Shown piece by piece: positions 1 to 64,000 of a stretch of DNA of 64,000 bases. The stretch covers positions 434,001-498,000 of the forward strand of contig NZ_CP048407.1 of the NCBI RefSeq assembly GCF_003403315.2, in the 5' to 3' direction. This DNA comes from Thermaerobacter sp. PB12/4term (GTDB lineage: Bacteria > Bacillota > Sulfobacillia > Thermaerobacterales > Thermaerobacteraceae). Under the pieces are notes generated by a model, which was given only the letters and a program-made list of their open reading frames with translations, had not been told where the DNA came from and made no database searches. How positions within the stretch are numbered: position 1 is the stretch's first letter; every line of letters starts with the position of its first letter. A program made the position numbers and the translations under genes.

Positions 1-277
1 CCAAGGGGCGTGGTGCAACCGGCCTCGCCCCGGGGACACGAACCCAATCTTGGCACCAGGCCGTGGCCACCCTGGAGGGCGGCTCATATAGCGGTAGCAG
101 GCGAGGCGGGACGACCGGCCGGGCCTTGTGGGTCCGCCGGGTTGACCCATGGGCGGGCGCCGGGGGGCAAGCAGGGGCGCGAGCCCCCGCCGCACGCAAC
201 GCGCCGGGTGCCCGGTGGTCCAAGGGGACTGGCGGGACCGGCTGAACACATCGGCCCACGGGGCAGGAGGGATCGTC
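1..277. other. Upstream region without a supported gene
   Basis: I see no gene here. Open frames run through in several phases, as expected at this G+C content, but none has recognisable protein features. The ribosome-binding site of the next gene (GGAGG, about 267-271) lies at its right end. Confidence 0.5.
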
Positions 278-913
278 GTGAGCGACGGAGTGCGGGTGCA
301 GCAGGTCGATCAGGTGGTGCCCGGGCCATGCGACCCGGTGTACGGGTGCCCCGAGCCCACCGAGATCGTCTGCATCGAGACGGTCAAGGTCTACGACTTC
401 TGTTTCCAGACGGACCGGCGGGAGAACGTGTGCTTCCCCATCCCCGCCGCGTTCCAGGGGATCCTGCCCTCCGACCTGGTGACCTGTGAGATCGTGCAGG
501 TCACCTGCCAGGAGGTCTCGCGACAGGAGGACCCCAACAATCCCGGCTTTGCCGACGTGACCCTGCTGGTCACCGTGACCATGCAGTTCACCATCCGGCG
601 CAATGACAACGTGGTCGCCCAGTTCGAGGATTCCTTTGGCTTCCTCAAGACGGTGTTGCTTTGCGCGCCGGAGGGGACGGTGATCCAGTGCGAGTCGGCC
701 GGCTCGCGCTGCGGCCCGTGCGTGATCATCAACGGCCAGGTCTGCTGCGAGGTCGACCTGTGCCTGCTGATCCAGTCCAAGGCGCTGGTCAAGCTGCTGG
801 TGCCGGCCTACGGCTTCTGCGTGCCGGCGCCCTGCGTCACCCTTCCCAAGCCGCCCCTGGTCTGCCCGCCGGAGAACCTGTTCCCCCCGCAGTGCGTGCC
901 GCCCACGACCTGA
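278..913 (+). CDS. Cysteine-rich hypothetical protein
   Basis: A protein of 211 residues with about 18 cysteines spread along its length, an early VKVYDFCFQ stretch and a Pro-rich tail. I chose the GTG start at 278 because GCAGGAGGG lies about 6 nt upstream; the frame stays open to 149, but that part reads as arginine-rich non-protein. There is no signal peptide or membrane segment. Cys-rich proteins with similar KVYD-C segments occur, as far as I recall, among spore-coat-associated or uncharacterised proteins of clostridial spore formers, so a coat or exosporium role is possible but unproven. A strong hairpin terminator follows, so it is probably a single-gene unit. The copy of GACGAACCGG at 912-921 begins inside its stop codon. 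Confidence 0.75.
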   Translation: MSDGVRVQQVDQVVPGPCDPVYGCPEPTEIVCIETVKVYDFCFQTDRRENVCFPIPAAFQGILPSDLVTCEIVQVTCQEVSRQEDPNNPGFADVTLLVTVTMQFTIRRNDNVVAQFEDSFGFLKTVLLCAPEGTVIQCESAGSRCGPCVIINGQVCCEVDLCLLIQSKALVKLLVPAYGFCVPAPCVTLPKPPLVCPPENLFPPQCVPPTT

Positions 914-935
914 CGAACCGGCGGCACCGGCGCAA

Positions 936-964
936 GGGGCCGCACCGCTTGGCGGTGCGGCCCC
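936..964 (+). terminator. GC-rich hairpin terminator
   Basis: A perfect 13-bp stem, GGGGCCGCACCGC (936-948) with GCGGTGCGGCCCC (952-964), and a 3-nt loop, 23 nt after the stop of the Cys-rich gene. There is no T-run. Confidence 0.75.
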
Positions 965-1028
965 TGCAGCTTCTGCGCCGGCTGCCAGGGGAGTCGAGCG
1001 GATGGCAAGGCGAAAGGAGGGTGGCCGC

Positions 1029-1874
1029 ATGTCACGGCCAGCCGGTCCGTGCTCCGGCTCCGGCCCCGGCCCCGCCAGGGCCGGCGCGAGGGGCACCGGG
1101 GGCCCGGGTGCCGGAGGAGCCGCCACAGGCCCTGGCCCCGGCGCCGGGCCCCATAGCCCGGCAAGCGGCGCGGCCCGCGGTCCGGCCCGCCACGTCACCC
1201 AGGGGGGCCGCGGCGGGAGCCCCCGTTCAACCCCTGGCGGGGCAAGCGGCACGTCCAGGGTTCCCGCTCCGGCCGGGCACGGCGAGCGGGATCAAGCGGG
1301 CCGGATGCCCCTGTCCCCAGCCGCCGGCCAGGCCCTGCGCCGGTGGGAGGCCACGGTACGGCCGCGGTACCCCGATCTCGACCCCCGGCTGCTGCGCCCC
1401 GATTTTTGCTTCCCGCTGCCCCGGGGCCGCTACCGGTTGGACCGGGACACCTTCGGTGATCCGCGGCACTGGACCCCTTCGGGCCCGCGCCCCAGGCCGC
1501 ATCAGGGCAACGACCTGCTGGCGGCCAGGGGGACGCCCGTCCGCTCGGTGGGGCCGGGCCGGGTCCTGGCCCGCGGCTGGAGCCCCTACGGGGGCTGGTT
1601 CATCCTGGTGGAGCTGGCCGGGACGGGCTACGCCGCCTACTACTCGCACCTGGACCGCTACGCTCCCGAGGTCCGGGTGGGGCAGCGGGTGCGGGAGGGA
1701 CAGGTCCTGGGGTACGTGGGCAACACGGGCTACGGCCCACCGGGGACCCGGGGCAAGTTCTGGCCCCACCTGCACTTCGAGTTGCGCCGGCAGGGCGGGC
1801 ACCCGGGGCCGGTGAACCCGTACCCTTATCTCCGGTACTGGGAGGCCCTGGCGGCCGCGGAAGGGGACGACTGA
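1029..1874 (+). CDS. M23 family metallopeptidase
   Basis: The 281-residue product ends in a LytM/M23 zinc peptidase domain (about residues 140-265). The zinc ligands are visible as H158-x-x-N-D162 (HQGND) and H247-L-H249 (HLHFEL). Between them lie the usual glycine-rich strands (VRSVGPGRVLARG and later RVGQRVREGQVLGYVGNTG). The first ~90 residues are a Gly/Pro/Arg low-complexity stretch without an obvious signal peptide, so how it reaches the wall is unclear. ATG 1029 was chosen for the AAAGGAGGG site at about 1012-1020; the frame extends to 1002. M23 enzymes cleave peptidoglycan cross-bridges; in spore formers some act during engulfment. A bidirectional terminator follows. Confidence 0.85.
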   Translation: MSRPAGPCSGSGPGPARAGARGTGGPGAGGAATGPGPGAGPHSPASGAARGPARHVTQGGRGGSPRSTPGGASGTSRVPAPAGHGERDQAGRMPLSPAAGQALRRWEATVRPRYPDLDPRLLRPDFCFPLPRGRYRLDRDTFGDPRHWTPSGPRPRPHQGNDLLAARGTPVRSVGPGRVLARGWSPYGGWFILVELAGTGYAAYYSHLDRYAPEVRVGQRVREGQVLGYVGNTGYGPPGTRGKFWPHLHFELRRQGGHPGPVNPYPYLRYWEALAAAEGDD

Positions 1875-1897
1875 TCCCGGACCGGCCGGCCGAAAGG

Positions 1898-1931
1898 AAA
1901 AGGGGCCGGGCGGGGTGGCCCGGCCCCTTTT
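1898..1931. terminator. Bidirectional terminator between convergent genes
   Basis: A 14-bp stem, AAAAGGGGCCGGGC (1898-1911) with GCCCGGCCCCTTTT (1918-1931), loop 6 nt. It ends in TTTT on both strands, so it can serve both the M23 gene (+) and the glycosyltransferase (-). Confidence 0.9.
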
Positions 1932-1990
1932 GTCGTTTCCCTTGCCGGCTTTCCTCTTCGCCTCTTCTTCGCTTCTGCTGTGCCTTCTTC

Positions 1991-2030
1991 TTGTGCTTCT
2001 CCTGCGCTGGTTGTGCTTCTCCTGCGCTGG
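1991..2030. repeat. Two tandem copies of a 20-bp unit
   Basis: The 20-bp sequence starting TTGTGCTTCTCC is perfectly duplicated at 1991-2010 and 2011-2030, with a partial copy just before. It lies in the pyrimidine-rich stretch between the terminator and the stop of the glycosyltransferase. No gene is apparent there. Confidence 0.85.
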
Positions 2031-2057
2031 CGGTCCTCCGCTGCCTGGCGGCCTGCC

Positions 2058-3128
2058 TCACTGGCCGCCCGCAGCCTCCGGTCCTTCCCGGGAAGGACCC
2101 GGGTCTGGTGCGGAGCCGGAGCTCGCTCCCGCCGCCCTGTAGACCTCCACCGTCGCCTCGACCATCGCGTCGAGCCCAAGGCGGGCCTCCGCGTAGCGCC
2201 GGCCGAAGGCCATCAGCTCCGCCAGCCACCTCCGGTCCCGGTAGAGCCGCAGTAGGTCCTGGAGGATGGCCGCCGGATCCGGCGGTCCCAGGCCGCGGCC
2301 GGTGCCGCTGAAGTCGGGGAAGTCCATTCGTTCCACCAGTTCCGGGGTCACCGGGCCGTGGTACTCCCGCCCCAGGATCAGGCAGGCCGCTCCTGAAGCC
2401 AGCCCCTCGCGGATGACCCGGCCCGTGCCGGCGACCACGTGCACCCGTCCCATCACCCGCTCCAGTTCGGAAACCCAGCCCAGATTGTGGATTCGCCCCC
2501 CTCCCAGGCGGCGGGTGCTGGCCGCCCACACCTGGGCGTCCCGGGGAAGTCCCTGCACCGCTTGCCGGAACGCAGCCAGGGCGGGTCGCTTCCAGCGATC
2601 CACCCGACCGGCGTACAGGAGGGTCCAGCGCGGTTCGCGAATACCGGGGCGAAACCGTTCCAGATCCACGCCGTTGCCCACCACGGCGATCTTCGACCGG
2701 AAGGCTCCCAGGTCGCGGGCCACGCGGGGGCCCACGCAGATGAGCCGGCTGGCCGCTGCCAGGGCGCGCCGGTAGGCCAGCTGGTCGAGCCCGAGCCCGT
2801 GGCAGGTCAGCACCAGGGGAACGCCGAGCATCTCGGCCAGGCGGCGGCCCAGTTCGAAGGACCAGGACGACTGGGCGTGCACCACGTCGTAGCGCTCGCC
2901 CGGCAGGCCGGCCCGCTCGCCCACTACGGGGGCGGGGAGGAAACGCACCGCCACCCCCGCCCCTTCCAGGGCGGCCACCGTGCTGGGGTGGGCCTGGCGA
3001 CCGCCGCGGGAGTGGGTGACCCACAGGTCCACCCGGTGCCCCCGCCGCACCAGCCCCCGGGCCAGGTCCAGGACGTGGGCCGTCTGTCCGGAAGGGAAGA
3101 AGGCCGCCGTGAGCATCAGGACGTGCAA
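2058..3128 (-). CDS. Glycosyltransferase family 4-like protein
   Basis: A 356-residue GT-B type glycosyltransferase. The N terminus (HVLMLTAAFFPSGQTAHVLDLA) is the typical first Rossmann strand with a glycine-rich acceptor loop. A conserved linker (LLYAGRVDRWKR, about residue 165) starts the donor-binding half, and an E-x-x-A-x-G-x-A pattern (REGLASGAACL) matches the nucleotide-sugar site. The last ~20 residues are a Pro/Ser tail. The start is TTG at 3128, fixed by GGGAGGG at about 3136-3142; no in-frame ATG fits. It would transfer a sugar from a nucleotide donor at the inner membrane face; the substrate cannot be told. It is divergent from the sigma-factor operon. Confidence 0.85.
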   Translation of the reverse strand: MHVLMLTAAFFPSGQTAHVLDLARGLVRRGHRVDLWVTHSRGGRQAHPSTVAALEGAGVAVRFLPAPVVGERAGLPGERYDVVHAQSSWSFELGRRLAEMLGVPLVLTCHGLGLDQLAYRRALAAASRLICVGPRVARDLGAFRSKIAVVGNGVDLERFRPGIREPRWTLLYAGRVDRWKRPALAAFRQAVQGLPRDAQVWAASTRRLGGGRIHNLGWVSELERVMGRVHVVAGTGRVIREGLASGAACLILGREYHGPVTPELVERMDFPDFSGTGRGLGPPDPAAILQDLLRLYRDRRWLAELMAFGRRYAEARLGLDAMVEATVEVYRAAGASSGSAPDPGPSREGPEAAGGQ

Positions 3129-3237
3129 GGTGCCATCCCTCCCGTTGCCTGGAACCTATGCGCCGGCGATGGTGGCCGTCCCCGGGAACCGGCGCCGGGA
3201 TCCTGGCGTCCAAGGCGGTGCAGAGAGGAGGACGGCG

Positions 3238-4230
3238 ATGCACCTCGGCGAGGGCGGGCGGCTGGCTGCCGGGCCCGCGGCCGCAGGGACCCCGCCCGGC
3301 GGTGAGGCCGTCAACCCCCCGGTTCCGGCCGGCGACCAGGCCTCCGACGAGGACCTGGTCCGGCGGGCCTGCCAGGGGGACCACGAAGCCTTTGCGGACC
3401 TGGTCCGGCGGCACCACGGGCTGGTCTACAACCTGTGCCTCAGGCTGGTGGGGCAACCGGCGGACGCGGCCGACGCCACCCAGGAGGTCTTTCTCCGGGT
3501 GTTCACCCGGCTGGCCCACTTTCGTGGCCAGGCCCGGTTCCGCACGTGGCTTTACCGGATCGCCGTCAATACCTGCCAGGACGAGCTGCGCCGGCGCCGC
3601 CGGCGACCCTGGCCGTGGGGCGACCTTCACGGCGACCTTCACCCGGGTTCCACCCGCAGGAGGGGTGCGGGCCTGGGGCCCGGTCCGGACCCCGCCGAAG
3701 GGCCCGGTACCGAGGCCTCCGCGGGCGGGGTAGGGGACGAACCCGGCCCGGCCGGCGAACCCGGCCGGCCGCCCGGCGGCCGGGGCGCAACCGCCGCACC
3801 CGCTGAAGCCCGCGGCACCGGCGCCGGCGCCGGTGCCGCGGGTGCCGGGGCCACGCCGGGTCCTGGCGGCGGGGGCACCCGGACCGGTAGCAGCGCCCTC
3901 CCGGGCGGGAGCGGGGGCCGCGGGGAAGGTGCGGGGCGGTACCCTGCCCGGTTCCCGGATGCCTTCGCTTCGGGCTCCAGTCCCGAAGCGGCGGTGCTGG
4001 CGGGGGAGATCCGCCAGGCCGTAGCCTCCGCCTTGGCCGGCTTGCCCGAGCCGTTCCGGGTGGCGGTCGTCCTCCGTGACCTGCACGACCTGTCCTATGA
4101 GGAGATCGGCGCCGTCCTGGGTTTGCCCCCGGGAACGGTGCGGTCCCGGATTCACCGTGGCCGCCTGCTGCTGCGGGACGCCCTGATCCGCGCCGGTTGG
4201 GCGCCGGGAACCGGAGGCGAGATGCCATGA
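3238..4230 (+). CDS. ECF-type RNA polymerase sigma factor with long internal linker
   Basis: A 330-residue sigma-70 family factor with regions 2 and 4 only. Region 2 spans about residues 37-123 (EDLVRRACQGDHEAF to NTCQDELRR), region 4 about 257-319 (LAGLPEPFRVAVVLRDL, then YEEIGAVLGLPPGTVRSR as the DNA-binding helix-turn-helix). Between them lies an insertion of about 130 Gly/Pro/Ala-rich residues, whereas ECF factors are usually near 180-200 residues. ATG 3238 follows GAGAGGAGG. Its stop overlaps the start of the next gene as ATGA, so sigma and anti-sigma are probably translationally coupled, the standard arrangement for an ECF module. The activating signal is unknown. Confidence 0.9.
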   Translation: MHLGEGGRLAAGPAAAGTPPGGEAVNPPVPAGDQASDEDLVRRACQGDHEAFADLVRRHHGLVYNLCLRLVGQPADAADATQEVFLRVFTRLAHFRGQARFRTWLYRIAVNTCQDELRRRRRRPWPWGDLHGDLHPGSTRRRGAGLGPGPDPAEGPGTEASAGGVGDEPGPAGEPGRPPGGRGATAAPAEARGTGAGAGAAGAGATPGPGGGGTRTGSSALPGGSGGRGEGAGRYPARFPDAFASGSSPEAAVLAGEIRQAVASALAGLPEPFRVAVVLRDLHDLSYEEIGAVLGLPPGTVRSRIHRGRLLLRDALIRAGWAPGTGGEMP

Positions 4231-5741
4231 GATGGTCCTGGATCGACTTCCTGGCCGGTTTCCCGGGCCTGGGGCTCCACCCGGTCCGCTGGCTTGACGG
4301 CGACGCCCGCGCCCAGCTGCCGCCGCAGCGGCGGCAGGCCGTCGAGCGCCACCTGGCCCGTTGCCCCCGGTGCCGGGCTCTGGCGGAAGCCGAAGCCCAG
4401 GCTCGCATGGCCCTGGCGTCCCTGGAGCCCGTGGAGCCGCCGCCCGGCCTGCTGGAGGCCATCCTGGCCCGGACCGGGATCCCGGCCGGCGTCCCCTCTC
4501 CCGCAACGGCAGCGTCCGCACCAGCTCACCGGCCGGATGCGGGACAGCCGGTGGTGGGGCCCGCACCCGGGGAAAGGGCCGAACCGGCGGCAAGGCCCGG
4601 CCCGGAGCAAGGGGACCGCCACGGGGGCCGCAACGGCCCAGGGCGCCGCTGGGTTCCGGGGCGCGGGCCGGGGCGCAGGCCCCTGCCGGCGGTGCTGGCG
4701 GCCGCGGCGATGGTGGCCCTGGTCCTCCTGGCCGGCCGGTTCGGCGGCACAGGTGACGGCCCGGCCGGCTCGCAAAGCACCCCTCCGGGCCGGCAGGGCC
4801 TGCCCGCCTTGGAAACGGCGGGCACCCCCGCCGGCGGCCCTGCGGTGGCGACCGATCGCGACGGGCTCCGGGACGGCGGGGCCGTGACGGCGAACCGGGC
4901 GGGCGCGGGGGAGGCCGCAGAGGCCGGAGCGGAGGGATTCGGGGACGGGCCGGGAGCGGCTGAAGGAGCCGGGCCCTCGGACCCCGCCGGCGTGCCGGCT
5001 CCCGGACCCCGGGGCGGTGACGCCGCCGAAGCCGGCCTCCTGGCTACGGATTCGGGTCGGGACCAGCAGGGCCCGTGGCTGATCCGCTCCGGGCGCCTGG
5101 AGCTGGCCGTGCCGGACGTGGAGCCCGCCTTCCGGGAGGCGCAGGCCGTGGCCCGGCGGCTGGGAGGCTTCACCGAGCAGGCGCAGCTGGAGGGCGGAGG
5201 ACCGGCCCGCTTCGCCTACCTGGTGCTCCGCGTGCCCGACGACCGGCTGGAGGAGGCCATGGACCGCCTGGCGGACCTGGCCGGTGACGGCCGGGTCGAT
5301 CTGAGGGCCCTGAGTGCCGAAGACGTCTCCCGCCAGTGGGTGGATACCCAGGCCCGCCTGGCCAACCTCCGGGCGCAGGAGGAACGGCTGCGGCAGCTGG
5401 CCGGGCGCTCGGGCAGCGTGGAGGAGCTGCTCAAGGTGGAACAGGAGCTGTGGCGGGTGCGGGGGGACATCGAGCAGCTGGAGGGCCAGGTCCGCTACTG
5501 GGAACAGGCCATGCGCCTGGCCCGGATCGAGCTGGCCATCGAGGCTCTGGCGCCGCAGCCTGCACCCCCCGCCGGCGACCTGTTCACCCGGGTCCGCCTG
5601 GCCTGGCAGGCCTCGCTGCGGTCCCTCGCCTCCCTGGCCACCCTGGCGCTGGTGGGGGTGGCGGTGGTGCTGCCGTACGCCGTCCTGGCCGGTGCCGGCT
5701 TGCTGGCCTGGCGCAGCTGGCGGCGGTGGCGGGGACGTTGA
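4227..5741 (+). CDS. Anti-sigma factor-like membrane protein with DUF4349 domain
   Basis: A 504-residue protein. The first ~60 residues carry HLARCPRC (H and two C near residues 41-48), the zinc-binding H-x3-C-x2-C pattern of ZAS-type anti-sigma factors. A transmembrane helix follows at about 153-173 (PAVLAAAAMVALVLLAG), then ~100 low-complexity residues. An outside domain at about 284-445 is typical of DUF4349 (WLIRSGRLELAV, then a long coiled-coil ending DIEQLEGQVRYWEQ). A second membrane helix lies near 469-495. ATG 4227 overlaps the sigma-factor stop by 4 bp. I infer that the N terminus holds the sigma factor and that the outer coiled coil senses an envelope signal. The fusion of the two domains is worth noting. 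Confidence 0.85.
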   Translation: MRWSWIDFLAGFPGLGLHPVRWLDGDARAQLPPQRRQAVERHLARCPRCRALAEAEAQARMALASLEPVEPPPGLLEAILARTGIPAGVPSPATAASAPAHRPDAGQPVVGPAPGERAEPAARPGPEQGDRHGGRNGPGRRWVPGRGPGRRPLPAVLAAAAMVALVLLAGRFGGTGDGPAGSQSTPPGRQGLPALETAGTPAGGPAVATDRDGLRDGGAVTANRAGAGEAAEAGAEGFGDGPGAAEGAGPSDPAGVPAPGPRGGDAAEAGLLATDSGRDQQGPWLIRSGRLELAVPDVEPAFREAQAVARRLGGFTEQAQLEGGGPARFAYLVLRVPDDRLEEAMDRLADLAGDGRVDLRALSAEDVSRQWVDTQARLANLRAQEERLRQLAGRSGSVEELLKVEQELWRVRGDIEQLEGQVRYWEQAMRLARIELAIEALAPQPAPPAGDLFTRVRLAWQASLRSLASLATLALVGVAVVLPYAVLAGAGLLAWRSWRRWRGR

Positions 5742-5755
5742 CGGGGGGCCCGTCA
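5739..5755 (+). terminator. Short hairpin over the anti-sigma stop codon
   Basis: TGACGGG (5739-5745) pairs with CCCGTCA (5749-5755); the TGA stop is part of the stem. It is short, with no T-run, so termination here is only possible. Confidence 0.35.
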
Positions 5756-5974
5756 GCGCCGGCACCCCTGCGGGCCGGCGGCGGGGCCGGAAGCGACCCC
5801 CCGGCGCCGGGAGCGAGGGAGACCTTCCCCTTCAGCCGGTGGAAGCTCCCCTTTGGGACCGTCTCCCGTAGGCGGAGGGACCCCAGACCTGCAAATTTGG
5901 GCCTGCGGCACCAAGGAGACCGGGGGAAGACCTCGTAATTGGTATCCCCAGATCCTGCAAGGAGGGGATGCTGT
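5742..5974 (+). other. Intergenic leader upstream of the subtilase
   Basis: A 230-nt stretch with several G-rich and C-rich blocks able to pair (for example around 5830-5890). I could not match it to a known riboswitch class. The subtilase ribosome-binding site AAGGAGGGG lies at about 5959-5967. Confidence 0.3.
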
Positions 5975-7873
5975 ATGGGTACACGGCGTCATCCCGTACC
6001 CACAGGGGTCGATCCTCGGTGCCCGTCCTGGCGGCGCCGGGTGGTGGCCTGGGCAGCCGCCGGGGGCCTGATCCTGCTCTCCCTGGGCCAGGCGCTGGCT
6101 GCCGTGGCGGCGTCGCCGGGGCCGGGCCGGGGGGCCGGCAGCCCGCTGTTTTCGGCGGTGACGGTCACAGCGGCCGGTGCTCCCTCGGCGCCATCCGGAC
6201 CCGGGGCGGCAGCCGGTGGGGACGGCGACGGCGCGGCGGCAAGCGGAAAGGAGCCCGCCAGGGCGGCGCGGCCCGCCGGGATTCCGCCCATCCTGACGGA
6301 CACCGACGGGGACCGGGTGAGCCAGGATCTGGAGGACTGGCTGGCCCAGGCGTTACCTGGCGACCGGCAGGTGGTGATCGTCCGGCTGCAGCCCGGGACT
6401 TTGGGACGGGAGGGCGGCGTGCACCGGCTTGTTGGCCGGTGGCAGGCGGCGGTGGGGAGCTTCGCGGCCGGTCCCTCCTGGCAGCACGCCCTGGAGGGAT
6501 TCGCGGCGCGCCTGACCCCTGGGCAGATCCGCGCCCTGGCCCAGCAGCCCGAGGTGGCGGCCATCGAGCCGGACCGGCCCGTCCAGGCCCACCTCGGCAC
6601 CGCCACCACCTGGACCGGGGTCCGCCAGGCCTGGAGCGACTTCGGCGTGACGGGCGACCGGGACGGGCGGCCCACGGCCTACTCCCGTACCGACGTGGTG
6701 ATCGCCGTCATCGACACGGGCATCGACGCGGCCCACGTCGACCTGGACGGCGGGAAGGTGATCGGGTGGTACGACGCCGTGCGGGGCCGCACCACCCCCT
6801 ACGACGACAACGGCCACGGCACCCACGTGGCCAGCATCGCCGCCGGCACCGGCGAGGGGAACGCCGCCTACGCCGGCGTGGCGCCGGGTGCGGCGCTGGT
6901 GGGCATCAAGGTGCTAAACCAGCAGGGCAGCGGCACCACCTCCCAGATCCTCAGCGGCATCGACTGGATGGTCCGGAACAAGGACACCTACGGCATCCGC
7001 ATCGGCAACATGTCCCTGGGGGCCGCCGGCTGCTCCGACGGCACCGACTCGCTGTCGACGGCGGTGAACAACGCCGTGGCGGCGGGGATCGTCATGATGG
7101 TGGCGGCGGGCAACGAGGGGCCCAACCGCTGCACCATCGGGGCCCCTGGTGCGGCGACCGGCGCCGTCACCGTGGGGGCCGTTTACGACCCCGGCGAGCG
7201 GGGCTGGGTCCTGGCCGAGTTCTCCAGCCGCGGGCCGACGGCCGACGGCCGCGTCAAGCCCGACGTGACCGCCCCGGGCCGCAACATCACGGCGGCGAAG
7301 GCCGGTTCGACCAGCGGGTACGTGACCTACAGCGGAACGTCCATGGCCACGCCCTTCATCGCCGGCACGGCGGCCCTGATGCTGGACGCCAACTACGGGC
7401 TCACGCCCTCCCAGGTGAAGAGCCTGCTCACCGCCTCGGGTAACGTGAAGGATTTCGGTCCCGGAGGCAAGGACATCGACTGGGGCGCCGGCATCAGCAT
7501 CGCCTACAACGCGGTCAAGGCCGCCGGCGGGTACAGCGGTAGCTTCAGCGACGGCCTGCAGCACGCCTACTGGTCGGGATCCCTGTCGGGCAGCGGGGAC
7601 GGCGACCTCTACAGCGTGACCGTCACCGACGCCAGCCGGCCCCTGGGCCTGACCATGAACATGGCCTCGAACCCCACCTGCGGCATCTGGAGCTGCAGCC
7701 CGGACTTCGACCTCTACCTGTACGATCCGGCCGGACGCCTGGTGGCGCGCTCCGAGGGAACGGCCCGGCAGGAGCAGATCCTCTACCAGCCGTCGGCCAC
7801 GGGTACCTACCGGGTGGAGGTCTACAGCTACGCGGGCTCGGGGAGCTACCACCTGGACGCCAGCTACCGTTAG
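5975..7873 (+). CDS. Secreted subtilisin-like serine protease (S8)
   Basis: A 632-residue pre-pro-protease. The signal peptide (about 1-45, RRRVVAWAAAGGLILLSLG) is followed by a propeptide (an I9-like region ending near residue 205). The S8 catalytic triad is visible: D247 in VIAVIDTGID, H281 in NGHGTHVAS and S456 in GTSMATPF; the oxyanion Asn is in AAGNEGP. The C terminus (about 515-630) is a PPC-type beta domain (DFDLYLYDPAG, GTYRVEVYSYAGSGSY), often removed on maturation. ATG 5975 has AAGGAGGGG seven bases upstream. It should act outside the cell as a general protease, probably heat-stable. It lies after the sigma/anti-sigma pair on the same strand but behind a 230-nt gap, so shared control is possible only. 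Confidence 0.95.
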   Translation: MGTRRHPVPTGVDPRCPSWRRRVVAWAAAGGLILLSLGQALAAVAASPGPGRGAGSPLFSAVTVTAAGAPSAPSGPGAAAGGDGDGAAASGKEPARAARPAGIPPILTDTDGDRVSQDLEDWLAQALPGDRQVVIVRLQPGTLGREGGVHRLVGRWQAAVGSFAAGPSWQHALEGFAARLTPGQIRALAQQPEVAAIEPDRPVQAHLGTATTWTGVRQAWSDFGVTGDRDGRPTAYSRTDVVIAVIDTGIDAAHVDLDGGKVIGWYDAVRGRTTPYDDNGHGTHVASIAAGTGEGNAAYAGVAPGAALVGIKVLNQQGSGTTSQILSGIDWMVRNKDTYGIRIGNMSLGAAGCSDGTDSLSTAVNNAVAAGIVMMVAAGNEGPNRCTIGAPGAATGAVTVGAVYDPGERGWVLAEFSSRGPTADGRVKPDVTAPGRNITAAKAGSTSGYVTYSGTSMATPFIAGTAALMLDANYGLTPSQVKSLLTASGNVKDFGPGGKDIDWGAGISIAYNAVKAAGGYSGSFSDGLQHAYWSGSLSGSGDGDLYSVTVTDASRPLGLTMNMASNPTCGIWSCSPDFDLYLYDPAGRLVARSEGTARQEQILYQPSATGTYRVEVYSYAGSGSYHLDASYR

Positions 7874-7953
7874 GACCCGTGGCCGGTCCGGTGGCGGGTC
7901 CCGCCGGCGCTGCCGGTCAGGGCGGGGTGGTGGATGGCGGCGCAGGACCCCGC

Positions 7954-8072
7954 TGACCGGTCTCCGGTGGACCGGTGCAGGATGGGGTGACCGGTCTGCG
8001 GCCCCGTGGGATAGGGACGGCAGTGCTGCGGCTCGCCGGCGAGTCCACGGGGTGCCGCAGGATGACCGGTCA
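7954..8072. repeat. Three copies of TGACCGGTC
   Basis: TGACCGGTC occurs at 7954-7962, 7988-7996 and 8063-8071; the last is part of a perfect 10-bp palindrome TGACCGGTCA (8063-8072). They lie in the 550-bp gap 7874-8423 between the subtilase and polA, which otherwise holds a terminator and a promoter. Confidence 0.7.
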
Positions 8073-8148
8073 CCGTGGGGCAGGGGCCGCCGGCAGGCAG
8101 GGGCCCCTGAGGCCGGTCCACTGGGCGGCCCGCGAATCGGGGATGCCC

Positions 8149-8180
8149 CGGGCCCTCCGGCCAGGCGGCCGGAGGGCCCG
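8149..8180 (+). terminator. Hairpin terminator upstream of polA
   Basis: A 14-bp stem, CGGGCCCTCCGGCC (8149-8162) with GGCCGGAGGGCCCG (8167-8180), loop AGGC, followed by GCTGCTTT. It probably ends the subtilase transcript. Confidence 0.75.
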
Positions 8181-8317
8181 GCTGCTTTGGACGGACATCC
8201 TGGAAGACCGCAGGGCGGCTCCCAGCACAGCAGGGCGGTTCAGGAAAAGCCGGCTCTTCTGTCCGAGACCGGCGACGCCCCCAGGCCCCGCGGCACGGCC
8301 GGAGCGGCGGTGGCCGG

Positions 8318-8326
8318 TGCTACAAT
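8318..8326 (+). promoter_or_regulatory. Extended -10 promoter element for polA
   Basis: TGCTACAAT is an extended -10 (TG-n-TACAAT) about 100 nt before the chosen polA start. No good -35 hexamer is seen, as expected for an extended -10 site. Confidence 0.55.
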
Positions 8327-8423
8327 GGACGGGACGAACCCCGTCACCCCATGGGGACACGACGGGCACGGAGGCACGGCAGCCGCCGGGCGCGGTTGTC
8401 ACGGGGAGGGGGCAGCAAGGCCG

Positions 8424-11400
8424 ATGGACGCCGATCGCCAGCCACAGGTGGGCGGGTCGCGGGGCGCGACCCGGTCAGGAGGACCGCGGCCCCGGCCGGC
8501 GGCCGGGCGGGCGAAGACCCCGCCGGCGGGGAATGAGGGTGGCACCGGCGGCGGGCGCCGGGGAGGGACGGGGCGCTCCCAGGGCCGGGGCACCGGTGCC
8601 CCATCCCGGCCCCAGGAACTGCTGGCGCCCGAGCCGGAGCAACTCGAAGACAAGCTGGTCCTGATCGACGGGCACAGCCTGATGTACCGGGCCTTCTTCG
8701 CCCTGCCTCCCCTGACCACGGCCGACGGCCTGCCCACCAACGCCGTCTACGGCTTTCTCACCATGCTGCTCCGCCTCCTCGAGGAGGAGCGGCCGCGGTA
8801 CGTGGTGGTGGCCTTCGACCGGGGGCTGCCCGCCTTCCGGGTCGAGCGGTATGCCGCCTACAAGGGCCACCGGCCCGAAACCCCCGACGACCTGCGCAGC
8901 CAGTTCCCGGTGGTCAAGGAGGTCCTGGCTGCCCTGGGGATCCCCATGGTGGAGCACGACGGCTACGAGGCCGACGACCTCCTGGGCACCCTGGCCCGCC
9001 GCGCCCGGGAGGCGGGCGTGGGCAGGGTGCTGCTGGTCACCGGCGACCGGGATGTGCTACAGCTGGTGGACGACGGCATCGAGGTGCTCCTCACCCGGCG
9101 CGGCATCAGCGACGTGCATCGCTATGACGCCGCCCGGATCCGGGAGGAGATGGGGATCGACCCGGCCCAGTACCTGGACGTCAAGGCGCTTATGGGCGAC
9201 CCGTCGGACAATATCCCCGGCGTGCCGGGCATCGGCGAGAAGACCGCCCTCAAGCTGATCCAGCAGCTGGGCGATCTGGAGTCCGTGCTGGCCAACCCCG
9301 AGGCGGCCGGGGGCAAGAAGCTGCCCCAGGCGCTGCAAGAGTACGCCGATCAGGCCCGCCTGAGCCGGGATCTGGCCCGGATCCGCACCGACGCGCCCGT
9401 GGACTTCGACCCCCAGCGCTGGTGCCGCCGGCCTGCCGATGCCGGGCTCTTGCGGCCCCTGCTCTTGCGCCTAGAGTTCCGCAGCCTGGTGGACCGCCTG
9501 GGCCTGGGCCAGCGCACGCCCCAGGCCGGACAGGTGGCCGCGGAACCGCCCGGTGAAGGTGCAGGCGGTGCCGCCGGCGCGCCGGGGACGGCCGCCGTGG
9601 CCCAGGGGGGTGTGGGAGCCGGGGAGGAGGAGGCCGGGGAAGAAGGCGCCCGGGGAGAAGGGGCCAGGGAAGAAGGAGCGGGTCTTCCTGCTCAGGTCGA
9701 CCAGCTGTCCGCCGGGGACGTGGCCGCCTGGCTCGATGAGGTCCTGGGCCGCCCCGCCGCCGGTACCGCCCCGGTTCCTCCGGACCCTGGCGCGGCAGAT
9801 GCCGCCGCGGCCGCCGGTGGCGTGACGGTGGTCGCCGCCTGGCTGGGGGAGGCGGAAGGTCCCCAGGGGGGTGCCGGCGCCGTGCTGGCGGGCCTCGGCC
9901 TGGCCGCGGCGGGCAGGGTGGGCGCCTGGCTGGCGGGAGAGCCGGAGGACGCCGACGGGGACGCGGCCGGTCGCGTCCTGGGGGCGCTGTCCGGCCGGCC
10001 GCTGGCCGGGTTCGACCTCAAGCCCCTGTACCGGTGGCTGCTCCGCCGGGCGGGCGCCGCGGGGGAGGTTCCGGGTGCCGCCACGCCCGCCGGGGAGGGC
10101 TCGCGGGGTGAAGCCGCGTCCCGCCGGGCCGCCCGGCCCGCTCTTCCGGCGCCGGTGGCGGATCTCAAGCTGGCCGCCTACCTGCTGGACCCGGTGCGCA
10201 ACCGTTACCACCTGGTGGACACCGCCCGCCAGTTCTTCGGCTGGGACCTGGAGGAGGGACCCGCTGACCGCCCCGGCGACCCCGCCGTTTGCACCTCCTC
10301 CCTGCTGGGGCGGGATGCGGCCCTGTGCGCGCGGCTCCGCCCCGCCGTGGAGGCCGAGCTGGCCGCCCGGGGGCTGGAGCGGGTCTACCGGGAGATCGAG
10401 CTGCCCCTGGTGCCGGTGCTGGCCGCCATGGAGGAAGCGGGCATCGCCGTCGACCGGCGCCAGCTGGAGGAGCTGGGCCGCCTCTTCACCCGGCGCAGCC
10501 AGGAGCTGGCCGAGCAGATCTACGAGCTGGCGGGGGAGACCTTCAACATCAACTCGACCCAGCAGCTGGGCCAGATCCTGTTCGAACGGCTGGGCCTGCC
10601 CGTGGTGAAGAAGACGAAGACGGGTTATTCCACCGACGCCGAGGTCCTGGAGACCCTGGCGGCCCACCACCCCATCGCCGAGCTGGTGCTGGAATACCGG
10701 TCGCTGGTCAAGCTGCAGGGCACCTACGTGGACGGGCTGGCCGAGCACATCGGCCCCGACGGCCGGGTCCACACCACCTTCCAGCAGACGGTGGCGGCCA
10801 CGGGCCGGCTCTCCAGCACCCAGCCCAACCTGCAGAACATCCCCATCCGGGACGAACCCGGCCGCTCCCTGCGCCGCGCCTTCGTGGCGCCGCCGGGGCA
10901 CCGGCTGGTGGCCGCCGACTACTCGCAGATCGAGCTGCGGGTCCTGGCCCACTACAGCGGCGATCCCGGCCTGGTGGAGGCCTTCGCCCAGGGACAGGAC
11001 GTCCACGCCCGGACGGCCAGCGAGATCTTCGGGGTGCCCCTGGAGCAGGTGACCCCCGAGCAGCGGCGGGTGGCCAAGGCGGTGAACTTCGGCTTGGCCT
11101 ACGGCCAGACGGACTTCGGGCTGGCCCGCGCCCTGCGCATCGACCGCGCCGACGCCCGCCGCTTCATGGAACGCTACTTCGAGCGGTATCCCGGCGTGAA
11201 GCGGTACATGGAGGAGACGGTGCGGCGGGCGCGCCAGCAGGGCGAGGTGACCACGCTGCTCGGGCGGCGGCGGCCGGTGCCCGAGATCCGGCACCGGGTC
11301 TTCCACATCCGGCAGAACGCCGAGCGGGTGGCGATCAACACGCCCATCCAGGGCACCGCTGCCGACATCATGAAGCTGGCCATGATCCGCGTCCACCGGG

Positions 11401-11609
11401 CCCTGGCAGAAGAGGGGCTGCGGGCCCGCATCGTGCTGCAGGTCCACGACGAGCTGCTGGTGGAGGCCCCGGACGCGGAAGTGGCTGCCGTGGCCGCCCT
11501 GCTGCGCCGGGAGATGGAGGGCGCCTTCCGCCTCGACGTCCCCCTGGTGGTCGAGGTCAAGGCCGGTGCCAACTGGTACGAGATGGAGGCCGTGGACGCC
11601 GGTGCCTGA
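8424..11609 (+). CDS. polA: DNA polymerase I
   Basis: A 1061-residue family A DNA polymerase, longer than usual (near 880). An N-terminal disordered stretch (about 1-73) precedes the 5'-nuclease domain (LVLIDGHSLMYRAFF; YEADDLLGTLA; DNIPGVPGIGEKTA; to about 350). The middle region is Ala/Gly-rich and I see no DxE exonuclease motif, so 3'-5' proofreading is probably absent, as in Bacillus Pol I. The polymerase domain has motif A (DYSQIELR, D832), the O-helix (RRVAKAVNFGLAYG) and motif C (VHDE, D1009-E1010). I chose ATG 8424 (GGGGAGGGGG upstream), since the frame open to 8052 contains the terminator and promoter. It overlaps mutM by 8 bp, so the two are co-translated repair genes. Confidence 0.95.
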   Translation: MDADRQPQVGGSRGATRSGGPRPRPAAGRAKTPPAGNEGGTGGGRRGGTGRSQGRGTGAPSRPQELLAPEPEQLEDKLVLIDGHSLMYRAFFALPPLTTADGLPTNAVYGFLTMLLRLLEEERPRYVVVAFDRGLPAFRVERYAAYKGHRPETPDDLRSQFPVVKEVLAALGIPMVEHDGYEADDLLGTLARRAREAGVGRVLLVTGDRDVLQLVDDGIEVLLTRRGISDVHRYDAARIREEMGIDPAQYLDVKALMGDPSDNIPGVPGIGEKTALKLIQQLGDLESVLANPEAAGGKKLPQALQEYADQARLSRDLARIRTDAPVDFDPQRWCRRPADAGLLRPLLLRLEFRSLVDRLGLGQRTPQAGQVAAEPPGEGAGGAAGAPGTAAVAQGGVGAGEEEAGEEGARGEGAREEGAGLPAQVDQLSAGDVAAWLDEVLGRPAAGTAPVPPDPGAADAAAAAGGVTVVAAWLGEAEGPQGGAGAVLAGLGLAAAGRVGAWLAGEPEDADGDAAGRVLGALSGRPLAGFDLKPLYRWLLRRAGAAGEVPGAATPAGEGSRGEAASRRAARPALPAPVADLKLAAYLLDPVRNRYHLVDTARQFFGWDLEEGPADRPGDPAVCTSSLLGRDAALCARLRPAVEAELAARGLERVYREIELPLVPVLAAMEEAGIAVDRRQLEELGRLFTRRSQELAEQIYELAGETFNINSTQQLGQILFERLGLPVVKKTKTGYSTDAEVLETLAAHHPIAELVLEYRSLVKLQGTYVDGLAEHIGPDGRVHTTFQQTVAATGRLSSTQPNLQNIPIRDEPGRSLRRAFVAPPGHRLVAADYSQIELRVLAHYSGDPGLVEAFAQGQDVHARTASEIFGVPLEQVTPEQRRVAKAVNFGLAYGQTDFGLARALRIDRADARRFMERYFERYPGVKRYMEETVRRARQQGEVTTLLGRRRPVPEIRHRVFHIRQNAERVAINTPIQGTAADIMKLAMIRVHRALAEEGLRARIVLQVHDELLVEAPDAEVAAVAALLRREMEGAFRLDVPLVVEVKAGANWYEMEAVDAGA

Positions 11610-12858
11610 ACTGCCCGAGGTGGAGACCATCCGGCGCGACCTGGAACACCATCTGGCCGGCGCCCGGATCACCCGGGTCCACGTCCTGCGGCCCGAGGTG
11701 GTATGCGGTGCCGGGGGGGAGGCCATCGGGCCGGAGGCCTTTCAGGCCGCCCTGGAGGGAGCCCGTTTCCGCCGCTTTGCCCGCAGGGGCAAGTACCTGC
11801 TCATCGAGCTGCACCGGCCGGCGGGGGATCCTGCGGCCAGGTCCGGGCCCAACACCACGCCCGTGCTCCCGGACGAACCGGCCCCGGCGCCCGTGCCCGC
11901 CGGCGTGGGGTCCCGGGCCGGCGGGACGGCCGCTCCGGGCGCCCCGGGCGCGCCGGCCGGGGGCCAGGCTCCGGGTGGGGGCTCTCCCCCACCGGCAGGG
12001 GGTGGGTCCAATGCCCCCGCAGGTCCGGGGCGGGTCGCTGGGGGTACGGCCCCAACGGCCGGGGCGGAGGAAGCGCCGGCCGGGAGGCGGGTTCGACCGG
12101 CCGGGCCGGGCGCCGGGCGGCTGTGGCTGGCGATCCACCTGCGCATGACCGGCCGGCTCACCCTGGCGCGGCGGGGCGAGCCGCGGCCGCCTCACACCCA
12201 CGTGGTGTTCGAACTCGAGCCAGGTCCGGGCCGCCCGTGGGAGGAACTGCGTTTTTCCGACGTGCGCCGCTTCGGCCGGCTGTATCTGATGCCGGACAAC
12301 CCCCTGGCCCGCGCCCGCAGCCGGCCGGCGGGGCGCCGGGCGGGCCGGGAAGGAACCCATGCAGGAACCGGCCTGCGAGGCCTCTACACCCTTGGGCCCG
12401 AACCCCTCAGCCGCCGCTTCGGCGCCGCCGAACTGGGCCGGCGCCTGGCCGGGCGCCGGGCGCCCATCAAGGCCGTGCTCCTGGATCAGCGGGTGGTGGC
12501 GGGGCTCGGCAACATCTATGCCGACGAGGCCCTCTTCCGCGCCGGCCTCCACCCGGCCCGGCCGGCGGGATCCCTAACGGGCCAGGAGGTGGCGCGCCTC
12601 GCCCGGGCCATCCGCGGGGTGCTGCGGGAGGCGGTGGCGGCCGGTGGCACCACCTTCTCCGATTACCGCGACGGGCTGGGGCGGGAAGGCCGGTTTGCCC
12701 GCCGGCTGGCGGTCTACGACCGGGAGGGCCACCCCTGCCCCCGCTGCGGCACCCCCGTGGCAGCCCTTCGCCTGGCCGGCCGCACCAGCCACTACTGCCC
12801 TCGCTGCCAGCCGAGCGGATCCGGGTGGTGCTCGGGCCCGCGCGGCTGGACAAGCTGA
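11602..12858 (+). CDS. mutM: Formamidopyrimidine-DNA glycosylase
   Basis: Removes oxidised purines such as 8-oxoguanine and nicks the abasic site. The product starts PELPEVETIRRDL right after the initiator, giving the catalytic proline. Lys in RRGKYL, the helix-two-turn-helix (QRVVAGLGNIYADEALF) and the C-terminal zinc finger (CPRCG...CPRC) are all present. The protein has 418 residues instead of about 275. Most of the excess is a Pro/Gly/Ala insertion at about residues 71-172, plus a smaller one near 235. GTG 11602 overlaps the polA stop; polA-mutM order is common in Firmicutes, where coaE usually follows, but here coaE is 3.6 kb away. An exact GGACGAACCGG lies in the insertion (11871-11881). 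Confidence 0.95.
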   Translation: MPELPEVETIRRDLEHHLAGARITRVHVLRPEVVCGAGGEAIGPEAFQAALEGARFRRFARRGKYLLIELHRPAGDPAARSGPNTTPVLPDEPAPAPVPAGVGSRAGGTAAPGAPGAPAGGQAPGGGSPPPAGGGSNAPAGPGRVAGGTAPTAGAEEAPAGRRVRPAGPGAGRLWLAIHLRMTGRLTLARRGEPRPPHTHVVFELEPGPGRPWEELRFSDVRRFGRLYLMPDNPLARARSRPAGRRAGREGTHAGTGLRGLYTLGPEPLSRRFGAAELGRRLAGRRAPIKAVLLDQRVVAGLGNIYADEALFRAGLHPARPAGSLTGQEVARLARAIRGVLREAVAAGGTTFSDYRDGLGREGRFARRLAVYDREGHPCPRCGTPVAALRLAGRTSHYCPRCQPSGSGWCSGPRGWTS

Positions 12859-12926
12859 GCCTGCCGGCCGGGCAACCGGCTCCCTGCCGCCTGACCCCAT
12901 CTGACCCGCGGGGCGGATCCCGGGAT

Positions 12927-13424
12927 CTATCCCCGGGTCCTTGGTGCACCGCCGTGCCCGGCCCCGGGGCCGGCGCCGGGCCGGCGGCCGGCCCCGGGCG
13001 GCGTGGCGGGCCCGCCCTCGCCGGGTGCCGGCCGGGTCGCTTCCGGCGCGCCGTACGCGGTGCGGCCGGGCTCCTCCCCGCCGATGTCCGCGGTCACCCG
13101 CAAGCCCGGCACCTCGAATTCCACCTGGGGCCGGATGCCCATGGCGCGTGCCTGGCTGTCCGCCAGTTCCTCCAGCTCGTCGATCCAGCGGTCGTCGTCG
13201 GTGAAGGAGGCCGGTGCGCCGGCAGCGGTCAGATCGTCGCGCTCCGGGGCCCCCGCTTCCGGTTGAACCGGGCGGCCGCGGCGGCCGTTCGACCTCGCCC
13301 GGGCCGGCCTGCTGGCCGCGCTCTCCGGGTTGCCCGGGTGCAGGGCCCCGCCCTGGCTCCCTCCCTGGTTCGTCGGAGCACCGCGCCCTTCACCGGGGCG
13401 CGGCCTGCCATCTGGTCCTGTCAT
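12927..13424 (-). CDS. Hypothetical protein
   Basis: A 165-residue protein that I do not recognise. The ends are disordered (Gly/Pro/Arg-rich), with a compact central part at about residues 70-120 (DDDRWIDELEELADSQARA, then QVEFEVPGLRVTADIG) that could form a helix followed by a beta-hairpin. ATG 13424 is supported by AAAGGAG at 13434-13440; the frame open further upstream is dropped because it has no such site. It is convergent with mutM and single. Only the ribosome-binding site and the ordered core support it as a gene. Confidence 0.55.
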   Translation of the reverse strand: MTGPDGRPRPGEGRGAPTNQGGSQGGALHPGNPESAASRPARARSNGRRGRPVQPEAGAPERDDLTAAGAPASFTDDDRWIDELEELADSQARAMGIRPQVEFEVPGLRVTADIGGEEPGRTAYGAPEATRPAPGEGGPATPPGAGRRPGAGPGAGHGGAPRTRG

Positions 13425-14008
13425 CGCTTCCCGCTCCTTTGCCGGCCCACCCCGTCTCGGGTCCCCGCCCCCATCGCCGGCACTGCATGGGGCGCACTCC
13501 GTGGAGCAGGCCGAACCCGTGCCGGGAACCGGCCCGAGCCGGTTCGGCCCCGTCCGGACCGCCGCCTGGCAACCCGCCGGCACGCGCGCGGACCGTCCGC
13601 ACCGTGGACGGCGGGCGGCGTGACCCCGCGGCGGCCCGGTCCCGGGCAGTTCCCGCTGCGGCCGGTGGCCGGGGTTGGACTTTACTAGCGTGGCCGCCTG
13701 GAGGCCGGCCGAATCGTGGAAGGCAACCGGGCGGGACAAGGGGCGCCAGAAGGGGCGCGAAGACCGGCGGGGGAGCGGAAGGTCTGCGCCGCCGGCGGCG
13801 CAGGCAACGGCCGGGAACCCACCGGAGATACGCCAGGGGCGGGGACCCTGAGTCCCCGCCCCTGCCTGTGGTCCCCAGCCGGCGGCCGGGGACCGTACCC
13901 TATCGAGTCCTGCATCGTCAATCCCTGCGTCCACCCCGTCCGGCGCCCTGGGCCGGTGCTGGATGGTGCCTGCCGCCGCAACGGCCGGCGCCGGGTGGTG
14001 CGGGAACC
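13425..14008. other. Intergenic region with nested inverted repeat
   Basis: No gene is apparent in 584 bp. At 13509-13549, GGCCGAACC pairs with GGTTCGGCC around an inner GCCGG-gaa-CCGGC hairpin, a nested structure upstream of the 13424 start. A terminator for the next minus-strand gene lies at 13834-13864. Confidence 0.5.
13834..13864 (-). terminator. Hairpin terminator after SleB-like gene 1
   Basis: A 13-bp perfect stem, CAGGGGCGGGGAC (13834-13846) with GTCCCCGCCCCTG (13852-13864), loop CCTGA, no T-run. Confidence 0.65.
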
Positions 14009-14872
14009 TCAGTAGGCGAACCGGTGGTTGCCGATCCAGCCCGCGCTGGGCCGGCTCTCCAGGAAGGGCTGGTAGCCCGACTTGACGGGATTCCAGAAGT
14101 AGAGGGCGCCGCCCGTGGGGTCCCAGCCGGTGACCGCGTCGATGGCCGCCTGCCAGGACTCGGCGCTGGGTTCCTGCCAGAAGGTCCCGTTCAGCACCGG
14201 CTCAAACTGGTACGGCTCGAACAGCACGTCCGCCACGGTATCGGGGAACAGCGGGCTCTTCACCCGGTTGAGGATCACGGCCGCCACGGCCACCTTGCCC
14301 ACGTAGGGCTCGCCGGCGGCCTCGGCCTCGACCATCTGGGCCAGCAGGCGCAGTTCATAGTCGGTCGCGCGCACCCCCGCTCCGCCCGCCTGCGGCCGGG
14401 AGGGAGCCGGCGCGGGTGCCGGCGCGGCATTCCCGCCCGAGGGCGCGCCCGTCGAGCCACCCAGGGGAACGATCAGCCGCTGCCCGGGCAGGATCAGGTC
14501 GCCGGCCAGCGCATTGGCTTGCTGCAGCTCGGCGGCCGTCAGCCCATAGGCGCCGGCGATCTTGAACAGGGTATCGCCCCGGCGCACGGTGTAGATGTCG
14601 TAGCGGTCGATCCTGGGGATGGCCAGGTAGGTGCCGGCCCAGACCACGCTGGCCGACGGGAGGCGGTTCAGCTGGACGATGTCTTCCATCGGAACCCCGT
14701 ACTTGCGGCTGATCTTCCAGACGGTCTCGCCGCGCTGGACGTAATGGGTGACGAAGGCCGGACCCCCCTCGGAGGCCGCCGCCGGGACCGTGCTGCCCAT
14801 CACGGCCAGGACGGACAGGCTCACCCCGGCCAGCAGGCCGGCCAGCGCGCGCCGCCACCGACAATTCGCCAT
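14009..14872 (-). CDS. LysM-containing SleB/CwlJ-type cell wall hydrolase
   Basis: A 287-residue exported protein. A signal peptide (1-37, RALAGLLAGVSLSVLAVMG) is followed by two LysM peptidoglycan-binding repeats (about 44-87, YVQRGETVWKISRKYGV; about 92-137, YTVRRGDTLFKIAGAYGL). After a Pro/Ala linker comes a Hydrolase_2 domain (about 165-287) with ELRLLAQMVEAEAAGEPY, where the conserved Glu pair lies, and AAVILNRVKSPLFPDTV. This family contains the spore-cortex lytic SleB and CwlJ enzymes. ATG 14872 is preceded by GGAGGGA. Its C terminus closely matches the neighbouring gene (15074-15946), pointing to a tandem duplication. Its own terminator and TATAAT promoter make it a separate unit. Confidence 0.9.
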   Translation of the reverse strand: MANCRWRRALAGLLAGVSLSVLAVMGSTVPAAASEGGPAFVTHYVQRGETVWKISRKYGVPMEDIVQLNRLPSASVVWAGTYLAIPRIDRYDIYTVRRGDTLFKIAGAYGLTAAELQQANALAGDLILPGQRLIVPLGGSTGAPSGGNAAPAPAPAPSRPQAGGAGVRATDYELRLLAQMVEAEAAGEPYVGKVAVAAVILNRVKSPLFPDTVADVLFEPYQFEPVLNGTFWQEPSAESWQAAIDAVTGWDPTGGALYFWNPVKSGYQPFLESRPSAGWIGNHRFAY

Positions 14873-14919
14873 GCTTCTCCCTCCCCGGAAGAAATCTGGA
14901 TGTAACATGGACGAAACGA

Positions 14920-14950
14920 ATTATAGAAAACTGCAATATTCGCAGGCATT
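14920..14950 (-). promoter_or_regulatory. Promoter of SleB-like gene 1
   Basis: On the minus strand, TATAAT (14925-14920) lies 19 nt after AATGCC (14950-14945) in an A+T-rich block. The same AATGCC...TATAAT arrangement precedes the paralogue at 15999-16028. Confidence 0.6.
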
Positions 14951-14982
14951 AGCAAAATGTTACCTGTTCGAAGTCAAAAAAC

Positions 14983-15014
14983 AGCGGCGGGTGCCGTGAC
15001 GAGCACCCGCCGCT
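14983..15014 (-). terminator. Intrinsic terminator with T-run after SleB-like gene 2
   Basis: AGCGGCGGGTGC (14983-14994) pairs with GCACCCGCCGCT (15003-15014). On the minus strand it is followed at once by TGTTTTTTG, a proper U-tract. Confidence 0.9.
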
Positions 15015-15073
15015 CGGTGAAGGAAGGACTTCGCTTCGGACCGAACGCCCGCGACTTACCCAGGCGTCAGGCG

Positions 15074-15946
15074 TCAGTAGGCAAAGCGGTGATTGCCGAT
15101 CCAGCCGGCGCTGGGGCGGGACTCCAGGTGGGGCTGGTACCCGGACTTGGCCGGGTTCCAGAAGTAGAGGGCCCCACCGGTGGGGTCCACGCCCCGGGCG
15201 GCGTCCCGGGCGGCGCGCCAGGAAGCAGCACTGGGCTCCCGCCAGAACCAGCCGTTGAGAATCGGTTCGAACTGCCAGGGCTGGAAGATGACCTCCTCGA
15301 CAGTGTCCGGGAACAGGGGGCTGCGCACCCGGTTCAGGATCACGGCGCCCACCGCCACCTTGCCTTCATAGGGCTCGGCGCCGGCCTCCGCCTCGATCAT
15401 CTGGGCCAGAAGCCGCAGTTCCCGCGGGGTCAGGTGCATGGCGCGCTCCTGCACCTGGGCCCGGGAGCCGGCCTGCCCGGCCCTCGCCGCCGTGTGCGGC
15501 TTGCCGGCGGTGCGCCCGCGCTCTCGGGACGAACCGGCTCCCGCAGCCTCCTGGCGGCCTTTACCGGCGGCCGCGCTCACCTGGGTCGACGGGCCGGCCG
15601 GGTTCGTCCCGGCACCGGCCTTATCGGCCCGGTCCGCGGCCCGCTCCTCCGCCAGCTGGACCGCTGCCACCAGGCCACCCGTGGCGGCGGCCTCCTCGTC
15701 CTCGCCGGCCCTGGCCGGGATTGCCTTCGCCGTCACGGCCACCGGACCGGACCCTGCCGCCCCGGCGACACCGCCCTTCTCCGAGGGCTTCGCGGCGATG
15801 GCCAGGGCCGCCGTCGGCCCGGAGAGCACGAAGGCCAGCGCCAGGGCCGCACCCACCAGGGGCAGTCCCGGCCGCCGGCTCCGGCCGGCCCGGCCGGTAA
15901 AGCTTCGGGCCGCCGGGGTAGCCTGCTCCATCGCTGTAGCCCGCAT
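15074..15946 (-). CDS. SleB/CwlJ-type cell wall hydrolase, paralogue 2
   Basis: A 290-residue paralogue of the gene at 14009-14872 without LysM repeats. A membrane or signal segment (GLPLVGAALALAFVLSG, about residues 28-44) is followed by ~120 low-complexity residues and a C-terminal Hydrolase_2 domain (about 168-290: ELRLLAQMIEAEAGAEPY, GAVILNRVRSPLFPDTV). The last residues are almost identical to paralogue 1 (SRPSAGWIGNHRFAY). ATG 15946 follows GAGGAGGGA; an ATG 8 nt upstream is out of frame. A GGACGAACCGG copy lies in its linker (15527-15537). The role is probably cortex or wall lysis around sporulation or germination, by family membership only. Confidence 0.9.
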   Translation of the reverse strand: MRATAMEQATPAARSFTGRAGRSRRPGLPLVGAALALAFVLSGPTAALAIAAKPSEKGGVAGAAGSGPVAVTAKAIPARAGEDEEAAATGGLVAAVQLAEERAADRADKAGAGTNPAGPSTQVSAAAGKGRQEAAGAGSSRERGRTAGKPHTAARAGQAGSRAQVQERAMHLTPRELRLLAQMIEAEAGAEPYEGKVAVGAVILNRVRSPLFPDTVEEVIFQPWQFEPILNGWFWREPSAASWRAARDAARGVDPTGGALYFWNPAKSGYQPHLESRPSAGWIGNHRFAY

Positions 15947-15998
15947 TTCATTCCCTCCTCGCTTCCGAACGGGACGTATATCTACGGTTGTCGTCGAA

Positions 15999-16028
15999 AT
16001 TATAAAAAGTCGCCATTTCCGTGGCATT
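15999..16028 (-). promoter_or_regulatory. Promoter of SleB-like gene 2
   Basis: On the minus strand, AATGCC (16028-16023), 18 nt, then TATAAT (16004-15999), in an A+T-rich patch. It matches the promoter of the paralogue, including the TTTT before TATAAT and the TTCG after it. Confidence 0.6.
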
Positions 16029-16185
16029 ATTGAATCCATGGTCATCGGGCATGGGTTCAACAGAATAGGAAAAATATCGGCATCCGGCAGGCAGGCGGGT
16101 GCCGGCACGCAGGGAGCGGGTGCCCGCATCCGGTAGGCAGGCGCCCGGCGGCGGCCGGCTGCCGGCATGCGGCCTGGCACCCGGC

Positions 16186-16216
16186 TTTCGCCGCCGGCCC
16201 CGGCAGGCGGTATAAT
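16186..16216 (+). promoter_or_regulatory. Promoter for the 66-residue gene and coaE
   Basis: TATAAT at 16211-16216 with a possible weak -35 TTTCGC at 16186-16191 (19-nt spacing). It is about 60 nt before the first start codon. Confidence 0.5.
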
Positions 16217-16278
16217 CCGGGCGGGATCATCGCGGTGGCCGTCGGGCATCGCCCAAGCGGGGATGGGAGGGAGGCCCC

Positions 16279-16479
16279 ATGATGGTGGTGGCCCTGGAAT
16301 TCGAAGATGAGAAGAAGCTGGAGGCGGCGGTGCAGCGCCTGCGCCAGAACCTGGGCGTGACGGGGGAACTGGCCATCAAGCCCCTGCAAGGCGGCCGCTG
16401 GCGGCTGACCATCAGCTCCGAAAAGCCGCTGCGGGAGAGCTCTCTGGAGAAACTGGGCGGCCGGCGGGTCGACCTGTGA
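16279..16479 (+). CDS. Small conserved-looking protein upstream of coaE
   Basis: A 66-residue protein: a strand-helix start (VVALEFEDEKKLEAAVQRL) followed by GELAIKPLQGGRWRLTIS, compact and ordered, unlike the low-complexity frames around it. ATG 16279 has a GGGAGGGAGG site just upstream. Its TGA overlaps the coaE ATG as TGATG, so the two are translationally coupled. I do not recognise the family. The fold prediction (a small alpha/beta unit) is inference. Confidence 0.7.
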   Translation: MMVVALEFEDEKKLEAAVQRLRQNLGVTGELAIKPLQGGRWRLTISSEKPLRESSLEKLGGRRVDL

Positions 16480-17216
16480 TGCCTGCCGGCGGCGCCCGCG
16501 CCGCCCGGCGGCCCCTGCTGATCGGTCTGACGGGCGGCATCGGGAGCGGCAAGAGTTCCGTGGCAGCCATGCTGGCGTCCCTGGGTGCCGCCGTGGTGGA
16601 CGCCGACGCCATCGCCCGCGCGGTGGTCGAACCCGGCGAGCCGGCCCTGGCCAGGCTGGTGGAAGCCTTCGGCCCCGGCATCCTGCGTCCTGACGGCACC
16701 CTGGACCGGCGGGCTCTGGGACGCCGGGTCTTCGGCGATGATGCGGCGCGCAAGACGCTGGAGGGCATCGTTCATCCCGCCATTCGCAAGCGCACGTGGG
16801 ACCGCATCGGCGCCCTGATGGCGGCGGGAAGCCATCCGGCTGTGGTGTGGGACGTGCCCCTGCTCTTCGAGGTCGGGGCCGAGAAGCTGGTCGACCAGGT
16901 CTGGGTCGTCACCGCCCCGCGCGCCGTGCGCCTCCAGCGGCTGCGGCAGCGGGATCCCGACCTCTCCCCGGAGGAACTGGAACGGCGCATGGCGGCGCAG
17001 ATGCCCTTGGAGGAGAAGGCGGCCCGGGCCCATGTGGTGATCGACAACGGCGGCGATCTGGAGGCGACCCGCCGCCAGGTGGAGGCGGCGTGGCGGCGGC
17101 ACGTGTTGCGTGAAGAGGGCTCCGCGACCCGGCAGGGCTCCAGGCCCGGCGACCGTCCCGGGGACCGGGCGGGTTCCGGTCGCCGTACCGGTGCGGAGGG
17201 AGGCAGCGGGTGCTGA
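16479..17216 (+). CDS. coaE: Dephospho-CoA kinase
   Basis: Last step of coenzyme A synthesis: phosphorylates the 3'-hydroxyl of dephospho-CoA using ATP. The P-loop GLTGGIGSGKSS starts near residue 16. VVDADAIAR carries the conserved Asp, then RRVFGDDAARKTLEGIVHP and VWDVPLLFEVG are typical CoaE blocks. The 245-residue length exceeds the usual ~200 because of a basic, glycine-rich tail (from about residue 210). The start is ATG 16479 within TGATG (or GTG 16476). It sits between the 66-residue gene and a lytic transglycosylase whose start it overlaps. Confidence 0.95.
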   Translation: MPAGGARAARRPLLIGLTGGIGSGKSSVAAMLASLGAAVVDADAIARAVVEPGEPALARLVEAFGPGILRPDGTLDRRALGRRVFGDDAARKTLEGIVHPAIRKRTWDRIGALMAAGSHPAVVWDVPLLFEVGAEKLVDQVWVVTAPRAVRLQRLRQRDPDLSPEELERRMAAQMPLEEKAARAHVVIDNGGDLEATRRQVEAAWRRHVLREEGSATRQGSRPGDRPGDRAGSGRRTGAEGGSGC

Positions 17217-17830
17217 ACATGGTGCGCTGGCTGGGGTGGGGTACAACCCTGGCCGTGGCCGCGCTGGTGGCAATGGCCGTCCTGTACGCGGCCTATCCCG
17301 TGCCGATGGCGGCGTTGATTCAGCGGGAAGCCCGGGCGTGCGGGCTGGACCCTCTGCTGGTGGCGGCGGTGATCCGGCGAGAGAGCGGTTTCGAGCCCCG
17401 CGCCGTATCCAGCCGGGGCGCCCGCGGCCTGATGCAGCTCATGCCCGAGACGGGTGCGTGGGCGGCCTCCCGCCTGGGGATCGAGGGATTCCACCCGGAC
17501 CGGCTCTTCGAGCCGGAGGTCAACCTCCGCCTGGGGTGCTGGTACCTGGCATACCTGCTGGACAGGTTCGGCGGGGATCCCGTGGCCGCCCTGGCCGCCT
17601 ACAACGGTGGGGAGGGAACGGTGGAAGACTGGATGGCGCGGGGCCACTGGCACCCCGCCCAGGGGCCGGGCGAGATCCCCTTTCCGGAGACCCGCCACTT
17701 CGTCGCCGGCGTGCTGCGGGATTACCGGGTCTACCGCTGGCTCTACCGTCACCTGCCGGCCGTATGGGGCAGGGTGGAGCAACTGGCGGCGGCCGGCACG
17801 GCGGCAGTGGAAGAGCGCCTGGGCCGGTAG
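17210..17830 (+). CDS. Membrane-anchored lytic transglycosylase (SLT family)
   Basis: A 206-residue protein with an N-terminal membrane segment (LGWGTTLAVAALVAMAVLYA) and an SLT domain. The catalytic Glu is in VIRRESGFEPRAVS, followed by the family blocks RGARGLMQLMPET and NLRLGCWYLAYLLDRFGGD and by LAAYNGGEGTV. It cleaves glycan strands of peptidoglycan with formation of the 1,6-anhydro end. Order (coaE then SLT) and size resemble the YjbJ/Slt-like proteins of spore formers. GTG 17210 is chosen for GGAGGGAGG at 17195-17203; ATG 17219 is the alternative. It overlaps the coaE end by 7 bp. Confidence 0.9.
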   Translation: MLNMVRWLGWGTTLAVAALVAMAVLYAAYPVPMAALIQREARACGLDPLLVAAVIRRESGFEPRAVSSRGARGLMQLMPETGAWAASRLGIEGFHPDRLFEPEVNLRLGCWYLAYLLDRFGGDPVAALAAYNGGEGTVEDWMARGHWHPAQGPGEIPFPETRHFVAGVLRDYRVYRWLYRHLPAVWGRVEQLAAAGTAAVEERLGR

Positions 17831-17883
17831 GCCCGGCCTTCCTCACCGCCACCGCTATCGCCCCGCCGCCGGCCAGGAGGGGC

Positions 17884-17912
17884 TTGCGCCGGGCGCATGC
17901 AGGTGCTATATT
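17884..17912 (+). promoter_or_regulatory. Strong promoter for tRNA-Leu genes
   Basis: TTGCGC (17884-17889), 17-nt spacer, TATATT (17907-17912) with an extended TG (17904-17905). It lies 37 nt before tRNA-Leu(CAG). Confidence 0.75.
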
Positions 17913-17948
17913 ACGAACTGCACAGCCGGTCGAACCGGCGGCGAGCAT

Positions 17949-18032
17949 GCCGAAGTGGTGGAACTGGCAGACACGCGGTGTTCAGGGCGCCGTGGGCTTA
18001 CGCCCGTGTGGGTTCGAATCCCACCTTCGGCA
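17949..18032 (+). tRNA. tRNA-Leu (anticodon CAG)
   Basis: An 84-nt class II tRNA. Acceptor GCCGAAG (17949-17955) pairs with CTTCGGC (18025-18031), discriminator A. Anticodon arm CGGTG-TTCAGGG-CGCCG with CAG at 17983-17985; a long variable arm (TGGGCTTACGCCCG) and a GGTTCGAATCC T-arm follow. No CCA is encoded. Confidence 0.95.
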
Positions 18033-18034
18033 CC

Positions 18035-18058
18035 GGCGGACAGGAAATCCTGTCCGCC
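18035..18058 (+). terminator. Terminator between the two tRNAs
   Basis: GGCGGACAGGA (18035-18045) pairs with TCCTGTCCGCC (18048-18058), followed by TTT, right after tRNA-Leu(CAG). Confidence 0.8.
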
Positions 18059-18103
18059 TTTCCCATCCAGAAAGCCGTTGGCCCGGAAGGGCCGGGCGGC
18101 CGT

Positions 18104-18186
18104 GCGAGGGTGCTGGAACTGGCAGACAGGCACGTTTGAGGGGCGTGTGGGTTTATCCCGTGCGGGTTCGAGTCCCGCCCCTCGCA
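18104..18186 (+). tRNA. tRNA-Leu (anticodon GAG)
   Basis: An 83-nt class II tRNA. Acceptor GCGAGGG (18104-18110) pairs with CCCTCGC (18179-18185), discriminator A. Anticodon arm CACGT-TTGAGGG-GCGTG with GAG at 18138-18140; the long variable arm and GGTTCGAGTCC are present. No CCA is encoded. Confidence 0.95.
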
Positions 18187-18193
18187 CAGGGCA

Positions 18194-18239
18194 GAGGCGC
18201 CGGACGGCGTGGCAACAAGGCCATGCCGCCCGGCGCCTC
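18194..18239 (+). terminator. Terminator after tRNA-Leu(GAG)
   Basis: A long interrupted stem: GAGGCGCCGG and CGGC on the left pair with GCCG and CCGGCGCCTC on the right, with single-base bulges. CTCGCTTTCTG follows. Confidence 0.75.
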
Positions 18240-18349
18240 CTCGCTTTCTGCACCTACCCTGCGCGGGTGCGGCTGGCCGGCCTCGCCCATGGGCCCAAGG
18301 CCTTCGGCTCCCCGCCTGCTGCGCCTCCCTGGCGCGGGCGCGGGGCCGC

Positions 18350-18378
18350 TTTCGCAGGCCCGCGGCAAAGGATAAGAT
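18350..18378 (+). promoter_or_regulatory. Possible promoter for the RibD-like gene
   Basis: TTTCGC (18350-18355), 17-nt spacer, TAAGAT (18373-18378). The rest of 18240-18728 shows no gene. The implied leader would be about 340 nt. Confidence 0.4.
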
Positions 18379-18728
18379 CAAGCCGGAGCCCGTCCCTGGA
18401 AGGAGCATCCAGCCCGTGCCGGCGCCCGGCCGGCGGCAGGGGCGAGCGGCGGGCGCCGCCATCTCGTGACGTCCGGCGCGATCCCGCGCCGTGAGGTGGT
18501 GCTTCCGGCGCCGCCCAGGCGGTACGCCGGTGCCGTCCGCCGGTGGTCCGGCGCCGGGAGGGGAGCCCGCGAGGCCGCGCGGGCAGCCCCCGGCGGCGGG
18601 CGGCCCGCTGCGGGACGCGGCGGGCGGCAGGCCGGGGCCGGTGGCCCGGGCGGCGGGTCGTTGCGGGCTGCCGCCGGCCCGCCCAGGACCCGAGCCGGAC
18701 TACGGCAAGGCAAAGGCAGGTGACACCC

Positions 18729-19487
18729 GTGCAGCAGCTCTTCCCGGAGGCGCGGCCGTGGCCCGATCCTCTCACCATCTACGACGACCTGGATCTTCCC
18801 GCCGGGCCACCCCACCGTCCCTACGTGCTGGTGAACATGGTCTCCACCGTGGACGGCAAGGTCACCATGGGCCGCGGCGCCATCCAGGAGCCCATCGGCA
18901 GCAAGGTGGACCACGGCCTCATGGCCCGGCTGCGGGCGCCGGTGGACGCCGTGTTGCGCGGCGCCGGTACCGTCCGGGCCTACGACGTGCCGCCCCGCGT
19001 GCCCGCCGAGTACGCCGAGCGGCGGCAGGCCCGGGGCCTGCCGCCCCAGCCCCTGCCGGTGGTGATCACCGGTTCCTGCGACCTGCCCCTGGACGCCCGG
19101 TTCTTCCGGGAAGCGCCGCGGCGGCCGCTGGTGCTGACGCGCCGGGCGGCCCCGGCCGACAAGGTGGAGGCCGTGCGCCAGGTGGCCGACGTGGCCTTCG
19201 CGGGGGAGGAGCAGGTGGAGATGCGGGCGGCCCTGGCCCTCTTGCGGGAGCGCTACGGCATCCGGCGCCTGCTCAGCGAGGGCGGCCCCACGGTGAACTT
19301 CGCCATGCTGGAGGCCGGGGTGGTGGATGAGCTCTTCTGGACGGTGGCGCCCAAGATCGCCGGCTACGCCGAGGACAAGACCATGGTGATGGGGCCCCGT
19401 GCCCTGGATCCCCTGGTCCGGCTCAGCCTGGCCAGCGCCTTCTTCCACGAGGGCGAGCTCTACCTGCGCTATCACGTCCTGGACTGA
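18729..19487 (+). CDS. RibD C-terminal-like reductase (DHFR fold)
   Basis: A 252-residue NADPH-dependent reductase of the RibD_C/DHFR superfamily. NMVSTVDGKVTMGRG, LRAPVDAVLRGAGTVRAYD and RRLLSEGGPTVNFAMLEAGVVDEL are the hallmark blocks; the N-terminal deaminase domain of true RibD is absent. It could reduce the ribosylaminopyrimidine of riboflavin synthesis or act as a dihydrofolate-type reductase. The second idea is suggested only by the convergent folP gene, which overlaps its 3' end by 16 bp. GTG 18729 is the most likely start (AGGCAGGTGA upstream), with GTG 18720 as alternative; conservation begins a few residues later. Confidence 0.85.
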   Translation: MQQLFPEARPWPDPLTIYDDLDLPAGPPHRPYVLVNMVSTVDGKVTMGRGAIQEPIGSKVDHGLMARLRAPVDAVLRGAGTVRAYDVPPRVPAEYAERRQARGLPPQPLPVVITGSCDLPLDARFFREAPRRPLVLTRRAAPADKVEAVRQVADVAFAGEEQVEMRAALALLRERYGIRRLLSEGGPTVNFAMLEAGVVDELFWTVAPKIAGYAEDKTMVMGPRALDPLVRLSLASAFFHEGELYLRYHVLD

Positions 19488-21457
19488 TCTCCCGGACGAA
19501 CCGGCAGCCGCCCGAGTTCCCGCAGGGGCCGGCGCTGCCGGCCGGTGACGGCGTCGAAGGGCCAGCCGCCGGCCGGTTCGTCCCAGCCGCGGACCAGGGC
19601 GTCGGCCATGCGGGCCACCCGGGCATTGGCCCGCACGTCGTGGACGCGCACCATGTCGGCGCCGTGGACCACGGCCAGGGCCGTGGTGGCCAGCGTGCCC
19701 TCCAGCCGGTCGCCGATGGGCGTCTCCAGGATGTTGCCGATCACCGAGGTGCGCGAGGCGCCCAGCAGGACGGGGTATCCCAGGCTGCGGAAAGCGCCCA
19801 GGTTCTCCAGGATCTCCAGGTTGTGCCGGGTGCGCTTGCCCACGCCGATGCCGGGGTCGACCACAATGGCTTCCGGGCGTACGCCGGCGGCCAGGGCCCG
19901 CTGCACGCCCTCGGCCAGGTAGCGGGTGATGTCCAGCACCACGTCGTCGTAGCGGGGTTCCCGGACCAGGCGCCGCGGGTGGCCTTGCAGGTGCATGATC
20001 ACCACCCCGGCACCGTAGCGGGCGCAGACCGCCGCCAGGTCGGGATCGGCGTGCAGCCCGCTGATGTCGTTGATGATGTGGGCACCGGCCTCAAGGGCCG
20101 CTTCGGCCACGGGCGCCTTGTAGGTGTCGATGGAGATGGGCACGTCGACCTCCCGCACCAGCCGCTCGACCACCGGGACCAGCCGGGCCAGCTCCTCCTC
20201 CAGTTCCGGTTTGGAGGCGGCGATGTTGGCGCTCTCGGCCCCCACGTCGATCAGGTCGGCGCCCTCGGCCACCATCTCCAGGGCGCGGCGCAGCGCCCGG
20301 TCGGGGGCATTGTAGCGGCCGCCGTCGGAGAAGGAATCGGGGGTGACGTTGAGCACGCCCATGATCAGGGTTCGCCGGCCGAAGAGCAGGGAGCGGCCCC
20401 GGAAGTCGACCTTGCGGGGACCCAGGGCCAGGGGCACCGGCCCCGCCGGGAACCCCCCGGCGGGCCAGGGGCCGCCGGCCACCGGCGCCGCGGAAACCGG
20501 CCCCGCACTCCCGCGCCCGGCGGGGGCCGTTCCCCCGGCCGGGGAGCCTGCCGAAACCCCGGCGGGCGACAAGGGGGCGGCGCCGCCCTCTGCCCCCAGC
20601 CGCCCCGGCGGGAGATGGGGCAGCGAGAGCAGAGCCCGCGCCAGGGCGTGGCCGGCGGCGCGGGTCAGGTCCTGCCCGGTGGCGGGTTGGTCACGGCCGG
20701 CCCAGCGGTGGGCCAGGGACCACAGCTGGGGCAGCGAGCCGCCCACCAGCAGGCTGGCGGCGCCGGCGTAGGGGCGCCAGGTGGCAAAGCCCGTTTGGCC
20801 GGCGGCCTCGTGGGCCAGGCGGCGGGCCAGCTCGGGCGGCAGGGGCGCGATCTCCAGGACGTGCTGCCAGCGGTCGTACAGGGCGCCGGCACCGGGCCAG
20901 CCCGCCCGAACCAGCCGGGCCGCGGCGTCGCCGGCGGGCCAGGGGCCGCGCAGCACGGCCACCACCGCCCGGGGGCCGGGCCCGCCTCCGGGAGGGACGG
21001 GGCCGGGCGCCTGGCTGTCGATGCCGGCAGGCGGTTCGGGGTTCTGGTGGTCCAAGACCATTCCTCCTTGAGATGGAGATGACCCTTTGCCCGGCAAGGG
21101 GCTTCCGCCTGGAGGCGGTCCTCCGGGCCCGGCCCCTTCTGCGTTCTCACCCGGGCCGGCATCCGGGCCGGTGCCCAGGGTCGCGGGGGACAGTTCCGCC
21201 CAGGCGCGGTCGGCCAGCGGGCCCCAGAGGTCGTAATGGGGGATGCTCCCGTGGCGGCAGATGCCCCGGGCGGGAAGGCCGTAGCGGGTGCCCCAAGCCG
21301 CCAGGCGCCCTTCGTCGGTGCAGAGCACTTTGACCAGGTACGGGGCCACCGTCCCGCCGGGCACGGGCCGGTGCCAGGGCTGGCGCAACACCGCCAGCTC
21401 GCCCCGGCGGGCTCGCGTGAGGGCGCGGCGCCACTGATCCACCAGGCGCAAGGGCAT
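19472..21457 (-). CDS. folP: Dihydropteroate synthase fused to an N-terminal unknown domain
   Basis: One open frame of up to 661 residues. Residues ~1-95 form an ordered unknown domain (LRLVDQWRRALTR, YLVKVLCTDEGRLAAWGTRY, HYDLWGPLADRAW) loosely like DUF4031. A Gly/Pro linker and a ~130-residue degenerate middle region follow. The last ~300 residues are a complete dihydropteroate synthase (IMGVLNVTPDSFSDGG; DLIDVGAESA; ISIDTYK; INDISGLH; DPGIGVGKRTRHNLEIL; LGASRTS), which joins p-aminobenzoate to the pterin in folate synthesis. AAGGAGG abuts ATG 21457, so TTG 21451 may be the real first codon. An internal AAGGAGG with TTG at 21055 (7-nt spacing) could start a separate 527-residue FolP. Confidence 0.85.
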   Translation of the reverse strand: MPLRLVDQWRRALTRARRGELAVLRQPWHRPVPGGTVAPYLVKVLCTDEGRLAAWGTRYGLPARGICRHGSIPHYDLWGPLADRAWAELSPATLGTGPDAGPGENAEGAGPGGPPPGGSPLPGKGSSPSQGGMVLDHQNPEPPAGIDSQAPGPVPPGGGPGPRAVVAVLRGPWPAGDAAARLVRAGWPGAGALYDRWQHVLEIAPLPPELARRLAHEAAGQTGFATWRPYAGAASLLVGGSLPQLWSLAHRWAGRDQPATGQDLTRAAGHALARALLSLPHLPPGRLGAEGGAAPLSPAGVSAGSPAGGTAPAGRGSAGPVSAAPVAGGPWPAGGFPAGPVPLALGPRKVDFRGRSLLFGRRTLIMGVLNVTPDSFSDGGRYNAPDRALRRALEMVAEGADLIDVGAESANIAASKPELEEELARLVPVVERLVREVDVPISIDTYKAPVAEAALEAGAHIINDISGLHADPDLAAVCARYGAGVVIMHLQGHPRRLVREPRYDDVVLDITRYLAEGVQRALAAGVRPEAIVVDPGIGVGKRTRHNLEILENLGAFRSLGYPVLLGASRTSVIGNILETPIGDRLEGTLATTALAVVHGADMVRVHDVRANARVARMADALVRGWDEPAGGWPFDAVTGRQRRPLRELGRLPVRPGDQSRT

Positions 21458-21514
21458 CCTCCTTCCGGGCGGCCGGGGCCCGTTCTTCCCCAATATAGCA
21501 GGAGGTGCTGGGCG

Positions 21515-22285
21515 ATGCGGCAGAAGGAGCCGTGGACGGCCGGTCGGCTGGCAGGGGAGGTGGCGGTGGTGACGGGGGCGGCCCGCGGCATCGGGAGGGC
21601 CATCGCCCTGAGGCTGGCGGCGGAAGGCGCGGCGGTGGGCGTGCTGGACATCGACGGCCCGGGGGCGCGGCGAACGGCCGGGGAGGCTTGTGGCGCGGGC
21701 GGGCGGGCCGTGGCCGTCGAGGCCGACGTGGCGGACAGCGGGGCGGTGGCCCGGGCCATGGCCCAGGTGGCCGGGGAGCTGGGACCGCCCACCATCCTGG
21801 TCAACAACGCCGGCATCGGCGGGTTCGTCCCCCTGGAGCACGAGGCGGCCGAAGCCACCTGGCAGCGGGTGCTGGCGGTGAACCTGACGGGCGCCTACCT
21901 TTGTGCCCGCCACGTGGTGCCGTACATGCGGCAGGCCGGGCGGGGCGCCATCGTGCAGATCGCCTCGACCCGCGCCCTCATGTCCGAACCCGACGGGGAG
22001 CCCTACGCGGCGGCCAAAGGGGGGCTTTTGGCCCTGACCCACGCCCTGGCCGTCAGCCTGGGCCGCTACGGCATCCGGGTCAACGCCATCAGCCCGGGCT
22101 GGATCGACACGGGCCACGAGCCCGTGGGGGAGCAGGACCACGCCCAGCATCCGGTGGGCCGGGTGGGTCGCCCCGAGGACGTGGCCGCCGCCTGTGCCTT
22201 TCTGGTGTCGCCGGAGGCCGGGTTCATCACCGGCCAGAACCTGGTGGTCGACGGCGGGATGACGGTGAAGATGATCTACCTCTGA
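21515..22285 (+). CDS. Short-chain dehydrogenase/reductase
   Basis: A classical SDR of 256 residues: cofactor loop TGAARGIGRAIA, VLDIDGPG, the NNAGIGG strand end, the catalytic Ser region (IVQIASTRALM) and Y-x3-K (YAAAKGG), then NAISPGWIDTG and VVDGGMTVKMIYL. The Asp in VLDID suggests preference for NAD. The substrate is not predictable. RBS CAGGAGGTG sits 6-7 nt before ATG 21515. It is divergent from the folP fusion across a 57-bp gap, so promoters must overlap the two leaders. Confidence 0.95.
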   Translation: MRQKEPWTAGRLAGEVAVVTGAARGIGRAIALRLAAEGAAVGVLDIDGPGARRTAGEACGAGGRAVAVEADVADSGAVARAMAQVAGELGPPTILVNNAGIGGFVPLEHEAAEATWQRVLAVNLTGAYLCARHVVPYMRQAGRGAIVQIASTRALMSEPDGEPYAAAKGGLLALTHALAVSLGRYGIRVNAISPGWIDTGHEPVGEQDHAQHPVGRVGRPEDVAAACAFLVSPEAGFITGQNLVVDGGMTVKMIYL

Positions 22286-22447
22286 CCCGGTTGGCCAGGC
22301 ACCCCGGGCGTCGCCGGCGCGGCCGGCCGCGGGCCGGGGTCCGTCATGGGGCGCCGGGGCGCCGGGATGCGGTGCCGCCCCAGGCGGTGCGCCCGGCCGG
22401 TGCGCCGGGCAGCCGGGCGCGGCGAGCGGGCGGAGGCGGGGGAAGGC

Positions 22448-22479
22448 GCCCTGCGGGGTTTAGCGGAACCCCGCAGGGC
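22448..22479. terminator. Terminator between SDR and GH18 genes
   Basis: A 13-bp stem, GCCCTGCGGGGTT (22448-22460) with AACCCCGCAGGGC (22467-22479), loop TAGCGG. It lies between convergent genes and can serve both. The rest of 22286-22562 shows no gene. Confidence 0.8.
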
Positions 22480-22562
22480 TCCCGATCCGGGGGCTGTGCT
22501 TGCCCGCCGGCCTGGACTCGCCCGCCGGGTTCACCGCAGTCGCCGGGCAACGATTCACCGAT

Positions 22563-23786
22563 TCACCGGAGCCGCCGGGCGATCTCCCGCCAGGCCGCCG
22601 GGTCTTCCATCCCCAGCCGCCAGATGGCGACGCCCCGCACCCGGTGTCGGCGAACCAGGTTGATCTTCTCCGCCCAGCTGCGAGCGTTTTCGAAATACAC
22701 CGCGTGGCCGGAGCCGTCGGCGGCGGTGTAGGTGAAGTAGGGTACCCGGGCCCGGTCGTCCCAGCGCATGTCCACGCCCTGCTGGCGGGCCAGCTGCACC
22801 GCCTGGGCGTGATCCAGGTAGCGCGGGAAGGTGCCGCCTCCCCAGTCGAAGCCGAAGGCGCCGAGGCCCACGATCACCTTGTCCCGCGGCACGTAGCGCA
22901 GGGCGTAGCGCACCATGCGGTCGACGTAGTCCAGGGACGCCAGGGGACCCGGCGGCGTGTCCGCCCGGTGCTCGGAGTAGGTCATCAGGATGAAGAAGTC
23001 GACGGCCTCACCGAGGGCGGCGTAGTCGTACACGCCGGTGTTGGGGTCCGTGCGGTCGTCCCGGTCCCGCGGGAAGACGGCGATGCTGAGGAGCTTGCCG
23101 TCCGGCAGCGCCTCCCGCACCTTGCGGACGAAGGCCGTCAGCCGCGGGCGCTCTTCCGGCGGCACCGTCTCCAGGTCGATGTGGATGCCGTCGTAGCCCT
23201 CCTGCCGCATGATGTCCAGCATGCCGCGGACGGCCCGCTCCTGGGCCTGGGGGTCCCGGAGGAACCGGCGGGCGGTGGCCGCGCTGCGCTCGCCCGAGCC
23301 GTAGAGCAGGTTGTGGACGATGAGTTCCACCTTGAGGCCGCGCCGGTGGGCTTCCCGGATCACCTGCTTGCGGCGCTCGGGCGGCGGCGCGGCGTAGGCT
23401 TCGATGGTGCCGTCCCCGCTTTCCGCCAGCCGGAACCAGAAGGGCACGATCACATCCAGGTCCCGGGCGTGGCGGACCATGGTCTCGAAGGAGCCGGCCA
23501 GGGGCGGTTCGGGCTCGGTGTAGAACCCGTAGACCACGGGATCCTTGCCGACGATGTCCGCGGCGCGGCCCGTCCCCGGACCTGCGCCGGGCCCCGGCTT
23601 GGCGGGGGCACGGGAGGCCGGCCCGCCGGCCCGGCAGGCGCCGAGGAACAGGGCGATCAGCAGCAGGGCGGTGACGGCAGGGACTCCCCGCCGCCGTCCC
23701 GGACGGGCGGAGGCCACGCCGGCTGGGGTGCGCCGCGGCGGGAGCAGGTTCCACCGCCGGCGGCGGCGACACGGGCGCGGGTTCAT
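22563..23786 (-). CDS. GH18-type lipoprotein, spore cortex hydrolase-like (YaaH/SleL)
   Basis: A 407-residue lipoprotein: basic N terminus, membrane segment (TALLLIALFLGAC, lipobox LGAC near residue 50), then a GH18 TIM-barrel. The family signature is YDGIHIDLE, with catalytic Glu 206. PVVYGFYTEPE, FFILMTYSEHR and KVIVGLGAFGFDW are the other conserved strands. Proteins of this shape in spore formers (YaaH/SleL, YdhD, CwlH-like) hydrolyse cortex peptidoglycan as N-acetylglucosaminidases. ATG 23786 follows GGAGGG by 6 nt. It lies 23 nt downstream of the CwlD-like amidase, so they form an operon. That pairing supports a cortex role. Confidence 0.9.
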   Translation of the reverse strand: MNPRPCRRRRRWNLLPPRRTPAGVASARPGRRRGVPAVTALLLIALFLGACRAGGPASRAPAKPGPGAGPGTGRAADIVGKDPVVYGFYTEPEPPLAGSFETMVRHARDLDVIVPFWFRLAESGDGTIEAYAAPPPERRKQVIREAHRRGLKVELIVHNLLYGSGERSAATARRFLRDPQAQERAVRGMLDIMRQEGYDGIHIDLETVPPEERPRLTAFVRKVREALPDGKLLSIAVFPRDRDDRTDPNTGVYDYAALGEAVDFFILMTYSEHRADTPPGPLASLDYVDRMVRYALRYVPRDKVIVGLGAFGFDWGGGTFPRYLDHAQAVQLARQQGVDMRWDDRARVPYFTYTAADGSGHAVYFENARSWAEKINLVRRHRVRGVAIWRLGMEDPAAWREIARRLR

Positions 23787-23809
23787 CGGGCATCCCTCCG
23801 CCCGCAGTG

Positions 23810-24556
23810 TCACCGGCCTGGGGGAACGGCATGCGCCCGGATGCCCAGCTGGGCCAGCCCCCGGACCAGGCCTTCCACCGCCGCGGCGGCCAGGTCCCGG
23901 CGGCCCTGGGGGCTCAGCAGGATGGCGCGGTCGGCGGGGTTGGTCAGGAAGGCGAACTCCACCAGCACGGCGGGGCGGCCCGCCTTCTCGAGAAGGAAGA
24001 AGTCGGCGGGAAGGGCCTCGTTGCGGGCCTCCGGGGGGAAGGCGGCGTTCAGGCTCGCCTGGACGGCCAGCGCCAGGCGGCGGCCGGGTTCGTCCCCGAA
24101 CTGGTAGAAGACGATGGGACCGCGCAGGCCGCTGTCCCGGGCGGCGTTGACGTGCAGGCTGACCAGGGCGGCGGCCCGGGCAGCACGGGCGATGCGCAGC
24201 CGCTCCTCCAGGTCGCGGCGCACGCTGGCGTCGTCGTCGCCGGGGGCCAGGGCGTAATCGGCGGTGCGGGTCAGCACCACGCGGAACCCGGAGGCTTCCA
24301 GCAGGGGCGCCATCGCCTGGGCCAGCTGCAGGGTGAGGTCCTTTTCCAGAATGCGCCCCTGGAGGTGGGTGCCGCCGTCGATGCCGCCGTGGCCCGGGTC
24401 CAGCACGATGACCGGGCCGTCGCGGTTCGAGGGGGCAGGAGCATGGGCCCGATGGGACAGGAGCACCAGCGCCAGCAGGGCCGCAAGGACGGCCAGCAGC
24501 GCCGTCTCCCCGCCGGAATCCCGCACCGGGCCTGGGCGGCGCCTGCGGGCATGCAA
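23810..24556 (-). CDS. cwlD: N-acetylmuramoyl-L-alanine amidase, CwlD-like
   Basis: A 248-residue Amidase_3 enzyme with an N-terminal membrane anchor (TALLAVLAALLALVLLS). Zinc-binding and catalytic residues are in VLDPGHGGIDGG, LEKDLTLQLA (Glu), SLHVNAA and VLVEFAFLTNP (Glu). In Bacillus, CwlD starts muramic-lactam formation in spore cortex by stripping side peptides. The size, single anchor and downstream GH18 cortex-type gene fit that role better than a general autolysin. The likely start is TTG 24556, 9 nt after AAGGAGG. A possible sporulation-type -10 (CATACAT, 24691-24685) lies 130 nt upstream. Confidence 0.85.
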   Translation of the reverse strand: MHARRRRPGPVRDSGGETALLAVLAALLALVLLSHRAHAPAPSNRDGPVIVLDPGHGGIDGGTHLQGRILEKDLTLQLAQAMAPLLEASGFRVVLTRTADYALAPGDDDASVRRDLEERLRIARAARAAALVSLHVNAARDSGLRGPIVFYQFGDEPGRRLALAVQASLNAAFPPEARNEALPADFFLLEKAGRPAVLVEFAFLTNPADRAILLSPQGRRDLAAAAVEGLVRGLAQLGIRAHAVPPGR

Positions 24557-25068
24557 GGACCTCCACCTCCTTCGGCTTGGCTGGGCCGGTGTTCGCGGGG
24601 GTTGCGGCGGTGCGGCGGGCGGTCGCCGACCGGCCCAGCGTGGACGGGTTCGCGCCATTCCTCCCGGCCGGGGCCTCCGATGCGATGTATGCAAAGGCGT
24701 CGCGGATCTTGTGGGGACGAGCCGTGGGGACGAACCGGGGCTCGGGGCCGCGCGGACCCTGGCCCGGATGCCCGCCGCACCCGTCGCCGGTCCGGCCGTC
24801 CCGGGGATGGGGAGGCCCGGCGGGAGGAACCCGCCCGTGCGGGAGGGAACTGACGGGCAGAGGACGTCGGGCGGCGGAAGGGGCCGGGCCCCGGGGGGCG
24901 CCGCCGGGGAAGCGGCCGGAGCGCGGCCTGGACCGCCGGGGGCGTGGCCTGCCCGGGGAGAGGGCAGGGATGGAAGCTGCTGCTGGGGGCCTGGGCTCCG
25001 GGCGATCCGGCGCCGGCCATGGCGTGACCCGGATGGTGGTGGCTTCGCCCGGGGGAGGGTGGCGGTGG
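24557..25068. other. Intergenic region between divergent genes
   Basis: No gene is supported in 510 bp. It holds CATACAT (minus strand, 24691-24685), a possible sporulation -10 for the amidase operon, and an exact GGACGAACCGG at 24729-24739. The frame of the next gene is open through it but reads as low-complexity. Confidence 0.45.
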
Positions 25069-25911
25069 ATGTCCCGTGAAGGCGGCTGGCAGGTACCGGA
25101 GGAGTCCCGCCGTCGGGCGGGCCCGCCCGCGGGAGGCGGGAAGGGGACCGGACCCGGGCCGGCGGGTGAAACCGGAGAGGGCGGGGCCGGCTGGTCGGGT
25201 GGCCGTGATCTGCTGTTGATCCGGCCTGCTGACGTCCGGGCCCAGGGACTGGAACAAGATCTTCGCCTGAGGGAACAGGCATCGCGGGGGGCGGAGGCGG
25301 GTCCCCGGCGCCTTCTGCGCCGGTGGCTCCCCCGGCTCCGCCGCCGGCCAGGGGCGCCGCGGGCGGGGGAGGCGACCCCGGCGATCCCAGGCCGGGAAGC
25401 CTTGCCGGCCGAGGAGAGCGACCTTCCACCCCCGGTGGATCCCGCGCCCCTGGGCTGGTTCCTCCTTGCGGTCACCTACGCCTTGACGGCGGTCTACAGT
25501 GCGGTGCCCGCGGCGGGCAGCACCCTCTTCGGAGCGGGCGCCCAGGGGGCAGGCCGGATGGCGGCGGCCCTGGTGGTGATTCCCTACGTGCTGGCGGGCG
25601 TCTACACGGGTTGCACCGCCGGGGGCCGGGGCTGGCTCTACCCGGCGACCTTCGCGGCCTGGCCGATTCTTCTGGAGCGCCTAGCCCTGTACCTCTTCGG
25701 CATGGCCGGCCAGTGGATGGTGGCCGGCTTCCCCCACGGCTGGCGGGAGGCCCTGCCGCTGGACACGGCCCTGGCCTTCACCCGCGCGACCCTGGCTCCC
25801 TACGCGACGGTGGGCTACTTGGCGGCGGGGGCCGCCAGCCTGGCCCTGGCGGTGGGCGTGTTCTTCGCCACACGGTGGCTCGCCGGGCGGGTGGCAAGGA
25901 GCCGCTTCTAG
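25069..25911 (+). CDS. Hypothetical multi-pass membrane protein
   Basis: A 280-residue protein whose first ~125 residues are Gly/Arg/Pro-rich and whose remainder has about four membrane helices (GWFLLAVTYALTAVYS; AAALVVIPYVLAGVYTG; TFAAWPILLERLALYLF; TVGYLAAGAASLALAVGVFF). I do not recognise the family; no catalytic or binding motif stands out. ATG 25069 was chosen because GGGGGAGGG lies 9 nt upstream; in-frame ATGs at 24970 and 25035 are alternatives. It stands alone, divergent from the cwlD operon. Confidence 0.65.
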   Translation: MSREGGWQVPEESRRRAGPPAGGGKGTGPGPAGETGEGGAGWSGGRDLLLIRPADVRAQGLEQDLRLREQASRGAEAGPRRLLRRWLPRLRRRPGAPRAGEATPAIPGREALPAEESDLPPPVDPAPLGWFLLAVTYALTAVYSAVPAAGSTLFGAGAQGAGRMAAALVVIPYVLAGVYTGCTAGGRGWLYPATFAAWPILLERLALYLFGMAGQWMVAGFPHGWREALPLDTALAFTRATLAPYATVGYLAAGAASLALAVGVFFATRWLAGRVARSRF

Positions 25912-26429
25912 TGCCCCGGGACGGTGCCGGCAGCCCGGGCCGGAACCTGGCCCCGGCCAGGGAGCCCGCCGGCAATCACCGTAGTGCCCGCTAAATCGCC
26001 GCTTTTCGTTCCTTCATTCCCGGCTCACGGCTGAACCCGCTTTAAAGTTCCAGACCTGAGCAAGAAATTCGTTGTCTAGAAGGCTCCCTCCGCCCGCGGC
26101 CGGAAGGATTTAGGCCGCCGGCGCGGAATTAGGCATCCCATATCGTGCCATGGGACGTTCCTGGAACAGGCGTGCCCCGGCTGGAAGCCATGGTGCTGAA
26201 AGGGGGCCGTGAAAGAGAAGGGAGGGAGACAGCTGCCGGCGGGAGCCGGAGGGAAAGGCCGGGGCATCGCCCCGGTGCTGCGGACCGGTGACGACCCGCT
26301 GGATCACGGCGGCGCCATCCCGGGGAACGGCAGGGGCTTCGCGCCGGTACTGGGGACCGGTGGGGGCCCTGGCCGGTAGGGCGACCGGCCAGGAGCGTTC
26401 CAGGGACCGCGAGAGGGGAGGTTTCCTGC
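25912..26429. other. Intergenic region upstream of the MHS transporter
   Basis: No gene is supported. The part at about 25990-26090 is less G+C-rich than its surroundings and could hold the transporter promoter, but I cannot assign hexamers. GGGGAGG (about 26414-26420) is the transporter ribosome-binding site. Confidence 0.4.
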
Positions 26430-27773
26430 ATGGGGACCGTCAGTGCCACTGCGGCCGGGCCTGCGGACAGCCGGAACATCTGGCGCGTCATCGCGGCCTC
26501 GGCCGGAGGTACCATCATCGAGTGGTATGATTTCTACATCTTCGGCAGCCTCTCCACCGTCATTGCTTCGGCCTTCTTTCCCAAGGGGAACCCGACCGTC
26601 GCCTTGCTCAACACCCTGGCTATCTTTGCCACCGGGTTCCTGGTGCGGCCCTTCGGCGCCCTGGTGTTCGGGCGGTTGGGGGACCTGATCGGCCGCAAGT
26701 ATGCGTTCCTGATGACCCTGCTGATCATGGGCGGTGCCACCACGGCCATCGGCCTGGTGCCCACCTACAGCCAGATCGGCATTGCCGCACCCCTCATCGT
26801 CCTGGTGTTGCGGCTCCTGCAGGGTCTGGCCCTGGGCGGCGAGTACGGTGGCGCGGCCACCTACGTGGCCGAGCACGCCCCCGACGGCCGGCGCGGGTTC
26901 TACACGTCCTTCATCCAGACCACGGCCACGCTGGGCCTGTTCGTTTCGCTGGGTGTCATCCTCATCGTCCGCCTGTCCATGAGCCCGGAGGCCTTTGCCG
27001 CCTGGGGATGGCGAATCCCCTTCCTGCTCTCCGCCGTGCTGCTGGTGCTCTCGGCGTGGATGCGCATGCGCCTGCAGGAATCGCCCCTGTTCCAGCAGCT
27101 CAAGGCCCAGGGCAAGACCACCCAGGCGCCGATTCGAGAGACGTTCCGCAACTGGAAGCTGGTCCTGCTGGCCCTGCTCGGTGCCACGGCCGGGCAGGCG
27201 GTGGTCTGGTATACGGGCCAGTTCTACGCCCTGGTGTACCTGCAGAATACCCTGAAGGTCGACTTCGTCACCGCCAACATCATCGTGGCCGTCGCCCTGG
27301 CCCTGGGCACGCCCTTCTTCGTCGTCTTCGGCCACCTGTCGGATCGCATCGGCCGCAAGCCGATCATGATGGCAGGCAACCTGATCGCTGCCCTGACCTA
27401 CTATCCGCTGTACCAGCTGATGCACCAGAACGCCGGCAACCCGGTGGTGCTCACCCTGCTGGTCTGGGTTCAGGTGCTCTACGTCACCATGGTCTACGGG
27501 CCCATCGCCGCCTTCCTGGTCGAGACCTTCCCCGGCAAGATCCGCTACACCGCCCTGTCGCTGCCCTACCACCTGGGCAACGGCTGGTTCGGCGGCCTCA
27601 CGCCGTACATCTCGGCCAGCCTGGTGGCCAGCACGGGCAACATCTATGCCGGCGTCTGGTATCCCACGGCGGTGGCCCTGATCACCTTCGTGGTGGGGAC
27701 CTTCCTGCTGAAGGAGACCAGCGTGATCTCCATCTGGCAGGAGACCCATGCCACCGAAGCCACCGCCGACTGA
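26430..27773 (+). CDS. MFS transporter, metabolite:H+ symporter (MHS) family
   Basis: A 447-residue, 12-helix transporter. The start (GGTIIEWYDFYIFG) is the signature of the MHS subfamily, which includes ShiA, KgtP and ProP. GRLGDLIGRKYAF and GHLSDRIGRKPIM are the MFS loop 2-3 and 8-9 motifs; RLLQGLALGGEYGGAA lies in helix 4-5. MHS proteins import organic acids, betaines and similar solutes with protons. The acetyl-CoA synthetase gene 350 bp downstream suggests a short monocarboxylate substrate such as acetate; this is inference. ATG 26430 has GGGGAGG nine bases upstream. Confidence 0.93.
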   Translation: MGTVSATAAGPADSRNIWRVIAASAGGTIIEWYDFYIFGSLSTVIASAFFPKGNPTVALLNTLAIFATGFLVRPFGALVFGRLGDLIGRKYAFLMTLLIMGGATTAIGLVPTYSQIGIAAPLIVLVLRLLQGLALGGEYGGAATYVAEHAPDGRRGFYTSFIQTTATLGLFVSLGVILIVRLSMSPEAFAAWGWRIPFLLSAVLLVLSAWMRMRLQESPLFQQLKAQGKTTQAPIRETFRNWKLVLLALLGATAGQAVVWYTGQFYALVYLQNTLKVDFVTANIIVAVALALGTPFFVVFGHLSDRIGRKPIMMAGNLIAALTYYPLYQLMHQNAGNPVVLTLLVWVQVLYVTMVYGPIAAFLVETFPGKIRYTALSLPYHLGNGWFGGLTPYISASLVASTGNIYAGVWYPTAVALITFVVGTFLLKETSVISIWQETHATEATAD

Positions 27774-27799
27774 CCCGGCGGACGAACCGGCCGGTGGGC

Positions 27800-27841
27800 G
27801 CCGGCCCCGCGGGCCCTGGCGGCGCCGCGGGGCCGGCTTTT
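27800..27841 (+). terminator. Intrinsic terminator after the MHS transporter
   Basis: A 13-bp stem, GCCGGCCCCGCGG (27800-27812) with CCGCGGGGCCGGC (27825-27837), followed directly by TTTT. An exact GGACGAACCGG (27780-27790) sits between the stop codon and this hairpin. Confidence 0.9.
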
Positions 27842-28058
27842 GCCCGGGGCCGGCAAGGGCCGCGCGGCGGGGTCGCGATCGTTCCGCCCCGGCTCGGTTG
27901 CTTCGCCATGTCCGGCTGCCGCGGCGGCGATCGCCGGGGCCCGCCTCGCGTCAACCGGGTCCGGGGGGCCCAGGGCGACGGGGACGTCCGGTAGCCGCTT
28001 TGGCACTCCCCGCGGAGGAGGGGTTGGGCGCCGGCCGCAGGATCTGAGCGAGTTCCGT

Positions 28059-28068
28059 TCTAATTAGA
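28059..28068. promoter_or_regulatory. A+T-rich palindrome upstream of acs
   Basis: TCTAATTAGA is a perfect 10-bp palindrome 53 nt before the acs start, standing out against very G+C-rich DNA. It may be part of the promoter or an operator. The rest of 27842-28120 shows no gene. Confidence 0.4.
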
Positions 28069-28120
28069 GGTACAGGGGACGAATTCCGGCGGGACCGTGC
28101 CCGCAGAGGGAGGGGACACC

Positions 28121-30094
28121 ATGGCAGACGCGGCAGGAAGGCCCATCGATGCCCTGCTCCGGGAAGAACGGCGTTTTGCACCCCCCGAGTCCTTCCGGGC
28201 CCGCGCCCACGTGCGGGACGAGTCGGTCTACGAGGAGGCGGAACGGGATCCCGAGGGCTTCTGGGCCCGGTGGGCGGAAGAGCTGGAGTGGTTCCGGAAG
28301 TGGGACCGGGTGCTGGAGTGGAACCCGCCCCACGCCAGGTGGTTCCTCGGCGGCAAGCTCAACGCCAGCGTGAACTGCGTCGATCGGCACATCCGCGGGC
28401 CGCGTCGGAACAAGGCCGCCATCATCTGGGAGGGCGAGCCGGGGGATACCCGCACCCTGACCTACTATGACCTCTACCGGGAAGTGAACAGGTTCGCGGG
28501 CGTGCTCAAGAGCCTGGGCGTGAAGAAGGGCGACCGGGTGACCATCTACCTGCCCATGATCCCCGAGCTGCCCATCGCCATGCTGGCCTGTGCCCGCATC
28601 GGCGCGCCCCACTCGGTGGTGTTCGCCGGCTTCAGCCCCCAGGCCCTGGCCTCGCGCATGGAGGACGCCGGCTCCCGGTTCCTCGTCACCTGTGACGGGT
28701 TCTACCGCCGGGGGAAGGTGGTCCCGCTCAAGGCTCAGGCCGACGAGGCGCTCAAGCTGCTGGCGGGCAAGCAGGATGTGGAGGCCGTGGTGGTGGTGCG
28801 CCGCACCGGCCATGAGGTGCCCTTCACGCCGGGCCGGGACCGCTGGTGGCACGAGCTGATGGAACAGGCCCAGCGGCTGTGCCCGCCCGAAGCGATGGAC
28901 GCCGAGGATATGCTCTTCATGATGTACACCTCGGGCACCACGGGGCGGCCCAAGGGCATCGTCCACACCACGGGCGGGTACCTGACGGGCGTGTATGCCA
29001 CCACCAAGTGGGTCTTCGACCTCCACGAGGACGACGTGTACTGGTGCATGGCCGACATCGGCTGGATCACCGGCCATTCGTACATCGTCTACGGCCCGCT
29101 GGCCAACGGCGCCACCACGGTGATGTATGAGGGGGCGCCCGACTGGCCCGACAAGGACCGGCCCTGGGTGATCATCGAGAAATACGGCGTCACCATCTTC
29201 TATACGGCTCCCACGGCCATCCGGGCCTTTGCCGCCGACGGGCCGGAGTATCCCCGCCGGCACGACCTCTCGAGCCTGCGCCTCCTGGGCAGCGTGGGCG
29301 AGCCCATCAACCCGGAGGCCTGGATGTGGTACCACGAGCACATCGGCGGCGGCCGCTGCCCCATCGTGGACACCTGGTGGCAGACGGAGACGGGGGCCAT
29401 CATGATCACCCCGCTCCCCGGGGTGACGGTCACCAAGCCCGGCAGCGCCACCCGGCCCTTCCCCGGGATCAAGGCGGCGGTGCTGGACGACCAGGGCAAC
29501 CCCGTACCGCCCGGCCAGGGCGGCGGCTACCTGGCCATCCTGCGCCCCTGGCCTTCCATGCTGCGGGGCATCTGGGGCGACGAGGAGCGCTACGTCAACA
29601 CCTACTGGTCCAAGTGGGGCCGGGACGTGTACTACCCCGGCGACGGCGCCAAGATCGACGAAGACGGCTACTTCTGGGTGCTAGGCCGGGTGGACGACGT
29701 GATGAACGTGGCGGGTCACCGGCTGAGCACCATGGAGATCGAGAGCGCGCTGGTGTCCCACCCGGCCGTGGCGGAAGCGGCGGTGATCGCGGCACCTCAC
29801 CCGGTCAAGGGCCAGGTGCCCGTGGGCTTCGTGATCCTGGAGGCCGGCCGGCAGGGCGGTCCCGAGCTGGAGGCGGAACTCAAGGAGCACGTGGCCAAGG
29901 TGATCAGCCCCATCGCCCGGCCCGACCGGGTGCTGTTCGTGCCCGACCTGCCCAAGACCCGCAGCGGCAAGATCATGCGGCGCCTGTTGCGGGACATCGT
30001 GGAAGGGCGCGAGCTGGGTGACACCACCACCCTGCGCGATCCCGACGTTCCGGAGCAGCTGCGCCAGATGTACGCTTCCCAGCCTGCCCGCTGA
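28121..30094 (+). CDS. acs: Acetyl-CoA synthetase (acetate-CoA ligase)
   Basis: A 657-residue AMP-forming enzyme that activates acetate through acetyl-AMP to acetyl-CoA. It has the full-length ACS N terminus ([21 protein letters not shown]), the P-loop-like [26 protein letters not shown], the hinge region [20 protein letters not shown] and [18 protein letters not shown]. The C-terminal Lys in [10 protein letters not shown] is the usual acetylation-regulated catalytic lysine. The TWWQTETG block and length favour acetate over longer acids. ATG 28121 follows AGGGAGGGG; the frame is open to 28097. It has its own terminator. With the MHS transporter it probably forms an acetate uptake and activation pair. 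Confidence 0.95.
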
Positions 30095-30136
30095 CCAGCC
30101 CGCTGCTGACGGGCGGACCGGGCCGGCTCCCGGCGG

Positions 30137-30166
30137 GGGACCGGGGTCCTGCGGGACCCCGGTCCC
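30137..30166 (+). terminator. Intrinsic terminator after acs
   Basis: A 13-bp stem, GGGACCGGGGTCC (30137-30149) with GGACCCCGGTCCC (30154-30166), loop TGCG, followed by TTT. Confidence 0.9.
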
Positions 30167-30249
30167 TTTCCGGTGACGGCGGATGGCCAGCCCGCCCCCC
30201 AGCCACGCCCGGCCGAGACCATGCCCTCCTTCGCCTCCCATGACCCCGG

Positions 30250-30283
30250 CCACCCGCTCTGCTCGGGTGGGGCAGGCTTTTTT
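30250..30283 (+). terminator. Second terminator-like element
   Basis: CCACCC (30250-30255) pairs with GGGTGG (30265-30270); a run of six T follows at 30278-30283 after a 7-nt gap. It may back up the acs terminator. Confidence 0.45.
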
Positions 30284-30297
30284 GCGTTGCGCTCTGG

Positions 30298-30386
30298 TTG
30301 AAAGCGTCAAGAAAAGTTTACAATCGAACACGATTGATTTAAGTGGTCGCCTCCTATTTCGCCATCGTTCGACAGGTTTTGTCGAA
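30298..30386 (+). promoter_or_regulatory. Promoter region with two inverted repeats
   Basis: TTGAAA (30298-30303) and TACAAT (30319-30324) form a possible promoter with a short 15-nt spacer. CAATCG-AACA-CGATTG (30321-30336) overlaps the -10 hexamer. A second perfect repeat, TTCGACA-N5-TGTCGAA (30368-30386), lies 44 nt further. The block is A+T-rich relative to its surroundings and precedes the composite regulator gene by about 140 nt. Confidence 0.6.
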
Positions 30387-30523
30387 AAGGGCGGGCGGTG
30401 GGTGGCGGCCTCCACTGGTCACCGCACCGGCGGCACCCCGCCCGGCCCTGCGGCTTCACGGCCCATGGGCGGCCGGGCCGGCCTCCCGCGGCCGCTGGGC
30501 GGCGCCCGTACGGAGGGGAAAGA

Positions 30524-33500
30524 ATGGAACTGGCGCCTGATGGGCCACTGGCGCCTGGCGCACCGCACCTGGAACGGCCGGGCACCGGGGGCGCAGGGCC
30601 CCGCCTGGACCAGCCCCAGGATGCGGCGCCCGCCGGAGGGCAGGCCCCGCCTCCGGAGGCTGGGCCGGCGCAGGCCGGTTCGTCCGGTACGCCGGCGGGC
30701 GGGCGGCCAGGCGCCGGCCGGGCCGAGGCGGGAGTCGAGGCTGGGGAAGACCACCGGGCCGAGGGTCGAAGCGGGGCCGAAGGCGAACCCGGCGCCGCTG
30801 CCGCTGCTGCCGGCCTGGCGGGGATCCCCCTCGACTTGCTGGACATCCCGCCCCGGGTCCGCCTGGCGCTCCAGCAGAGGGGTTACGAGACCGTGGGCGA
30901 TCTCGCCTGGCGGCATGACCCGCGGCTTCTGGCCGCCCGCGGCATGGGGACGCGGGGCCTGCTGGCCCTGGTCACCGAGCTGGCGCGGGTCATGGCCGAC
31001 GGAGCCTACCAGCGGCAGCTGCTGGCCCGAGCCACCCGGTATGACCCCCAGCGGTTCCCCGAAGCCGTTCGCCGGCGGCCCGTGGATGATCTCGGGCTGG
31101 GCCAGCGGGCCTACCGGGCCCTGCGGCGGGCAGGGATCCAGACCGTGGGCCAGCTGCTGGAACTGGGGGAACCGGGGCTGCAGCGGCTGCGGGGGCTCGG
31201 GCCCCGCTCCCTGGCGGAGATCTGCCACCGCCTGGACGCCCTGCAATCGGGCCGGCCCTTGCCGCCACCCGGCGGTGCCACCGGCGACCCCCTGGCCCCC
31301 GATCTGATGGACGATCCGGCCCCCATCGGTGCCCTGCTCCTGCCGCGCCGGGTGGTCACCGCCCTGCAGCGGGCGGGGCTGCACACCGTCGGGGCGGTGG
31401 CCGGCTTTACGCAGGAAGGGTTGCGCCGGTTGCGCGGGCTGGGGGAGAGCGGCGTCGCGACCATTCTGCAAAGCCTGCACCAGTACCGGCAGGAGCGCAG
31501 CCGCAGGGAAGCGTTCCCCCGCCGGCTGGAGGACTGGCTGCAGGAGCTGATCGAGCCGCTGGCCGATCGGGAGCGGGAAGTGCTGGCCCTGCGGTACGGC
31601 CTGCTGGGAGAGGAAGCCCACGACCTGTCGGCCATCGCCGCCCGTTGGCAGACCACCCGCCAGTGGGTCAGCGTGGTGCAGGGGCGGGCCCTGCGCCGCG
31701 CCAGGGCCCGGGCACGACTGGAGCGCTTCCAGCCGCTGGTGGACGCGGTCCGGGCTGCGGCGACCCGCTGCGGCGCCGCGGGGCCTGCCGAGCTGGCCGA
31801 GGCCCTGCGCCAGGACGGCACGGTGGGCGTGCCCGAGTCGACCGACGAGGCGGTCCGGCTGGTGGGCCTGCTGGTGCACGTGACGCCCGGGCTGCGGCGG
31901 GTGGCGGGGTCGACCTGGTCGACGGTGGAGATCGCCCAGCACCTGCCGGAGGCGGCCCAGCGCCTGCAGGAGTTCCTGGCGGCGGCCGGCCGCCCGCTGG
32001 CCCTGGCCGAACTGGCCGCCCACCTGGAGGAAGGCACGGGGGACCTGCCCGCCCCTGCGGAGGCGCTGGCCCGAGCGGTGGTGACCACCCAGGCTTCCTT
32101 CGCCCGCTTCCCCGGCGGGACCTACGGCCTTGCCAGCTGGCGCGCGGGACGACGGATGCGGGCCCGGGACTACGTCTACCAGGCGCTGCAGCGGCACGGG
32201 CGGCCCCTGCACTACGCCGAGCTCACCCGGCTGGTCAACCAGCTGTTGCCCGAAGGGCGGAAGATGCCGCCGACCCACGTGTTGACCATCCTGTCGTCGG
32301 GGGAGCCCTTCCGCCGTGTGGACCGGGGGATTTACGGCCTGAGCCACTGGGAGCGGCAGCCGGAGCGGAACCTGGCGCAGCTGTGCCGCGATGCCCTGGC
32401 CGAAGCCGGGGAGCCGGCCAGCCTGGACCAGGTGGTCGCGGCCGTCCAGCGGGTGCGCAGGTACCCGCGGCGGACGGTGGCCCGGGCCCTCAACGAGGAC
32501 ACCGCCGTGCTGCGCTACGGCCGGGATCGGTTCGGCCTGGCCGCGTGGCTGGCGACGGACCCCCGGGCCGCGGGGGCGGTGCGAGTGCCTGCCTATGGCC
32601 CCCGCCCTACCAACCTGGCGGCGGTGCGCGGGCTGCTGGCCGAGCTCCTGGCAGGTCACATGTACGACACGTCCCAGCTCACCTCGTACCTGGGCCGCTG
32701 GCGGCAGCGTTCCCAGGCCCGGCAGGTCATCGCCTACCTGGCCACCATGGGCTGGCTGACAGGTCTGGAGGACACCTGGACGGCCACGTCCCTCAACGAC
32801 GGGTGGGTCCGGGCGGGCGGCGAGATCGATCAGCTGGCCGCCCTGGCCCTCGCCGACCCCGCCTTTGCCCACGCCGTCGTGCTCCACGGCGCCTTCCGCC
32901 AGCTGGCCCAGGGGGATGCAGGGCCGGCCGGCCCGGGGGGCGCGGACTCCGTACCGGGACCTGCGGGGGACCGTTCCCGCTGGAGCCTGCCGGGCACCGC
33001 CCGTCACGACGGCCGGCCGGCCCCTGACCTCGCCGCCGCCGCGGCGGGCGGGGACCGAGGCGCCGGCGGGGCCGGGTCCGCAGGGCCCCGGGAGTCCGCT
33101 GTACCGACCCTGGACCAGGCCGCTGGCTGGCTGGCGGGCCGCATCCGCCGGGCCTCTGGCGCCCGGGGGGAGGAGCCGGGCCCCGAGCTGCTGGAGCGGC
33201 TGCGCCGGCAATGGCAGGTTACCGCCTGGTTCGACCCCTGGATTTCCCTGCTGGTCCCGGAGCGGGCGGCAGCGGCGGGCGGGGCGGGTGAGCCCGGAGG
33301 CGCAGCAGCTGCCGCCGCGGCGGACGAACCGGCGGCCGCCGGCGGGGGCCGCGGCCGGGGCGCCCTGGCCCGGGCCGCCTTGTGGGACCAGGCGGTGACC
33401 CGCCTCTGGCCCCGCCACCCCGTTCACCTGCCGGCGGCGTGGGTGGAGACGCCAGCGACGGCCTGGGCCATCCTGGCCGACGTGGTGGCCTCCTGGTCGG

Positions 33501-33886
33501 GGCCGGACCGGGTGGTCGACCTGGAGGCTCTGGGGGACTGGTGCCGGTCACGGGGGCTGGACGCCAACCCCGTACAGATCGAGGCGGAACTCTTCGCTCT
33601 GGGGCTGTGGCCTGTGGGCGAGGGCTCGCGCCTGCGCCTCTACATGCCTTACCGGCTGGTGGTACCGCCGGGCGGGTTCGGTGCCGCCGGCCTGCCCGGG
33701 GGCGCCGGCCTGGCCGACGCAGCGGCCGCCGCGCTGGAGGGCTCCGGGGTGGTCGCTGCAGCCCCCGCGGGCTGGCCCGCGGCGCCCCAGGCCCGCGTCG
33801 ATGTGATCCCGCCCCTGGGGGGCGGGGGCCCGGCGGAGGCCGCAGCGCTGGGGGAAGAACCGGGCGGCGACACCCGCGACGGGTAG
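30524..33886 (+). CDS. Composite protein: alpha-CTD-like, sigma region 4-like and HARE-HTH-like modules
   Basis: A 1120-residue protein. After ~100 disordered residues come three helix-hairpin-helix units: about 105-157; 190-241 (GQRAYRALRRAGIQTVGQLL, LRGLGPRSLAEI), which closely resembles the RNA polymerase alpha C-terminal domain; and 270-322. Then follows a sigma region 4-like helix-turn-helix (about 345-400: LADREREVLALRYGLL, LSAIAARWQTTRQWVS). Three winged-helix units each ending in a shared motif (GTYGLASW, GIYGLSHW, DRFGLAAW; about 480-540, 545-610, 616-676) fit the HARE-HTH class. The C-terminal 400 residues are partly ordered and unrecognised. ATG 30524 follows GGAGGGG by 5 nt. It looks like a DNA- or polymerase-binding protein with no enzyme active site that I can see. 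Confidence 0.85.
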   Translation: MELAPDGPLAPGAPHLERPGTGGAGPRLDQPQDAAPAGGQAPPPEAGPAQAGSSGTPAGGRPGAGRAEAGVEAGEDHRAEGRSGAEGEPGAAAAAAGLAGIPLDLLDIPPRVRLALQQRGYETVGDLAWRHDPRLLAARGMGTRGLLALVTELARVMADGAYQRQLLARATRYDPQRFPEAVRRRPVDDLGLGQRAYRALRRAGIQTVGQLLELGEPGLQRLRGLGPRSLAEICHRLDALQSGRPLPPPGGATGDPLAPDLMDDPAPIGALLLPRRVVTALQRAGLHTVGAVAGFTQEGLRRLRGLGESGVATILQSLHQYRQERSRREAFPRRLEDWLQELIEPLADREREVLALRYGLLGEEAHDLSAIAARWQTTRQWVSVVQGRALRRARARARLERFQPLVDAVRAAATRCGAAGPAELAEALRQDGTVGVPESTDEAVRLVGLLVHVTPGLRRVAGSTWSTVEIAQHLPEAAQRLQEFLAAAGRPLALAELAAHLEEGTGDLPAPAEALARAVVTTQASFARFPGGTYGLASWRAGRRMRARDYVYQALQRHGRPLHYAELTRLVNQLLPEGRKMPPTHVLTILSSGEPFRRVDRGIYGLSHWERQPERNLAQLCRDALAEAGEPASLDQVVAAVQRVRRYPRRTVARALNEDTAVLRYGRDRFGLAAWLATDPRAAGAVRVPAYGPRPTNLAAVRGLLAELLAGHMYDTSQLTSYLGRWRQRSQARQVIAYLATMGWLTGLEDTWTATSLNDGWVRAGGEIDQLAALALADPAFAHAVVLHGAFRQLAQGDAGPAGPGGADSVPGPAGDRSRWSLPGTARHDGRPAPDLAAAAAGGDRGAGGAGSAGPRESAVPTLDQAAGWLAGRIRRASGARGEEPGPELLERLRRQWQVTAWFDPWISLLVPERAAAAGGAGEPGGAAAAAAADEPAAAGGGRGRGALARAALWDQAVTRLWPRHPVHLPAAWVETPATAWAILADVVASWSGPDRVVDLEALGDWCRSRGLDANPVQIEAELFALGLWPVGEGSRLRLYMPYRLVVPPGGFGAAGLPGGAGLADAAAAALEGSGVVAAAPAGWPAAPQARVDVIPPLGGGGPAEAAALGEEPGGDTRDG

Positions 33887-33934
33887 CGGTCACCGGCCGG
33901 CGCCGGGAGACCGGCCGCGGCCGGCACCCCGGAC

Positions 33935-33961
33935 CCCTTCCGGACCCCCGGTCCGGAAGGG
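33935..33961 (+). terminator. Hairpin after the composite protein gene
   Basis: A 12-bp stem, CCCTTCCGGACC (33935-33946) with GGTCCGGAAGGG (33950-33961), 3-nt loop, no T-run. Confidence 0.7.
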
Positions 33962-34018
33962 CGGCTTGCGGGCCGGCGCCGGCGGATCGAGGGACTGGCG
34001 CAAAGGGAGGCCCAGCGG

Positions 34019-35245
34019 ATGGATTCGAACCAACGGGCAAGCAACCCGTCACGGCAGGAGGAAGGGGCGCCGGCCCCGGCGCCGGCAGCCGGGGCGCCGG
34101 GGGCGGTGGTCCCGGACTGGGCAGCCTTGCGGGAACTGGACCGGCAAGGGATGCTGGGCGCGGTCGCAGCCTTCCCCCACCAGCTGGAGGAAGCCCTGCG
34201 GCTGGGCCGGGAGGCGGGCAACCTGCCCCGGCCCCTGGCGGGCACCCCGCGGGCCGTGCTGGTGGCCGGCCTGGGCGGGTCGGCCATCGGCGGCGACTTC
34301 GTGGCGGCGGTCCTGGAACCGGAGGCGCCGGTCCCGGTGGTGGTCCACCGGGATTACGGCCTGCCCGGCTGGGTGGGGACCGGGGACCTGGTCTTTGCCG
34401 TCAGCTACTCCGGGGCCACCGAGGAGACCCTGAGCGCTTTCGAAGAAGCCCTCGCCCGGGGGGCGGCGGTGGTGGCGGTCGCCAGCGGCGGGCCGTTGCT
34501 GGAGCGGGCAGCCGCGGCGGAGGCGGCCGGGCGGCCGGTCCGGCAGGTCCGGGTGCCCGGCGGCCTGGCGCCCCGGGCCGCCCTGGGCTACCTGATGCTA
34601 CCGGTTCTGTATCTCACCTGCGCCTGGACCGGCGTGGGCGATCCTTCGGCCCAGGTGGAAGAGGCCATCGCCGTCCTGCGCCGCCAGGCCCGCGAGCTGG
34701 AACCCGGCGGCCCGGAAGGCCCCGCCCACCGGCTGGCGCGGCAACTTCTGGAGCGGCCGGTGTTCATCTACGGCGCCGGGCGCCTGGGCCAGGCGGCGGC
34801 CTACCGCTGGCAGTGCCAGCTGAACGAGAACGCCAAGCTGCTGGCGCACTACCACGGGTTCCCCGAGCTCAACCACAACGAGATCATGGGCTGGGAGGGG
34901 GTGCCCCTGGACGGGGCGGCGGGTGGAACCGGCAGCGGCGGGCGGGACGGGGCACCGCAGCGGCCGCTGGTGGTTTGCCTGCAGGCCGGCCCGGACCACC
35001 CGCGCAACCGGACGCGCATGGCCATCACCGCCGAGCTGGTGGACGGCCGGGCCGGCTGGGTCACCGTCGCGGGGCACGGCCGGAGCCGCCTGGCGCAGCT
35101 GCTCAGCCTTTCCTATTTCGGCGATTTCGTTTCGGTCTACGCTGCCCTGCTGAGGGGCCTTGACCCCTCGGCCATCGCCAGCATCCAGCGGCTCAAGGAG
35201 AGGCTGGCGGCCCTGCCGGTGGGAGCGGGCGGAACGGCGGGCTGA
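34019..35245 (+). CDS. Bifunctional phosphoglucose/phosphomannose isomerase
   Basis: A 408-residue SIS-fold isomerase of the PGI/PMI family, smaller than classical PGI. AVLVAGLGGSAIGGDF and FAVSYSGATEETLSAFE are the two phosphosugar-binding loops of the first SIS half; IYGAGRLGQAAAYRW starts the second; NENAKLLAHYHGFPELNHNE is the family's conserved active-site block. It interconverts glucose-6-phosphate and fructose-6-phosphate, and mannose-6-phosphate with fructose-6-phosphate. ATG 34019 follows AAAGGGAGG. It precedes a binding-protein gene after a structured spacer. Confidence 0.93.
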   Translation: MDSNQRASNPSRQEEGAPAPAPAAGAPGAVVPDWAALRELDRQGMLGAVAAFPHQLEEALRLGREAGNLPRPLAGTPRAVLVAGLGGSAIGGDFVAAVLEPEAPVPVVVHRDYGLPGWVGTGDLVFAVSYSGATEETLSAFEEALARGAAVVAVASGGPLLERAAAAEAAGRPVRQVRVPGGLAPRAALGYLMLPVLYLTCAWTGVGDPSAQVEEAIAVLRRQARELEPGGPEGPAHRLARQLLERPVFIYGAGRLGQAAAYRWQCQLNENAKLLAHYHGFPELNHNEIMGWEGVPLDGAAGGTGSGGRDGAPQRPLVVCLQAGPDHPRNRTRMAITAELVDGRAGWVTVAGHGRSRLAQLLSLSYFGDFVSVYAALLRGLDPSAIASIQRLKERLAALPVGAGGTAG

Positions 35246-35303
35246 TCGCAGCCGCCGCGAGCGGGAGGGGGGGCCGGTCTTTCCCGCCGGGCGGGGACAT
35301 AGC

Positions 35304-35338
35304 CATGGGCACCGGGAGGGGCAATCCCGGTGCCCATG
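35304..35338 (+). promoter_or_regulatory. Hairpin enclosing the ribosome-binding site and start codon
   Basis: A perfect 14-bp inverted repeat, CATGGGCACCGGGA (35304-35317) with TCCCGGTGCCCATG (35325-35338). The loop and left arm hold the GGGAGGGG ribosome-binding site, the right arm contains both candidate starts (GTG 35330, ATG 35336). It could block translation initiation or act as terminator of the upstream gene. Confidence 0.75.
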
Positions 35339-36328
35339 AACTTTTCCTGCCGACGATGGGTCTGGGTGGCCGCGGCCCTTGCGGGCCTGGCCGCCGGCTG
35401 GATGGCGGCGGCCGCCCGTTCCCCCGCCCCGGCGCCGGGCCGCTGGGTGTTCCGGGACGATCTCGGCCAGCGGGTGGTGCTGCCCGGCCCGCCCCGGCGG
35501 GTGGCCTGCAGCGGCCGGGATCTCTGCGACCTGGCCCGGGCGCTCCTAGGCGAGGAGGCCGTCATCGTCCTTCCCGCCGGGGCCGAAGAGCAGCACCTGC
35601 GGGAGAGCGGTGCAGGCCTGGTGGTCCTGCCGGCGGTCACCCGCCAGCCGGGGCTGGCGGGACGATTGCGGGCCCTGGGCTGGCCGGCGGCCACCTTACG
35701 GTGGCGGGACGTGGACCAGCTCCCCGCTGCTGCCCGGCGCCTGGCCGGATGGTTGAACCAGCCCGGCCGCGGCCAAGAGCTGGCCACGGCCTACCGGCGG
35801 CGGCTCGATCGGGTCGCAGCCGCCGTGGCCGGGGTGCCCGAGGCGGAACGGCCGGTGGTGGTGGTGCTGGCGTGGGATCAGCCGCCGGTCTGGGCGCAGC
35901 CGGGCAGCCCGGTGGCCACGCTGGTGCGGCGGGCCGGGGGGCGCCTGCCGGCGGAGGGAAGGCCGGGTGAAAGGGCATGGGGGACCGGGATTGCGTCATG
36001 GTGGCACCGCCCGGGCAGCCGGTGGGGAGGCCTGGCCCGGCTCATCGTCCCGGCCGGGGCTGGTGCGGGCTGGCAGGCGGGCGAGGAGGGGTGGCGGGCC
36101 CTGGGCCGCCCAGGTCCCGTGCGGGTGGTGACCCCGCTTTGGACCCCGGTGGTGCCGCCGGGCGGACCGGCGGTGGGCACGGCGCTTTACCTGCCGCCCG
36201 CCCAGCTGCTGGGGGCGGGCCCGGCAGCCCTGGAAGGCCTTGAACGGCTGGCTGCGTGGCTCTACCCGGAGCGGCTCGCGTTCGAAGGCGATCCGCACCG
36301 GCTGGTGCCCCTGCGGGTGGCGCCCTGA
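35330..36328 (+). CDS. Periplasmic-binding-protein-like protein (FecB/BtuF fold)
   Basis: A 332-residue exported protein: signal or anchor (WVWVAAALAGLAAGWMAAA), then FRDDLGQRVVLPGPPRRVACSG, the usual opening of helical-backbone metal or cofactor receptors of ABC importers. VVLPAVTRQPGLAGRLRALG and a long mid helix follow. There is no lipobox cysteine, so it is probably anchored by its N-terminal helix. No permease or ATPase is adjacent, so the ligand and transporter cannot be assigned. GTG 35330 has GGGAGGGG 8 nt upstream, but this lies inside a strong hairpin. Confidence 0.75.
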   Translation: MPMNFSCRRWVWVAAALAGLAAGWMAAAARSPAPAPGRWVFRDDLGQRVVLPGPPRRVACSGRDLCDLARALLGEEAVIVLPAGAEEQHLRESGAGLVVLPAVTRQPGLAGRLRALGWPAATLRWRDVDQLPAAARRLAGWLNQPGRGQELATAYRRRLDRVAAAVAGVPEAERPVVVVLAWDQPPVWAQPGSPVATLVRRAGGRLPAEGRPGERAWGTGIASWWHRPGSRWGGLARLIVPAGAGAGWQAGEEGWRALGRPGPVRVVTPLWTPVVPPGGPAVGTALYLPPAQLLGAGPAALEGLERLAAWLYPERLAFEGDPHRLVPLRVAP

Positions 36329-36489
36329 GGGGCCGGGCGGGGGGCACCGCGGCTCCGGCCCGGATTGTGGCGGTGCGGGGGGCTGCCGGCCGGGGGCGGA
36401 ACCGGACCGTTCCCGGGTGGTCGAACCGGACCGTTCTCAGGGCGGCCGGCGGCACGGCCACCCTGGGCTGCGGGGCGCGGGCGGCCGGG

Positions 36490-37212
36490 TCAGTGCCGCC
36501 GCTGGAGGATCACCAGCCCCAGCCCGGTCCGGGCGCGAAATGCCCCCTCGGTACCCGCCAGAGCGTTGCTGACGGTGTAGGCCGTCCCCCAGGCCAGCGT
36601 GGCGTCCGCCAGGGGGTAGACCAGCCCTTGGGTGCTCACGCCGGTCATCCGGGGGGTGAGGGGTACCAGGGAGACGACCTGGCCCGGCCGGCCCTGGAAC
36701 CGGACCTCGCCGGGGCCCACCAGGGGTGCGACGTGGGCGGGCCCGGCCAGCACCCTGAGGGCATGGCCGCTGGCCACCCAGCGCGTGGCCATCAACAGGT
36801 TGGCCAGGGTGTGGTCGACCCGGTCTCCCACCCCGCCCACCAGGTACAGGGGGGCCGGGCCCAGCCGCTGCCGGGCCAGGTCCAGGGCCAGCTCGGTGTC
36901 GGTGAAGTCCTTGGCGGGGGGAACGCGCCGGACCTCCACGCCGGCCGCCCGGGCCGCCTCCACTTCCGCGGCGGTCAGGGTGTCAAAGTCGCCGGCCAGC
37001 AGGTGCGGCCAGAGGTTGGCTGCCCGCAGAAGGCGCAGGCCCCCGTCGGCGGCGATGCAGAGGGACGCCCCGGCCACCAGGCGGGCCGTTTCGGCCACCA
37101 GGGCCGGTTCGTCCAGGTCACCTCCTGCCACCACCACGCCGTAGGGCGGGGAGGGAGGCGGCAGAAAGCCGAAGGGTTCGGGCAAGGGATGGGCTTCCGG
37201 CATGGGGGACAA
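36490..37212 (-). CDS. thiN: Thiamine pyrophosphokinase
   Basis: A 240-residue enzyme that transfers pyrophosphate from ATP to thiamine. The conserved acidic and glycine motifs are visible: ASLCIAADGGLRLLRA, LLAGDFDTLT, PAKDFTDTELALDLA and LVGGVGDRVDHTLANLL. The C-terminal binding part (GVSTQGLVYPLADATL, SNALAG) is also present. TTG 37212 was chosen because GGGAGG is 7 nt upstream; the ATG at 37230 precedes that site. In many Firmicutes thiN follows rpe and rsgA, but here it is alone. No TPP riboswitch is seen. An exact copy of the 11-mer lies in the coding region at 37104-37114. Confidence 0.92.
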   Translation of the reverse strand: MSPMPEAHPLPEPFGFLPPPSPPYGVVVAGGDLDEPALVAETARLVAGASLCIAADGGLRLLRAANLWPHLLAGDFDTLTAAEVEAARAAGVEVRRVPPAKDFTDTELALDLARQRLGPAPLYLVGGVGDRVDHTLANLLMATRWVASGHALRVLAGPAHVAPLVGPGEVRFQGRPGQVVSLVPLTPRMTGVSTQGLVYPLADATLAWGTAYTVSNALAGTEGAFRARTGLGLVILQRRH

Positions 37213-37338
37213 GGGAACACCTCCCGGCATGTCCGGTTCTTCCCCTGCATAGGGTCATACGGGTCCGGTGGCGGCCGGGTCACCGCCGGCCGGTGCACCG
37301 GCACCGCCGACGCCGCTTGACCGGAAGGGGGAGGAACC

Positions 37339-37728
37339 GTGTCGCGGATCAAGGAACTGGCGGCCGAATTGCGGGAGCAGGAGCGTCCCCTGCTCGACCA
37401 CTACAAGCAGCTGGTGGATGCCGCCACCAAGGAGACGGAGCGGCGCCTGGCGCAGATGATGTACAACTACCAGCGCTTTCAGCTCCAGAGCCTCGAACTG
37501 TTCCAGGATCGGGTTCCCGAGCGGTTCCATTGTTTCGGCGTCGTCACCCACGACGACGTCAACGTCCGCCAGCGGCCCTCCGGCAAGTCCGAGGTCCTGG
37601 CCCGGGTGGGCCGCGGGACGCCGGTCATCGTCATGGCCTTCGAGGGTTTCTGGGCCGAGGTACAGCTGGTGGGGGGCGAGACGGGTTACGTTTTCAAGGA
37701 TTACGTCCGCTGCGAGGCGGGCGGGTAG
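37339..37728 (+). CDS. SH3-domain protein with N-terminal coiled coil
   Basis: A 129-residue protein: a charged helical half (1-58, RIKELAAELREQERPLLDHYKQL) and a bacterial SH3 domain (about 65-127: VTHDDVNVRQRPSGKSEVLARV, TPVIVMAFEGFWAEVQL, GETGYVFKDYV). Such domains often bind cell-wall peptides, but no export signal is visible, so it may be cytoplasmic. GTG 37339 follows GGGGGAGG. Its end overlaps the mntR tail on the other strand by 35 bp. Confidence 0.85.
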   Translation: MSRIKELAAELREQERPLLDHYKQLVDAATKETERRLAQMMYNYQRFQLQSLELFQDRVPERFHCFGVVTHDDVNVRQRPSGKSEVLARVGRGTPVIVMAFEGFWAEVQLVGGETGYVFKDYVRCEAGG

Positions 37729-38413
37729 AACCGGCCGGTCCGGCCACCTGGCTGCGGGCGTCCGGGCCGCGGGCGGCCCCGCGAGCCTCGTCGCCGCCCG
37801 CAATTTCACCACCCGCCCCGTTGTCGCCCCCGCTGCCGGCAGCCTGGTGGCGGGCAAGCCCGGCGGGGGCCTCGCTACCCCGCGCCGGCCCGTCCCAGGC
37901 CGGCCTCCCGCTCCCCCTGCTGCCAGGGACGTCCGGCCCGCCGGCCGTTTCCCCGGCGGGCGGGCCGCCGGCGTTCCCAGGGCCGGCCGCGCTGCCGCCG
38001 GTGTTCATGGCGGCGTGAAGCTGGTTCATCCACGTGGGGTTGCCCCGGGCGAAGGCGACGAACCGCTCGATGCGCTCCAGGGTTTGGCGGCTGACATGGT
38101 GCTCGATGCCCTCCACATCCTGCTGGACCACCTCCTCGTCGTGCACGCCCAGCAGGCGCAGGAAGGTGGCCAGCGTCTCGTGCCGCTGGCGCATGGCCCT
38201 GCCGATGGCCTCGCCGCGCTCCGTGAGCATCAGGCCCCGGTATCGCTCGTAGGTGACGAAGTTCTGCTCGTCCAGTCGCTGGACCATGCGGGTGACGGAG
38301 GACGGCTGCAGGTTCAGGGCCAGGGCGATGTCGCTCACCCGGGCGTAGCCCTTGCTGCGGATGAGCTCGTAGATGGTCTCCAGGTAGTCTTCCATGCTGG
38401 GCGTTGGCCGCAC
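37694..38413 (-). CDS. mntR: Manganese-dependent transcriptional repressor MntR
   Basis: A DtxR/MntR family protein of 239 residues, very close to Bacillus MntR in its first ~140: PTPSMEDYLETIYELI, RVSDIALALNLQPSSVTRMV (helix-turn-helix), YRGLMLTERGEAIG, VEGIEHHVS. The metal ligands are present (D9 and E12 in SMEDYLE; His in RQRHETL; Glu-Glu-His in DVEGIEHH). The ~95-residue Gly/Ala/Pro-rich tail is absent from Bacillus MntR. It senses Mn(II) and represses manganese uptake; no Mn transporter lies in this window. The GTG start 38413 follows GAGGTGA; ATG 38395 is possible. A TATATT (38518-38513) may be its -10. Confidence 0.93.
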   Translation of the reverse strand: MRPTPSMEDYLETIYELIRSKGYARVSDIALALNLQPSSVTRMVQRLDEQNFVTYERYRGLMLTERGEAIGRAMRQRHETLATFLRLLGVHDEEVVQQDVEGIEHHVSRQTLERIERFVAFARGNPTWMNQLHAAMNTGGSAAGPGNAGGPPAGETAGGPDVPGSRGSGRPAWDGPARGSEAPAGLARHQAAGSGGDNGAGGEIAGGDEARGAARGPDARSQVAGPAGSTRPPRSGRNP

Positions 38414-38608
38414 CCGGGTCACCTCGTTTCCGCCCTGGCGATGGGCCCGCCGGACCGCGGTGGCGCGGCGCCAGTCCGGTGACGGGCCGCCGGGCGGCGG
38501 GTTCTCGCCACCAATATAGCTTACGTGGGAAGGCGGCGCGCCAGGGGGCCCGGGTGGCGCGCCGGCAGCCAGGGCAAGGACCCGGCGGCGGGGGACCGGA
38601 GGACAAGA

Positions 38609-38636
38609 CGGGAGGCAGCCTGCCGGCTGCCTCCCG
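38609..38636 (-). terminator. Hairpin terminator after the cupredoxin gene
   Basis: A 12-bp stem, CGGGAGGCAGCC (38609-38620) with GGCTGCCTCCCG (38625-38636), loop TGCC, no T-run. Confidence 0.75.
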
Positions 38637-38717
38637 AGCTTGCGGGGATATGATCCGCGCGCTACCGCGCACCGCTTCCGGGCTTCAGGCCTGCCGTGCC
38701 TCGGCGACCCGGGAACG

Positions 38718-39119
38718 TCACTCGGTGACATGGATGGTGCCCTTCATCGTGGCGGAGTGGCCGGGCACCGTGCAGATGAACTCGAAGTCGCCCGTCTGCT
38801 GGGGCGTGAACTCGATGGAGGTGCTCTTGCCGGGATCCGTCAGGCCGATTTCCAGACCGAGCTGCTCCGCGACCAGGTCATGCTGGACGGAGTCGTTGTT
38901 GACCAGCTCGATGGTGTAGGTCTGGCCCTTCTTCAGGTTGATCTCCGTCTGGTCAAAGGACATGTTCTGGGCGGTGACCGTGATCTTGTTCCCGGCGGCC
39001 TGGTCGCCACCGTTGCCCTCGTTGCCGCCGCCGCCACCGCCGCCGCAAGCGGCGAGGACCGGCAGGGCCAGCAGCATCAGGGCCGCGACCACCAGCAGAG
39101 AACGGCGTGCGCGCTTCAT
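38718..39119 (-). CDS. Cupredoxin-like lipoprotein (blue copper protein)
   Basis: A 133-residue lipoprotein with a lipobox (ALPVLAAC), a Gly-rich spacer and a plastocyanin-like domain. The type 1 copper ligands are visible: His in SVQHDLV and Cys, His, Met in FICTVPGHSATMKG. It is likely to carry electrons, or buffer copper, on the outer face of the membrane, perhaps as a donor to a terminal oxidase; no oxidase gene is adjacent. ATG 39119 has AAGGAGGGA ten bases upstream; TATAAA (39177-39172) may be the -10. Confidence 0.92.
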   Translation of the reverse strand: MKRARRSLLVVAALMLLALPVLAACGGGGGGGNEGNGGDQAAGNKITVTAQNMSFDQTEINLKKGQTYTIELVNNDSVQHDLVAEQLGLEIGLTDPGKSTSIEFTPQQTGDFEFICTVPGHSATMKGTIHVTE

Positions 39120-39392
39120 GCTGGGCAAGTCCCTCCTTACGGGATTTCGGTCCACCGTTCTTTTATATCCCATCCCGGAGGCTCCCGCACTCGGATGGAT
39201 AACCGATTTCAACCCCCGGCCCTCGACCGGGGCCGGCGCCGCGGCCGGCCCCGGAGCCAGATCCGGCCCTGGCCCCGGACTCGGGACCGGGCCGCGAAGG
39301 CCCGGGCGAGCGGAGTCCCCGCCAAGCAATAGCCTGCCCGCCCTGGGGACGGAAGCACGCCCGGTGAGCCCGCTCGGCGCGGCGGGGCCCGT

Positions 39393-40745
39393 TCAGGCCG
39401 GGTAACGGCCGGCGCGTGGCTCACCCGCCAGCTGGGCCACGTAGGTCCACAGCACGCGGGCGACTTCGGCCAGATGGGCACGGTCCACGTGTTCCAGGCG
39501 GTCGGTGTGCCAGTGATAATGGGGAATGCGGCCGCCGGGACCGGTCGCCAGGAAGGTGATGGCTGGGATCCGCCGCGCCGCGGGGACCAGGGCATCGGTG
39601 GGCAGGAGGGGCCGCGGCCCCGGGGTCAGCCGGCCCGCCGGCAGCGCCGCCGCCAGCCGGCGGGCCTCCTGGACCAGGCGGGCGTCGTAGCGAACGGGCA
39701 GCAGCATGCCTTCGGCCGTCAGGTAGTGGAGCCGGCCGGCACCCACGTTGTCGATGTTGAGCACCGCCACCTGGCTCCCGCGCTGCCGCGGGAACCAGGG
39801 GTGGGAGAGCAGGGCCGCCATGCCCCGCATGCCCGTCTCCTCGGCCCCCGTCAACGCCACCACCAGCTCGACTCCCGGCAGGGGGCGCGCAGCCCAGCGC
39901 CTTGCCAGGGCCAGGGCCACGGCGACCCCGGAGCCGTTGTCGTTAGCCCCGTTGATGGGCCGCCCGGTGGCCCAGCTGAGCAGGAGGAACCCGGCCACCG
40001 CCGCGGAAACCAGGGCTGCCGCCGCCAGCGGCGCGGCGGCGACCATCCCCGCGGCCCGGGCCGCCAGCAACACGGGCACCGCGGCGAAGGCGGCATACCC
40101 GGCAACGAAAAAGGCCTGCAGCCAGGGCAAAAAGCGCGGTGCGAAGAGCCAGCTGCCCCACTGGGTGTCGTAGTGGGCGGTGATCACCAGGTGCAGCGGC
40201 CCCGGCTCACCCTGCCGGCCGCCGAGCGGCTCCTGCGGGCCGGCCGCCGGCAGTCCCGCTGCCGAAGGTCCCGGGCCCGCTTCGCCGGGCTGCCGGGCCG
40301 CTGCCGCGCGCGGGGTGCCTTGCGGCCAGCGTGCCACCACATTCTGGGAACGACCCCTCGGCACCACCCAGGCCAGGCTGATGGGGGTGCCGCCGGGCCA
40401 CAAGGCCAGCTCCCCCAGCAGGGGAACCAGGGTCACAAGGGCCATAAGGGCCAGCAGCCCGCTGCCGGCTCCGGGGCCGGCCCAGCGGGCACCGGTCAGG
40501 CCCAGGGCCGCCAGCACCAGGCCGGTGAGGCCGGGGCCCAGGTAGAGGGTGTGGCGCGGCGCGGTGAAGGGCTGCAGGTCGACCTCAAAGCCCAGCTCCG
40601 CCAGCCGCGCCGCCAGCCAGCGGGCCGCCCGCCCCTCTTCGGGCGTACAGGTGCCCCGGTGGGGAAGGCGGCACAGGGACTCCAGATCGTCCCACGGGTC
40701 CGGCACCGGTGGCTCCCCGGTAGCAGCCGTCCTGGTTCCGCCCAT
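39393..40745 (-). CDS. M28 family metallopeptidase with membrane segments
   Basis: A 450-residue zinc aminopeptidase-like protein. The M28 motifs are in order: AHYDTQWGS (His and Asp), GANDNGSGVAVALALA (Asp), TGAEETGMRGMAALL (Glu pair), NIDNVGAG (Asp) and HWHTDRLEHVD (His). Two membrane helices lie before the domain (LTGLVLAALGLTGARW; GLLALMALVTLVPLLG), and two to three more lie between the first and second zinc motifs (about residues 220-275), an unusual placing. ATG 40745 has only a weak GGGGGT site. It probably cleaves short peptides near the membrane. It is in the same direction as the Mhq-like gene upstream, with a ~100-bp gap. Confidence 0.85.
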   Translation of the reverse strand: MGGTRTAATGEPPVPDPWDDLESLCRLPHRGTCTPEEGRAARWLAARLAELGFEVDLQPFTAPRHTLYLGPGLTGLVLAALGLTGARWAGPGAGSGLLALMALVTLVPLLGELALWPGGTPISLAWVVPRGRSQNVVARWPQGTPRAAAARQPGEAGPGPSAAGLPAAGPQEPLGGRQGEPGPLHLVITAHYDTQWGSWLFAPRFLPWLQAFFVAGYAAFAAVPVLLAARAAGMVAAAPLAAAALVSAAVAGFLLLSWATGRPINGANDNGSGVAVALALARRWAARPLPGVELVVALTGAEETGMRGMAALLSHPWFPRQRGSQVAVLNIDNVGAGRLHYLTAEGMLLPVRYDARLVQEARRLAAALPAGRLTPGPRPLLPTDALVPAARRIPAITFLATGPGGRIPHYHWHTDRLEHVDRAHLAEVARVLWTYVAQLAGEPRAGRYPA

Positions 40746-40843
40746 GGCGGCACACCCCCTGGCGGCACGGGGCGGGGTCGCCCGGGCCGCATCCCTGGCC
40801 TCCGCGTTGCCCCAATGATTCTCGGGTGGGCGCCTCGAGCCCT

Positions 40844-42568
40844 TCACTTCGTGTCTGCGGGGCCCTCCCCGCTGCCGCGCCACGGCCAGCGGGCCTCGAC
40901 GGCGAGCCATCGGGCGGCGGCGTCCAGCTCGGCCCGCTCCAGATGGTGGCCCGTGCCGGCCCAGTGCAGGGTGACCGCCGCGCCTGCGGCTTCCAGGGTC
41001 CGGGCCAGCTGGAGGCTCTGCTCTGGAGGCACCACCGGGTCCTGCCGCCCGGCCGCGACGAGAACCGGCCGCCCCGCCAGTGCACCCGCCTCAGGGGCCT
41101 CCACGGGAACGGCCATGGGCCGGAACAGCACCGCCCCCGCCAGCAGCCGGGGGTGGCGCAGCAGCAGGGCCGCCGCCAGGTTGGCGCCGTTGCTGTAACC
41201 CACCGCCACCACCCGCCCCGGGTCAAAACCGTAGCGGCGCGCCGCCGCGGTGACGAACCGGGCCATGTCGCCGGCCCGCCGGCGCAGGTCGGCGGCGTCC
41301 AGCACGCCGGGCGCCAGGCGGCGGAAGAACCGGGGCATGCCGTCCTCCAGCACCTGGCCCCTGGGGCTCAATAGGGCGGCCCCGGGCCACAGATGGGCAC
41401 CCAGGGGCAGCAGGTCGTGCTCGTCGCCTCCCGTGCCGTGGAGGAGCAAGAGCACCGGGGCCCGATCGGGGTCTTCCGTGCCGCGGGCGAACCGGTGGAT
41501 GAAGCCCAGCTCCCCAAAACCGCTGGGGTGGTGCAGCGGCGGCAGGGCCTGCTCCAGGGCCGCCCGGGCCGGTTCGTACCAGGGCGGCAGGCGCAGCCCG
41601 GTGCCCAGAGCGTCCCGGTCCTCGTCGATCAAGAAACCCGGTGGATCGGTGGCGATCTCGAAGAGCACGCCCCCCGGCTCCCGGAAGTAGATGGAGCGGA
41701 AATACTGGCGATCCTGGACCGGCGTGACGTGCAGGCCCAGCCGGGTGAGGTGCTGCTGCCAGGCCGCCTGGGTCCGGTCCGTGGGCGTGCGGAAGGCCAC
41801 GTGATGCACCATGCCCGCCCCCAGGGTGCCCCGGGGAGCACGGGCGTCGCCGGCCAGCTCCAGCCAGCGGCCGGTGCCGCCCGGCCCGGCGACCCAGATC
41901 TGGGGCGGGGAGGCCGGCCCTGGTTCCTGCGGGGCGGGTGGGGCGGAAGCGCCATCCGTCCCCTGGGATCCCGGCTGCTCCCGGCCGGAGCGGCCGCCCG
42001 CCGGCCGGTACCCCAGCTCCCGAAGGATCGTGGCCGTTGGTTCGATGTCGCGAACCGTAAGGCGCACGCCGGCGACGGCGCCGATGGCGGCGGTGGCGGG
42101 CACGGGCCCGCCCGGCCAGCCCGGCCCGCCGGGGCCGGGTTCCTCCACCAGGGCCAGGGGCAGGCCGTCGGGATCCTGGAAGAACAGGGCCTGCCGGCCC
42201 AGGGGGCCCGGCCGCCGGTGGCAGGCCACGCCAAAGCCTTCCAGGCGCCCTTGCCAGTAGTCCAGGGTTCCTTCCGGAACGGAGAGGTACACCAGGGTGG
42301 CCTGGCCGGCGCCGTGACGGCCGCGGCCGGCGCCGGGCACGGGGAAGAAGGTGAGCAGGGTGCCGGGCCGGCCCGTCTCGTCGCCGAAGTAGAAGTGGTA
42401 GGTCCCCGGGTCGTCGAAGTTCACGGTCCGCTTGACCAGCCGCATCCCCAGCACGCCGCCATAGAAGTCCGCGTTGGCCTGGGGATCGCCGGCGATCATG
42501 GTGACGTGGTGGATGCCCTCCACCTGCTCCCCTCGCTGCTGCTGGGGCACGGTCGTGTCGCGGGCCAT
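40844..42568 (-). CDS. MhqO-type dioxygenase (VOC) fused to MhqD-type hydrolase
   Basis: A 574-residue fusion. Residues 1-~320 form two VOC/glyoxalase repeats of the ring-cleaving dioxygenase type (GIHHVTMIAGDPQANADFYG; MVHHVAFRT; YFREPGGVLFEIATD), with metal ligands His, His and Glu. Residues ~350-574 form an alpha/beta hydrolase (LLLLHGTGGDEHDLL; GYSNGANLAAALLL with the nucleophile Ser; AGRQDPVVP with Asp; GTGHHLE with His). In Bacillus the MhqO and MhqD genes lie in the MhqR regulon that detoxifies quinones. Here both are one chain, so a quinone or catechol ring-cleavage product may pass straight to the hydrolase. ATG 42568 follows CAGGGAGGG. No MhqR-like gene is nearby. Confidence 0.9.
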   Translation of the reverse strand: MARDTTVPQQQRGEQVEGIHHVTMIAGDPQANADFYGGVLGMRLVKRTVNFDDPGTYHFYFGDETGRPGTLLTFFPVPGAGRGRHGAGQATLVYLSVPEGTLDYWQGRLEGFGVACHRRPGPLGRQALFFQDPDGLPLALVEEPGPGGPGWPGGPVPATAAIGAVAGVRLTVRDIEPTATILRELGYRPAGGRSGREQPGSQGTDGASAPPAPQEPGPASPPQIWVAGPGGTGRWLELAGDARAPRGTLGAGMVHHVAFRTPTDRTQAAWQQHLTRLGLHVTPVQDRQYFRSIYFREPGGVLFEIATDPPGFLIDEDRDALGTGLRLPPWYEPARAALEQALPPLHHPSGFGELGFIHRFARGTEDPDRAPVLLLLHGTGGDEHDLLPLGAHLWPGAALLSPRGQVLEDGMPRFFRRLAPGVLDAADLRRRAGDMARFVTAAARRYGFDPGRVVAVGYSNGANLAAALLLRHPRLLAGAVLFRPMAVPVEAPEAGALAGRPVLVAAGRQDPVVPPEQSLQLARTLEAAGAAVTLHWAGTGHHLERAELDAAARWLAVEARWPWRGSGEGPADTK

Positions 42569-42651
42569 GGTCGCCCTCCCTGCCGCGTGCTGGCGTGGCG
42601 CCTGCAAGGCAGGCGCATCCACACCTAGCGTACCTTACGGGACCGGCGACC

Positions 42652-42673
42652 GGACCCCGGGGCTCCGGGGTCC
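42652..42673 (-). terminator. Hairpin terminator after the double P-loop ATPase gene
   Basis: A 9-bp stem, GGACCCCGG (42652-42660) with CCGGGGTCC (42665-42673), loop GGCT. The surrounding 42569-42826 has no gene. Confidence 0.6.
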
Positions 42674-42826
42674 CCCGCTGGCCGGGGAGCGCCGGCCGCG
42701 GCCGCAAAGGGTGCGGGCGGGACGAACCAGCCCCGCCCGCCCACCGGGGGTGCCGTTGCCGATTCGCCGGTCATCCTGCGTCCGGGCTGCCCCGGTCGTG
42801 CCGGCCGGGTGGCAGGGCGGATCTTG

Positions 42827-43978
42827 TCACGCCAGTTGCTGGCGCTCACGCCGCCGGGCTTGTTCTTCCATCAGGGCGCCGGCCTCGGCCAGGATCTCCC
42901 TGGCGTAGGCCTCGACCTGGGCGCGTAGCTCCGGTGTGGCGTAGATCGCCTCCAGCTCCTGGTGGGCCATCAGGGCGCGGCGCAGGTACCAAATGCCCTG
43001 GTCGAAAGCCTGCCCGAAGAAGGCCTGGGCGACCTCCATCTCCTCCCGGTACCGTTCCAGGGCTTCCACGTTGACGAAGGCCGCCGTGTCGATCACCAGG
43101 TCGCCCGTCTTGGGCTCGTAGGTGTGGGGGTAGGCGTTGTGCACCACCGCCACGCCCAGTTCGGGGATGAGCACGTGGTCCAGGCGCCGCCCGTGCAGGC
43201 CGCAGTGGTAGGCTTCGATGTCCAGGCCCCGGCGCAGGGCCGCTTCCGCAACCCGGGCCACCAGGGTGGCGCAACCGGTGCCCGGGTTGCCGCGGATGAA
43301 CACCCGCCGGGGCAGCGGGTCCAGCAGGCTGTCCAGATAGTGGCGGGGCCCTTCGGGGGTCACGGCGCTGGCAAAGAGGCGCCGGATCCGCCCGCGCCGC
43401 CCGGCGCGCACGACCCGGTGCCCCTCGAAGACGGCGGCCTCGATCTCGTGGGCGGAGTGGTCAAGGGCCGCCAGGTCAAGGGCCCCTGCATGCTCGTAGA
43501 AGTCCTCGTACAGGCCCAGGGCTTCCAGGGCCAGTCCCAGGTAGCGGTGGGCCAGCTGGAAGCGCTGGCGCACCCGCCGCCCGGTAGCGTCGATCCTGTC
43601 CTGCCGGGACGCCAGCAGGTCCCGGCCGGCCGTGGCCTCCAGGCTCAGCAGGCGGCCGACCAGGCCGGGCAGGGGCGGCTCCACCGCATGGGGCGGCGTC
43701 CCGTCCACCACGGCCAGCCCCAGCTCGGGTGCGTTGACGCCGTCCAAGGAGGACGGATCCGACGGGCAGTGGAACAGCTCCACCCCCACACCCTTCTCCA
43801 TCAGCCCCTCTACCACCATCCGGATGACCGCCGACTTGCCGGTGCCCGGCCCGCCCTTGAGGACGAAGACCCGGCGCGGCTCGGGCCAGGCGATGTATTC
43901 GAAGAACGACTGAAACCCGTGGCCGGTGTTGCCGCTGGCGAACAAATGGCGCACCCGTCCGTGTCCCGTGGCCATCAT
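42827..43978 (-). CDS. PRK06851-like tandem P-loop ATPase
   Basis: A 383-residue protein built of two related P-loop halves. The first has VFVLKGGPGTGKSAVIRMV (about residue 38) and GLAVVDGTPPHAVEP. The second begins VFIRGNPGTGCATLVARVAE (about residue 220), where the Walker A lysine position is Cys, then IEAYHCGLHGRRLDHVLIPEL and GVAVVHNAYPHTYEP. The repeat suggests an old duplication, with only the first site clearly able to bind ATP. Related proteins are widespread in spore-forming Firmicutes but their job is unknown to me. Start ATG 43978 (MMATG) with AAGAGGGGG upstream. It is divergent from glnR. Confidence 0.85.
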   Translation of the reverse strand: MMATGHGRVRHLFASGNTGHGFQSFFEYIAWPEPRRVFVLKGGPGTGKSAVIRMVVEGLMEKGVGVELFHCPSDPSSLDGVNAPELGLAVVDGTPPHAVEPPLPGLVGRLLSLEATAGRDLLASRQDRIDATGRRVRQRFQLAHRYLGLALEALGLYEDFYEHAGALDLAALDHSAHEIEAAVFEGHRVVRAGRRGRIRRLFASAVTPEGPRHYLDSLLDPLPRRVFIRGNPGTGCATLVARVAEAALRRGLDIEAYHCGLHGRRLDHVLIPELGVAVVHNAYPHTYEPKTGDLVIDTAAFVNVEALERYREEMEVAQAFFGQAFDQGIWYLRRALMAHQELEAIYATPELRAQVEAYAREILAEAGALMEEQARRRERQQLA

Positions 43979-44109
43979 GGTGCCCCCTCTTGCTGCCGTC
44001 GACGCCCGTGACCGGAACCCCGTGCGGACCATCGGGAACCCGCGATGCTACACGCTATGGAGGCGGCCGGGGGCGGGGTGCCTGTACGCGGCGGGGCGGG
44101 CGGCCCGAA

Positions 44110-44128
44110 ATGTCAGGGAACCTGACAT
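44110..44128. promoter_or_regulatory. GlnR/TnrA operator
   Basis: TGTCA-GGGAACC-TGACA at 44111-44127 matches the Bacillus GlnR/TnrA consensus TGTnA-N7-TnACA exactly and is a perfect palindrome including the flanking A and T. It lies 163 bp before the glnR start. The rest of 43979-44290 has no gene. Confidence 0.85.
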
Positions 44129-44290
44129 GGGAGGCGGGAGCTCCGGCGGAAGGTCCGGGGCGGCCGGCCGGCGGTTCCGGAACGATCCGGGACGGCAGCC
44201 GTCCAAGAGCGCCCGGCCGGGCGGAGGGGAACGGACCTGCCGGTGCCGCCATATGTATGAAAGAACCCACGGCAAGGGGAGGGGGCTGGC

Positions 44291-44902
44291 GTGTCGCGGC
44301 ACCGCAACCTGCCCCTGTATTCCATTGGCGCGGTGTGCCACCTGACCGGCCTGAGCGAGCGCCGCATCCGCTACTACGAGCAGGCGGGCCTGCTGCGCCC
44401 GGCGCGGACGGCGGGCAACCAGCGGCGGTACAGCCAGGCGGACGTGGACCTTTTGCTGGAGATCAAGTGGCTGCTCCAGCAGGGGCTGCACCTGGAGGAG
44501 ATCCGCCGCCGGCTGCTGGAGCGCCGCGGCCGCGACGAGGTCATGGGGCCTCCCGACGTGCCGGCGGCCCGAGCTGCGGCCGAGCCCTGGCCCCTGGCCG
44601 CCGCAACGCCGGCGGTGCACCGCCCGCCGGGGGCGAGTTCGCCCCGGTGGCCGGGGTCCCGCTGGCCCGACCGCCCGGGTGCCTCCGGCGCGGCGGCCGG
44701 GGTCACCGAGCCGCCTGCCGGCCTGGGGCGCATCGACCGCCTCTTCCGCGGGCCGGCTCCCGCCGTGCCGGGCATGGGCACGGCCCGCAGCCTGTACCCG
44801 GCCCTGGACCCCACCGTGCTCTACGAGGTGCGCCGCTGGCAGCGCCGCCGCAACCCGCCGGCGCCGGAGGAGGCAGGACGCGATGCGCCGGCCGCCGGCT
44901 GA
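44291..44902 (+). CDS. glnR: MerR-family nitrogen regulator GlnR
   Basis: A 203-residue regulator whose first ~80 residues are a MerR winged helix very like Bacillus GlnR (LYSIGAVCHLTGLSERRIRYYEQ; RTAGNQRRYSQADVDLLLEI; GLHLEEIRRRL). A long Pro/Ala linker follows and a short C-terminal tail (AGLGRIDRLFRG, ARSLYPALDP). In Bacillus, GlnR senses excess glutamine through feedback-inhibited glutamine synthetase and represses glnRA. The GlnR-type palindrome 163 bp upstream and the glnA-like gene overlapping its end support the same role. GTG 44291 has AAGGGGAGGGGG upstream. Confidence 0.9.
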   Translation: MSRHRNLPLYSIGAVCHLTGLSERRIRYYEQAGLLRPARTAGNQRRYSQADVDLLLEIKWLLQQGLHLEEIRRRLLERRGRDEVMGPPDVPAARAAAEPWPLAAATPAVHRPPGASSPRWPGSRWPDRPGASGAAAGVTEPPAGLGRIDRLFRGPAPAVPGMGTARSLYPALDPTVLYEVRRWQRRRNPPAPEEAGRDAPAAG

Positions 44903-46202
44903 GCCGGTTCCTCCGGACGAACCGGCCCGGCGGCTGGCCCAGCAGGGCGTCCAGCTGGTGCAGCTGGTGTACGCCGACGTGCTCGGCGTGCAGAAGGGGC
45001 TGACCCTGCCGGTCCAGCAGGCGGCGGCCGCCTGGGACGGCGGCGTGCGGGTGGACGGGGCGTCCCTGGAAGGGTTCATGCGCGTCGAAGAGCGGGAGAT
45101 GCGCCTGCGGGCCGGCGGGGAGCAGGTGTTCGTCCTGCCCTGGGAGCCGGCCGGTGGCCGCGTGGCCATGGTGCCCGCCGGGATCTACACCCGCGACGGG
45201 CGCCCCTTCGACGGCTGCCCGCGGGAGCGGTTGCAGGCCGCGGTGCGCCGGCTGGACGGGCTCGGCGTCACCGTGGAACTGGCCTTCGAGATGGAGTTCT
45301 ACCTCCTGCGGCGGCGCCGGGGCCGTCCGGAGGTCCGGGTGCCGGACCGGACGGGGTATCTGGACCTCTCGGTGCGGGACGCGGGGGAGCCGGTGCGGCA
45401 GGAGATCGCCCTGGCGCTGGAGGGCATGGGCATCGTGGTGGAGTCGGTCCATCACGCCGTGGCCCCGGCGCAGCACGAGATCGACCTGGGCTGGCAGCCG
45501 CCCCTAACGGCCGCCGACCACCTGCTGATCGCCCGGCGGGCCGTCTACGCCGTGGCGGAGCGCCACGGCATGCACGCCACCCTGCTGCCCAAGCCCCGGG
45601 CCGGCACTCACGGCTCGGGCCTGCACGTGCGGATGCGGGTTCGTCCCGCGCCGGGTTCGGGCTGGAGCCGGGCCGCCGTGACCCGCCACTGGCTGGCCGG
45701 GCTGCTCCACCATGCGCGGCCCCTCTGCGCCGTGACCAATCCCCTGGTCAATTCCTACAAGCGGCTGGTGCCCGGGTTCGAGGCGCCGGTGTACGTGGTC
45801 TGGGGACGCGACACCCACGCTCCCCTGGCCCGGCTGGTGGCCGGCTGGGAGGCGGGGGAGCTGGAATGGCGGGCACCGGATCCCTGTTGCCACCCGTACC
45901 TGGCGCTGGCCGTCCTGCTGCGGGCCGGTGCCGACGGCCTGGAGCGCCGCCTGGAACCGCCCCCGCCGCTGGAGGAGAACGTGTTCGAGCTGGACCCGGC
46001 CGAGATCGCCGCCCGGGGGCTTGAGCCGCTGCCGGGCAGCCTGGGCGAGGCCCTGGACGACATGCGCCTGAGCGGGCTGGTGCGGGAGACCCTGGGGGAT
46101 TACCTGTTCAGCCGTTACCTGGAGGCCAAGCGGACGGAGTGGGACATCTACCGCGTCCAGGTGCACCAGTGGGAGCTGGATCAGTACCTGCCCATCTTTT
46201 GA
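44883..46202 (+). CDS. glnA: Glutamine synthetase-like protein, type I
   Basis: A 439-residue protein with a GS fold: VQLVYADVLGVQKGLTLP, catalytic-barrel metal ligands in FEMEFYLLRR (two Glu), HHAVAPAQHEIDLG, the ATP/glutamate strand PRAGTHGSGLHVRM, NSYKRLVPGFEAPVYV and the end block EWDIYRVQVHQWELDQYL. It overlaps glnR by 20 bp; GGAGGAGGCAGG precedes ATG 44883. The stretch between APLAR and PDPCCHPYLALAVLL differs from normal GlnA: the usual second arginine cluster (SRG..TR before VEVR) reads WEAGELEWR, so at least two active-site arginines seem lost. It may be a true but diverged GlnA or a related gamma-glutamyl ligase. I keep the symbol because of GlnR linkage. Confidence 0.8.
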   Translation: MRRPPAEPVPPDEPARRLAQQGVQLVQLVYADVLGVQKGLTLPVQQAAAAWDGGVRVDGASLEGFMRVEEREMRLRAGGEQVFVLPWEPAGGRVAMVPAGIYTRDGRPFDGCPRERLQAAVRRLDGLGVTVELAFEMEFYLLRRRRGRPEVRVPDRTGYLDLSVRDAGEPVRQEIALALEGMGIVVESVHHAVAPAQHEIDLGWQPPLTAADHLLIARRAVYAVAERHGMHATLLPKPRAGTHGSGLHVRMRVRPAPGSGWSRAAVTRHWLAGLLHHARPLCAVTNPLVNSYKRLVPGFEAPVYVVWGRDTHAPLARLVAGWEAGELEWRAPDPCCHPYLALAVLLRAGADGLERRLEPPPPLEENVFELDPAEIAARGLEPLPGSLGEALDDMRLSGLVRETLGDYLFSRYLEAKRTEWDIYRVQVHQWELDQYLPIF

Positions 46203-46457
46203 GGGCCGGGTCTTTGGCGAACGGGGCCTTTGGGCCCGCCGCCCGGCGGGCCGCCGGGCCTGGGGCGCCGGCAAGACCGGGGGCCGGCCGCCTCCGGGTC
46301 CGGCAGCCGGGGTCGTCTGTGCGGGCAGGGCCGGCCAGGCTGGCCAGGGCCGGGCCGGGCCGCGGGCGACCCGCCCGGGGCGGTTCCTTGTCCCGCTGCA
46401 GGGGCTCCCGGAAGGTCCCCCGCCGGGCAGGTTCATCCTGCCAACCGCTGGGCGGGG
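46203..46457. other. Intergenic region between glnA and DUF192 gene
   Basis: 255 bp between convergent genes, very G+C-rich with blocks such as GGCCGG and CCCGGCGG able to fold. No clean terminator or gene is visible. Confidence 0.4.
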
Positions 46458-46862
46458 CTATACAGGCTCCCACGCCAGCCGGTCGCCGGGGCGTGTTCCC
46501 GTGGCGGCCAGGGTGCCGGCCGGCAGTTCCAGCACACTATGGCCGCGCCACACCAGGGGGCCCACCCTCCCGGGGACCAGGCGGTAGGCGGCCACCACCC
46601 TTCCGGCCCGATCCAGGTGCACCACGTCCAGGGGAAAACCCATGCCCAAGCTGTGGACCCACCGGCACGGCCAGAGCCAGAGACCTTCCCCGGGGGCCAG
46701 CTCGTCCCAGCCCAGCAGGCCCCGGCTCCGGCTGCGCCACGAGGCCGCCACCCCAATGGCATGGCCCAGTTCCGTTCCCCGGGTCCGGTTGACCACCCGC
46801 ACGGGGCCCCGGCCGGGCGGCCCGGAACCCGCTCCACCCTCCATGCCGTTGACCTTCCGCAT
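46458..46862 (-). CDS. DUF192 family protein
   Basis: A 134-residue protein with the full DUF192 pattern: RVVNRTRGTELGHAI, RSRSRGLLGWDELAPGEGL, LWPCRWVHSLGMGFPLDVV, LDRAGRVVAAY and SVLELPAGT. Family members are often exported and their function is unknown; this copy has no signal peptide. ATG 46862 follows AAGGAGG by 6 nt. It is convergent with glnA. An exact 11-mer copy lies right upstream (46880-46890). Confidence 0.9.
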   Translation of the reverse strand: MRKVNGMEGGAGSGPPGRGPVRVVNRTRGTELGHAIGVAASWRSRSRGLLGWDELAPGEGLWLWPCRWVHSLGMGFPLDVVHLDRAGRVVAAYRLVPGRVGPLVWRGHSVLELPAGTLAATGTRPGDRLAWEPV

Positions 46863-47577
46863 CGCCCGCCTCCTTCCCGGGACGAACCGGCCCCGTCAGG
46901 GCCCCAGGCCGGGCCGTGGCGCGGCCCCGGCCCGTCGGGGCCGCAGCCCGTGCCGGCCGCCTGCGAACGCTCCTACAGGGCCTCAGCCCGTGCCGGCGGC
47001 CCGCAAAGGCAACGACCGCGGCCGGAGCCCGTAGCGGCGGCCTGCGCACCCTCCCGTCGCGGCGGCAGCCTGTTCCGGCAGGTGGCGGCGTCCCACAGCG
47101 GCGTCCCATAGCGGCGTTCCAGAAGGGTATCCGGGGACGTACCGCTAGCGGAGAAGGCCGTTCCCGCCGCAAGTCCCGGCTGGTGCGATTCCCCGCCGGC
47201 CTTACCCGCCGCCGCGGGGCTGTATCCATGATGTCGGGCCGGCGGGCGGGCCGTTGAGGGGTGCTGCGGTCCCGAGGCGCCGGGGAGCCGGGGAGGGCCG
47301 CTGCCTCTGGTCGCCGGCTCATGGCGCCGGACCCAGTCGCCGGGTCAGGTCGCCGAGGGGCATTCAGCCTGGCGCAGGCCGCCCGCCGCACCATCCGGCC
47401 GTCGGAGCAGGCTGCCGGGTCCGATCGTCGAGGGGCACCGCGGTACGCCGTTCAAGGCCGCCCCTCGGGCGAACATCCAGGCGGGACCCGTTCATGTCCT
47501 GCCGCAAGGCCGCATAGGGTTGTCCCCGGCAGGTTTTCCGTTCCCGGGCTCGCCCGGGACGGCCGGAGGTGGCAACC
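46863..47577. other. Gene-poor region with decayed repeats
   Basis: About 715 bp without a supportable gene. It contains a degenerate 41-bp tandem array (46943-47103) and a second pair of related 24-bp units (starting GCCGGGTC) at about 47339 and 47414. The open frames here read as Arg/Pro/Gly-rich nonsense. Confidence 0.5.
46943..47103. repeat. Degenerate tandem repeat, period 40-41 bp
   Basis: Four units start at 46943, 46983, 47024 and 47065 with a shared core near AGCCCGTGCCGGCGGCC, then diverging. The period is not a multiple of three, so it is not a coding repeat. Confidence 0.7.
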
Positions 47578-50178
47578 GTGGGAGGCATGGCAGACTCTGC
47601 GAATCACAGTGCCGTCGGCACCTCACCGCTTGCGGCCTCCGAACCGCTACGGGACCGGCACCAGCCCCCGGCACGCAGCCCCCGGGGCGGATTCGGTTCG
47701 TCCTCCTGGGAGGTACGGGCGGGCCGGCTGGAGGGGGTAGTCGCCGCCCCAGGGGGCGCCCAGGCTGTGATCGGCCTCGAAGGGATCTGGGAGGTCACCT
47801 GGGTGGGGCGGGCCGGCCCGCCGGTCCGGGTGTGGGTACCCCAGGAGCCCCCGTGCCCGCCCGGTCACGTTCCACCGCGGGCGGTGGTCTACCGGCGGGA
47901 CGTGGAGGTGCCGCCCGGGCTCTTGGGTGGGAAGGACGTCCGGGCCTATCTGGAGCTGGCCATGGTGCTGGGCCGGGCCCGGGTGCAGGTCAACGGCGAC
48001 GCCTACGACGTCCCCGGGGCCGGCCAGGTCACCGCGTCCCTCGACGTCACCCGCTCCCTTCGACCCGGGACGAACCGGCTGGCCGTGGAAGTGGCCGGGC
48101 CGGAGGACGGAGACGGGGGTCGGCGGTGGAGCCGGGGCCGGAGCCGGTGGCCGGTGCAGCCTGCCGGCGCCCGGGCGGACGCTGCGCCCAGGGACGTCCA
48201 GGCGGTGGCCTGGGGCGCCTGGGCCCGGCCCGAGGCGGTTCCGCCGGGGTTCCTCCCACCGGGCCTGGCGGGGCCGGTCCGCCTGCGGTTCGTCCGCGGC
48301 GTGGTGCCGGTGGCGGTGAGCTGGTTCTTCCGGGACGAAGAAGAGGGGGCGGGGTCCGGGTCCGGGGCGGCGGGCCGGGGCGGCGGGCGGGCCGGCGGCC
48401 GCCCGCTGCCAGGGCAGGCAGAGCCATGGGAACGGCCGGAACCGGCGGGACCACTGCCCCTCTGCGTCCCCTGGCGACCCGGGGTGGGGGAGAAGACCCC
48501 GGACCCGCCGGCCGGGCCGGACCGGACCGTGGTGTACGGCTGTGCCCGCGTGCGCTACCTGGCTACGGAACCCGTCCGGGGGCGGTGCTGGATCGAGATC
48601 GAGCCGGACGGCTTCGATGCGCCCGGTGCCCGGGCGGCCTGGGACGTGGAGGCCCAGCCGCCCGGCGGCACCTGGGAGGTGTGGTTTGCGCTCCCTTCCC
48701 CGCGGCTTTGGACCGTGGGGGATTGGGGCCGGCCGGACCTCTACCGCCTGCGGGCCGGCTTCGAGCCTGCCGGCGGGCCGGCCCAGGCGCCGGTGGTCCC
48801 CGCCGGCTCCGGGGAACCCGGCTCGCCCGCAGCGGCCTGGGGGCCGGCCCCCGCGGTGGAAGTCCTGGCCGGCGTCCGCTTCATCCGGCGGCTGGAGGGG
48901 GCCTGGTACCTCAACTGGCAGCCCCTGCGCTTCCGGGGCGCCTGCTTGCTGCCCCTGGCCTCCTGGCCGGGGGCCGTCAGCCCGCGCCAGGCCCGGGCCT
49001 GGGTGCGGAGGGCCCGGGCCCTGGGGCTCAACGCCCTGCGGGTGTACGCCCACATGGCCCACCCCGCCCTATACGAGGCAGCCAGCCGCCTGGGTGTCGT
49101 CCTCTGGCAGGACCTGCCCCCCGTGGGGTGCCACACCCCGGAGGCGGCGGCCGCGCTGGGGGAACAACTGGCGGCCTGGGTGGAAGAGGCGGGCCGCTGG
49201 CCCGCGGTGGTCGCCTGGTCCATCTGCCCGGAACCGGCCCTGCCCCTGGCCGGAGAACGGCCGCGCGGGCCGGGTATCCGGACCCCGGCGGGTATCCGGA
49301 TCCCGCGGCTGCAGGCGACGGGCAGCCGGGTGGCCGCCGGCCTGGCGCGGCAGCTGGCTGCCCTTGACCCCGGCCGGCCCGTCCTGGAGCGGGCGGGTGC
49401 CCCGTCCTGGACCCGAATCGGCGGGGCGATGCGGTTCCTTCCCGCGGGGGACGTCCCCGACCCCGGTGCCCTGGAACGGCGGTGGCGCCTGGCACCCCAT
49501 GTCACGGTGATCGCGTCCCTGGGCTGGCCGGCGGGCGACCAGACCGCCCAGGCGCGATTCGTAAGGTATAGCGGGGATGCTTTGCGCCGGCGGCCCTACC
49601 CGGCCAGCGGCGGGTTCTTTTTTGCGCTCAACGACCCTCCTGGCGGCCCGGCCTACGGCCTCTACACGGCCGAGGGACGGCCCCGTGAGGCGGCCCGGGC
49701 ATGCCGGGAGGTCCTTGCGCCGGTGCGCCTGCTCGTGGGGGCGTGGCCCCGCCGCTGCCGCCCGGGCCGCGGCTTTCGCCTGCCGGTGTGGCTCGTCAAT
49801 GACACCGCCCGGCCCCTGACAGGGCGGTGGACGTGGCAGCTGGTGGCGGGACGGCAGGTGCTGGCCGCCGGCACCATGGCCTGCGGGGCCGCAGCCAGGT
49901 CCCTGGTGCCGGTGGGCTGGATCACCGGCCGGTGGCCCCAGGAGGCCGTTCCCTCGCCTTCGGCCGGGCCGGCGGCCGGTGCGGGACGGGACGAACCCGG
50001 TCCCCCGGCGCGAGCCTTGCCCCTGGTGCTCTACCTGGACCTGCAGGTGGGCGGGCGGCTAGTCCGTTCGGCCTACCCGCTGCCGGCCTGGCTTCCCGGC
50101 CCGGCCGGCGCCGGTGCAGCCGCCGCGGGTGGCGCGGGGGACCCGGGGGGAACCCCGGAGCGGCTGCGTTCGTCCTAA
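47578..50178 (+). CDS. GH2-like (beta-galactosidase/mannosidase fold) protein
   Basis: An 866-residue protein with a GH2 layout: a jelly-roll domain (GLEGIWEVTWVGR, RAVVYRRDVEVPPGLL, ARVQVNGDAYDVPGAGQVTASL), an Ig-like domain with low-complexity inserts, then a TIM barrel (LRFRGACLLPLASW, RARALGLNALRVYAHMAHP, LGVVLWQDLPP). The acid/base Glu appears retained in VVAWSICPEPAL, but the place where GH2 enzymes have the nucleophile (EFG or EYG) reads VIASLGWPAG, without Glu. It is therefore diverged and may be inactive or use another residue. No signal peptide. GTG 47578 follows GGAGGT by 7 nt. It lies upstream of a GT2 synthase with its own promoter, perhaps with a role in the same polysaccharide. 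Confidence 0.75.
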   Translation: MGGMADSANHSAVGTSPLAASEPLRDRHQPPARSPRGGFGSSSWEVRAGRLEGVVAAPGGAQAVIGLEGIWEVTWVGRAGPPVRVWVPQEPPCPPGHVPPRAVVYRRDVEVPPGLLGGKDVRAYLELAMVLGRARVQVNGDAYDVPGAGQVTASLDVTRSLRPGTNRLAVEVAGPEDGDGGRRWSRGRSRWPVQPAGARADAAPRDVQAVAWGAWARPEAVPPGFLPPGLAGPVRLRFVRGVVPVAVSWFFRDEEEGAGSGSGAAGRGGGRAGGRPLPGQAEPWERPEPAGPLPLCVPWRPGVGEKTPDPPAGPDRTVVYGCARVRYLATEPVRGRCWIEIEPDGFDAPGARAAWDVEAQPPGGTWEVWFALPSPRLWTVGDWGRPDLYRLRAGFEPAGGPAQAPVVPAGSGEPGSPAAAWGPAPAVEVLAGVRFIRRLEGAWYLNWQPLRFRGACLLPLASWPGAVSPRQARAWVRRARALGLNALRVYAHMAHPALYEAASRLGVVLWQDLPPVGCHTPEAAAALGEQLAAWVEEAGRWPAVVAWSICPEPALPLAGERPRGPGIRTPAGIRIPRLQATGSRVAAGLARQLAALDPGRPVLERAGAPSWTRIGGAMRFLPAGDVPDPGALERRWRLAPHVTVIASLGWPAGDQTAQARFVRYSGDALRRRPYPASGGFFFALNDPPGGPAYGLYTAEGRPREAARACREVLAPVRLLVGAWPRRCRPGRGFRLPVWLVNDTARPLTGRWTWQLVAGRQVLAAGTMACGAAARSLVPVGWITGRWPQEAVPSPSAGPAAGAGRDEPGPPARALPLVLYLDLQVGGRLVRSAYPLPAWLPGPAGAGAAAAGGAGDPGGTPERLRSS

Positions 50179-50182
50179 CCCA

Positions 50183-50210
50183 TTGACGGCGCCTGCTGCC
50201 GGACTATGCT
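50183..50210 (+). promoter_or_regulatory. Promoter for the GT2 gene
   Basis: TTGACG (50183-50188), 16-nt spacer, TATGCT (50205-50210), just after the GH2-like stop codon. Confidence 0.6.
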
Positions 50211-50319
50211 GGAATTCCGGAAGGCGACCCGGGTCGCCGGGGTCACCGCCCTGGGCTTGAGTCCCCGGGTCGCCGCCCCGGGCTCGCGGGCCGAGGAGGG
50301 CCCTGTGGGAGGGAGAACC

Positions 50320-51579
50320 GTGACGTACCTGGATCCGGCGGCCACGGTGATCGGCACGCCGGCCTGGCCTCTGTGGCTCCTGCGCGGCCTGGAAGCGGCC
50401 GTGGTCTTCGTGGTGGTCTACAACCTGGCCGTGTACCTCGGGGGGCTGCGCAATCCCCGCCCGGTTCCCCGCACCGCGCCGCGAGCGCGGTTTGCGGTGC
50501 TGATCCCCGCCCACAACGAGGAGGCCGTGATCGGTCCCCTGATTGAAAGCCTGTGGCGCCAGGAGTACCCGCGCCACCTCTATGACGTCTTCGTCATCGC
50601 GGACAACTGCACCGACGGGACGGCCGCCGCCGCCCGGGCCGCGGGGGCCCGCGTGTGGCAGCGCTTCGACGACCGCCGGCGGGGCAAGCAGTACGCCGTG
50701 GCCTACGCCCTGGAGCGCATCGCCAGCCTGGGCCGGCGCTACGACGCCGTGGTGATGTTCGACGCCGACAACCTGGTGCAGCCCAACTTCCTGCAGGTGA
50801 TGAACGACCACCTGGCGGCGGGCGAGAAGATCATCCAGGCCTACGTGGACGCCAAGAACCCCGACGACAGCTGGGTGGCCGCGGCCTTCGCCTTCAGCTT
50901 CTGGATGAGCAACCGCTGGCGGCTGCAGGCGCGGCACAACTGGGGCCTGTGCGGCGCCCTGGCCGGCACGGGCATGTGCATCGCCTGGGAAGTGCTGGAG
51001 CGGGTGGGCTGGGATGTGAACACCCTGACGGAAGACCTGGAGTTCTCCGCCAAGGCGCTGCTGCACGGCTACGTGACCACCTTCGCCCGGGAGACCCGGA
51101 TCTACGACGAAAAGGTGACGGGGTTCGTGGCCTCCTGCCGCCAGCGGGTGCGCTGGGCCCGGGGGAACGTCCAGGTCATGCTGATCCACGCGCCCCGGCT
51201 GCTGTGGGCCGGCCTGCGCCAGCTGGATCCGGTGAAGTTCGAGTTCGTCTTCGACCTGACGCGGCCGCTGCACCTGGTGGTGACGGCGGTAGCCTCGCTG
51301 CTCAACCTGGTGGCTGGGCCGGCCCTAGCTCAGTGGGGCTGGGTCCCCCTGCCCGAGTGGCCTGTGCGCCTGACGGCGCTCTTTGCCCTGGTGGGACCGC
51401 TGCTGGTGCTGGTGCTGGACCGGCTGCCGCTGCGGCCGTACCGCTTCATCCCCCTGCTGCCGCTGTTCCAGTACTCCTGGATTGCCCTGGTGCTGTGGGC
51501 GCTGCTCACCCCGCGGAACCGGCAGTGGGTGCCCACGGTCCACACCCGGGCGGTGCGGCTGGGGGAGCTGTCCCGTTGA
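50320..51579 (+). CDS. Processive-type family 2 glycosyltransferase
   Basis: A 419-residue membrane GT2. An N-terminal helix (GLEAAVVFVVVYNLAVYLGG) is followed by the GT-A domain: VLIPAHNEEAVIGPL, VIADNCTDGTA, VMFDADNLV (DxD), TLTEDLEFS (catalytic TED) and RQRVRWARG (QxxRW), then two to three membrane helices (VVTAVASLLNLVAGPAL; LFALVGPLLVLVLD; SWIALVLWALLT). TED plus QxxRW is the hallmark of synthases such as the poly-GlcNAc and hyaluronan types. The product is unknown. GTG 50320 follows GGGAGGGAG; an in-frame ATG at 50206 lies in the promoter, so it is not used. Confidence 0.9.
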   Translation: MTYLDPAATVIGTPAWPLWLLRGLEAAVVFVVVYNLAVYLGGLRNPRPVPRTAPRARFAVLIPAHNEEAVIGPLIESLWRQEYPRHLYDVFVIADNCTDGTAAAARAAGARVWQRFDDRRRGKQYAVAYALERIASLGRRYDAVVMFDADNLVQPNFLQVMNDHLAAGEKIIQAYVDAKNPDDSWVAAAFAFSFWMSNRWRLQARHNWGLCGALAGTGMCIAWEVLERVGWDVNTLTEDLEFSAKALLHGYVTTFARETRIYDEKVTGFVASCRQRVRWARGNVQVMLIHAPRLLWAGLRQLDPVKFEFVFDLTRPLHLVVTAVASLLNLVAGPALAQWGWVPLPEWPVRLTALFALVGPLLVLVLDRLPLRPYRFIPLLPLFQYSWIALVLWALLTPRNRQWVPTVHTRAVRLGELSR

Positions 51580-52084
51580 CGGGCGTGGCGTGAAGCTCCG
51601 CCCGCGCAGATCCCACCCTGCGTGCCGCCCCCGGGGGACGGCGGGGGAGCCCTCCCAGTACCGGGGGCAGTGCGTTCCCTCGAGGCCCGCTGGAGGTGTG
51701 CAGGGGGCTCCCACGGGATTGGACCCGAAGCGATCGCTCAGCGGTGAGGAAACGTTGAAGGGCGCCCCCGGTGGGGCGCCCTTCAACGTCCCGGCGGAGT
51801 GCCTGCCGGCGCCCCGGGGGAGTGCATCTCGCCGTCCCGGCGGGTACCAGGGATGTCCGGGAGCGGGGGACCGGGCAGGGAGAAGTCCCCGCCCGCGGCG
51901 CAGGAGGACATCCGGATTGGGCGGGGAAGGGAGTGGGGCCTGGGTTTCGAAGGAAGGAATCCAGGGCCACCCAGACCGGGTAAGCGGCAGGCCCGTCCGG
52001 GGGCGGTACCCGGCGGAGCCGGGGTGCCGGCCAGGTGCGGCACCCGGTGACAGCGCACTGCTTCTGTGCGGGGAGGATCATCCC
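51580..52084. other. Intergenic region with a strong hairpin
   Basis: 505 bp without a supportable gene. It holds the 17-bp hairpin at 51752-51789, a single AGCGATCGCT palindrome (about 51729-51738) and, at its right end, the GGGGAGGA site of the next gene. Confidence 0.5.
51752..51789 (+). terminator. Perfect 17-bp hairpin
   Basis: ACGTTGAAGGGCGCCCC (51752-51768) pairs with GGGGCGCCCTTCAACGT (51773-51789), loop CGGT. No T-run. It is 170 nt after the GT2 stop, far for a simple terminator. Confidence 0.6.
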
Positions 52085-52750
52085 GTGAAACGCACCCGCC
52101 GTCGGACGAGCGCAGCCCTCGCATGGGGACTTTTCCTGGCGGCCATCGCCCTGGCGGCGGCTGCCTGCGGGGCGCCTCCACTGGAACCGGAACCTGTGAC
52201 CCTGTATGACGTGGAAGGCTGGCCTCCCTTCGACCGCTTCCTGCCGGCGGCGGAACTGGCCGGCGATGTGCGCGTCACCGCCCGGGTGACCGTGAGGCCG
52301 GTGACCCGCCCGGGGCCCGATCCCCGGAACCCCTCGCACCAGGTGCCGTGGCGGGATGTCCATTTCGAGGTCCGGATCGAACCGGCCGGCGGCCGGGCGC
52401 TGCGAGGGGTGGTGGCGGGCGTGCGGCTCAACGAGGCGCTGGCGCCCTGGATCCCTTCGGGCCTGCTGGTCTTTGGCAGCGATATGCATGCGCCCCTTGA
52501 CGTGGGTCCCGGTACCGAATCGCCCGGGCTTCTGGTGTCGCGGGTCACCGGCGTGCCGGACCCCTCCGTGCTGTCCGGGGAGGAGCGGCGCGCCCTCCGG
52601 GCGGCCCTCCAGACCCCGATGTGGTTGAAGCTCACCTGGGACGGGTATCCCCGTTACATCCGCCTGGAACCGGGCGAGGACATCCAGTACCAGGGGCTTG
52701 AGGTCTTCGGTGAGACTGGAGCCTCCGGCCCGGGTGCGGGGAACCGGTGA
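52085..52750 (+). CDS. Hypothetical lipoprotein
   Basis: A 221-residue lipoprotein: basic start (KRTRRRTSAALAWGLFLAAI), lipobox (LAAAAC) and a beta-rich body (VTARVTVRPVTRP, DVHFEVRIEPAGG, MWLKLTWDGYPRYIRLEPG). I do not recognise the family. GTG 52085 follows GGGGAGGA. It sits between the GT2 synthase and an ABC exporter on the same strand but appears to be transcribed on its own. Confidence 0.75.
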   Translation: MKRTRRRTSAALAWGLFLAAIALAAAACGAPPLEPEPVTLYDVEGWPPFDRFLPAAELAGDVRVTARVTVRPVTRPGPDPRNPSHQVPWRDVHFEVRIEPAGGRALRGVVAGVRLNEALAPWIPSGLLVFGSDMHAPLDVGPGTESPGLLVSRVTGVPDPSVLSGEERRALRAALQTPMWLKLTWDGYPRYIRLEPGEDIQYQGLEVFGETGASGPGAGNR

Positions 52751-52843
52751 GGGTGCCCGGGCGGGTGGCCGGGCCGGTGCCGGCGCCCGGCGCCTGGCGC
52801 CGCCGGGGCGCCCGGCGATGCGCCCCGGGCTTCCGGGCCGCGT

Positions 52844-52849
52844 TACAAT
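52844..52849 (+). promoter_or_regulatory. -10 element implying a leaderless ABC exporter mRNA
   Basis: TACAAT at 52844-52849 lies only 10 nt before the ABC exporter ATG (52859), so the transcript would start at or next to the start codon. No ribosome-binding site precedes it. Confidence 0.5.
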
Positions 52850-52858
52850 AGGCTCATC

Positions 52859-55096
52859 ATGAACCGCTGGAACCGCCGCCGTTCTTCCTCGTCCGGTGCC
52901 GCCCCTTCCCCGGCCGGTGCCACTCCCGGTTCCGGAGCGGCCCGCTCCGGTCAGGGAACCGGGCTGCCCGGGGTGAGCGACGGCGCCGCGGAGCCCTCTG
53001 GCACCGCCGGTACCGCCGGCACCGGCCGGAAGGAACCGGGAGCCGGTGCCTGGGCCGCCTATCGCCAGCTGCTGCGTCCCTTCCGCACCCAGGCCGTGCT
53101 GGCCGTCGCCCTCCTTCTGGCCCGGTCCGGGCTCGATCTAGGCATCCCCCAGATCTTCCGCTGGCTTCTCGACGTGGCCATCCCCGCCGGCGACCTGCGG
53201 CGCCTTGCCATGGGGGCGCTGGTGGCCCTGGCCCTGGTGGGGACGCGGGCCGCCGTGCACTATGCCGCCGTCTACGTCTCCTTCGACCTGACCCAGCGGG
53301 TGGTGCACGACCTGCGGGTGCGCCTCTACCGCCACATCCTGTCCCTTCCCCTGGCCTTCTTCCACCGGGAGCGGCAGGGGGCCGTGGTCGCCCGCCTGAC
53401 CACCGACATCGGCGCCGTGGAACGGTTCGTCCAGGCGGTGTTCGCCCGGCTGGCCGGCGAGTTCGGCGGCGTGCTGGCGGTGGTGGCGACGGTGGTGGCC
53501 CTGCAGCCGGCCCTGGGGCTGGGGCTGGTCCTTCTGCTGCCCCTGGCGGGAGCCTGGTTCTACCTGCAGACCGTGCGGATCCGCAGCCTCAGCCGGGAGA
53601 TCCAGGCCCAGGCGGGCCGCATCGGGGCCGCGGCCACCGAGGCGGTGGGCGCCATCGCCACGGTCAAGGCGTTTGGCGGTGAAACCCGCGAGGCCGGGCG
53701 GCTGGCGGCGGCCAGCCAGCGTTACCGTGCCCTCAACATGGCGCGGCGCCGGTTTATCGGGCGGATGGAGAGCGGTGCCGACCTGATGGGCAACCTGGGC
53801 CTGCTGCTGCTGTTCTTCGCCGGCGGTTACCTGGCCATCGCGGGCCGGCTGAGCCCCGGCAGCCTGGCGGCCCTGGTCCTTTACGTGCGGATGATGCTGG
53901 CGCCCGTCAGGAGCCTGGTCAACTTCCACCTGATCCTGCAGGAGGGCGTGGCGGCCATGGAGCGGGTCCAGGAGATCCTGCAGTTGCCCGCCGAGGGGGT
54001 ACTGCCTGCCGGCGGCACCCGGGAAGCAGCGGCCAGCGGGGGGCCGGACCGCCCGCTGCCGCCGGCGGCGGGCGGCGTGGTCCGGGAGGGCGCCGACCAG
54101 GATGGCCGGGGGGCCGTAGCCGTACCGGCGATCTCCGGAACCCACCCGTCACGTCCCGCGGGGGGGCCCGCGTTCCCCCAGGGGGCGCCGCGGCCTCCCG
54201 GGGGACCAGGGGCGCCCGGGGGAGGTGGCGGCGCCGGGGCCGGTGGGGCGGAGGCCCGGACATGGCCCGAGGCGGCTGTGCGGCCCGCCCGGCCATCGCC
54301 CGCGGGGGCGGCCCTGGAGCTGGCCGGCGTCTGGTTCCGCTACCGGCCCGGCGACCCGCCGGTGCTGCGGGGCGTGAACCTGCGGGTCGAACCCGGCGAG
54401 CGCATCGCCCTAGTGGGGCCGTCGGGAGCGGGGAAGACAACCCTGCTGCACCTGATCCCCCGATTCTACGACCCCGAGCAGGGGGCCGTCTTGCTGAACG
54501 GCCGGGACGTGCGCCGGTTCGACCTGGCCGAGCTCCGCCGCCAGGTGGCCTGGGTGATGCAGGACCCGGTGCTCTTTTCCGGCACGGTGGCGGACAACAT
54601 CGCCTACGGCTGCCCCGGCGCCAGCCGCGCCGCCATCCAGCGGGCCGCCGAGCTGGCCAACGCGGCCGCCTTCATCGCCGCCCTGCCCCAGGGCTATGAC
54701 ACCCCGGTGGGGGAGCGGGGCGTGCGCCTTTCCGGGGGCCAGCGGCAACGGATCGCCATCGCCCGGGCCCTTTTGCGCCGGCCGCGGCTCCTGCTGCTGG
54801 ATGAGGCGACCTCCTTCCAGGATGCCGAGTCGGAGGAACGGATCCACCAGGCCCTCGACCTGCTGGAGGCCGGAGGCTGCACCAGCATCGTGGTGGCCCA
54901 CCGGCTCTCCACCGCCCTGCGGGCCGACCGCATCGTGGTGCTGGACGGCGGCCGGGTGGTGGAAACCGGTACCCACGCCCAGCTCATCGCCCGGGGCGGC
55001 CTCTACGCCCGCCTGTACCGCACCTTCTTCAGCCCCCGCGGCCCCGGCCAACCGCGGCCGGGCCTTCCGGCCGGAGGGACAGGCACGGGAGACTAG
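52859..55096 (+). CDS. ABC transporter, fused membrane and ATPase domains
   Basis: A 745-residue half-exporter. After ~60 disordered residues come six membrane helices (about 75-370: VLAVALLLARSGLDLGIPQIF; LVALALVGTRAAVHYAAVYV; LAVVATVVALQPALGLGLVLL; LLLFFAGGYLAIAG). A Gly/Pro-rich insertion of about 100 residues (about 380-480) separates them from the ATPase domain: Walker A LVGPSGAGKTTLL, Q-loop VAWVMQDPVLF, signature LSGGQRQRIAIA, Walker B LLLLDEATS, H-loop IVVAHRLS. It should work as a homodimer or with a partner to export a lipid, peptide or drug. The ATG start is by the -10 position; there is no ribosome-binding site. Confidence 0.93.
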   Translation: MNRWNRRRSSSSGAAPSPAGATPGSGAARSGQGTGLPGVSDGAAEPSGTAGTAGTGRKEPGAGAWAAYRQLLRPFRTQAVLAVALLLARSGLDLGIPQIFRWLLDVAIPAGDLRRLAMGALVALALVGTRAAVHYAAVYVSFDLTQRVVHDLRVRLYRHILSLPLAFFHRERQGAVVARLTTDIGAVERFVQAVFARLAGEFGGVLAVVATVVALQPALGLGLVLLLPLAGAWFYLQTVRIRSLSREIQAQAGRIGAAATEAVGAIATVKAFGGETREAGRLAAASQRYRALNMARRRFIGRMESGADLMGNLGLLLLFFAGGYLAIAGRLSPGSLAALVLYVRMMLAPVRSLVNFHLILQEGVAAMERVQEILQLPAEGVLPAGGTREAAASGGPDRPLPPAAGGVVREGADQDGRGAVAVPAISGTHPSRPAGGPAFPQGAPRPPGGPGAPGGGGGAGAGGAEARTWPEAAVRPARPSPAGAALELAGVWFRYRPGDPPVLRGVNLRVEPGERIALVGPSGAGKTTLLHLIPRFYDPEQGAVLLNGRDVRRFDLAELRRQVAWVMQDPVLFSGTVADNIAYGCPGASRAAIQRAAELANAAAFIAALPQGYDTPVGERGVRLSGGQRQRIAIARALLRRPRLLLLDEATSFQDAESEERIHQALDLLEAGGCTSIVVAHRLSTALRADRIVVLDGGRVVETGTHAQLIARGGLYARLYRTFFSPRGPGQPRPGLPAGGTGTGD

Positions 55097-55638
55097 CCGG
55101 GGATCCGGCGGGCGGCCGGGGCGACGGCCCGGGTTTCCTCCGGGATCCCGGGGCCCCCTCCGCCGGCGGGGCGGGGGATCCGGCGGGCGACCGGGGTGAC
55201 GGCCCCGGTTCTGCCTCGACCAGATCCCGGAGCCGGGGCAGGACCGTGGATTTCCACCCCTCGTCCATCTGCGCCCGGATGGTCTCGTGGGTCCACCCGG
55301 TCTCGGAGGCGACCTTGCCCGCGACCCAGCCGTCATGGGTCAGGGTGACGCGGGTGCTCCCCCTCCTGGGGCTCGAGCTCCAGGGTGACCTCCCAGTCGC
55401 CGCCCCAGCGAAAGGCGAGCCGGTGGGGCGGTTCCACCACCGTGACCCGGCAGGGAACGGGGCCGAAGGGGGTCTGGAGGGTAAAGGGATGGCCGGCTTC
55501 GGCCTTGAGGTCGTTCGGCATCAGCCATGCCGACAAGCCCTCCGCCGTTGCCACGGCCTGCCAGACCCGCTCCACCGGGGCCTGGACGGCGATGGAGTGG
55601 CGGATGGGGGGCAACGGAACCGCTCGGGTCTCGTCCAT
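55029..55638 (-). pseudogene. SRPBCC/AHSA1-like gene with a frameshift
   Basis: ATG 55638 (GAGGAGG upstream) opens an AHSA1-type START domain (IRHSIAVQAPVERVWQAVA, GLSAWLMPNDLKAEAG, RLAFRWGGDWEVTLELEP) that stops at 55333. The missing C-terminal half continues in another frame (RVTLTHDGWVAGKVASETG, then MDEGWKSTVLPRLRDLVEAE) down to 55029. The switch falls at a run of five C (55359-55363, G on the coding strand); removing one G restores a full domain. It could be a real frameshift, a programmed slip or a sequence error. The restored tail contains a 25-residue repeat encoded by a 75-bp DNA repeat and overlaps the ABC gene end. Confidence 0.75.
55099..55218. repeat. Two imperfect direct repeats, period 75 bp
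   Basis: A ~45-bp unit beginning GGGGATCCGGCGGGCG occurs at about 55099-55143 and 55174-55218 with few differences. 75 is a multiple of three, so it gives a 25-residue repeat in the frame-shifted SRPBCC gene. Confidence 0.75.
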
Positions 55639-55819
55639 GGGCTCGACCTCCTCGCTGGGGTGGGCTGCCCTCGGCAGCCCGCACGGCGGGAAGTAGGCCA
55701 CCGGCGCCGGCCTGTCAAGGCAAGCCGGCCTGACAAGGTGAGGTGGCCTGTCAAGGCACGGCGGACTGCCCCAGGGTGGCCCGGCCCGGCAAGGTGATAT
55801 GGTGGACGTGTAGGAGGCG

Positions 55820-56290
55820 ATGGCCTTGGCCCGCTGGACCCTGCGCCTGCGGGTACGCTACGGCGAGACGGACCGCATGGGCCGAGCGTACTACGCGCGC
55901 TACTTCGACTGGTTTACCGACGGGCGCACCGAGCTGATCCGCCGCCTGGGCCTCTCGTACCGCCGCCTGGAGGACGAGGGGGTGTTCCTCCCGGTCCTGG
56001 AGGCGGCCTGCCGCTACCTGCGCCCGGTGGATTACGACGACGAGCTGGAGCTGGACGTGGAGCTGGTGCGCCTGACGCCCACCCGCATGGACTTTGTCTA
56101 CCGGCTGCGGGCGGCCGGCAGCGCCCAGGTGGTCGCCGAAGGCGAGACCCGCCACGCCTTCATCGACACCCGGGGCCGGCCCATCAACCTGCGCAAGGCC
56201 CGGCCCGAGGTCTGGGCCCAGCTGGAGGGCTTGCAGCTCGAGGTGCCGGTGGAAGCCGGCAGGCCGGGCGGGGGGGACGACGGCCGGTGA
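55820..56290 (+). CDS. Hotdog-fold acyl-CoA thioesterase (YbgC/4HBT-like)
   Basis: A 156-residue hotdog protein: LRVRYGETDRMGRAYYARYFDW carries the catalytic Asp of the 4HBT family (xDxMGxxYYxxY), followed by FTDGRTELIRRLGLSYRRLE and FVYRLRAAGSAQVVAEGETRHAFID. It hydrolyses an acyl-CoA thioester; the acyl chain cannot be told. ATG 55820 follows TAGGAGGCG. Its stop overlaps the next gene's GTG as GTGA, so they are co-translated. Confidence 0.9.
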   Translation: MALARWTLRLRVRYGETDRMGRAYYARYFDWFTDGRTELIRRLGLSYRRLEDEGVFLPVLEAACRYLRPVDYDDELELDVELVRLTPTRMDFVYRLRAAGSAQVVAEGETRHAFIDTRGRPINLRKARPEVWAQLEGLQLEVPVEAGRPGGGDDGR

Positions 56291-56685
56291 GCAGCCGGCA
56301 GCGCCTGGCCCAGGCATTGGAACGGGTGGCTGCGGCGGACCCGGCCCTGGCCGGGATCGCCGGTCGCCTGGGCCCCCTGCTGGACCTGCTGGATGCCGTC
56401 GACGCGGGGGCCACCCTGGACGTCTGGATCGAGTTCGGGGGCGGGCACGCGGTGATTGCCGACGTGGCCTCGGAGGCCCGGGAGCTGGTCTGGGATGCGG
56501 CCGGGCCGGGTCTGGGCTTCGAGGGGGCGGCCGGGGAGCTGGTGCTCCTGCTCCACCACATCCAGCAGGTGCGGCGGGAGCACGCCACCGGAGGGGTGCG
56601 GGTGCTGCTGGCCACCGGGGAGGCGCTTTGGTTCCGGGCCGTGCGGCCGGGCCACAGCGGGCTGTCCCGGCCGTTGCAGGCCTGA
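56287..56685 (+). CDS. Hypothetical protein coupled to the thioesterase
   Basis: A 132-residue protein that I do not recognise. It is ordered along most of its length: helix (LAQALERVAAADPALAGI), LDVWIEFGGGHAVIADVAS, then LVLLLHHIQQVRREHATGG and VRVLLATGEALWFRAV, so an alpha/beta fold is likely. GTG 56287 overlaps the thioesterase stop by 4 bp. About 80 nt downstream fba starts, so it could be the last gene of a two-gene unit. Confidence 0.7.
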   Translation: MSSRQRLAQALERVAAADPALAGIAGRLGPLLDLLDAVDAGATLDVWIEFGGGHAVIADVASEARELVWDAAGPGLGFEGAAGELVLLLHHIQQVRREHATGGVRVLLATGEALWFRAVRPGHSGLSRPLQA

Positions 56686-56763
56686 GGACCGCTTTCCCCG
56701 GACGGAAGTTTCTTGCTATCGTGGGAGCGGTGTGGACTACCCTCGCGCGAGGTGATTCCCGAC

Positions 56764-57621
56764 ATGCCGCTGGTCACCGGCATCGAGCTCCTGGAAGACG
56801 CCCGCAAGCGGGACTACGCCGTGGGCGCCTTCAACGTCAACAACATGGAGATCATCCAGGCCATCATTGCCGCCGCCGAGGAGGAGCGCTCGCCTGTGAT
56901 CCTCCAGGCCAGCCAGGGTGCCATCAAGTACGCGGGCATCCGCTACATCCGCGCCCTGGTGATGGCGGCGGCGGAAGAGGCCCGGGTGCCCATCTGCCTG
57001 CACCTGGACCACGGCCCCAGCTTCGAGCAGGTGATGGAGTGCCTGCGCTACGGATTCACCTCGGTGATGTTCGACGGATCCCACCTGCCCTATGAGGAGA
57101 ACGTGCGCCTGACGGCCAAGGCCGTGGAGGCCGCCCACGCCGTGGGCGTCTCCGTGGAGGGCGAGCTGGGCAAGATCGGCGGGGTAGAGGAAGAGATCCG
57201 CGTCGAGGACTGGGACGTGGTGCTGACCGATCCCGAGGTGGTGCCCGATTTCGTCCAGCGCACCGGGGTCGACTACCTGGCGGTGGCCATCGGCACCAAG
57301 CACGGCTTCTACAAGGGCGAACCCAAGCTGGACTTTGACCGCCTGGCCCGGATCCACCAGCTGATGCCGGACCTCCCGCTGGTGCTCCACGGCGGCAGCG
57401 GCATCCCGGAGGAGCACATCCGCCGGGCCATCCCCCTGGGGGTCCGGAAGATCAACATCGACACCGAACTGCGGGCCGCCTTCGTCGGGCGGGCCCGCGA
57501 GATCATGGCGGAAAAGCCGCAGGAGATCGACCCACGCAAGATCCTCGGCCCCGCCCGGGAGGCCATGAAGGAAAAGGTCAAGGAGAAGATGCGCCTCTTC
57601 GGCTCCTCGGGTAAGGCGTGA
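56764..57621 (+). CDS. fba: Class II fructose-1,6-bisphosphate aldolase
   Basis: A 285-residue zinc aldolase of glycolysis and gluconeogenesis. Hallmarks: GAFNVNNMEIIQAIIAAAEE, PICLHLDHGPSFEQV (zinc His and catalytic Asp), GFTSVMFDGSHLPYEENV, VEGELGKIGGVEEE, AIGTKHGFYKG (zinc His), LVLHGGSGIPEEHI (His) and KINIDTELRAAF (phosphate binding). ATG 56764 was chosen with GAGGTGAT upstream. GlpX, the reverse-reaction phosphatase, follows 246 bp later behind a terminator. Confidence 0.96.
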   Translation: MPLVTGIELLEDARKRDYAVGAFNVNNMEIIQAIIAAAEEERSPVILQASQGAIKYAGIRYIRALVMAAAEEARVPICLHLDHGPSFEQVMECLRYGFTSVMFDGSHLPYEENVRLTAKAVEAAHAVGVSVEGELGKIGGVEEEIRVEDWDVVLTDPEVVPDFVQRTGVDYLAVAIGTKHGFYKGEPKLDFDRLARIHQLMPDLPLVLHGGSGIPEEHIRRAIPLGVRKINIDTELRAAFVGRAREIMAEKPQEIDPRKILGPAREAMKEKVKEKMRLFGSSGKA

Positions 57622-57658
57622 GCGGGCATGGGCGGGCGGGGGTGCCGGGCGACGTCGC

Positions 57659-57690
57659 GGGGGCCGGTTCGTCCGGAAGAACCGGCCCCC
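57659..57690 (+). terminator. Terminator after fba carrying the dispersed 11-mer
   Basis: A 12-bp stem, GGGGGCCGGTTC (57659-57670) with GAACCGGCCCCC (57679-57690), loop GTCCGGAA. The left arm and loop contain an exact CCGGTTCGTCC (57664-57674). Confidence 0.85.
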
Positions 57691-57867
57691 GCTTGCATGC
57701 GAGGCACCGCAGGCGGCGAGCCGGGGACGGCAAGGGCGGGCCCGCCCGGCTGGAGCCGGATCAGGGGCCGGATCCCTACCTGGCCCATCAGCCCGCCGGC
57801 CGGGCGGCGGGCGAGTCCGGTACCGGGCCGGCACCATGACCGGAGCTGGAGAGTGGAGGAATCGGGG

Positions 57868-58854
57868 ATGGAACGCGAACTAACGCTCGAGCTGGTGCGG
57901 GTGACGGAGGCCGCGGCGCTGGCCGCCGCCCGCTGGATGGGCCGCGGTGACAAGGAGGCCGCCGACGGCGCCGCCGTCGACGCCATGCGGGCCGTGTTCG
58001 ACACCGTGGACATCCGCGGGACGGTGGTCATCGGCGAGGGGGAGATGGACGAGGCACCGATGCTGTACATCGGCGAGCAGGTGGGGAGCGGCCAGGGCCC
58101 GGAGGTCGACGTGGCCGTCGACCCCCTGGAAGGCACCAACCTGGTGGCCAAGGGGCTGCCCGGGGCCATCGCGGTCCTGGCCGTGGCGCCGCGGGGCTGC
58201 CTGCTCCACGCCCCCGACATGTACATGGAGAAGATCGCCGTCGGCCCGGCGGCGGCCGGCGCCATCGACATCGAGCGGCCCATCGAGGAGAATCTGGAGG
58301 CCGTGGCCCGGGCCCTGGGCAAGCGGGTGCAGGACGTGACGGTGATCCTGCTCGACCGGCCGCGCCACGCCGACCTGGTGGCCCGCATCCGGCGGGCGGG
58401 CGCCCGCATCCGCATGATCTCCGACGGCGACGTGTCGGCCGCCATCGCCACCGCCCTGGAGGGAACCGGCATCGACCTCATGGTCGGCATCGGCGGCGCC
58501 CCCGAGGGGGTGCTGGCGGCGGCCGCCCTGTACTGCCTCGGCGGCGAGCTGCAGGGGCGCCTCTGGCCCGAAGACGAGGAGGACCGCGAGCGCATGCGGG
58601 CCATGGGGATCGACGAGGCCCGAGTGCTGCGCATCGAGGACCTGGTCCGAGGCGAAGACGTGATCTTCGCCGCCACGGGCATCACCAGCGGCGAGATGCT
58701 GCGGGGGGTCCAGTTCACCAGCCGCGGCGTGTACACCCACTCGGTGGCCATGCGTTACCGGACCGGGACGGTGCGCTTCGTCGAGGCGTGGCACCGGCTC
58801 GAGCGCAAGCCCGTCATCGGGCCCATGGTGAGCGGGAGCGGGGCGGACACCTGA
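57868..58854 (+). CDS. glpX: Class II fructose-1,6-bisphosphatase
   Basis: A 328-residue GlpX-type phosphatase of gluconeogenesis. Metal and substrate motifs are clear: [49 protein letters not shown] and [17 protein letters not shown], with the late block [22 protein letters not shown] 57868 follows TGGAGGA by 7 nt. With fba it forms the hexose-bisphosphate step of gluconeogenesis, although a terminator separates them. Confidence 0.95.
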
Positions 58855-59095
58855 CCGCGGGCGCCGGGGATGGGGTGTGCGCCGGCGGGCCGAGGCGGCG
58901 GGTCGAGCCAGCGGGTCCAGCCGGCGGGGCCGGTCCCAGCGGCGCAATCCGGTGCCGGGTCCAGACTTATCGCTGGGGTGCGACGACGCGGCGCTGCCCG
59001 CCGGGGCGCCGAGCACCCGCCATCACGCGTTCCGCAAGGATCCATATTCCGCTCTGGCTGGAGAAGCGGCCACGGGCATAGGCGAGGTGGTTCGG

Positions 59096-59659
59096 ATGGC
59101 AAATGTTGAACGGGACGAACCGGCTGCTGCGGGCCGGGACGAACGGGTGGCTGAGGAGGCGGCCCTTGAGGCCCGGCGGGCCCGTACGTTGGCCTGGCTG
59201 CGGGAGCAGGCAGACCGAGGGCGTGGCTTCCGGGACCTGGCGCAGGCCCTGTGCACCCACCTGTACCGGGAGTACCCTCACTACTCGTGGGTGGGCGTCT
59301 ACATGATCGAGGACGACCGGCTGAGGCTCTGGGCCTGGGACGGTCCCCAGCCCACCCAGCACGTGGAGATCCCCCTGAACGCGGGTCTCTGCGGCTGGGC
59401 CGCCTCGACGGGCCAGCTGGCCAACGTGCCCGACGTGCGCCAGGACCCGCGGTACCTGCAGTGCTTTCTGTCCTGCCAGTCGGAGATCGTCGTGCCCATC
59501 GCCCGGGACGGGAAGGTCTACGGGGAGATCGACATCGACAGCGACCGGCTGGCCGCCTTCGGCGTGGGCGACGAGCGCTTCCTGCAGGAGGTCTGTGCGA
59601 TCCTGGCGGAACGGGCGGCTGCGGACGCGGAGGTGGAGGCCGGGAGGACAGAAACGTAA
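59096..59659 (+). CDS. GAF-domain protein, free-methionine-sulfoxide-reductase-like
   Basis: A 187-residue protein with a single GAF domain (about 40-180). LRLWAWDGPQPTQHVEIPLNAGLCGWAAS and LQCFLSCQSEIVVPI resemble the Cys-containing blocks of free methionine-R-sulfoxide reductase (GVCG and the Cys before SEIV), and GEIDIDSDRLAAFG is the usual end. It may repair free methionine sulfoxide, or bind a small ligand. The N terminus (NVERDEPAAAGRDERVAEE) is disordered and encodes one exact 11-mer and one near copy. ATG 59096 follows GCGAGGTGG. It ends 5 bp from the convergent response regulator. Confidence 0.8.
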   Translation: MANVERDEPAAAGRDERVAEEAALEARRARTLAWLREQADRGRGFRDLAQALCTHLYREYPHYSWVGVYMIEDDRLRLWAWDGPQPTQHVEIPLNAGLCGWAASTGQLANVPDVRQDPRYLQCFLSCQSEIVVPIARDGKVYGEIDIDSDRLAAFGVGDERFLQEVCAILAERAAADAEVEAGRTET

Positions 59660-59664
59660 TGTCC

Positions 59665-60543
59665 TCACCGGAAACGGACGGTCCGCCGGGGTTCGGGGTG
59701 GGTATCCCATCCCGGCGCATCTGGTCGTTCGCTCCATGCAATTCGGGGTCCCGGCTCTGTTGCGGTGCGGATGACCAGATGCTCGGCGAGGCGGCGTGTC
59801 AGGTCGGCGCGGTTCCGAGCACCGGTCTTGGCCAGGATACGTTTGACGTGGTTGTGGACCGTGTGTTCTGAGAGCACCAACTGCTGAGCGATCTCGCGGT
59901 TGGTGAGACCACGCGCGACGAGGGCCGCGACCTGCCACTCCCGGCCCGTCAGGGCGCCCCTCGCCCAAGATCCACCGTGCCGGGACGGGGTTGCGGCATG
60001 CACCGTCACATCGGTTGCCGGAGAACCCCGGTTTGGATCGGCAGGCTCGGCGGCCATGGCGACGGTAGCGTTCCGCCGTAGGGCGGCGTTCTGCTGTGTC
60101 GTGGACGAGGCCTCGAGCGGGCGATCGTCACGCCCCACGGCGTGCAGAAGGGTGTGGGCGGTTTGGGCGGAGATCGGAACCCGATCGGTGGCCAGTTCTT
60201 GGAGAGACGCAAGCAGCGCCTCGGGGGCCAGGCCCTTGACCAGATACCCCTGGGCTCCGCTGCGGATGGCCTCCCAGAACTCCTCCGGGCGGCGGTGCAC
60301 GGTGAGGATGATAACCCGCACCTCCGGATGACGGCGGCGGATCCACCGGGTGGCCAGGAGGCCGTCACACCGGGGCATGGCGAGGTCCATCAGCACCAGG
60401 TCGGGTTGTAGCAGGTTGACCGCGCGGATCGCTTCATAGCCGTCGGCTGCCTCACCGACTACGGTCCAGCCTGGCAGGCGTCCCAAGAGGCGGCGCAACG
60501 CAGCCCGGGTCATGGGGTGGTCGTCAGCGATCAAAATTCGCAC
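59665..60543 (-). CDS. NarL/LuxR-family response regulator
   Basis: A 292-residue two-domain regulator. The receiver domain (about 1-125) has the acidic pair D7-D8 (ILIADDHP), phosphorylation site D53 (LVLMDLAMP) and the switch residues in VIILTVH and GYLVKG. After a long linker, the LuxR helix-turn-helix (about 212-272: LTGREWQVAALVARGLTNREIA, LSEHTVHNHVKRIL) binds DNA. GTG 60543 follows GGGAGGG by 7 nt. It overlaps the sensor kinase gene by 20 bp. Its likely operator is the palindrome at 61635-61654, between its operon and DUF4198/copC. Confidence 0.93.
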   Translation of the reverse strand: MRILIADDHPMTRAALRRLLGRLPGWTVVGEAADGYEAIRAVNLLQPDLVLMDLAMPRCDGLLATRWIRRRHPEVRVIILTVHRRPEEFWEAIRSGAQGYLVKGLAPEALLASLQELATDRVPISAQTAHTLLHAVGRDDRPLEASSTTQQNAALRRNATVAMAAEPADPNRGSPATDVTVHAATPSRHGGSWARGALTGREWQVAALVARGLTNREIAQQLVLSEHTVHNHVKRILAKTGARNRADLTRRLAEHLVIRTATEPGPRIAWSERPDAPGWDTHPEPRRTVRFR

Positions 60544-61552
60544 CGTACAGCCCTCCCCGGTACGGGTTGGCAGGGATCCGCAGTTCGATCTGCGTTCCGC
60601 GACCGGGACGCGAACGCACTTCAAGGTGGCCTCCTACACGCTCCGCCCGCTCCTGCATCAAGGATAGGCCTAGCCCGCCGGTGTCCCGTCCCGGGTCGAA
60701 CCCGCGCCCTGAGTCGGCGATTGTCAAGCACCAGAACCGCTCCCGGGAACCGGGACCAGGGCGGCGAAGACTGGCCTCGACCCGAGCCTGCCGCGTGTCC
60801 GCGTGTTTGGCCACGTTGCGCAGTGCCTCGGCGACGATGGCCAGCGCGTCGCTGGCGGCGTGGGGTGGCGGTGTGGGCAAGCCGTCACCGCGCCCATTTT
60901 GCCCCGCCACCTGCACGTCGAGATCGAGTTCGTTCGCAATGCGGCGTAAGGCGTCCCAAAATGAGGGGACGCCCGTTGCGGCGGTGCCTTCGTGCAACCC
61001 GTGCAGTGCATGGCGCACGGCGCCATACGCCGCATCGACCTCAGACCGGACGGCCCCCAGGCGCCGGCGCAGTGCCTCGAGATCGGGTACGATGTCCTTC
61101 GCCCTTCCATTGAAGCCTTTCGATGCCCCGGAGACCATCGGGCCGCCGGAGGAGGTGGGGCGGACCGGTTCCATCTGGCTGCGACCCGATTCCTCCCGTA
61201 GAGGCACCGATCCGAGGGCGCGGACGAGTTCGTCCAGCTCGACACCGATCCAGAACAGGCGCTGGGCCACGTCGTCGTGAAGGGCGGCCACCAGGCGATC
61301 GCGCTCATGGCGCCGCGCGGCCTCTGCTTCGACCTGCCGTAACCGATGGTATAGGGCGTCAGCCTTGGCGGCCACGGCCCAACTGCACACACTCGCGGCC
61401 AAGCCGGTCGCCAAGGCTCCCAGGAGGTTCCCCGCGTGGGCGTGCGGCACGGGCTCGAACCAGCTGTGTCGCACGGTCTCGAACAAGGCCGTGGCCACGG
61501 CCGGTACCCCCGCCAGGATCCAGCGCCAGTGCCGCGGGTTCATCCAACCCAT
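60524..61552 (-). CDS. NarL-type sensor histidine kinase
   Basis: A 342-residue kinase. The N terminus has two membrane segments (WILAGVPAVATALFETV; LGALATGLAASVCSWAVA, to residue 62). The HisKA_3 dimerisation block follows with the phospho-accepting His 92 (LVAALHDDVAQRLFWIG). After a variable insert comes the HATPase domain: ALAIVAEALRNVAKHADT (N box), IADSGRGFDPG and GLGLSLMQERAERVGG (G boxes). With no large outer domain, it may sense a signal within the membrane. ATG 61552 follows GAGGTG; ATG 61543 is possible. Confidence 0.92.
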   Translation of the reverse strand: MGWMNPRHWRWILAGVPAVATALFETVRHSWFEPVPHAHAGNLLGALATGLAASVCSWAVAAKADALYHRLRQVEAEAARRHERDRLVAALHDDVAQRLFWIGVELDELVRALGSVPLREESGRSQMEPVRPTSSGGPMVSGASKGFNGRAKDIVPDLEALRRRLGAVRSEVDAAYGAVRHALHGLHEGTAATGVPSFWDALRRIANELDLDVQVAGQNGRGDGLPTPPPHAASDALAIVAEALRNVAKHADTRQARVEASLRRPGPGSRERFWCLTIADSGRGFDPGRDTGGLGLSLMQERAERVGGHLEVRSRPGRGTQIELRIPANPYRGGLYGANFDR

Positions 61553-61603
61553 TCGCCTCACCTCATGGAGGGAGGGGCGCGTCCTCCTCCCGGCTCGCCT
61601 TCC

Positions 61604-61631
61604 AGTTTACCGCCCAATCCCCGGTAACCAA
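61604..61631 (-). promoter_or_regulatory. Promoter of the kinase-regulator operon
   Basis: On the minus strand TTGGTT (61631-61626), 16-nt spacer, TAAACT (61609-61604), about 50 nt before the kinase start. Confidence 0.6.
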
Positions 61632-61634
61632 GAA

Positions 61635-61654
61635 AATGACCCGTTTGGGTCATT
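61635..61654. promoter_or_regulatory. Operator-like palindrome between divergent operons
   Basis: AATGACCC-GTTT-GGGTCATT is a perfect 8-bp inverted repeat, ending 4 bp upstream of the kinase -35 and about 90 bp before DUF4198. It is a good candidate for the response regulator. Confidence 0.65.
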
Positions 61655-61699
61655 GCCGCGGCGGCGTGAGCGGGCTCGAATGGGAAGGGGGTGCGCGTG

Positions 61700-61727
61700 A
61701 AGACGGTCGTCCGCTAAGACGGTCGTC
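61700..61727 (+). repeat. Direct repeat AAGACGGTCGTC, period 16 bp
   Basis: Exact 12-bp copies at 61700-61711 and 61716-61727, the second ending 1 bp before the AAGGAGG site of the DUF4198 gene. Confidence 0.75.
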
Positions 61728-61742
61728 AAGGAGGATCCCACC

Positions 61743-62750
61743 ATGGAGAAGGAGGTTGGCGCCATGGGTCGCCACCCGGGGCCACGTCGGCCGGCTGGCG
61801 GTGCCCGCAGCACTCGCATCTGGCTGCCCTCGCGACCGCAGCTCCTGATGACCATAGCCGCTGCCACGCTTGTCTTGACCACGGCAGTTCCAGCCACGGC
61901 CCACGACCGCTGGGTCCAACCCTATTCCCCAGTGGTGACCAGTGGCCAGGTGGCCTATTTCGACATCATGCTCGGCAACCACAGCAACGAGCATCGGAGC
62001 TACCGGCTGGCCGGAAAACCAGGGCGCGAAGGGCTTGACGTCTTGGTGATCGGTCCCGATGGCCAGCGGACATCCTTGAACGACACGCTGTTCGACACGG
62101 GCGAGGCCGATGATACGCCCCCTGCCGGTCCCAAGGGCTACCTCTGCGGCTCGTTCGTCCCCCAATCGGAGGGGACTTACATTGTTGCCGCAACAGCCGA
62201 CGCAGTGTTGCAACACGGTGATGAACCGCCGTTCCGCAGCCTGTCCCTAGCCAAGACCGTGGTCATGGCGGCCAGTTCCTTGCCGGCAACCGCTTCGAAC
62301 GTGGAGGGCTACGATCGGCCGGTGGCGGACGACCGGCTGGAGATCGTCCCCAAGGTGAATCCGGCGGCTTTGTTCCCCGGCGAGGAGGTCCGGCTGCAGA
62401 TCCTGCTCAAAGGCGAGCCCCTGTCGGGCCAGAAGGTCGCCGTAATACGGCGCAGCACCTCGGAGTTCAAGGAATACGAGACCGACAGCCAAGGGATGAT
62501 CCGCTTCCCCGCCGGTGAACCGGACTACTACCTTGTCCGTCTTGAATACGACAGCCCCCAGGAGAAGCAGACCGGGCAGTACGAGAAGACGACCTACGAA
62601 GCAACCTTCACGTATGCGGTGCAGCGCCCGGCGGCGGGTAAGGTTGGCGGCCAGCGTGCAGCGGACAGAGTCCCTGGATGGGCGTGGCTTGTCGCGGGTG
62701 GCTTGCTAGGCGTGGCGGGAAGCGCCATCGGCGGCCGGTGGCGCCGCTAG
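61743..62750 (+). CDS. DUF4198-like secreted membrane-anchored protein
   Basis: A 335-residue exported protein: signal peptide (about 35-54, LLMTIAAATLVLTTAVPATA), mature start HDRWVQPYSPVV, two Ig-like beta domains (GQVAYFDIMLGNHSNE; GEEVRLQILLKGEPLSGQ, DSQGMIRFP) and a C-terminal anchor (GWAWLVAGGLLGVAGSAIGG). This fits DUF4198, a family often linked to metal uptake or resistance. Two start sites each have a good ribosome-binding site: ATG 61743 (AAGGAGG at 61729-61735) and ATG 61764 (AAGGAGG at 61749-61755, inside the gene). It precedes copC and is divergent from the two-component system. Codon use is less G+C-rich than elsewhere. Confidence 0.85.
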   Translation: MEKEVGAMGRHPGPRRPAGGARSTRIWLPSRPQLLMTIAAATLVLTTAVPATAHDRWVQPYSPVVTSGQVAYFDIMLGNHSNEHRSYRLAGKPGREGLDVLVIGPDGQRTSLNDTLFDTGEADDTPPAGPKGYLCGSFVPQSEGTYIVAATADAVLQHGDEPPFRSLSLAKTVVMAASSLPATASNVEGYDRPVADDRLEIVPKVNPAALFPGEEVRLQILLKGEPLSGQKVAVIRRSTSEFKEYETDSQGMIRFPAGEPDYYLVRLEYDSPQEKQTGQYEKTTYEATFTYAVQRPAAGKVGGQRAADRVPGWAWLVAGGLLGVAGSAIGGRWRR

Positions 62751-62812
62751 GCTCCCCTGTGGAGCATCCGTCGAGCCGGCCGGGTCGTGGGACCTGGCAG
62801 GAGGTTCGGGTC

Positions 62813-63433
62813 ATGGGCAGAGGTGCGAAGGCTGCTATGGGAAAGATGCCTCGGGATGGAGTGGGAGGCTTCGGGAGCGCAGTTGGTCGGGTCGCAACGG
62901 CGGCGCTGTCCGTGCTCGTTCTACTGGGCGTTGTCGGTAGCTGGGCGCGGCCGGTGGGCGCGCATGCCTTCGCTGTGGCGTCGTTTCCCAAGGAGAACGA
63001 GCGGCTGACCGAGGCGCCCGAGACCCTGTGGGTGCGTTTCACCGAACCCATCGAAACCGGTGTGAGCACCCTGCGACTGCTCGATGCGGCTGGTCAGGAG
63101 GTGGCCGGCACGCGCCAGTCGGCGGAGGGCGACCGGGGACTGCGACTCAGCGTCCCCCCACTGGCTCCCGGTGACTACACGCTGGAGTGGAAGGTGCTGG
63201 CTCAGGACGGGCACGTCACCCAAGGGACCATTCGGTTTTCCGTGGCGGGCGCCGGCGGACCGGAGGCTCGGCAGCCGGCGTCTCCAGCCCCAGCTCCTGC
63301 CCCGCCCCCCGAGATCGGAGCGGCCCCCCGTTCGCCACGCGGGCCTGGTGCGTCGGTGGTGGCGATCGGCGCGGCGTCCCTCGGTGTCTTGGTGGCGGGG
63401 GTCGCCGTTGGCTTGGCGCGGCGTCGCCGCTGA
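62813..63433 (+). CDS. copC: CopC-domain copper protein
   Basis: A 206-residue exported protein: signal peptide (VATAALSVLVLLGVVGSWARPVG), then the CopC fold beginning AHAFAVASFPKENERLTEAP, where the first His is the usual Cu(II) ligand, LWVRFTEPIETG, and LEWKVLAQDGHVTQG with a second His. A Pro/Ala linker and a C-terminal anchor (VVAIGAASLGVLVAGVAVGLA) follow. CopC proteins carry copper outside the cell. No CopD is present in this window. ATG 62813 follows CAGGAGGTT. It is likely co-transcribed with the DUF4198 gene 62 bp upstream. Confidence 0.88.
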   Translation: MGRGAKAAMGKMPRDGVGGFGSAVGRVATAALSVLVLLGVVGSWARPVGAHAFAVASFPKENERLTEAPETLWVRFTEPIETGVSTLRLLDAAGQEVAGTRQSAEGDRGLRLSVPPLAPGDYTLEWKVLAQDGHVTQGTIRFSVAGAGGPEARQPASPAPAPAPPPEIGAAPRSPRGPGASVVAIGAASLGVLVAGVAVGLARRRR

Positions 63434-63490
63434 TGGGCCAGCTTGATTCCCGCCTCCGGTGAACCCACCATGAGAGCGGGGGTGGTAAGT

Positions 63491-64000
63491 GTGGCCAAGC
63501 GCATCGCCATCCTGGTCGACGACATGTACGAGGACCTTGAGCTCTGGTACCCCTACTATCGCCTGCTGGAGGCGGGTCATCAGGTCGACCTGATCGGCAG
63601 CGAGCGGGAGCGGGCCTACACTAGCAAGCACCACTACCCGGCCAAGGCGGTGAAGTCCATCGCCGAGGTCCGGCCGGAAGACTACGACGGCGTGGTGATC
63701 CCCGGCGGCTACGCGCCGGATAAGATGCGCCGGGACGAGCGGATGGTCCGGTTCGTCCGGGAGATTCACGATCAGGGCAAGCTGGTGGCGGCCATCTGCC
63801 ATGCCGGCTGGATGCTGGTCTCGGCCGACGTGCTGCGCGGCCGGCGGGCCACCAGCGTCCGGGCCATTCGCGACGATATGCGCAACGCCGGCTGCGAGTG
63901 GGTGGACGAGCCCGTGGTGGTCGACGGGAACCTGGTGACCTCGCGGACGCCCGACGACCTGCCGGCCTACATGAAGGCGATCCTGGCCAAGCTGGGTGAG
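63491..64000 (+). CDS. DJ-1/PfpI family protein (partial, runs off the window)
   Basis: The start and first 170 residues of a PfpI/YhbO-type protein: AKRIAILVDDMYEDLELWYP, VVIPGGYAPDKMRRDERMV, and the nucleophile-elbow Cys in LVAAICHAGWML, followed by TSVRAIRDDMRNAGCEW. Members are chaperones, deglycases or proteases, so the activity is open. GTG 63491 has GGGGGTGG upstream; in-frame ATG 63470 is an alternative. The stop codon is beyond the window. An exact 11-mer copy lies in the coding region (63748-63758). Confidence 0.88.
   Translation, partial: MAKRIAILVDDMYEDLELWYPYYRLLEAGHQVDLIGSERERAYTSKHHYPAKAVKSIAEVRPEDYDGVVIPGGYAPDKMRRDERMVRFVREIHDQGKLVAAICHAGWMLVSADVLRGRRATSVRAIRDDMRNAGCEWVDEPVVVDGNLVTSRTPDDLPAYMKAILAKLGE

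Follow-up and report, generated by a model that had tools for sequence, protein, structure and literature searches.

A conserved chromosomal Thermaerobacter protein with alpha-CTD-like, sigma region 4 and winged-helix domains, a candidate promoter-binding regulator

Introduction

Promoter recognition is normally divided among the alpha, sigma and accessory subunits of RNA polymerase. In the C-terminal domain of the alpha subunit (alpha-CTD), R265 is the key DNA-contact arginine, and in sigma70 the residues R584, E585, R588 and Q589 of region 4 (R4) read or hold the −35 element, as known from established structures. Aravind and Iyer reportedly noted in 2012 that the HARE-HTH domain is also part of certain bacterial proteins in which traits of the alpha subunit of RNA polymerase and of sigma factors are united. 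A protein with these three module types in one chain is encoded in the window, the stretch of 64,000 nucleotides from Thermaerobacter sp. PB12/4term analysed here. The group reported in 2012 may include the lineage of the window protein, which differs from that group in its diverged R4 and in additional winged helices at the C-terminus.

A second described system with a similar arrangement is PglW of type-2 BREX, in which an alpha-CTD-like domain is followed by three winged helices; homologues of SspB, SspC and SspD are tied to phosphorothioation-based type-4 BREX (PMC12839542). To these descriptions our analysis adds a collinear core common to three families, conservation of the R265-type arginine, the divergence of R4, the C-terminal winged helices, a housekeeping synteny and relatives in defence operons.

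Results

The gene and its conservation

The open reading frame and its parts are as follows (all on the + strand; evidence in brackets).

30524–33886, +, gene for the alpha-CTD/sigma R4/winged-helix protein, 1120 aa (ORF, Pfam, orthologues, dN/dS)
30524–30814, +, N-terminal extension, residues 1–97, low-complexity and poorly conserved (orthologue comparison, dN/dS)
30815–31003, +, alpha-CTD-like HhH unit 1, residues 98–160, R111 equivalent to RpoA R265 (Pfam, residue alignment)
31067–31252, +, alpha-CTD unit 2, residues 182–243, the best match (Pfam, PDB sequence match, residue alignment)
31316–31498, +, alpha-CTD-like HhH unit 3, residues 265–325, R276 equivalent to R265 (Pfam, residue alignment)
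31523–31729, +, sigma-70 region 4, residues 334–402 (Pfam, PDB sequence match, residue alignment)
31733–31948, +, winged-helix-like segment a, residues 404–475, collinear in relatives (profile–profile collinearity)
31949–32146, +, HARE-like winged helix 1, residues 476–541 (collinearity, the weakest support)
32153–32356, +, HARE-HTH winged helix 2 (HARE2), residues 544–611 (sub-threshold Pfam, delta-profile alignment, dN/dS)
32360–32557, +, HARE-like winged helix 3, residues 613–678 (collinearity)
32606–32815, +, predicted additional winged helix, residues 695–764, helix-helix-helix-strand-strand (two low-confidence AF2 models)
32924–33088, +, low-complexity linker, residues 801–855 (orthologue comparison, dN/dS)
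33419–33673, +, predicted C-terminal winged helix, about residues 966–1050 (AF2 model, block pLDDT about 67–93)

The coordinates of the initial annotation proved right. The ATG start codon is preceded by GGAGGGGAAAG, and the gene is present in single copy within a complete 2.82-Mb one-contig genome. Orthologues with the frame kept were found in all five genomes of the window's family (f1), four of them from the window's genus and one from a second genus. Three pairwise comparisons over residues 98–1060 gave dN/dS ratios (omega) of 0.19–0.25, indicating purifying selection. The alpha-CTDs, R4 and HARE2 are under strong constraint, the N-terminal region and the internal linkers far less. The orthologue of the second genus is 1016 residues long and is missing much of the Ala/Gly-rich linker sequence.

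Neighbouring genes encode an MFS transporter, an acetyl-CoA synthetase, a SIS sugar isomerase and a periplasmic-binding-like protein. This housekeeping synteny is stable within the genus, and the acetyl-CoA synthetase gene lies upstream in the sister genus too. In the f1 genomes the gene is not part of a defence island, and there is no BREX operon at the locus. Relatives of the protein on plasmids or phages were not found by tblastn, scans of genome contigs revealed none, and the matches in a scan of viral contigs were almost exclusively to R4. The open reading frame is a genuine, conserved bacterial gene whose product is a large, predicted DNA-binding protein. The initial reading had seen no enzyme in it, and indeed no enzyme family was matched, Pfam included; the protein is, as far as its sequence can be read, made up only of copies of the promoter-recognition parts of RNA polymerase.

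Collinear proteins in two other families

A profile built from R4 and the winged helices was run against a sample of 398 genomes of the phylum. Matches over the full length, with E below 1e-90, occurred only in f1 (four genomes) and in two further Bacillota families, f55 and f99 (five genomes each). Among the other matches listed at the cut-off used, nearly all span R4 columns only and are sigma-factor-like; the exceptions, G191 and G321, are described below. The gene is chromosomal and present in 5/5 sampled genomes of both f55 and f99. Its neighbours are stable inside each of the three families and of housekeeping type, but differ between families. At three f55 loci (L050, L051 and L056) the gene is followed by one for a conserved protein of about 560–570 residues and by a gene resembling those for PHP-type DNA polymerase III subunits; a feoB-like gene, identified by eye, lies upstream in L050 and L051.

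Profile–profile alignments are collinear over the full length, with E-values of 4.9e-27 (f1–f55), 4.9e-16 (f1–f99) and 2.6e-27 (f55–f99). The part following R4 aligns on its own (1.1e-14 for f1–f55, 4.5e-12 for f1–f99), while ten column-shuffled controls of this part (f1 against f99) gave 0.054 or worse. Pfam detects four alpha-CTDs and R4 in the f55 proteins, with HARE just under the cut-off, and two alpha-CTDs, R4 and HARE, all over the cut-off, in those of f99. The order alpha-CTD(n)-R4-wH-wH-HARE(n) is common to these proteins and the window protein. Unlike the latter, they are about 570–640 residues long, carry four or two alpha-CTDs and a more sigma-like R4, and do not have the long C-terminus.

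The alpha-CTD units and sigma region 4

The three alpha-CTD-like units recognized initially are borne out by Pfam, where RNA_pol_A_CTD matches three stretches over the cut-off (E = 3.5e-23). Sequence matches of the window protein in the PDB are RpoA CTDs and region 4 of SigA, RpoD and RpoS. In unit 2, R195, G226, R228, S229 and E232 correspond to R265, G296, K298, S299 and E302. An R265-equivalent arginine is found in 44 of the 44 complete alpha-CTD units of f1, f55 and f99, and the same holds for G296. Unit 2 of f99 retains R265, N268, C269, N294, G296, K298, S299 and E302, the E. coli RpoA set RNC-N-G-KS-E; N268 is absent from the window alpha-CTDs and is replaced in unit 2. HhH units with R265 and G296 are common to RpoA and the window protein. 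Unlike RpoA, the window protein has three CTD units in tandem and no alpha N-terminal domain: only the CTD was matched, with no sign of the dimerization domain. A separate rpoA is encoded in the same genome.

A single sigma region 4-like helix-turn-helix had also been called, and Sigma70_r4 matches the protein over the Pfam cut-off (E = 3.2e-6). Its recognition helix reads TRQWVSVVQG, compared with TRERIRQIEA in the genome's own SigA, SRERIRQIEK in f55 and TRARIQQI in f99. The f55 helix equals that of sigma70 at R584, E585, R588 and Q589. The window R4 keeps R584 only, three of the four −35-reading residues being lost. We infer that the window family should therefore recognize a different site. 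The helix, diverged as it is, is invariant across f1.

An R4 over the Pfam cut-off is shared with the sigma-70 family. In contrast to sigma-70 factors, the window protein has no region 2 or 3 and has lost most of the −35-reading residues; region 2, responsible for core binding and −10 melting, gave no match in it, the R4 part alone being matched. MzaA of the MZA defence system likewise has an R4-like helix-turn-helix, and its alignment with the window protein covers the R4 part only.

HARE-HTH and further winged helices

The initial annotation proposed three HARE-HTH-like domains. This holds for the central winged helix (residues 544–611), which aligns with HARE domains of delta subunits from the same class (hhalign E = 1.9e-6); the Pfam match of HARE-HTH to the protein is under the cut-off (E = 0.0029). 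HARE2 is the best supported and most highly conserved of the winged helices. The flanking units 1 and 3 are placed solely by collinearity with relatives, and unit 1 is the fastest-evolving unit after R4 up to residue 680.

The C-terminal 400 residues had been left unassigned; they can now be divided into two low-complexity linkers and predicted winged helices (695–764 and 967–1047). Both AF2 models have low overall confidence: that of residues 330–800, built from five close sequences, is poor (mean pLDDT 53.6), and the mean for the other is 58.2. The C-terminal winged helix is the part of the C-terminus with the best model quality. When the C-terminal model was used in a fold search, nothing matched at E ≤ 0.001; the top-scoring small domains were winged helices. 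A likeness to FokI was dismissed as a weak match (0.015 over 13 Å rmsd). The C-terminus does not align with the HARE region and has no sequence relative in the PDB. As the second-genus orthologue does without much of the linker sequence, the C-terminus is best modelled as low-complexity linkers and winged helices, with no hidden enzyme as far as tested. In total the protein appears to contain no fewer than four or five winged helices, one of them with direct HARE support.

Discussion

A candidate regulator of promoters

Our preferred reading, to which we assign a probability of about one half, is that the window protein is a vertically inherited chromosomal transcription regulator which would bind promoter DNA by mimicking the upstream half of the contacts made there by polymerase, while lacking what is required for initiation. 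The alpha-CTD array would bind the A/T-rich minor groove in the manner of an UP-element contact, via its R265-type arginines. The adjacent R4 would read a neighbouring major-groove site, the canonical −35 element in f55 and one of altered specificity in f1, and the string of HARE and other winged helices may add contacts to DNA or to polymerase. On promoter-upstream DNA the protein would act as an occupant, a block or a mark, or would make contact with polymerase. It cannot stand in for sigma, because sigma region 2 and an alpha N-terminal domain are both missing and no enzyme is present. We infer DNA binding, promoter targeting and the direction of regulation alike. The Pfam matches to alpha-CTD and R4, the arginine present in 44/44 units, the collinearity, the synteny and the constraint on the alpha-CTDs, R4 and HARE2 argue for such a regulator; the diverged R4, the missing N268, the relatives in defence operons and the fact that no regulon was found argue against it.

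The initial annotation had suggested a new transcription factor, a polymerase-binding protein or a sensor of modified DNA. A regulator or polymerase-associated protein is the best-supported role, but 'new' is doubtful, because the combination of alpha-CTD, sigma and HARE was reportedly described in 2012 and PglW pairs an alpha-CTD-like domain with three winged helices. A design of this general kind had probably been described already.

More tentatively, and with the odds rather against it, the protein can be pictured as a stand-alone promoter mimic, in which tandem alpha-CTDs read an UP element and R4 a −35 element in the spatial order found in holoenzyme, so that it would compete with or gate polymerase at a set of promoters; the same string would also have been recruited as a controller or sensor in defence operons of the phosphorothioate type. 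A separate protein with tandem reading heads offers a natural test of promoter control through mimicry of holoenzyme contacts.

Relation to the delta subunit

It is unlikely, in our estimate, that the protein is an RNA polymerase-binding factor whose HARE docks on polymerase as delta does, whose R4 is in competition with that of sigma for the beta flap, and which replaces a missing delta. The HARE-HTH domain is common to delta (RpoE) and the window protein, and HARE2 aligns with it. Within the window's class, 95 of 154 genomes have a HARE match, which passes the cut-off in 93 and in most cases lies in an ORF about as long as that of delta, whereas no separate delta was recognized in the 15 genomes of f1, f55 and f99 that carry the fused gene; in G000, G002 and G003, matches to the delta profile are limited to the fused gene. 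However, the sister family f2 has neither the fused protein nor delta, and the whole class containing f99 is devoid of delta, so the mutual exclusion may be merely phylogenetic. Delta binds polymerase at the beta' shelf/jaw and has one N-terminal HARE, while that of the window protein is internal and one among several winged helices. The delta tail is intrinsically disordered with a net charge of −47; the last 60–100 residues of the window protein contain 10–13% D+E and are not acidic. The distribution in f2 and in the class of f99, together with the missing acidic tail, makes replacement of delta possible but weak.

Relatives in defence operons

Three more distant proteins, with R4 and either alpha-CTD or winged-helix parts, head operons that resemble defence systems. 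In G191 (L055 1930–15998, G191:C21), an R4+HARE protein of 1051 residues, matching the family profile over the post-R4 columns at 8.5e-26, is encoded by the first gene, followed by genes for a PAPS reductase (BrxP/SspD-like), SspB/DUF4007 and SspC-like ATPases; this is a type-4 BREX/Ssp-like defence operon. In G321 (L192 3352–13045, G321:C6), the gene for an alpha-CTD+R4 protein of 1135 residues precedes those for PbeA (SF2 helicase, 5e-218), PbeC (ABC ATPase, 1e-174), a small protein and a radical SAM protein. Its post-R4 part matches f55 (E = 1e-6); the values for f1 (0.075) and f99 (0.058) are not significant. On the Abditibacteriota plasmid AP024153.1 (L193 26–10720), a 568-residue protein annotated as RpoD, in which Pfam finds sigma R4 only, is followed by an Eco57I-type methylase, DUF4007, AAA and SspC-like proteins.

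These operons are consistent with a protein that senses phage or non-self DNA, its alpha-CTD/R4/HARE string recognizing invading or modified DNA and controlling defence genes. PglW, in which an alpha-CTD-like domain likewise precedes winged helices, points the same way, its alignment being confined to alpha-CTD unit 2 (180–243). None of the further parts of PglW (kinase, NERD nuclease, iSTAND) was matched in the window protein, Pfam detecting neither of the first two. Whereas the G191, G321 and AP024153 proteins head Ssp/Pbe/BREX-type operons, the gene of f1, f55 and f99 is fixed, syntenic and set amid housekeeping genes, and the window protein has no plasmid or phage homologue. We consider a role as such a sensor improbable. 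As distant relatives of related architecture head defence operons, the ancestral role may have been defence, and the family connects core transcription modules with defence operons bearing related R4/HARE proteins.

A nucleoid-associated architectural protein, one that uses many weak domains to bind DNA at large and has little specificity for promoters, would fit the many small DNA-binding domains on flexible low-complexity linkers and the diverged specificity residues of R4, but is very unlikely, since invariance of the recognition helix within the family suggests a specific site.

The upstream region

Four features precede the gene.

30256–30276, +, hairpin resembling a terminator, between the genes for acetyl-CoA synthetase and the window protein
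30294–30324, +, conserved AT-rich block CTGGTTGAAAGCGTCAAGAAAAGTTTACAAT, probable promoter region (many positions invariant in 5/5 genomes)
30321–30336, no strand assigned, inverted repeat CAATCG-N4-CGATTG (4/5 genomes)
30368–30386, no strand assigned, inverted repeat TTCGACA-N5-TGTCGAA (upstream of the gene in 5/5 genomes, essentially gene-specific)

An Rfam match upstream of the gene, a sub-threshold miRNA, was discarded as a chance match. The half-sites TTCGACA and TGTCGAA are spaced by N5, N6 or N16 among the five genomes. A slightly relaxed pattern of this palindrome finds 0–2 other sites per f1 genome, and it was rejected as the operator of a regulon. In G001, extra palindrome bases lengthen the stem in the RNA fold, and two of three leader RNAs fold better than their shuffled versions (z = −3.3 and −3.9; −1.1 for the window). 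An mRNA hairpin therefore appears as likely as an operator for the palindrome at 30368–30386.

Follow-up and report, generated by a model that had tools for sequence, protein, structure and literature searches.

A glutamine synthetase (GS) homologue of 439 amino acids encoded in Thermaerobacter sp. PB12/4term, designated P0001, has lost residues at the ATP site and one residue at the metal site whilst keeping those that hold glutamine, and probably does not make glutamine. Its gene follows one encoding a GlnR-type MerR regulator, the two being preceded by a GlnR box. The reading that we favour, with a rough probability of 0.55, is that P0001 is a non-catalytic GS acting as a dedicated glutamine sensor, or glutamine-responsive partner, for this MerR protein. 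Two functions that a single GS combines in Bacillus, catalysis and sensing, would then be divided between two proteins.

GS is a textbook example of an enzyme to which its own regulator looks for a signal. In Bacillus a single pocket serves both purposes, and the two are hard to separate. A natural paralogue with the ligand pocket but without the ATP chemistry would separate them, and P0001 could reveal the minimal GS needed for glutamine sensing and GlnR activation, and why an active site became a signal. On a practical level, the gene resembles a second glnA, and models of these bacteria should not credit it with making glutamine.

P0001 lies in a 64,000-nucleotide stretch of the chromosome, referred to here as the window (Table 1). 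The first-pass annotation had placed the open reading frame and its strand correctly. The start of the gene overlaps the end of the MerR gene by 20 bp. Both Pfam GS domains are found in the protein (Gln-synt_N, 45 bits; Gln-synt_C, 307 bits), although with the NCBIfam GlnA model TIGR00653 it scores 343 bits, below the cutoff of 429, whereas the genome's canonical GlnA reaches 580. The NCBIfam GGputSyn model gives 245 bits against a cutoff of 650. An AlphaFold2 model of P0001 (mean pLDDT 82, pTM 0.86) retrieved GS throughout among the 50 Foldseek matches listed, with TM values of about 0.82–0.89. P0001 is a GSI-alpha glutamine synthetase paralogue.

Table 1 Features discussed in the text (coordinates without a prefix refer to the window)
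Feature	Position	Strand	Basis or remark
P0001, GS-like, 439 aa, predicted non-catalytic	44883..46202	+	ATG 44883, stop 46200-46202
GlnR/TnrA-like MerR regulator, 203 aa	44291..44902	+	GTG start; NCBIfam, Pfam
Conserved MerR C-terminal tail GLGRIDRLFRGPAPAVPG.GTAR.LYPALDP.VLY	44720..44824	+	Alignment
Perfect 19-bp palindrome ATGTCAGGGAACCTGACAT	44110..44128	.	Holds exact GlnR/TnrA box at 44111-44127
Conserved leader before MerR start	44250-44290
Divergent neighbour, two-P-loop ATPase	42827-44032	-	PRK06851 type
Glu to Ala, codon 192 (Ec E212/Bs E189, metal ligand)	45456..45458	+	Alignment; metal role from extracts of PMC6529630
Ser to Arg, codon 252 (Pp S247, adenine N1 reader)	45636..45638	+	Alignment; role from extracts of PMC9249791
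Arg to His, codon 312 (Ec R339/Bs R316)	45816..45818	+	Alignment
Remodelled loop VAGWEAGELEWR, codons 319-330	45837..45872	+	Alignment; one residue short
Canonical glnA (L001/L113)	C1:706247-707248
ANTAR-domain gene after canonical glnA	L001:3029-3652
Ammonium transporter	G000:C1:708576-709754
Second symmetric site, ABC operon	L163 (box at about 5669), L165, L164
Third GS of G002	L117:6591-8699	-	GGputSyn-like
Unrelated dead-looking GS, gut	L075:6016-7323, L076:5983-7275, L077:5896-7362

Residues lost and kept in P0001

The roles of the residues concerned are taken from the literature. According to extracts of PMC9249791, the phosphate in Paenibacillus GS is contacted by R314, R329, R333, R334 and H243, adenine is stacked by R329 and Y199 with its N1 read by S247, and the amino acid is held by R296, E132 and G239. 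In feedback-inhibited GS (FBI-GS), glutamine contacts E304, which is braced by R62, whilst Bs R316 contacts an acidic residue of the GlnR tail; the D50 loop of each active site is supplied by the adjoining subunit (same extracts). Ec E212 is a metal ligand (PMC6529630, in extract).

P0001 was initially aligned with 114 other GS. A trimmed alignment of 132 rows was then used, in which 109 GSI-alpha rows served as the comparison set, leaving out the five rows of the P0001 clade and 18 rows that were odd or belonged to other subfamilies (L075–L077 and L081 included). The five orthologues come from four genomes of the same genus, the window's own among them, and one family-level metagenome-assembled genome (MAG); the other four are 99, 90, 88 and 70% identical to P0001.

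The metal ligands had been described as normal in the first-pass annotation, but this is not so: the Glu at Ec E212, which belongs to the HHE-VAP motif and is present in 109/109 GSI-alpha rows, is Ala in all five orthologues. The other five of the six metal ligands (Ec E129, E131, E220, H269 and E357) are retained. The GSGLH strand, likewise thought normal, is indeed present, but the Ser that follows it and reads adenine N1 (108 of 109 rows) is Arg in every orthologue. The loss of at least two conserved arginines had been correctly recognised: Ec R339 (109/109 rows) is replaced by His and Ec R355 (108/109) by Glu, in each case in 5/5 orthologues. R344 and R359, also among the ATP and phosphate arginines, are retained and in register, so that the arginines have not simply been shifted. 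When set against the canonical GlnA of its own genome and the 109 GSI-alpha rows, the arginine block of P0001 reads WGRDTHAPLARLVAGWEAGELEWR, and the alignment bears out the shortening of the loop by one residue. Within the loop, Pro is replaced by Val at codon 319 and Arg by Glu at codon 326 (Ec R355/Bs R331), with E328 and R330 retained. The Asn of the A-N-P motif, invariant in the 109 rows, is His in all five orthologues. We rejected a further change, N264 to His, as a marker of loss, the position being variable in normal GSI-alpha proteins (N in 81, A in 18, P in 6, and others).

Retention is just as consistent. D50, Bs R62, E129, E131, Y179, E220, G265, H269, R321, E327, R344, E357 and R359 are kept in 5/5 orthologues. 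The residues that bind glutamine or dock GlnR, namely Bs R62, E134, G241, R298, E304 and R335, are also kept, with the exception of Bs R316. Mapping the published roles onto the alignment thus places the losses on the ATP site and one metal site, whilst the amino-acid pocket, the D50 loop and the flap are preserved, Bs R316 apart. More broadly, 129 columns of the GSI-alpha alignment are near-invariant (at least 95% one residue); 94 of these are intact in all five orthologues and 35 are altered in at least one, whereas the canonical GlnA of the genus deviates in just 1/129.

The MerR partner and its operator

That P0001 is linked to GlnR, as the first-pass annotation proposed, is supported in the sense that the upstream gene encodes a TnrA/GlnR-like MerR protein. 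Its MerR DNA-binding domain is found by Pfam PF13411 (71 bits), and its best NCBIfam model is TransRegTnrAGPos, with a score of 68 bits that falls short of the 140-bit cutoff. The base-reading residues of GlnR, R..RY (described in extracts of PMC9249791), are present as RRIRYY, a match made by eye. The XG(E/D)XSRF C-terminal tail through which Bacillus GlnR binds FBI-GS is missing, the tail reading GLGRIDRLFRG...SLYPALDP instead. This tail is conserved in 4/4 same-genus genomes, with LYPALDP present in each and the preceding linker varying in length; the count rests on these four genomes, as the contig of the family MAG stops short of the MerR position. The MerR proteins encoded beside canonical glnA in the same four genomes, at 104–173 amino acids across the genus, lack the tail and any [ST]LYP-type motif.

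Related motifs recur elsewhere. Of 46 distinct MerR proteins whose genes lie no more than 2 kb from one for GS, 21 have the pattern [STL][LV][YF]P in the tail, compared with 38 of 2040 open reading frames of 100–250 amino acids; one same-genus MerR copy reads CLYP and falls outside the count of 21. This enrichment ties the motif to GS partnership, and its recurrence leads us to guess that the LYP tail binds GS. Such docking must differ from that in Bacillus, since Bs R316 is lost and the tail lacks XG(E/D)XSRF. We discarded the HQWELDQY C-terminus retained by P0001 as proof of docking: most GS that lack a neighbouring MerR gene carry it as well, and GlnR-linked GS cannot be told from the rest by the consensus of the C-terminal docking helix.

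The GlnR/TnrA consensus is TGTNA-N7-TNACA (PMC3412718, in extract). Within the window this consensus is matched once, by the box upstream of the MerR/P0001 operon, TGTCAGGGAACCTGACA, where 0.03 matches would be expected, and exact matches occur at three places in the 2.82-Mb genome against none for the reversed control; the other two, whose positions look like gene interiors, were treated as chance. A 15-bp core, GTCAGGGAACCTGAC, is identical in three diverged genomes aligned, the surroundings being much less conserved save for TACACGCTATGG upstream and the leader that runs up to the start codon. All four same-genus genomes carry the box, with 0, 0, 1 and 2 mismatches to TGTCAGGNNNCCTGACA; in one of them, G002, both outer T/A positions are altered. 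Scanning 1.2 kb upstream of GS genes at 131 other loci (147 kb, the paralogue's own loci excluded) with TGTCAGGNNNCCTGACA gave seven sites with up to two mismatches, compared with two in 1.1 Mb elsewhere, and exact copies precede glnA in L004 (Symbiobacterium) and L005. For canonical glnA, by contrast, scanning 1.2 kb upstream gave no box with up to three mismatches in three of the four same-genus genomes; in the remaining one, G001, every match has three mismatches.

A search for a wider regulon yielded one further good class of site, CGTCAGG-N3-CCTGAC(G/A), which precedes an operon encoding an SsuA/NMT1-type substrate-binding protein and ABC transporter components in three of the four genomes; G002 has no such second site at this operon. 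With up to two mismatches the four genomes give 8, 8, 5 and 2 box sites, but single weak sites mean little because the reversed control gives 2, 4, 3 and 1. A sigma-70 promoter scan gave no match. The roughly 40 bp directly before the MerR start, CCATATGTATGAA.GAACCCACGGCAAGGGGAGGGGGCTGGC, are near-identical in three diverged genomes, which exceeds what a ribosome-binding site needs. On the other side, the operator region is shared with a divergent gene whose product scores 199 bits with a PRK06851-type model, far under the model cutoff.

A second glutamine synthetase, selection and origin

The genome searched (2.82 Mb, one contig, 99.99% complete) contains exactly two Gln-synt_C matches: P0001 and a GlnA in which every catalytic residue checked is present, so that the second, canonical glnA that had been looked for exists. 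The two proteins are only about 43% identical. No P-II match was found in the genome, although 13 of 14 control genomes gave one, which makes another nitrogen sensor plausible. Downstream of canonical glnA lie an ANTAR-domain gene and, beyond it on the opposite strand, the sole ammonium transporter gene. In G002 there is also a third GS, a relative of gamma-glutamylpolyamine synthetase (GGputSyn-like, 483 bits, cutoff 650), the open reading frame of which, as listed, includes a long N-terminal extension outside the gene.

The paralogue is under purifying selection. Nei–Gojobori dN/dS values are 0.11–0.16 among same-genus genomes and 0.31–0.38 to the family MAG, compared with 0.04–0.17 for canonical glnA; the G000–G002 pair takes in some N-terminal codons outside the gene, and residues of about 80–100 in G004 look frameshifted, inflating its values. 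A careful tree of 35 of 56 rows, which replaced a quick tree with a long-branch warning, unites the paralogues (four rows) with support of 100/100 and sets them apart, by a long stem, from the clade of the genus's canonical GlnA and that of a same-order genome, G006 (94/78). Grouping of the paralogues with Symbiobacterium-type GlnA has support of only 15/34, and an AU test does not reject them as sister to the canonical clade (p = 0.144); they may stem from a recent duplication of the canonical gene. At the set threshold, a profile of the five paralogues matches 5 of 154 genomes of the class and 4 of 398 of the phylum, all from this family and none outside it.

Proposed sensing, its alternatives and related systems

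Several observations bear on what P0001 does: the tail-bearing MerR gene lies beside the paralogue only, a GlnR box precedes the pair, canonical glnA is intact, no P-II was matched and the losses spare the amino-acid pocket. It is for these reasons that we read P0001 as a sensor. The idea that the protein senses rather than catalyses, raised in the first-pass annotation, agrees with where the losses fall and with the presence of both a GlnR-type neighbour and a GlnR box, and is put forward here as a hypothesis. On this model P0001, which retains its amino-acid pocket, its E-flap and a D50 loop that includes Bs R62, would be unable to bind ATP and metal for catalysis. It would be co-expressed with the MerR protein encoded before it and, by analogy with Bacillus, would bind the MerR tail. 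When nitrogen is plentiful, glutamine would occupy the old substrate pocket and the flap would close; the tail would then dock in the side pores of P0001, uniting two MerR DNA-binding domains on the TGTCAGG-N3-CCTGACA operator. The MerR/P0001 operon would be repressed and so, probably, would that of the SsuA/NMT1-type ABC transporter. Loss of the metal ligand could also weaken glutamine binding.

P0001 might instead be a dead subunit that assembles with canonical GlnA in a mixed oligomer and tunes its activity. GS active sites span neighbouring subunits by way of the D50 loop (PMC9249791, in extract), which P0001 keeps in what is predicted to be an intact GS fold, and a dead paralogue that activates its partner is known in AdoMetDC/prozyme (PMC5201418, in extract). 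Such an arrangement is compatible with sensing. We nevertheless consider it unlikely, given the low identity of the two GS and the separate operon and operator of P0001, and it leaves the paired long-tailed MerR protein unexplained.

Somewhat less likely is that P0001 is a slow but active GS in which His312, Arg252 and Glu326 compensate for what was lost. The gene is under purifying selection, E131, E220, H269, E357, D50, E327, R344 and R359 are retained, and work on fungal GS (GSII) counsels caution: according to extracts of PMC3829961, the R311A mutant kept its activity and was prototrophic, whilst the E193 mutant lost both synthesis and regulation. By our own mapping these residues are probably equivalent to R339 and E212, respectively, and arguments from single residues are accordingly weak. 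Other point mutants in that study had no glutamine synthesis yet retained regulation, which speaks for the two being separable. In P0001, however, four first-shell ATP and metal positions are altered together, and one of these, the metal ligand, is invariant in the 109 GSI-alpha rows and in 14 rows from other GS subfamilies.

The same 14 rows, gamma-glutamyl-amine-ligase-like proteins included, make it improbable that P0001 has become a ligase for another acid or amine, such as a gamma-glutamyl-amine ligase of the GlnA2/3/4 or PuuA kind. GS superfamily paralogues often take this path, the GGputSyn model also scores P0001 and a change of substrate had been put forward in the first-pass annotation. 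Ligases need the ATP and metal site, though, and the 14 rows keep E212 and R339 without exception and the adenine Ser in 13 cases, whereas their ammonia-site residues (D50, E327) are mostly altered. GlnA2/3/4, PuuA and GGputSyn resemble P0001 in being found in addition to a true GlnA; P0001 shows the reverse pattern, with ATP and metal residues lost and the ammonia site unaltered, and we rejected a change of substrate for this reason. Decay into a functionless pseudogene, for which the long stem and accelerated change might speak, is very improbable and was rejected given the low dN/dS, a frame open in 5/5 genomes, the same active-site replacements throughout the orthologues and a conserved operator.

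Returning to P0001 as a sensor, the closest parallel is the FBI-GS–GlnR system of Bacillus, Paenibacillus, Listeria and Staphylococcus (extracts of PMC9249791), in which a MerR-type GlnR gene likewise lies directly before GS. The two share the TGTNA-N7-TNACA box type and the GSI-alpha fold, and the glutamine-binding, D50-loop Arg and E-flap residues are common to both. The GlnR operator in the crystal is given as CGTGTCAGATAATCTGACACG, and the crystallised operator TGTCAGATAATCTGACA has both outer blocks, TGTCAG and CTGACA, in common with TGTCAGGGAACCTGACA (same extracts). The differences are that a single FBI-GS both catalyses and signals, whereas the GS of the P0001 operon lacks ATP and metal residues and a second GS is there for catalysis, and that the XG(E/D)XSRF tail of GlnR gives way to the LYP tail, with Bs R316 lost. 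The canonical GlnA of the genome is also a GSI-alpha protein with an upstream MerR gene but differs from P0001 in its catalytic residues, its tail-less MerR, the ANTAR-domain gene that follows and, in 3/4 genomes, the absence of an upstream box. Among the extracts of the literature searched, we found no bacterial non-catalytic GS that works with GlnR.

A second family of GS that has lost catalytic residues, unrelated to P0001, is present in gut Eubacterium/Lachnospiraceae (L075–L077) and is also adjoined by a regulator gene. Seven of 13 checked catalytic residues are altered in all three rows, and the losses differ from those of P0001: E129, E220, H269, E327, R339 and R355 are affected, and R359 is changed to Lys. 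More tentatively, with odds that we would put at somewhat under even, the GlnR circuit of the Thermaerobacter family has come to rest on a dedicated dead GS serving as glutamine receptor and GlnR docking chaperone, with the catalytic GlnA left without a tail-bearing GlnR partner or operator. This would amount to an evolutionary split of a bifunctional enzyme-sensor, of which the dead GS and ANTAR gene of gut Clostridia would be a second, independent case. At L075–L077 an ANTAR-domain gene comes after the GS gene and an AA-kinase gene (Pfam, L075) before it, with putative carA-carB and pyrG, assigned by eye, on the flanks; a possible role for the protein is as a glutamine sensor for glutamine-dependent amidotransferase genes.
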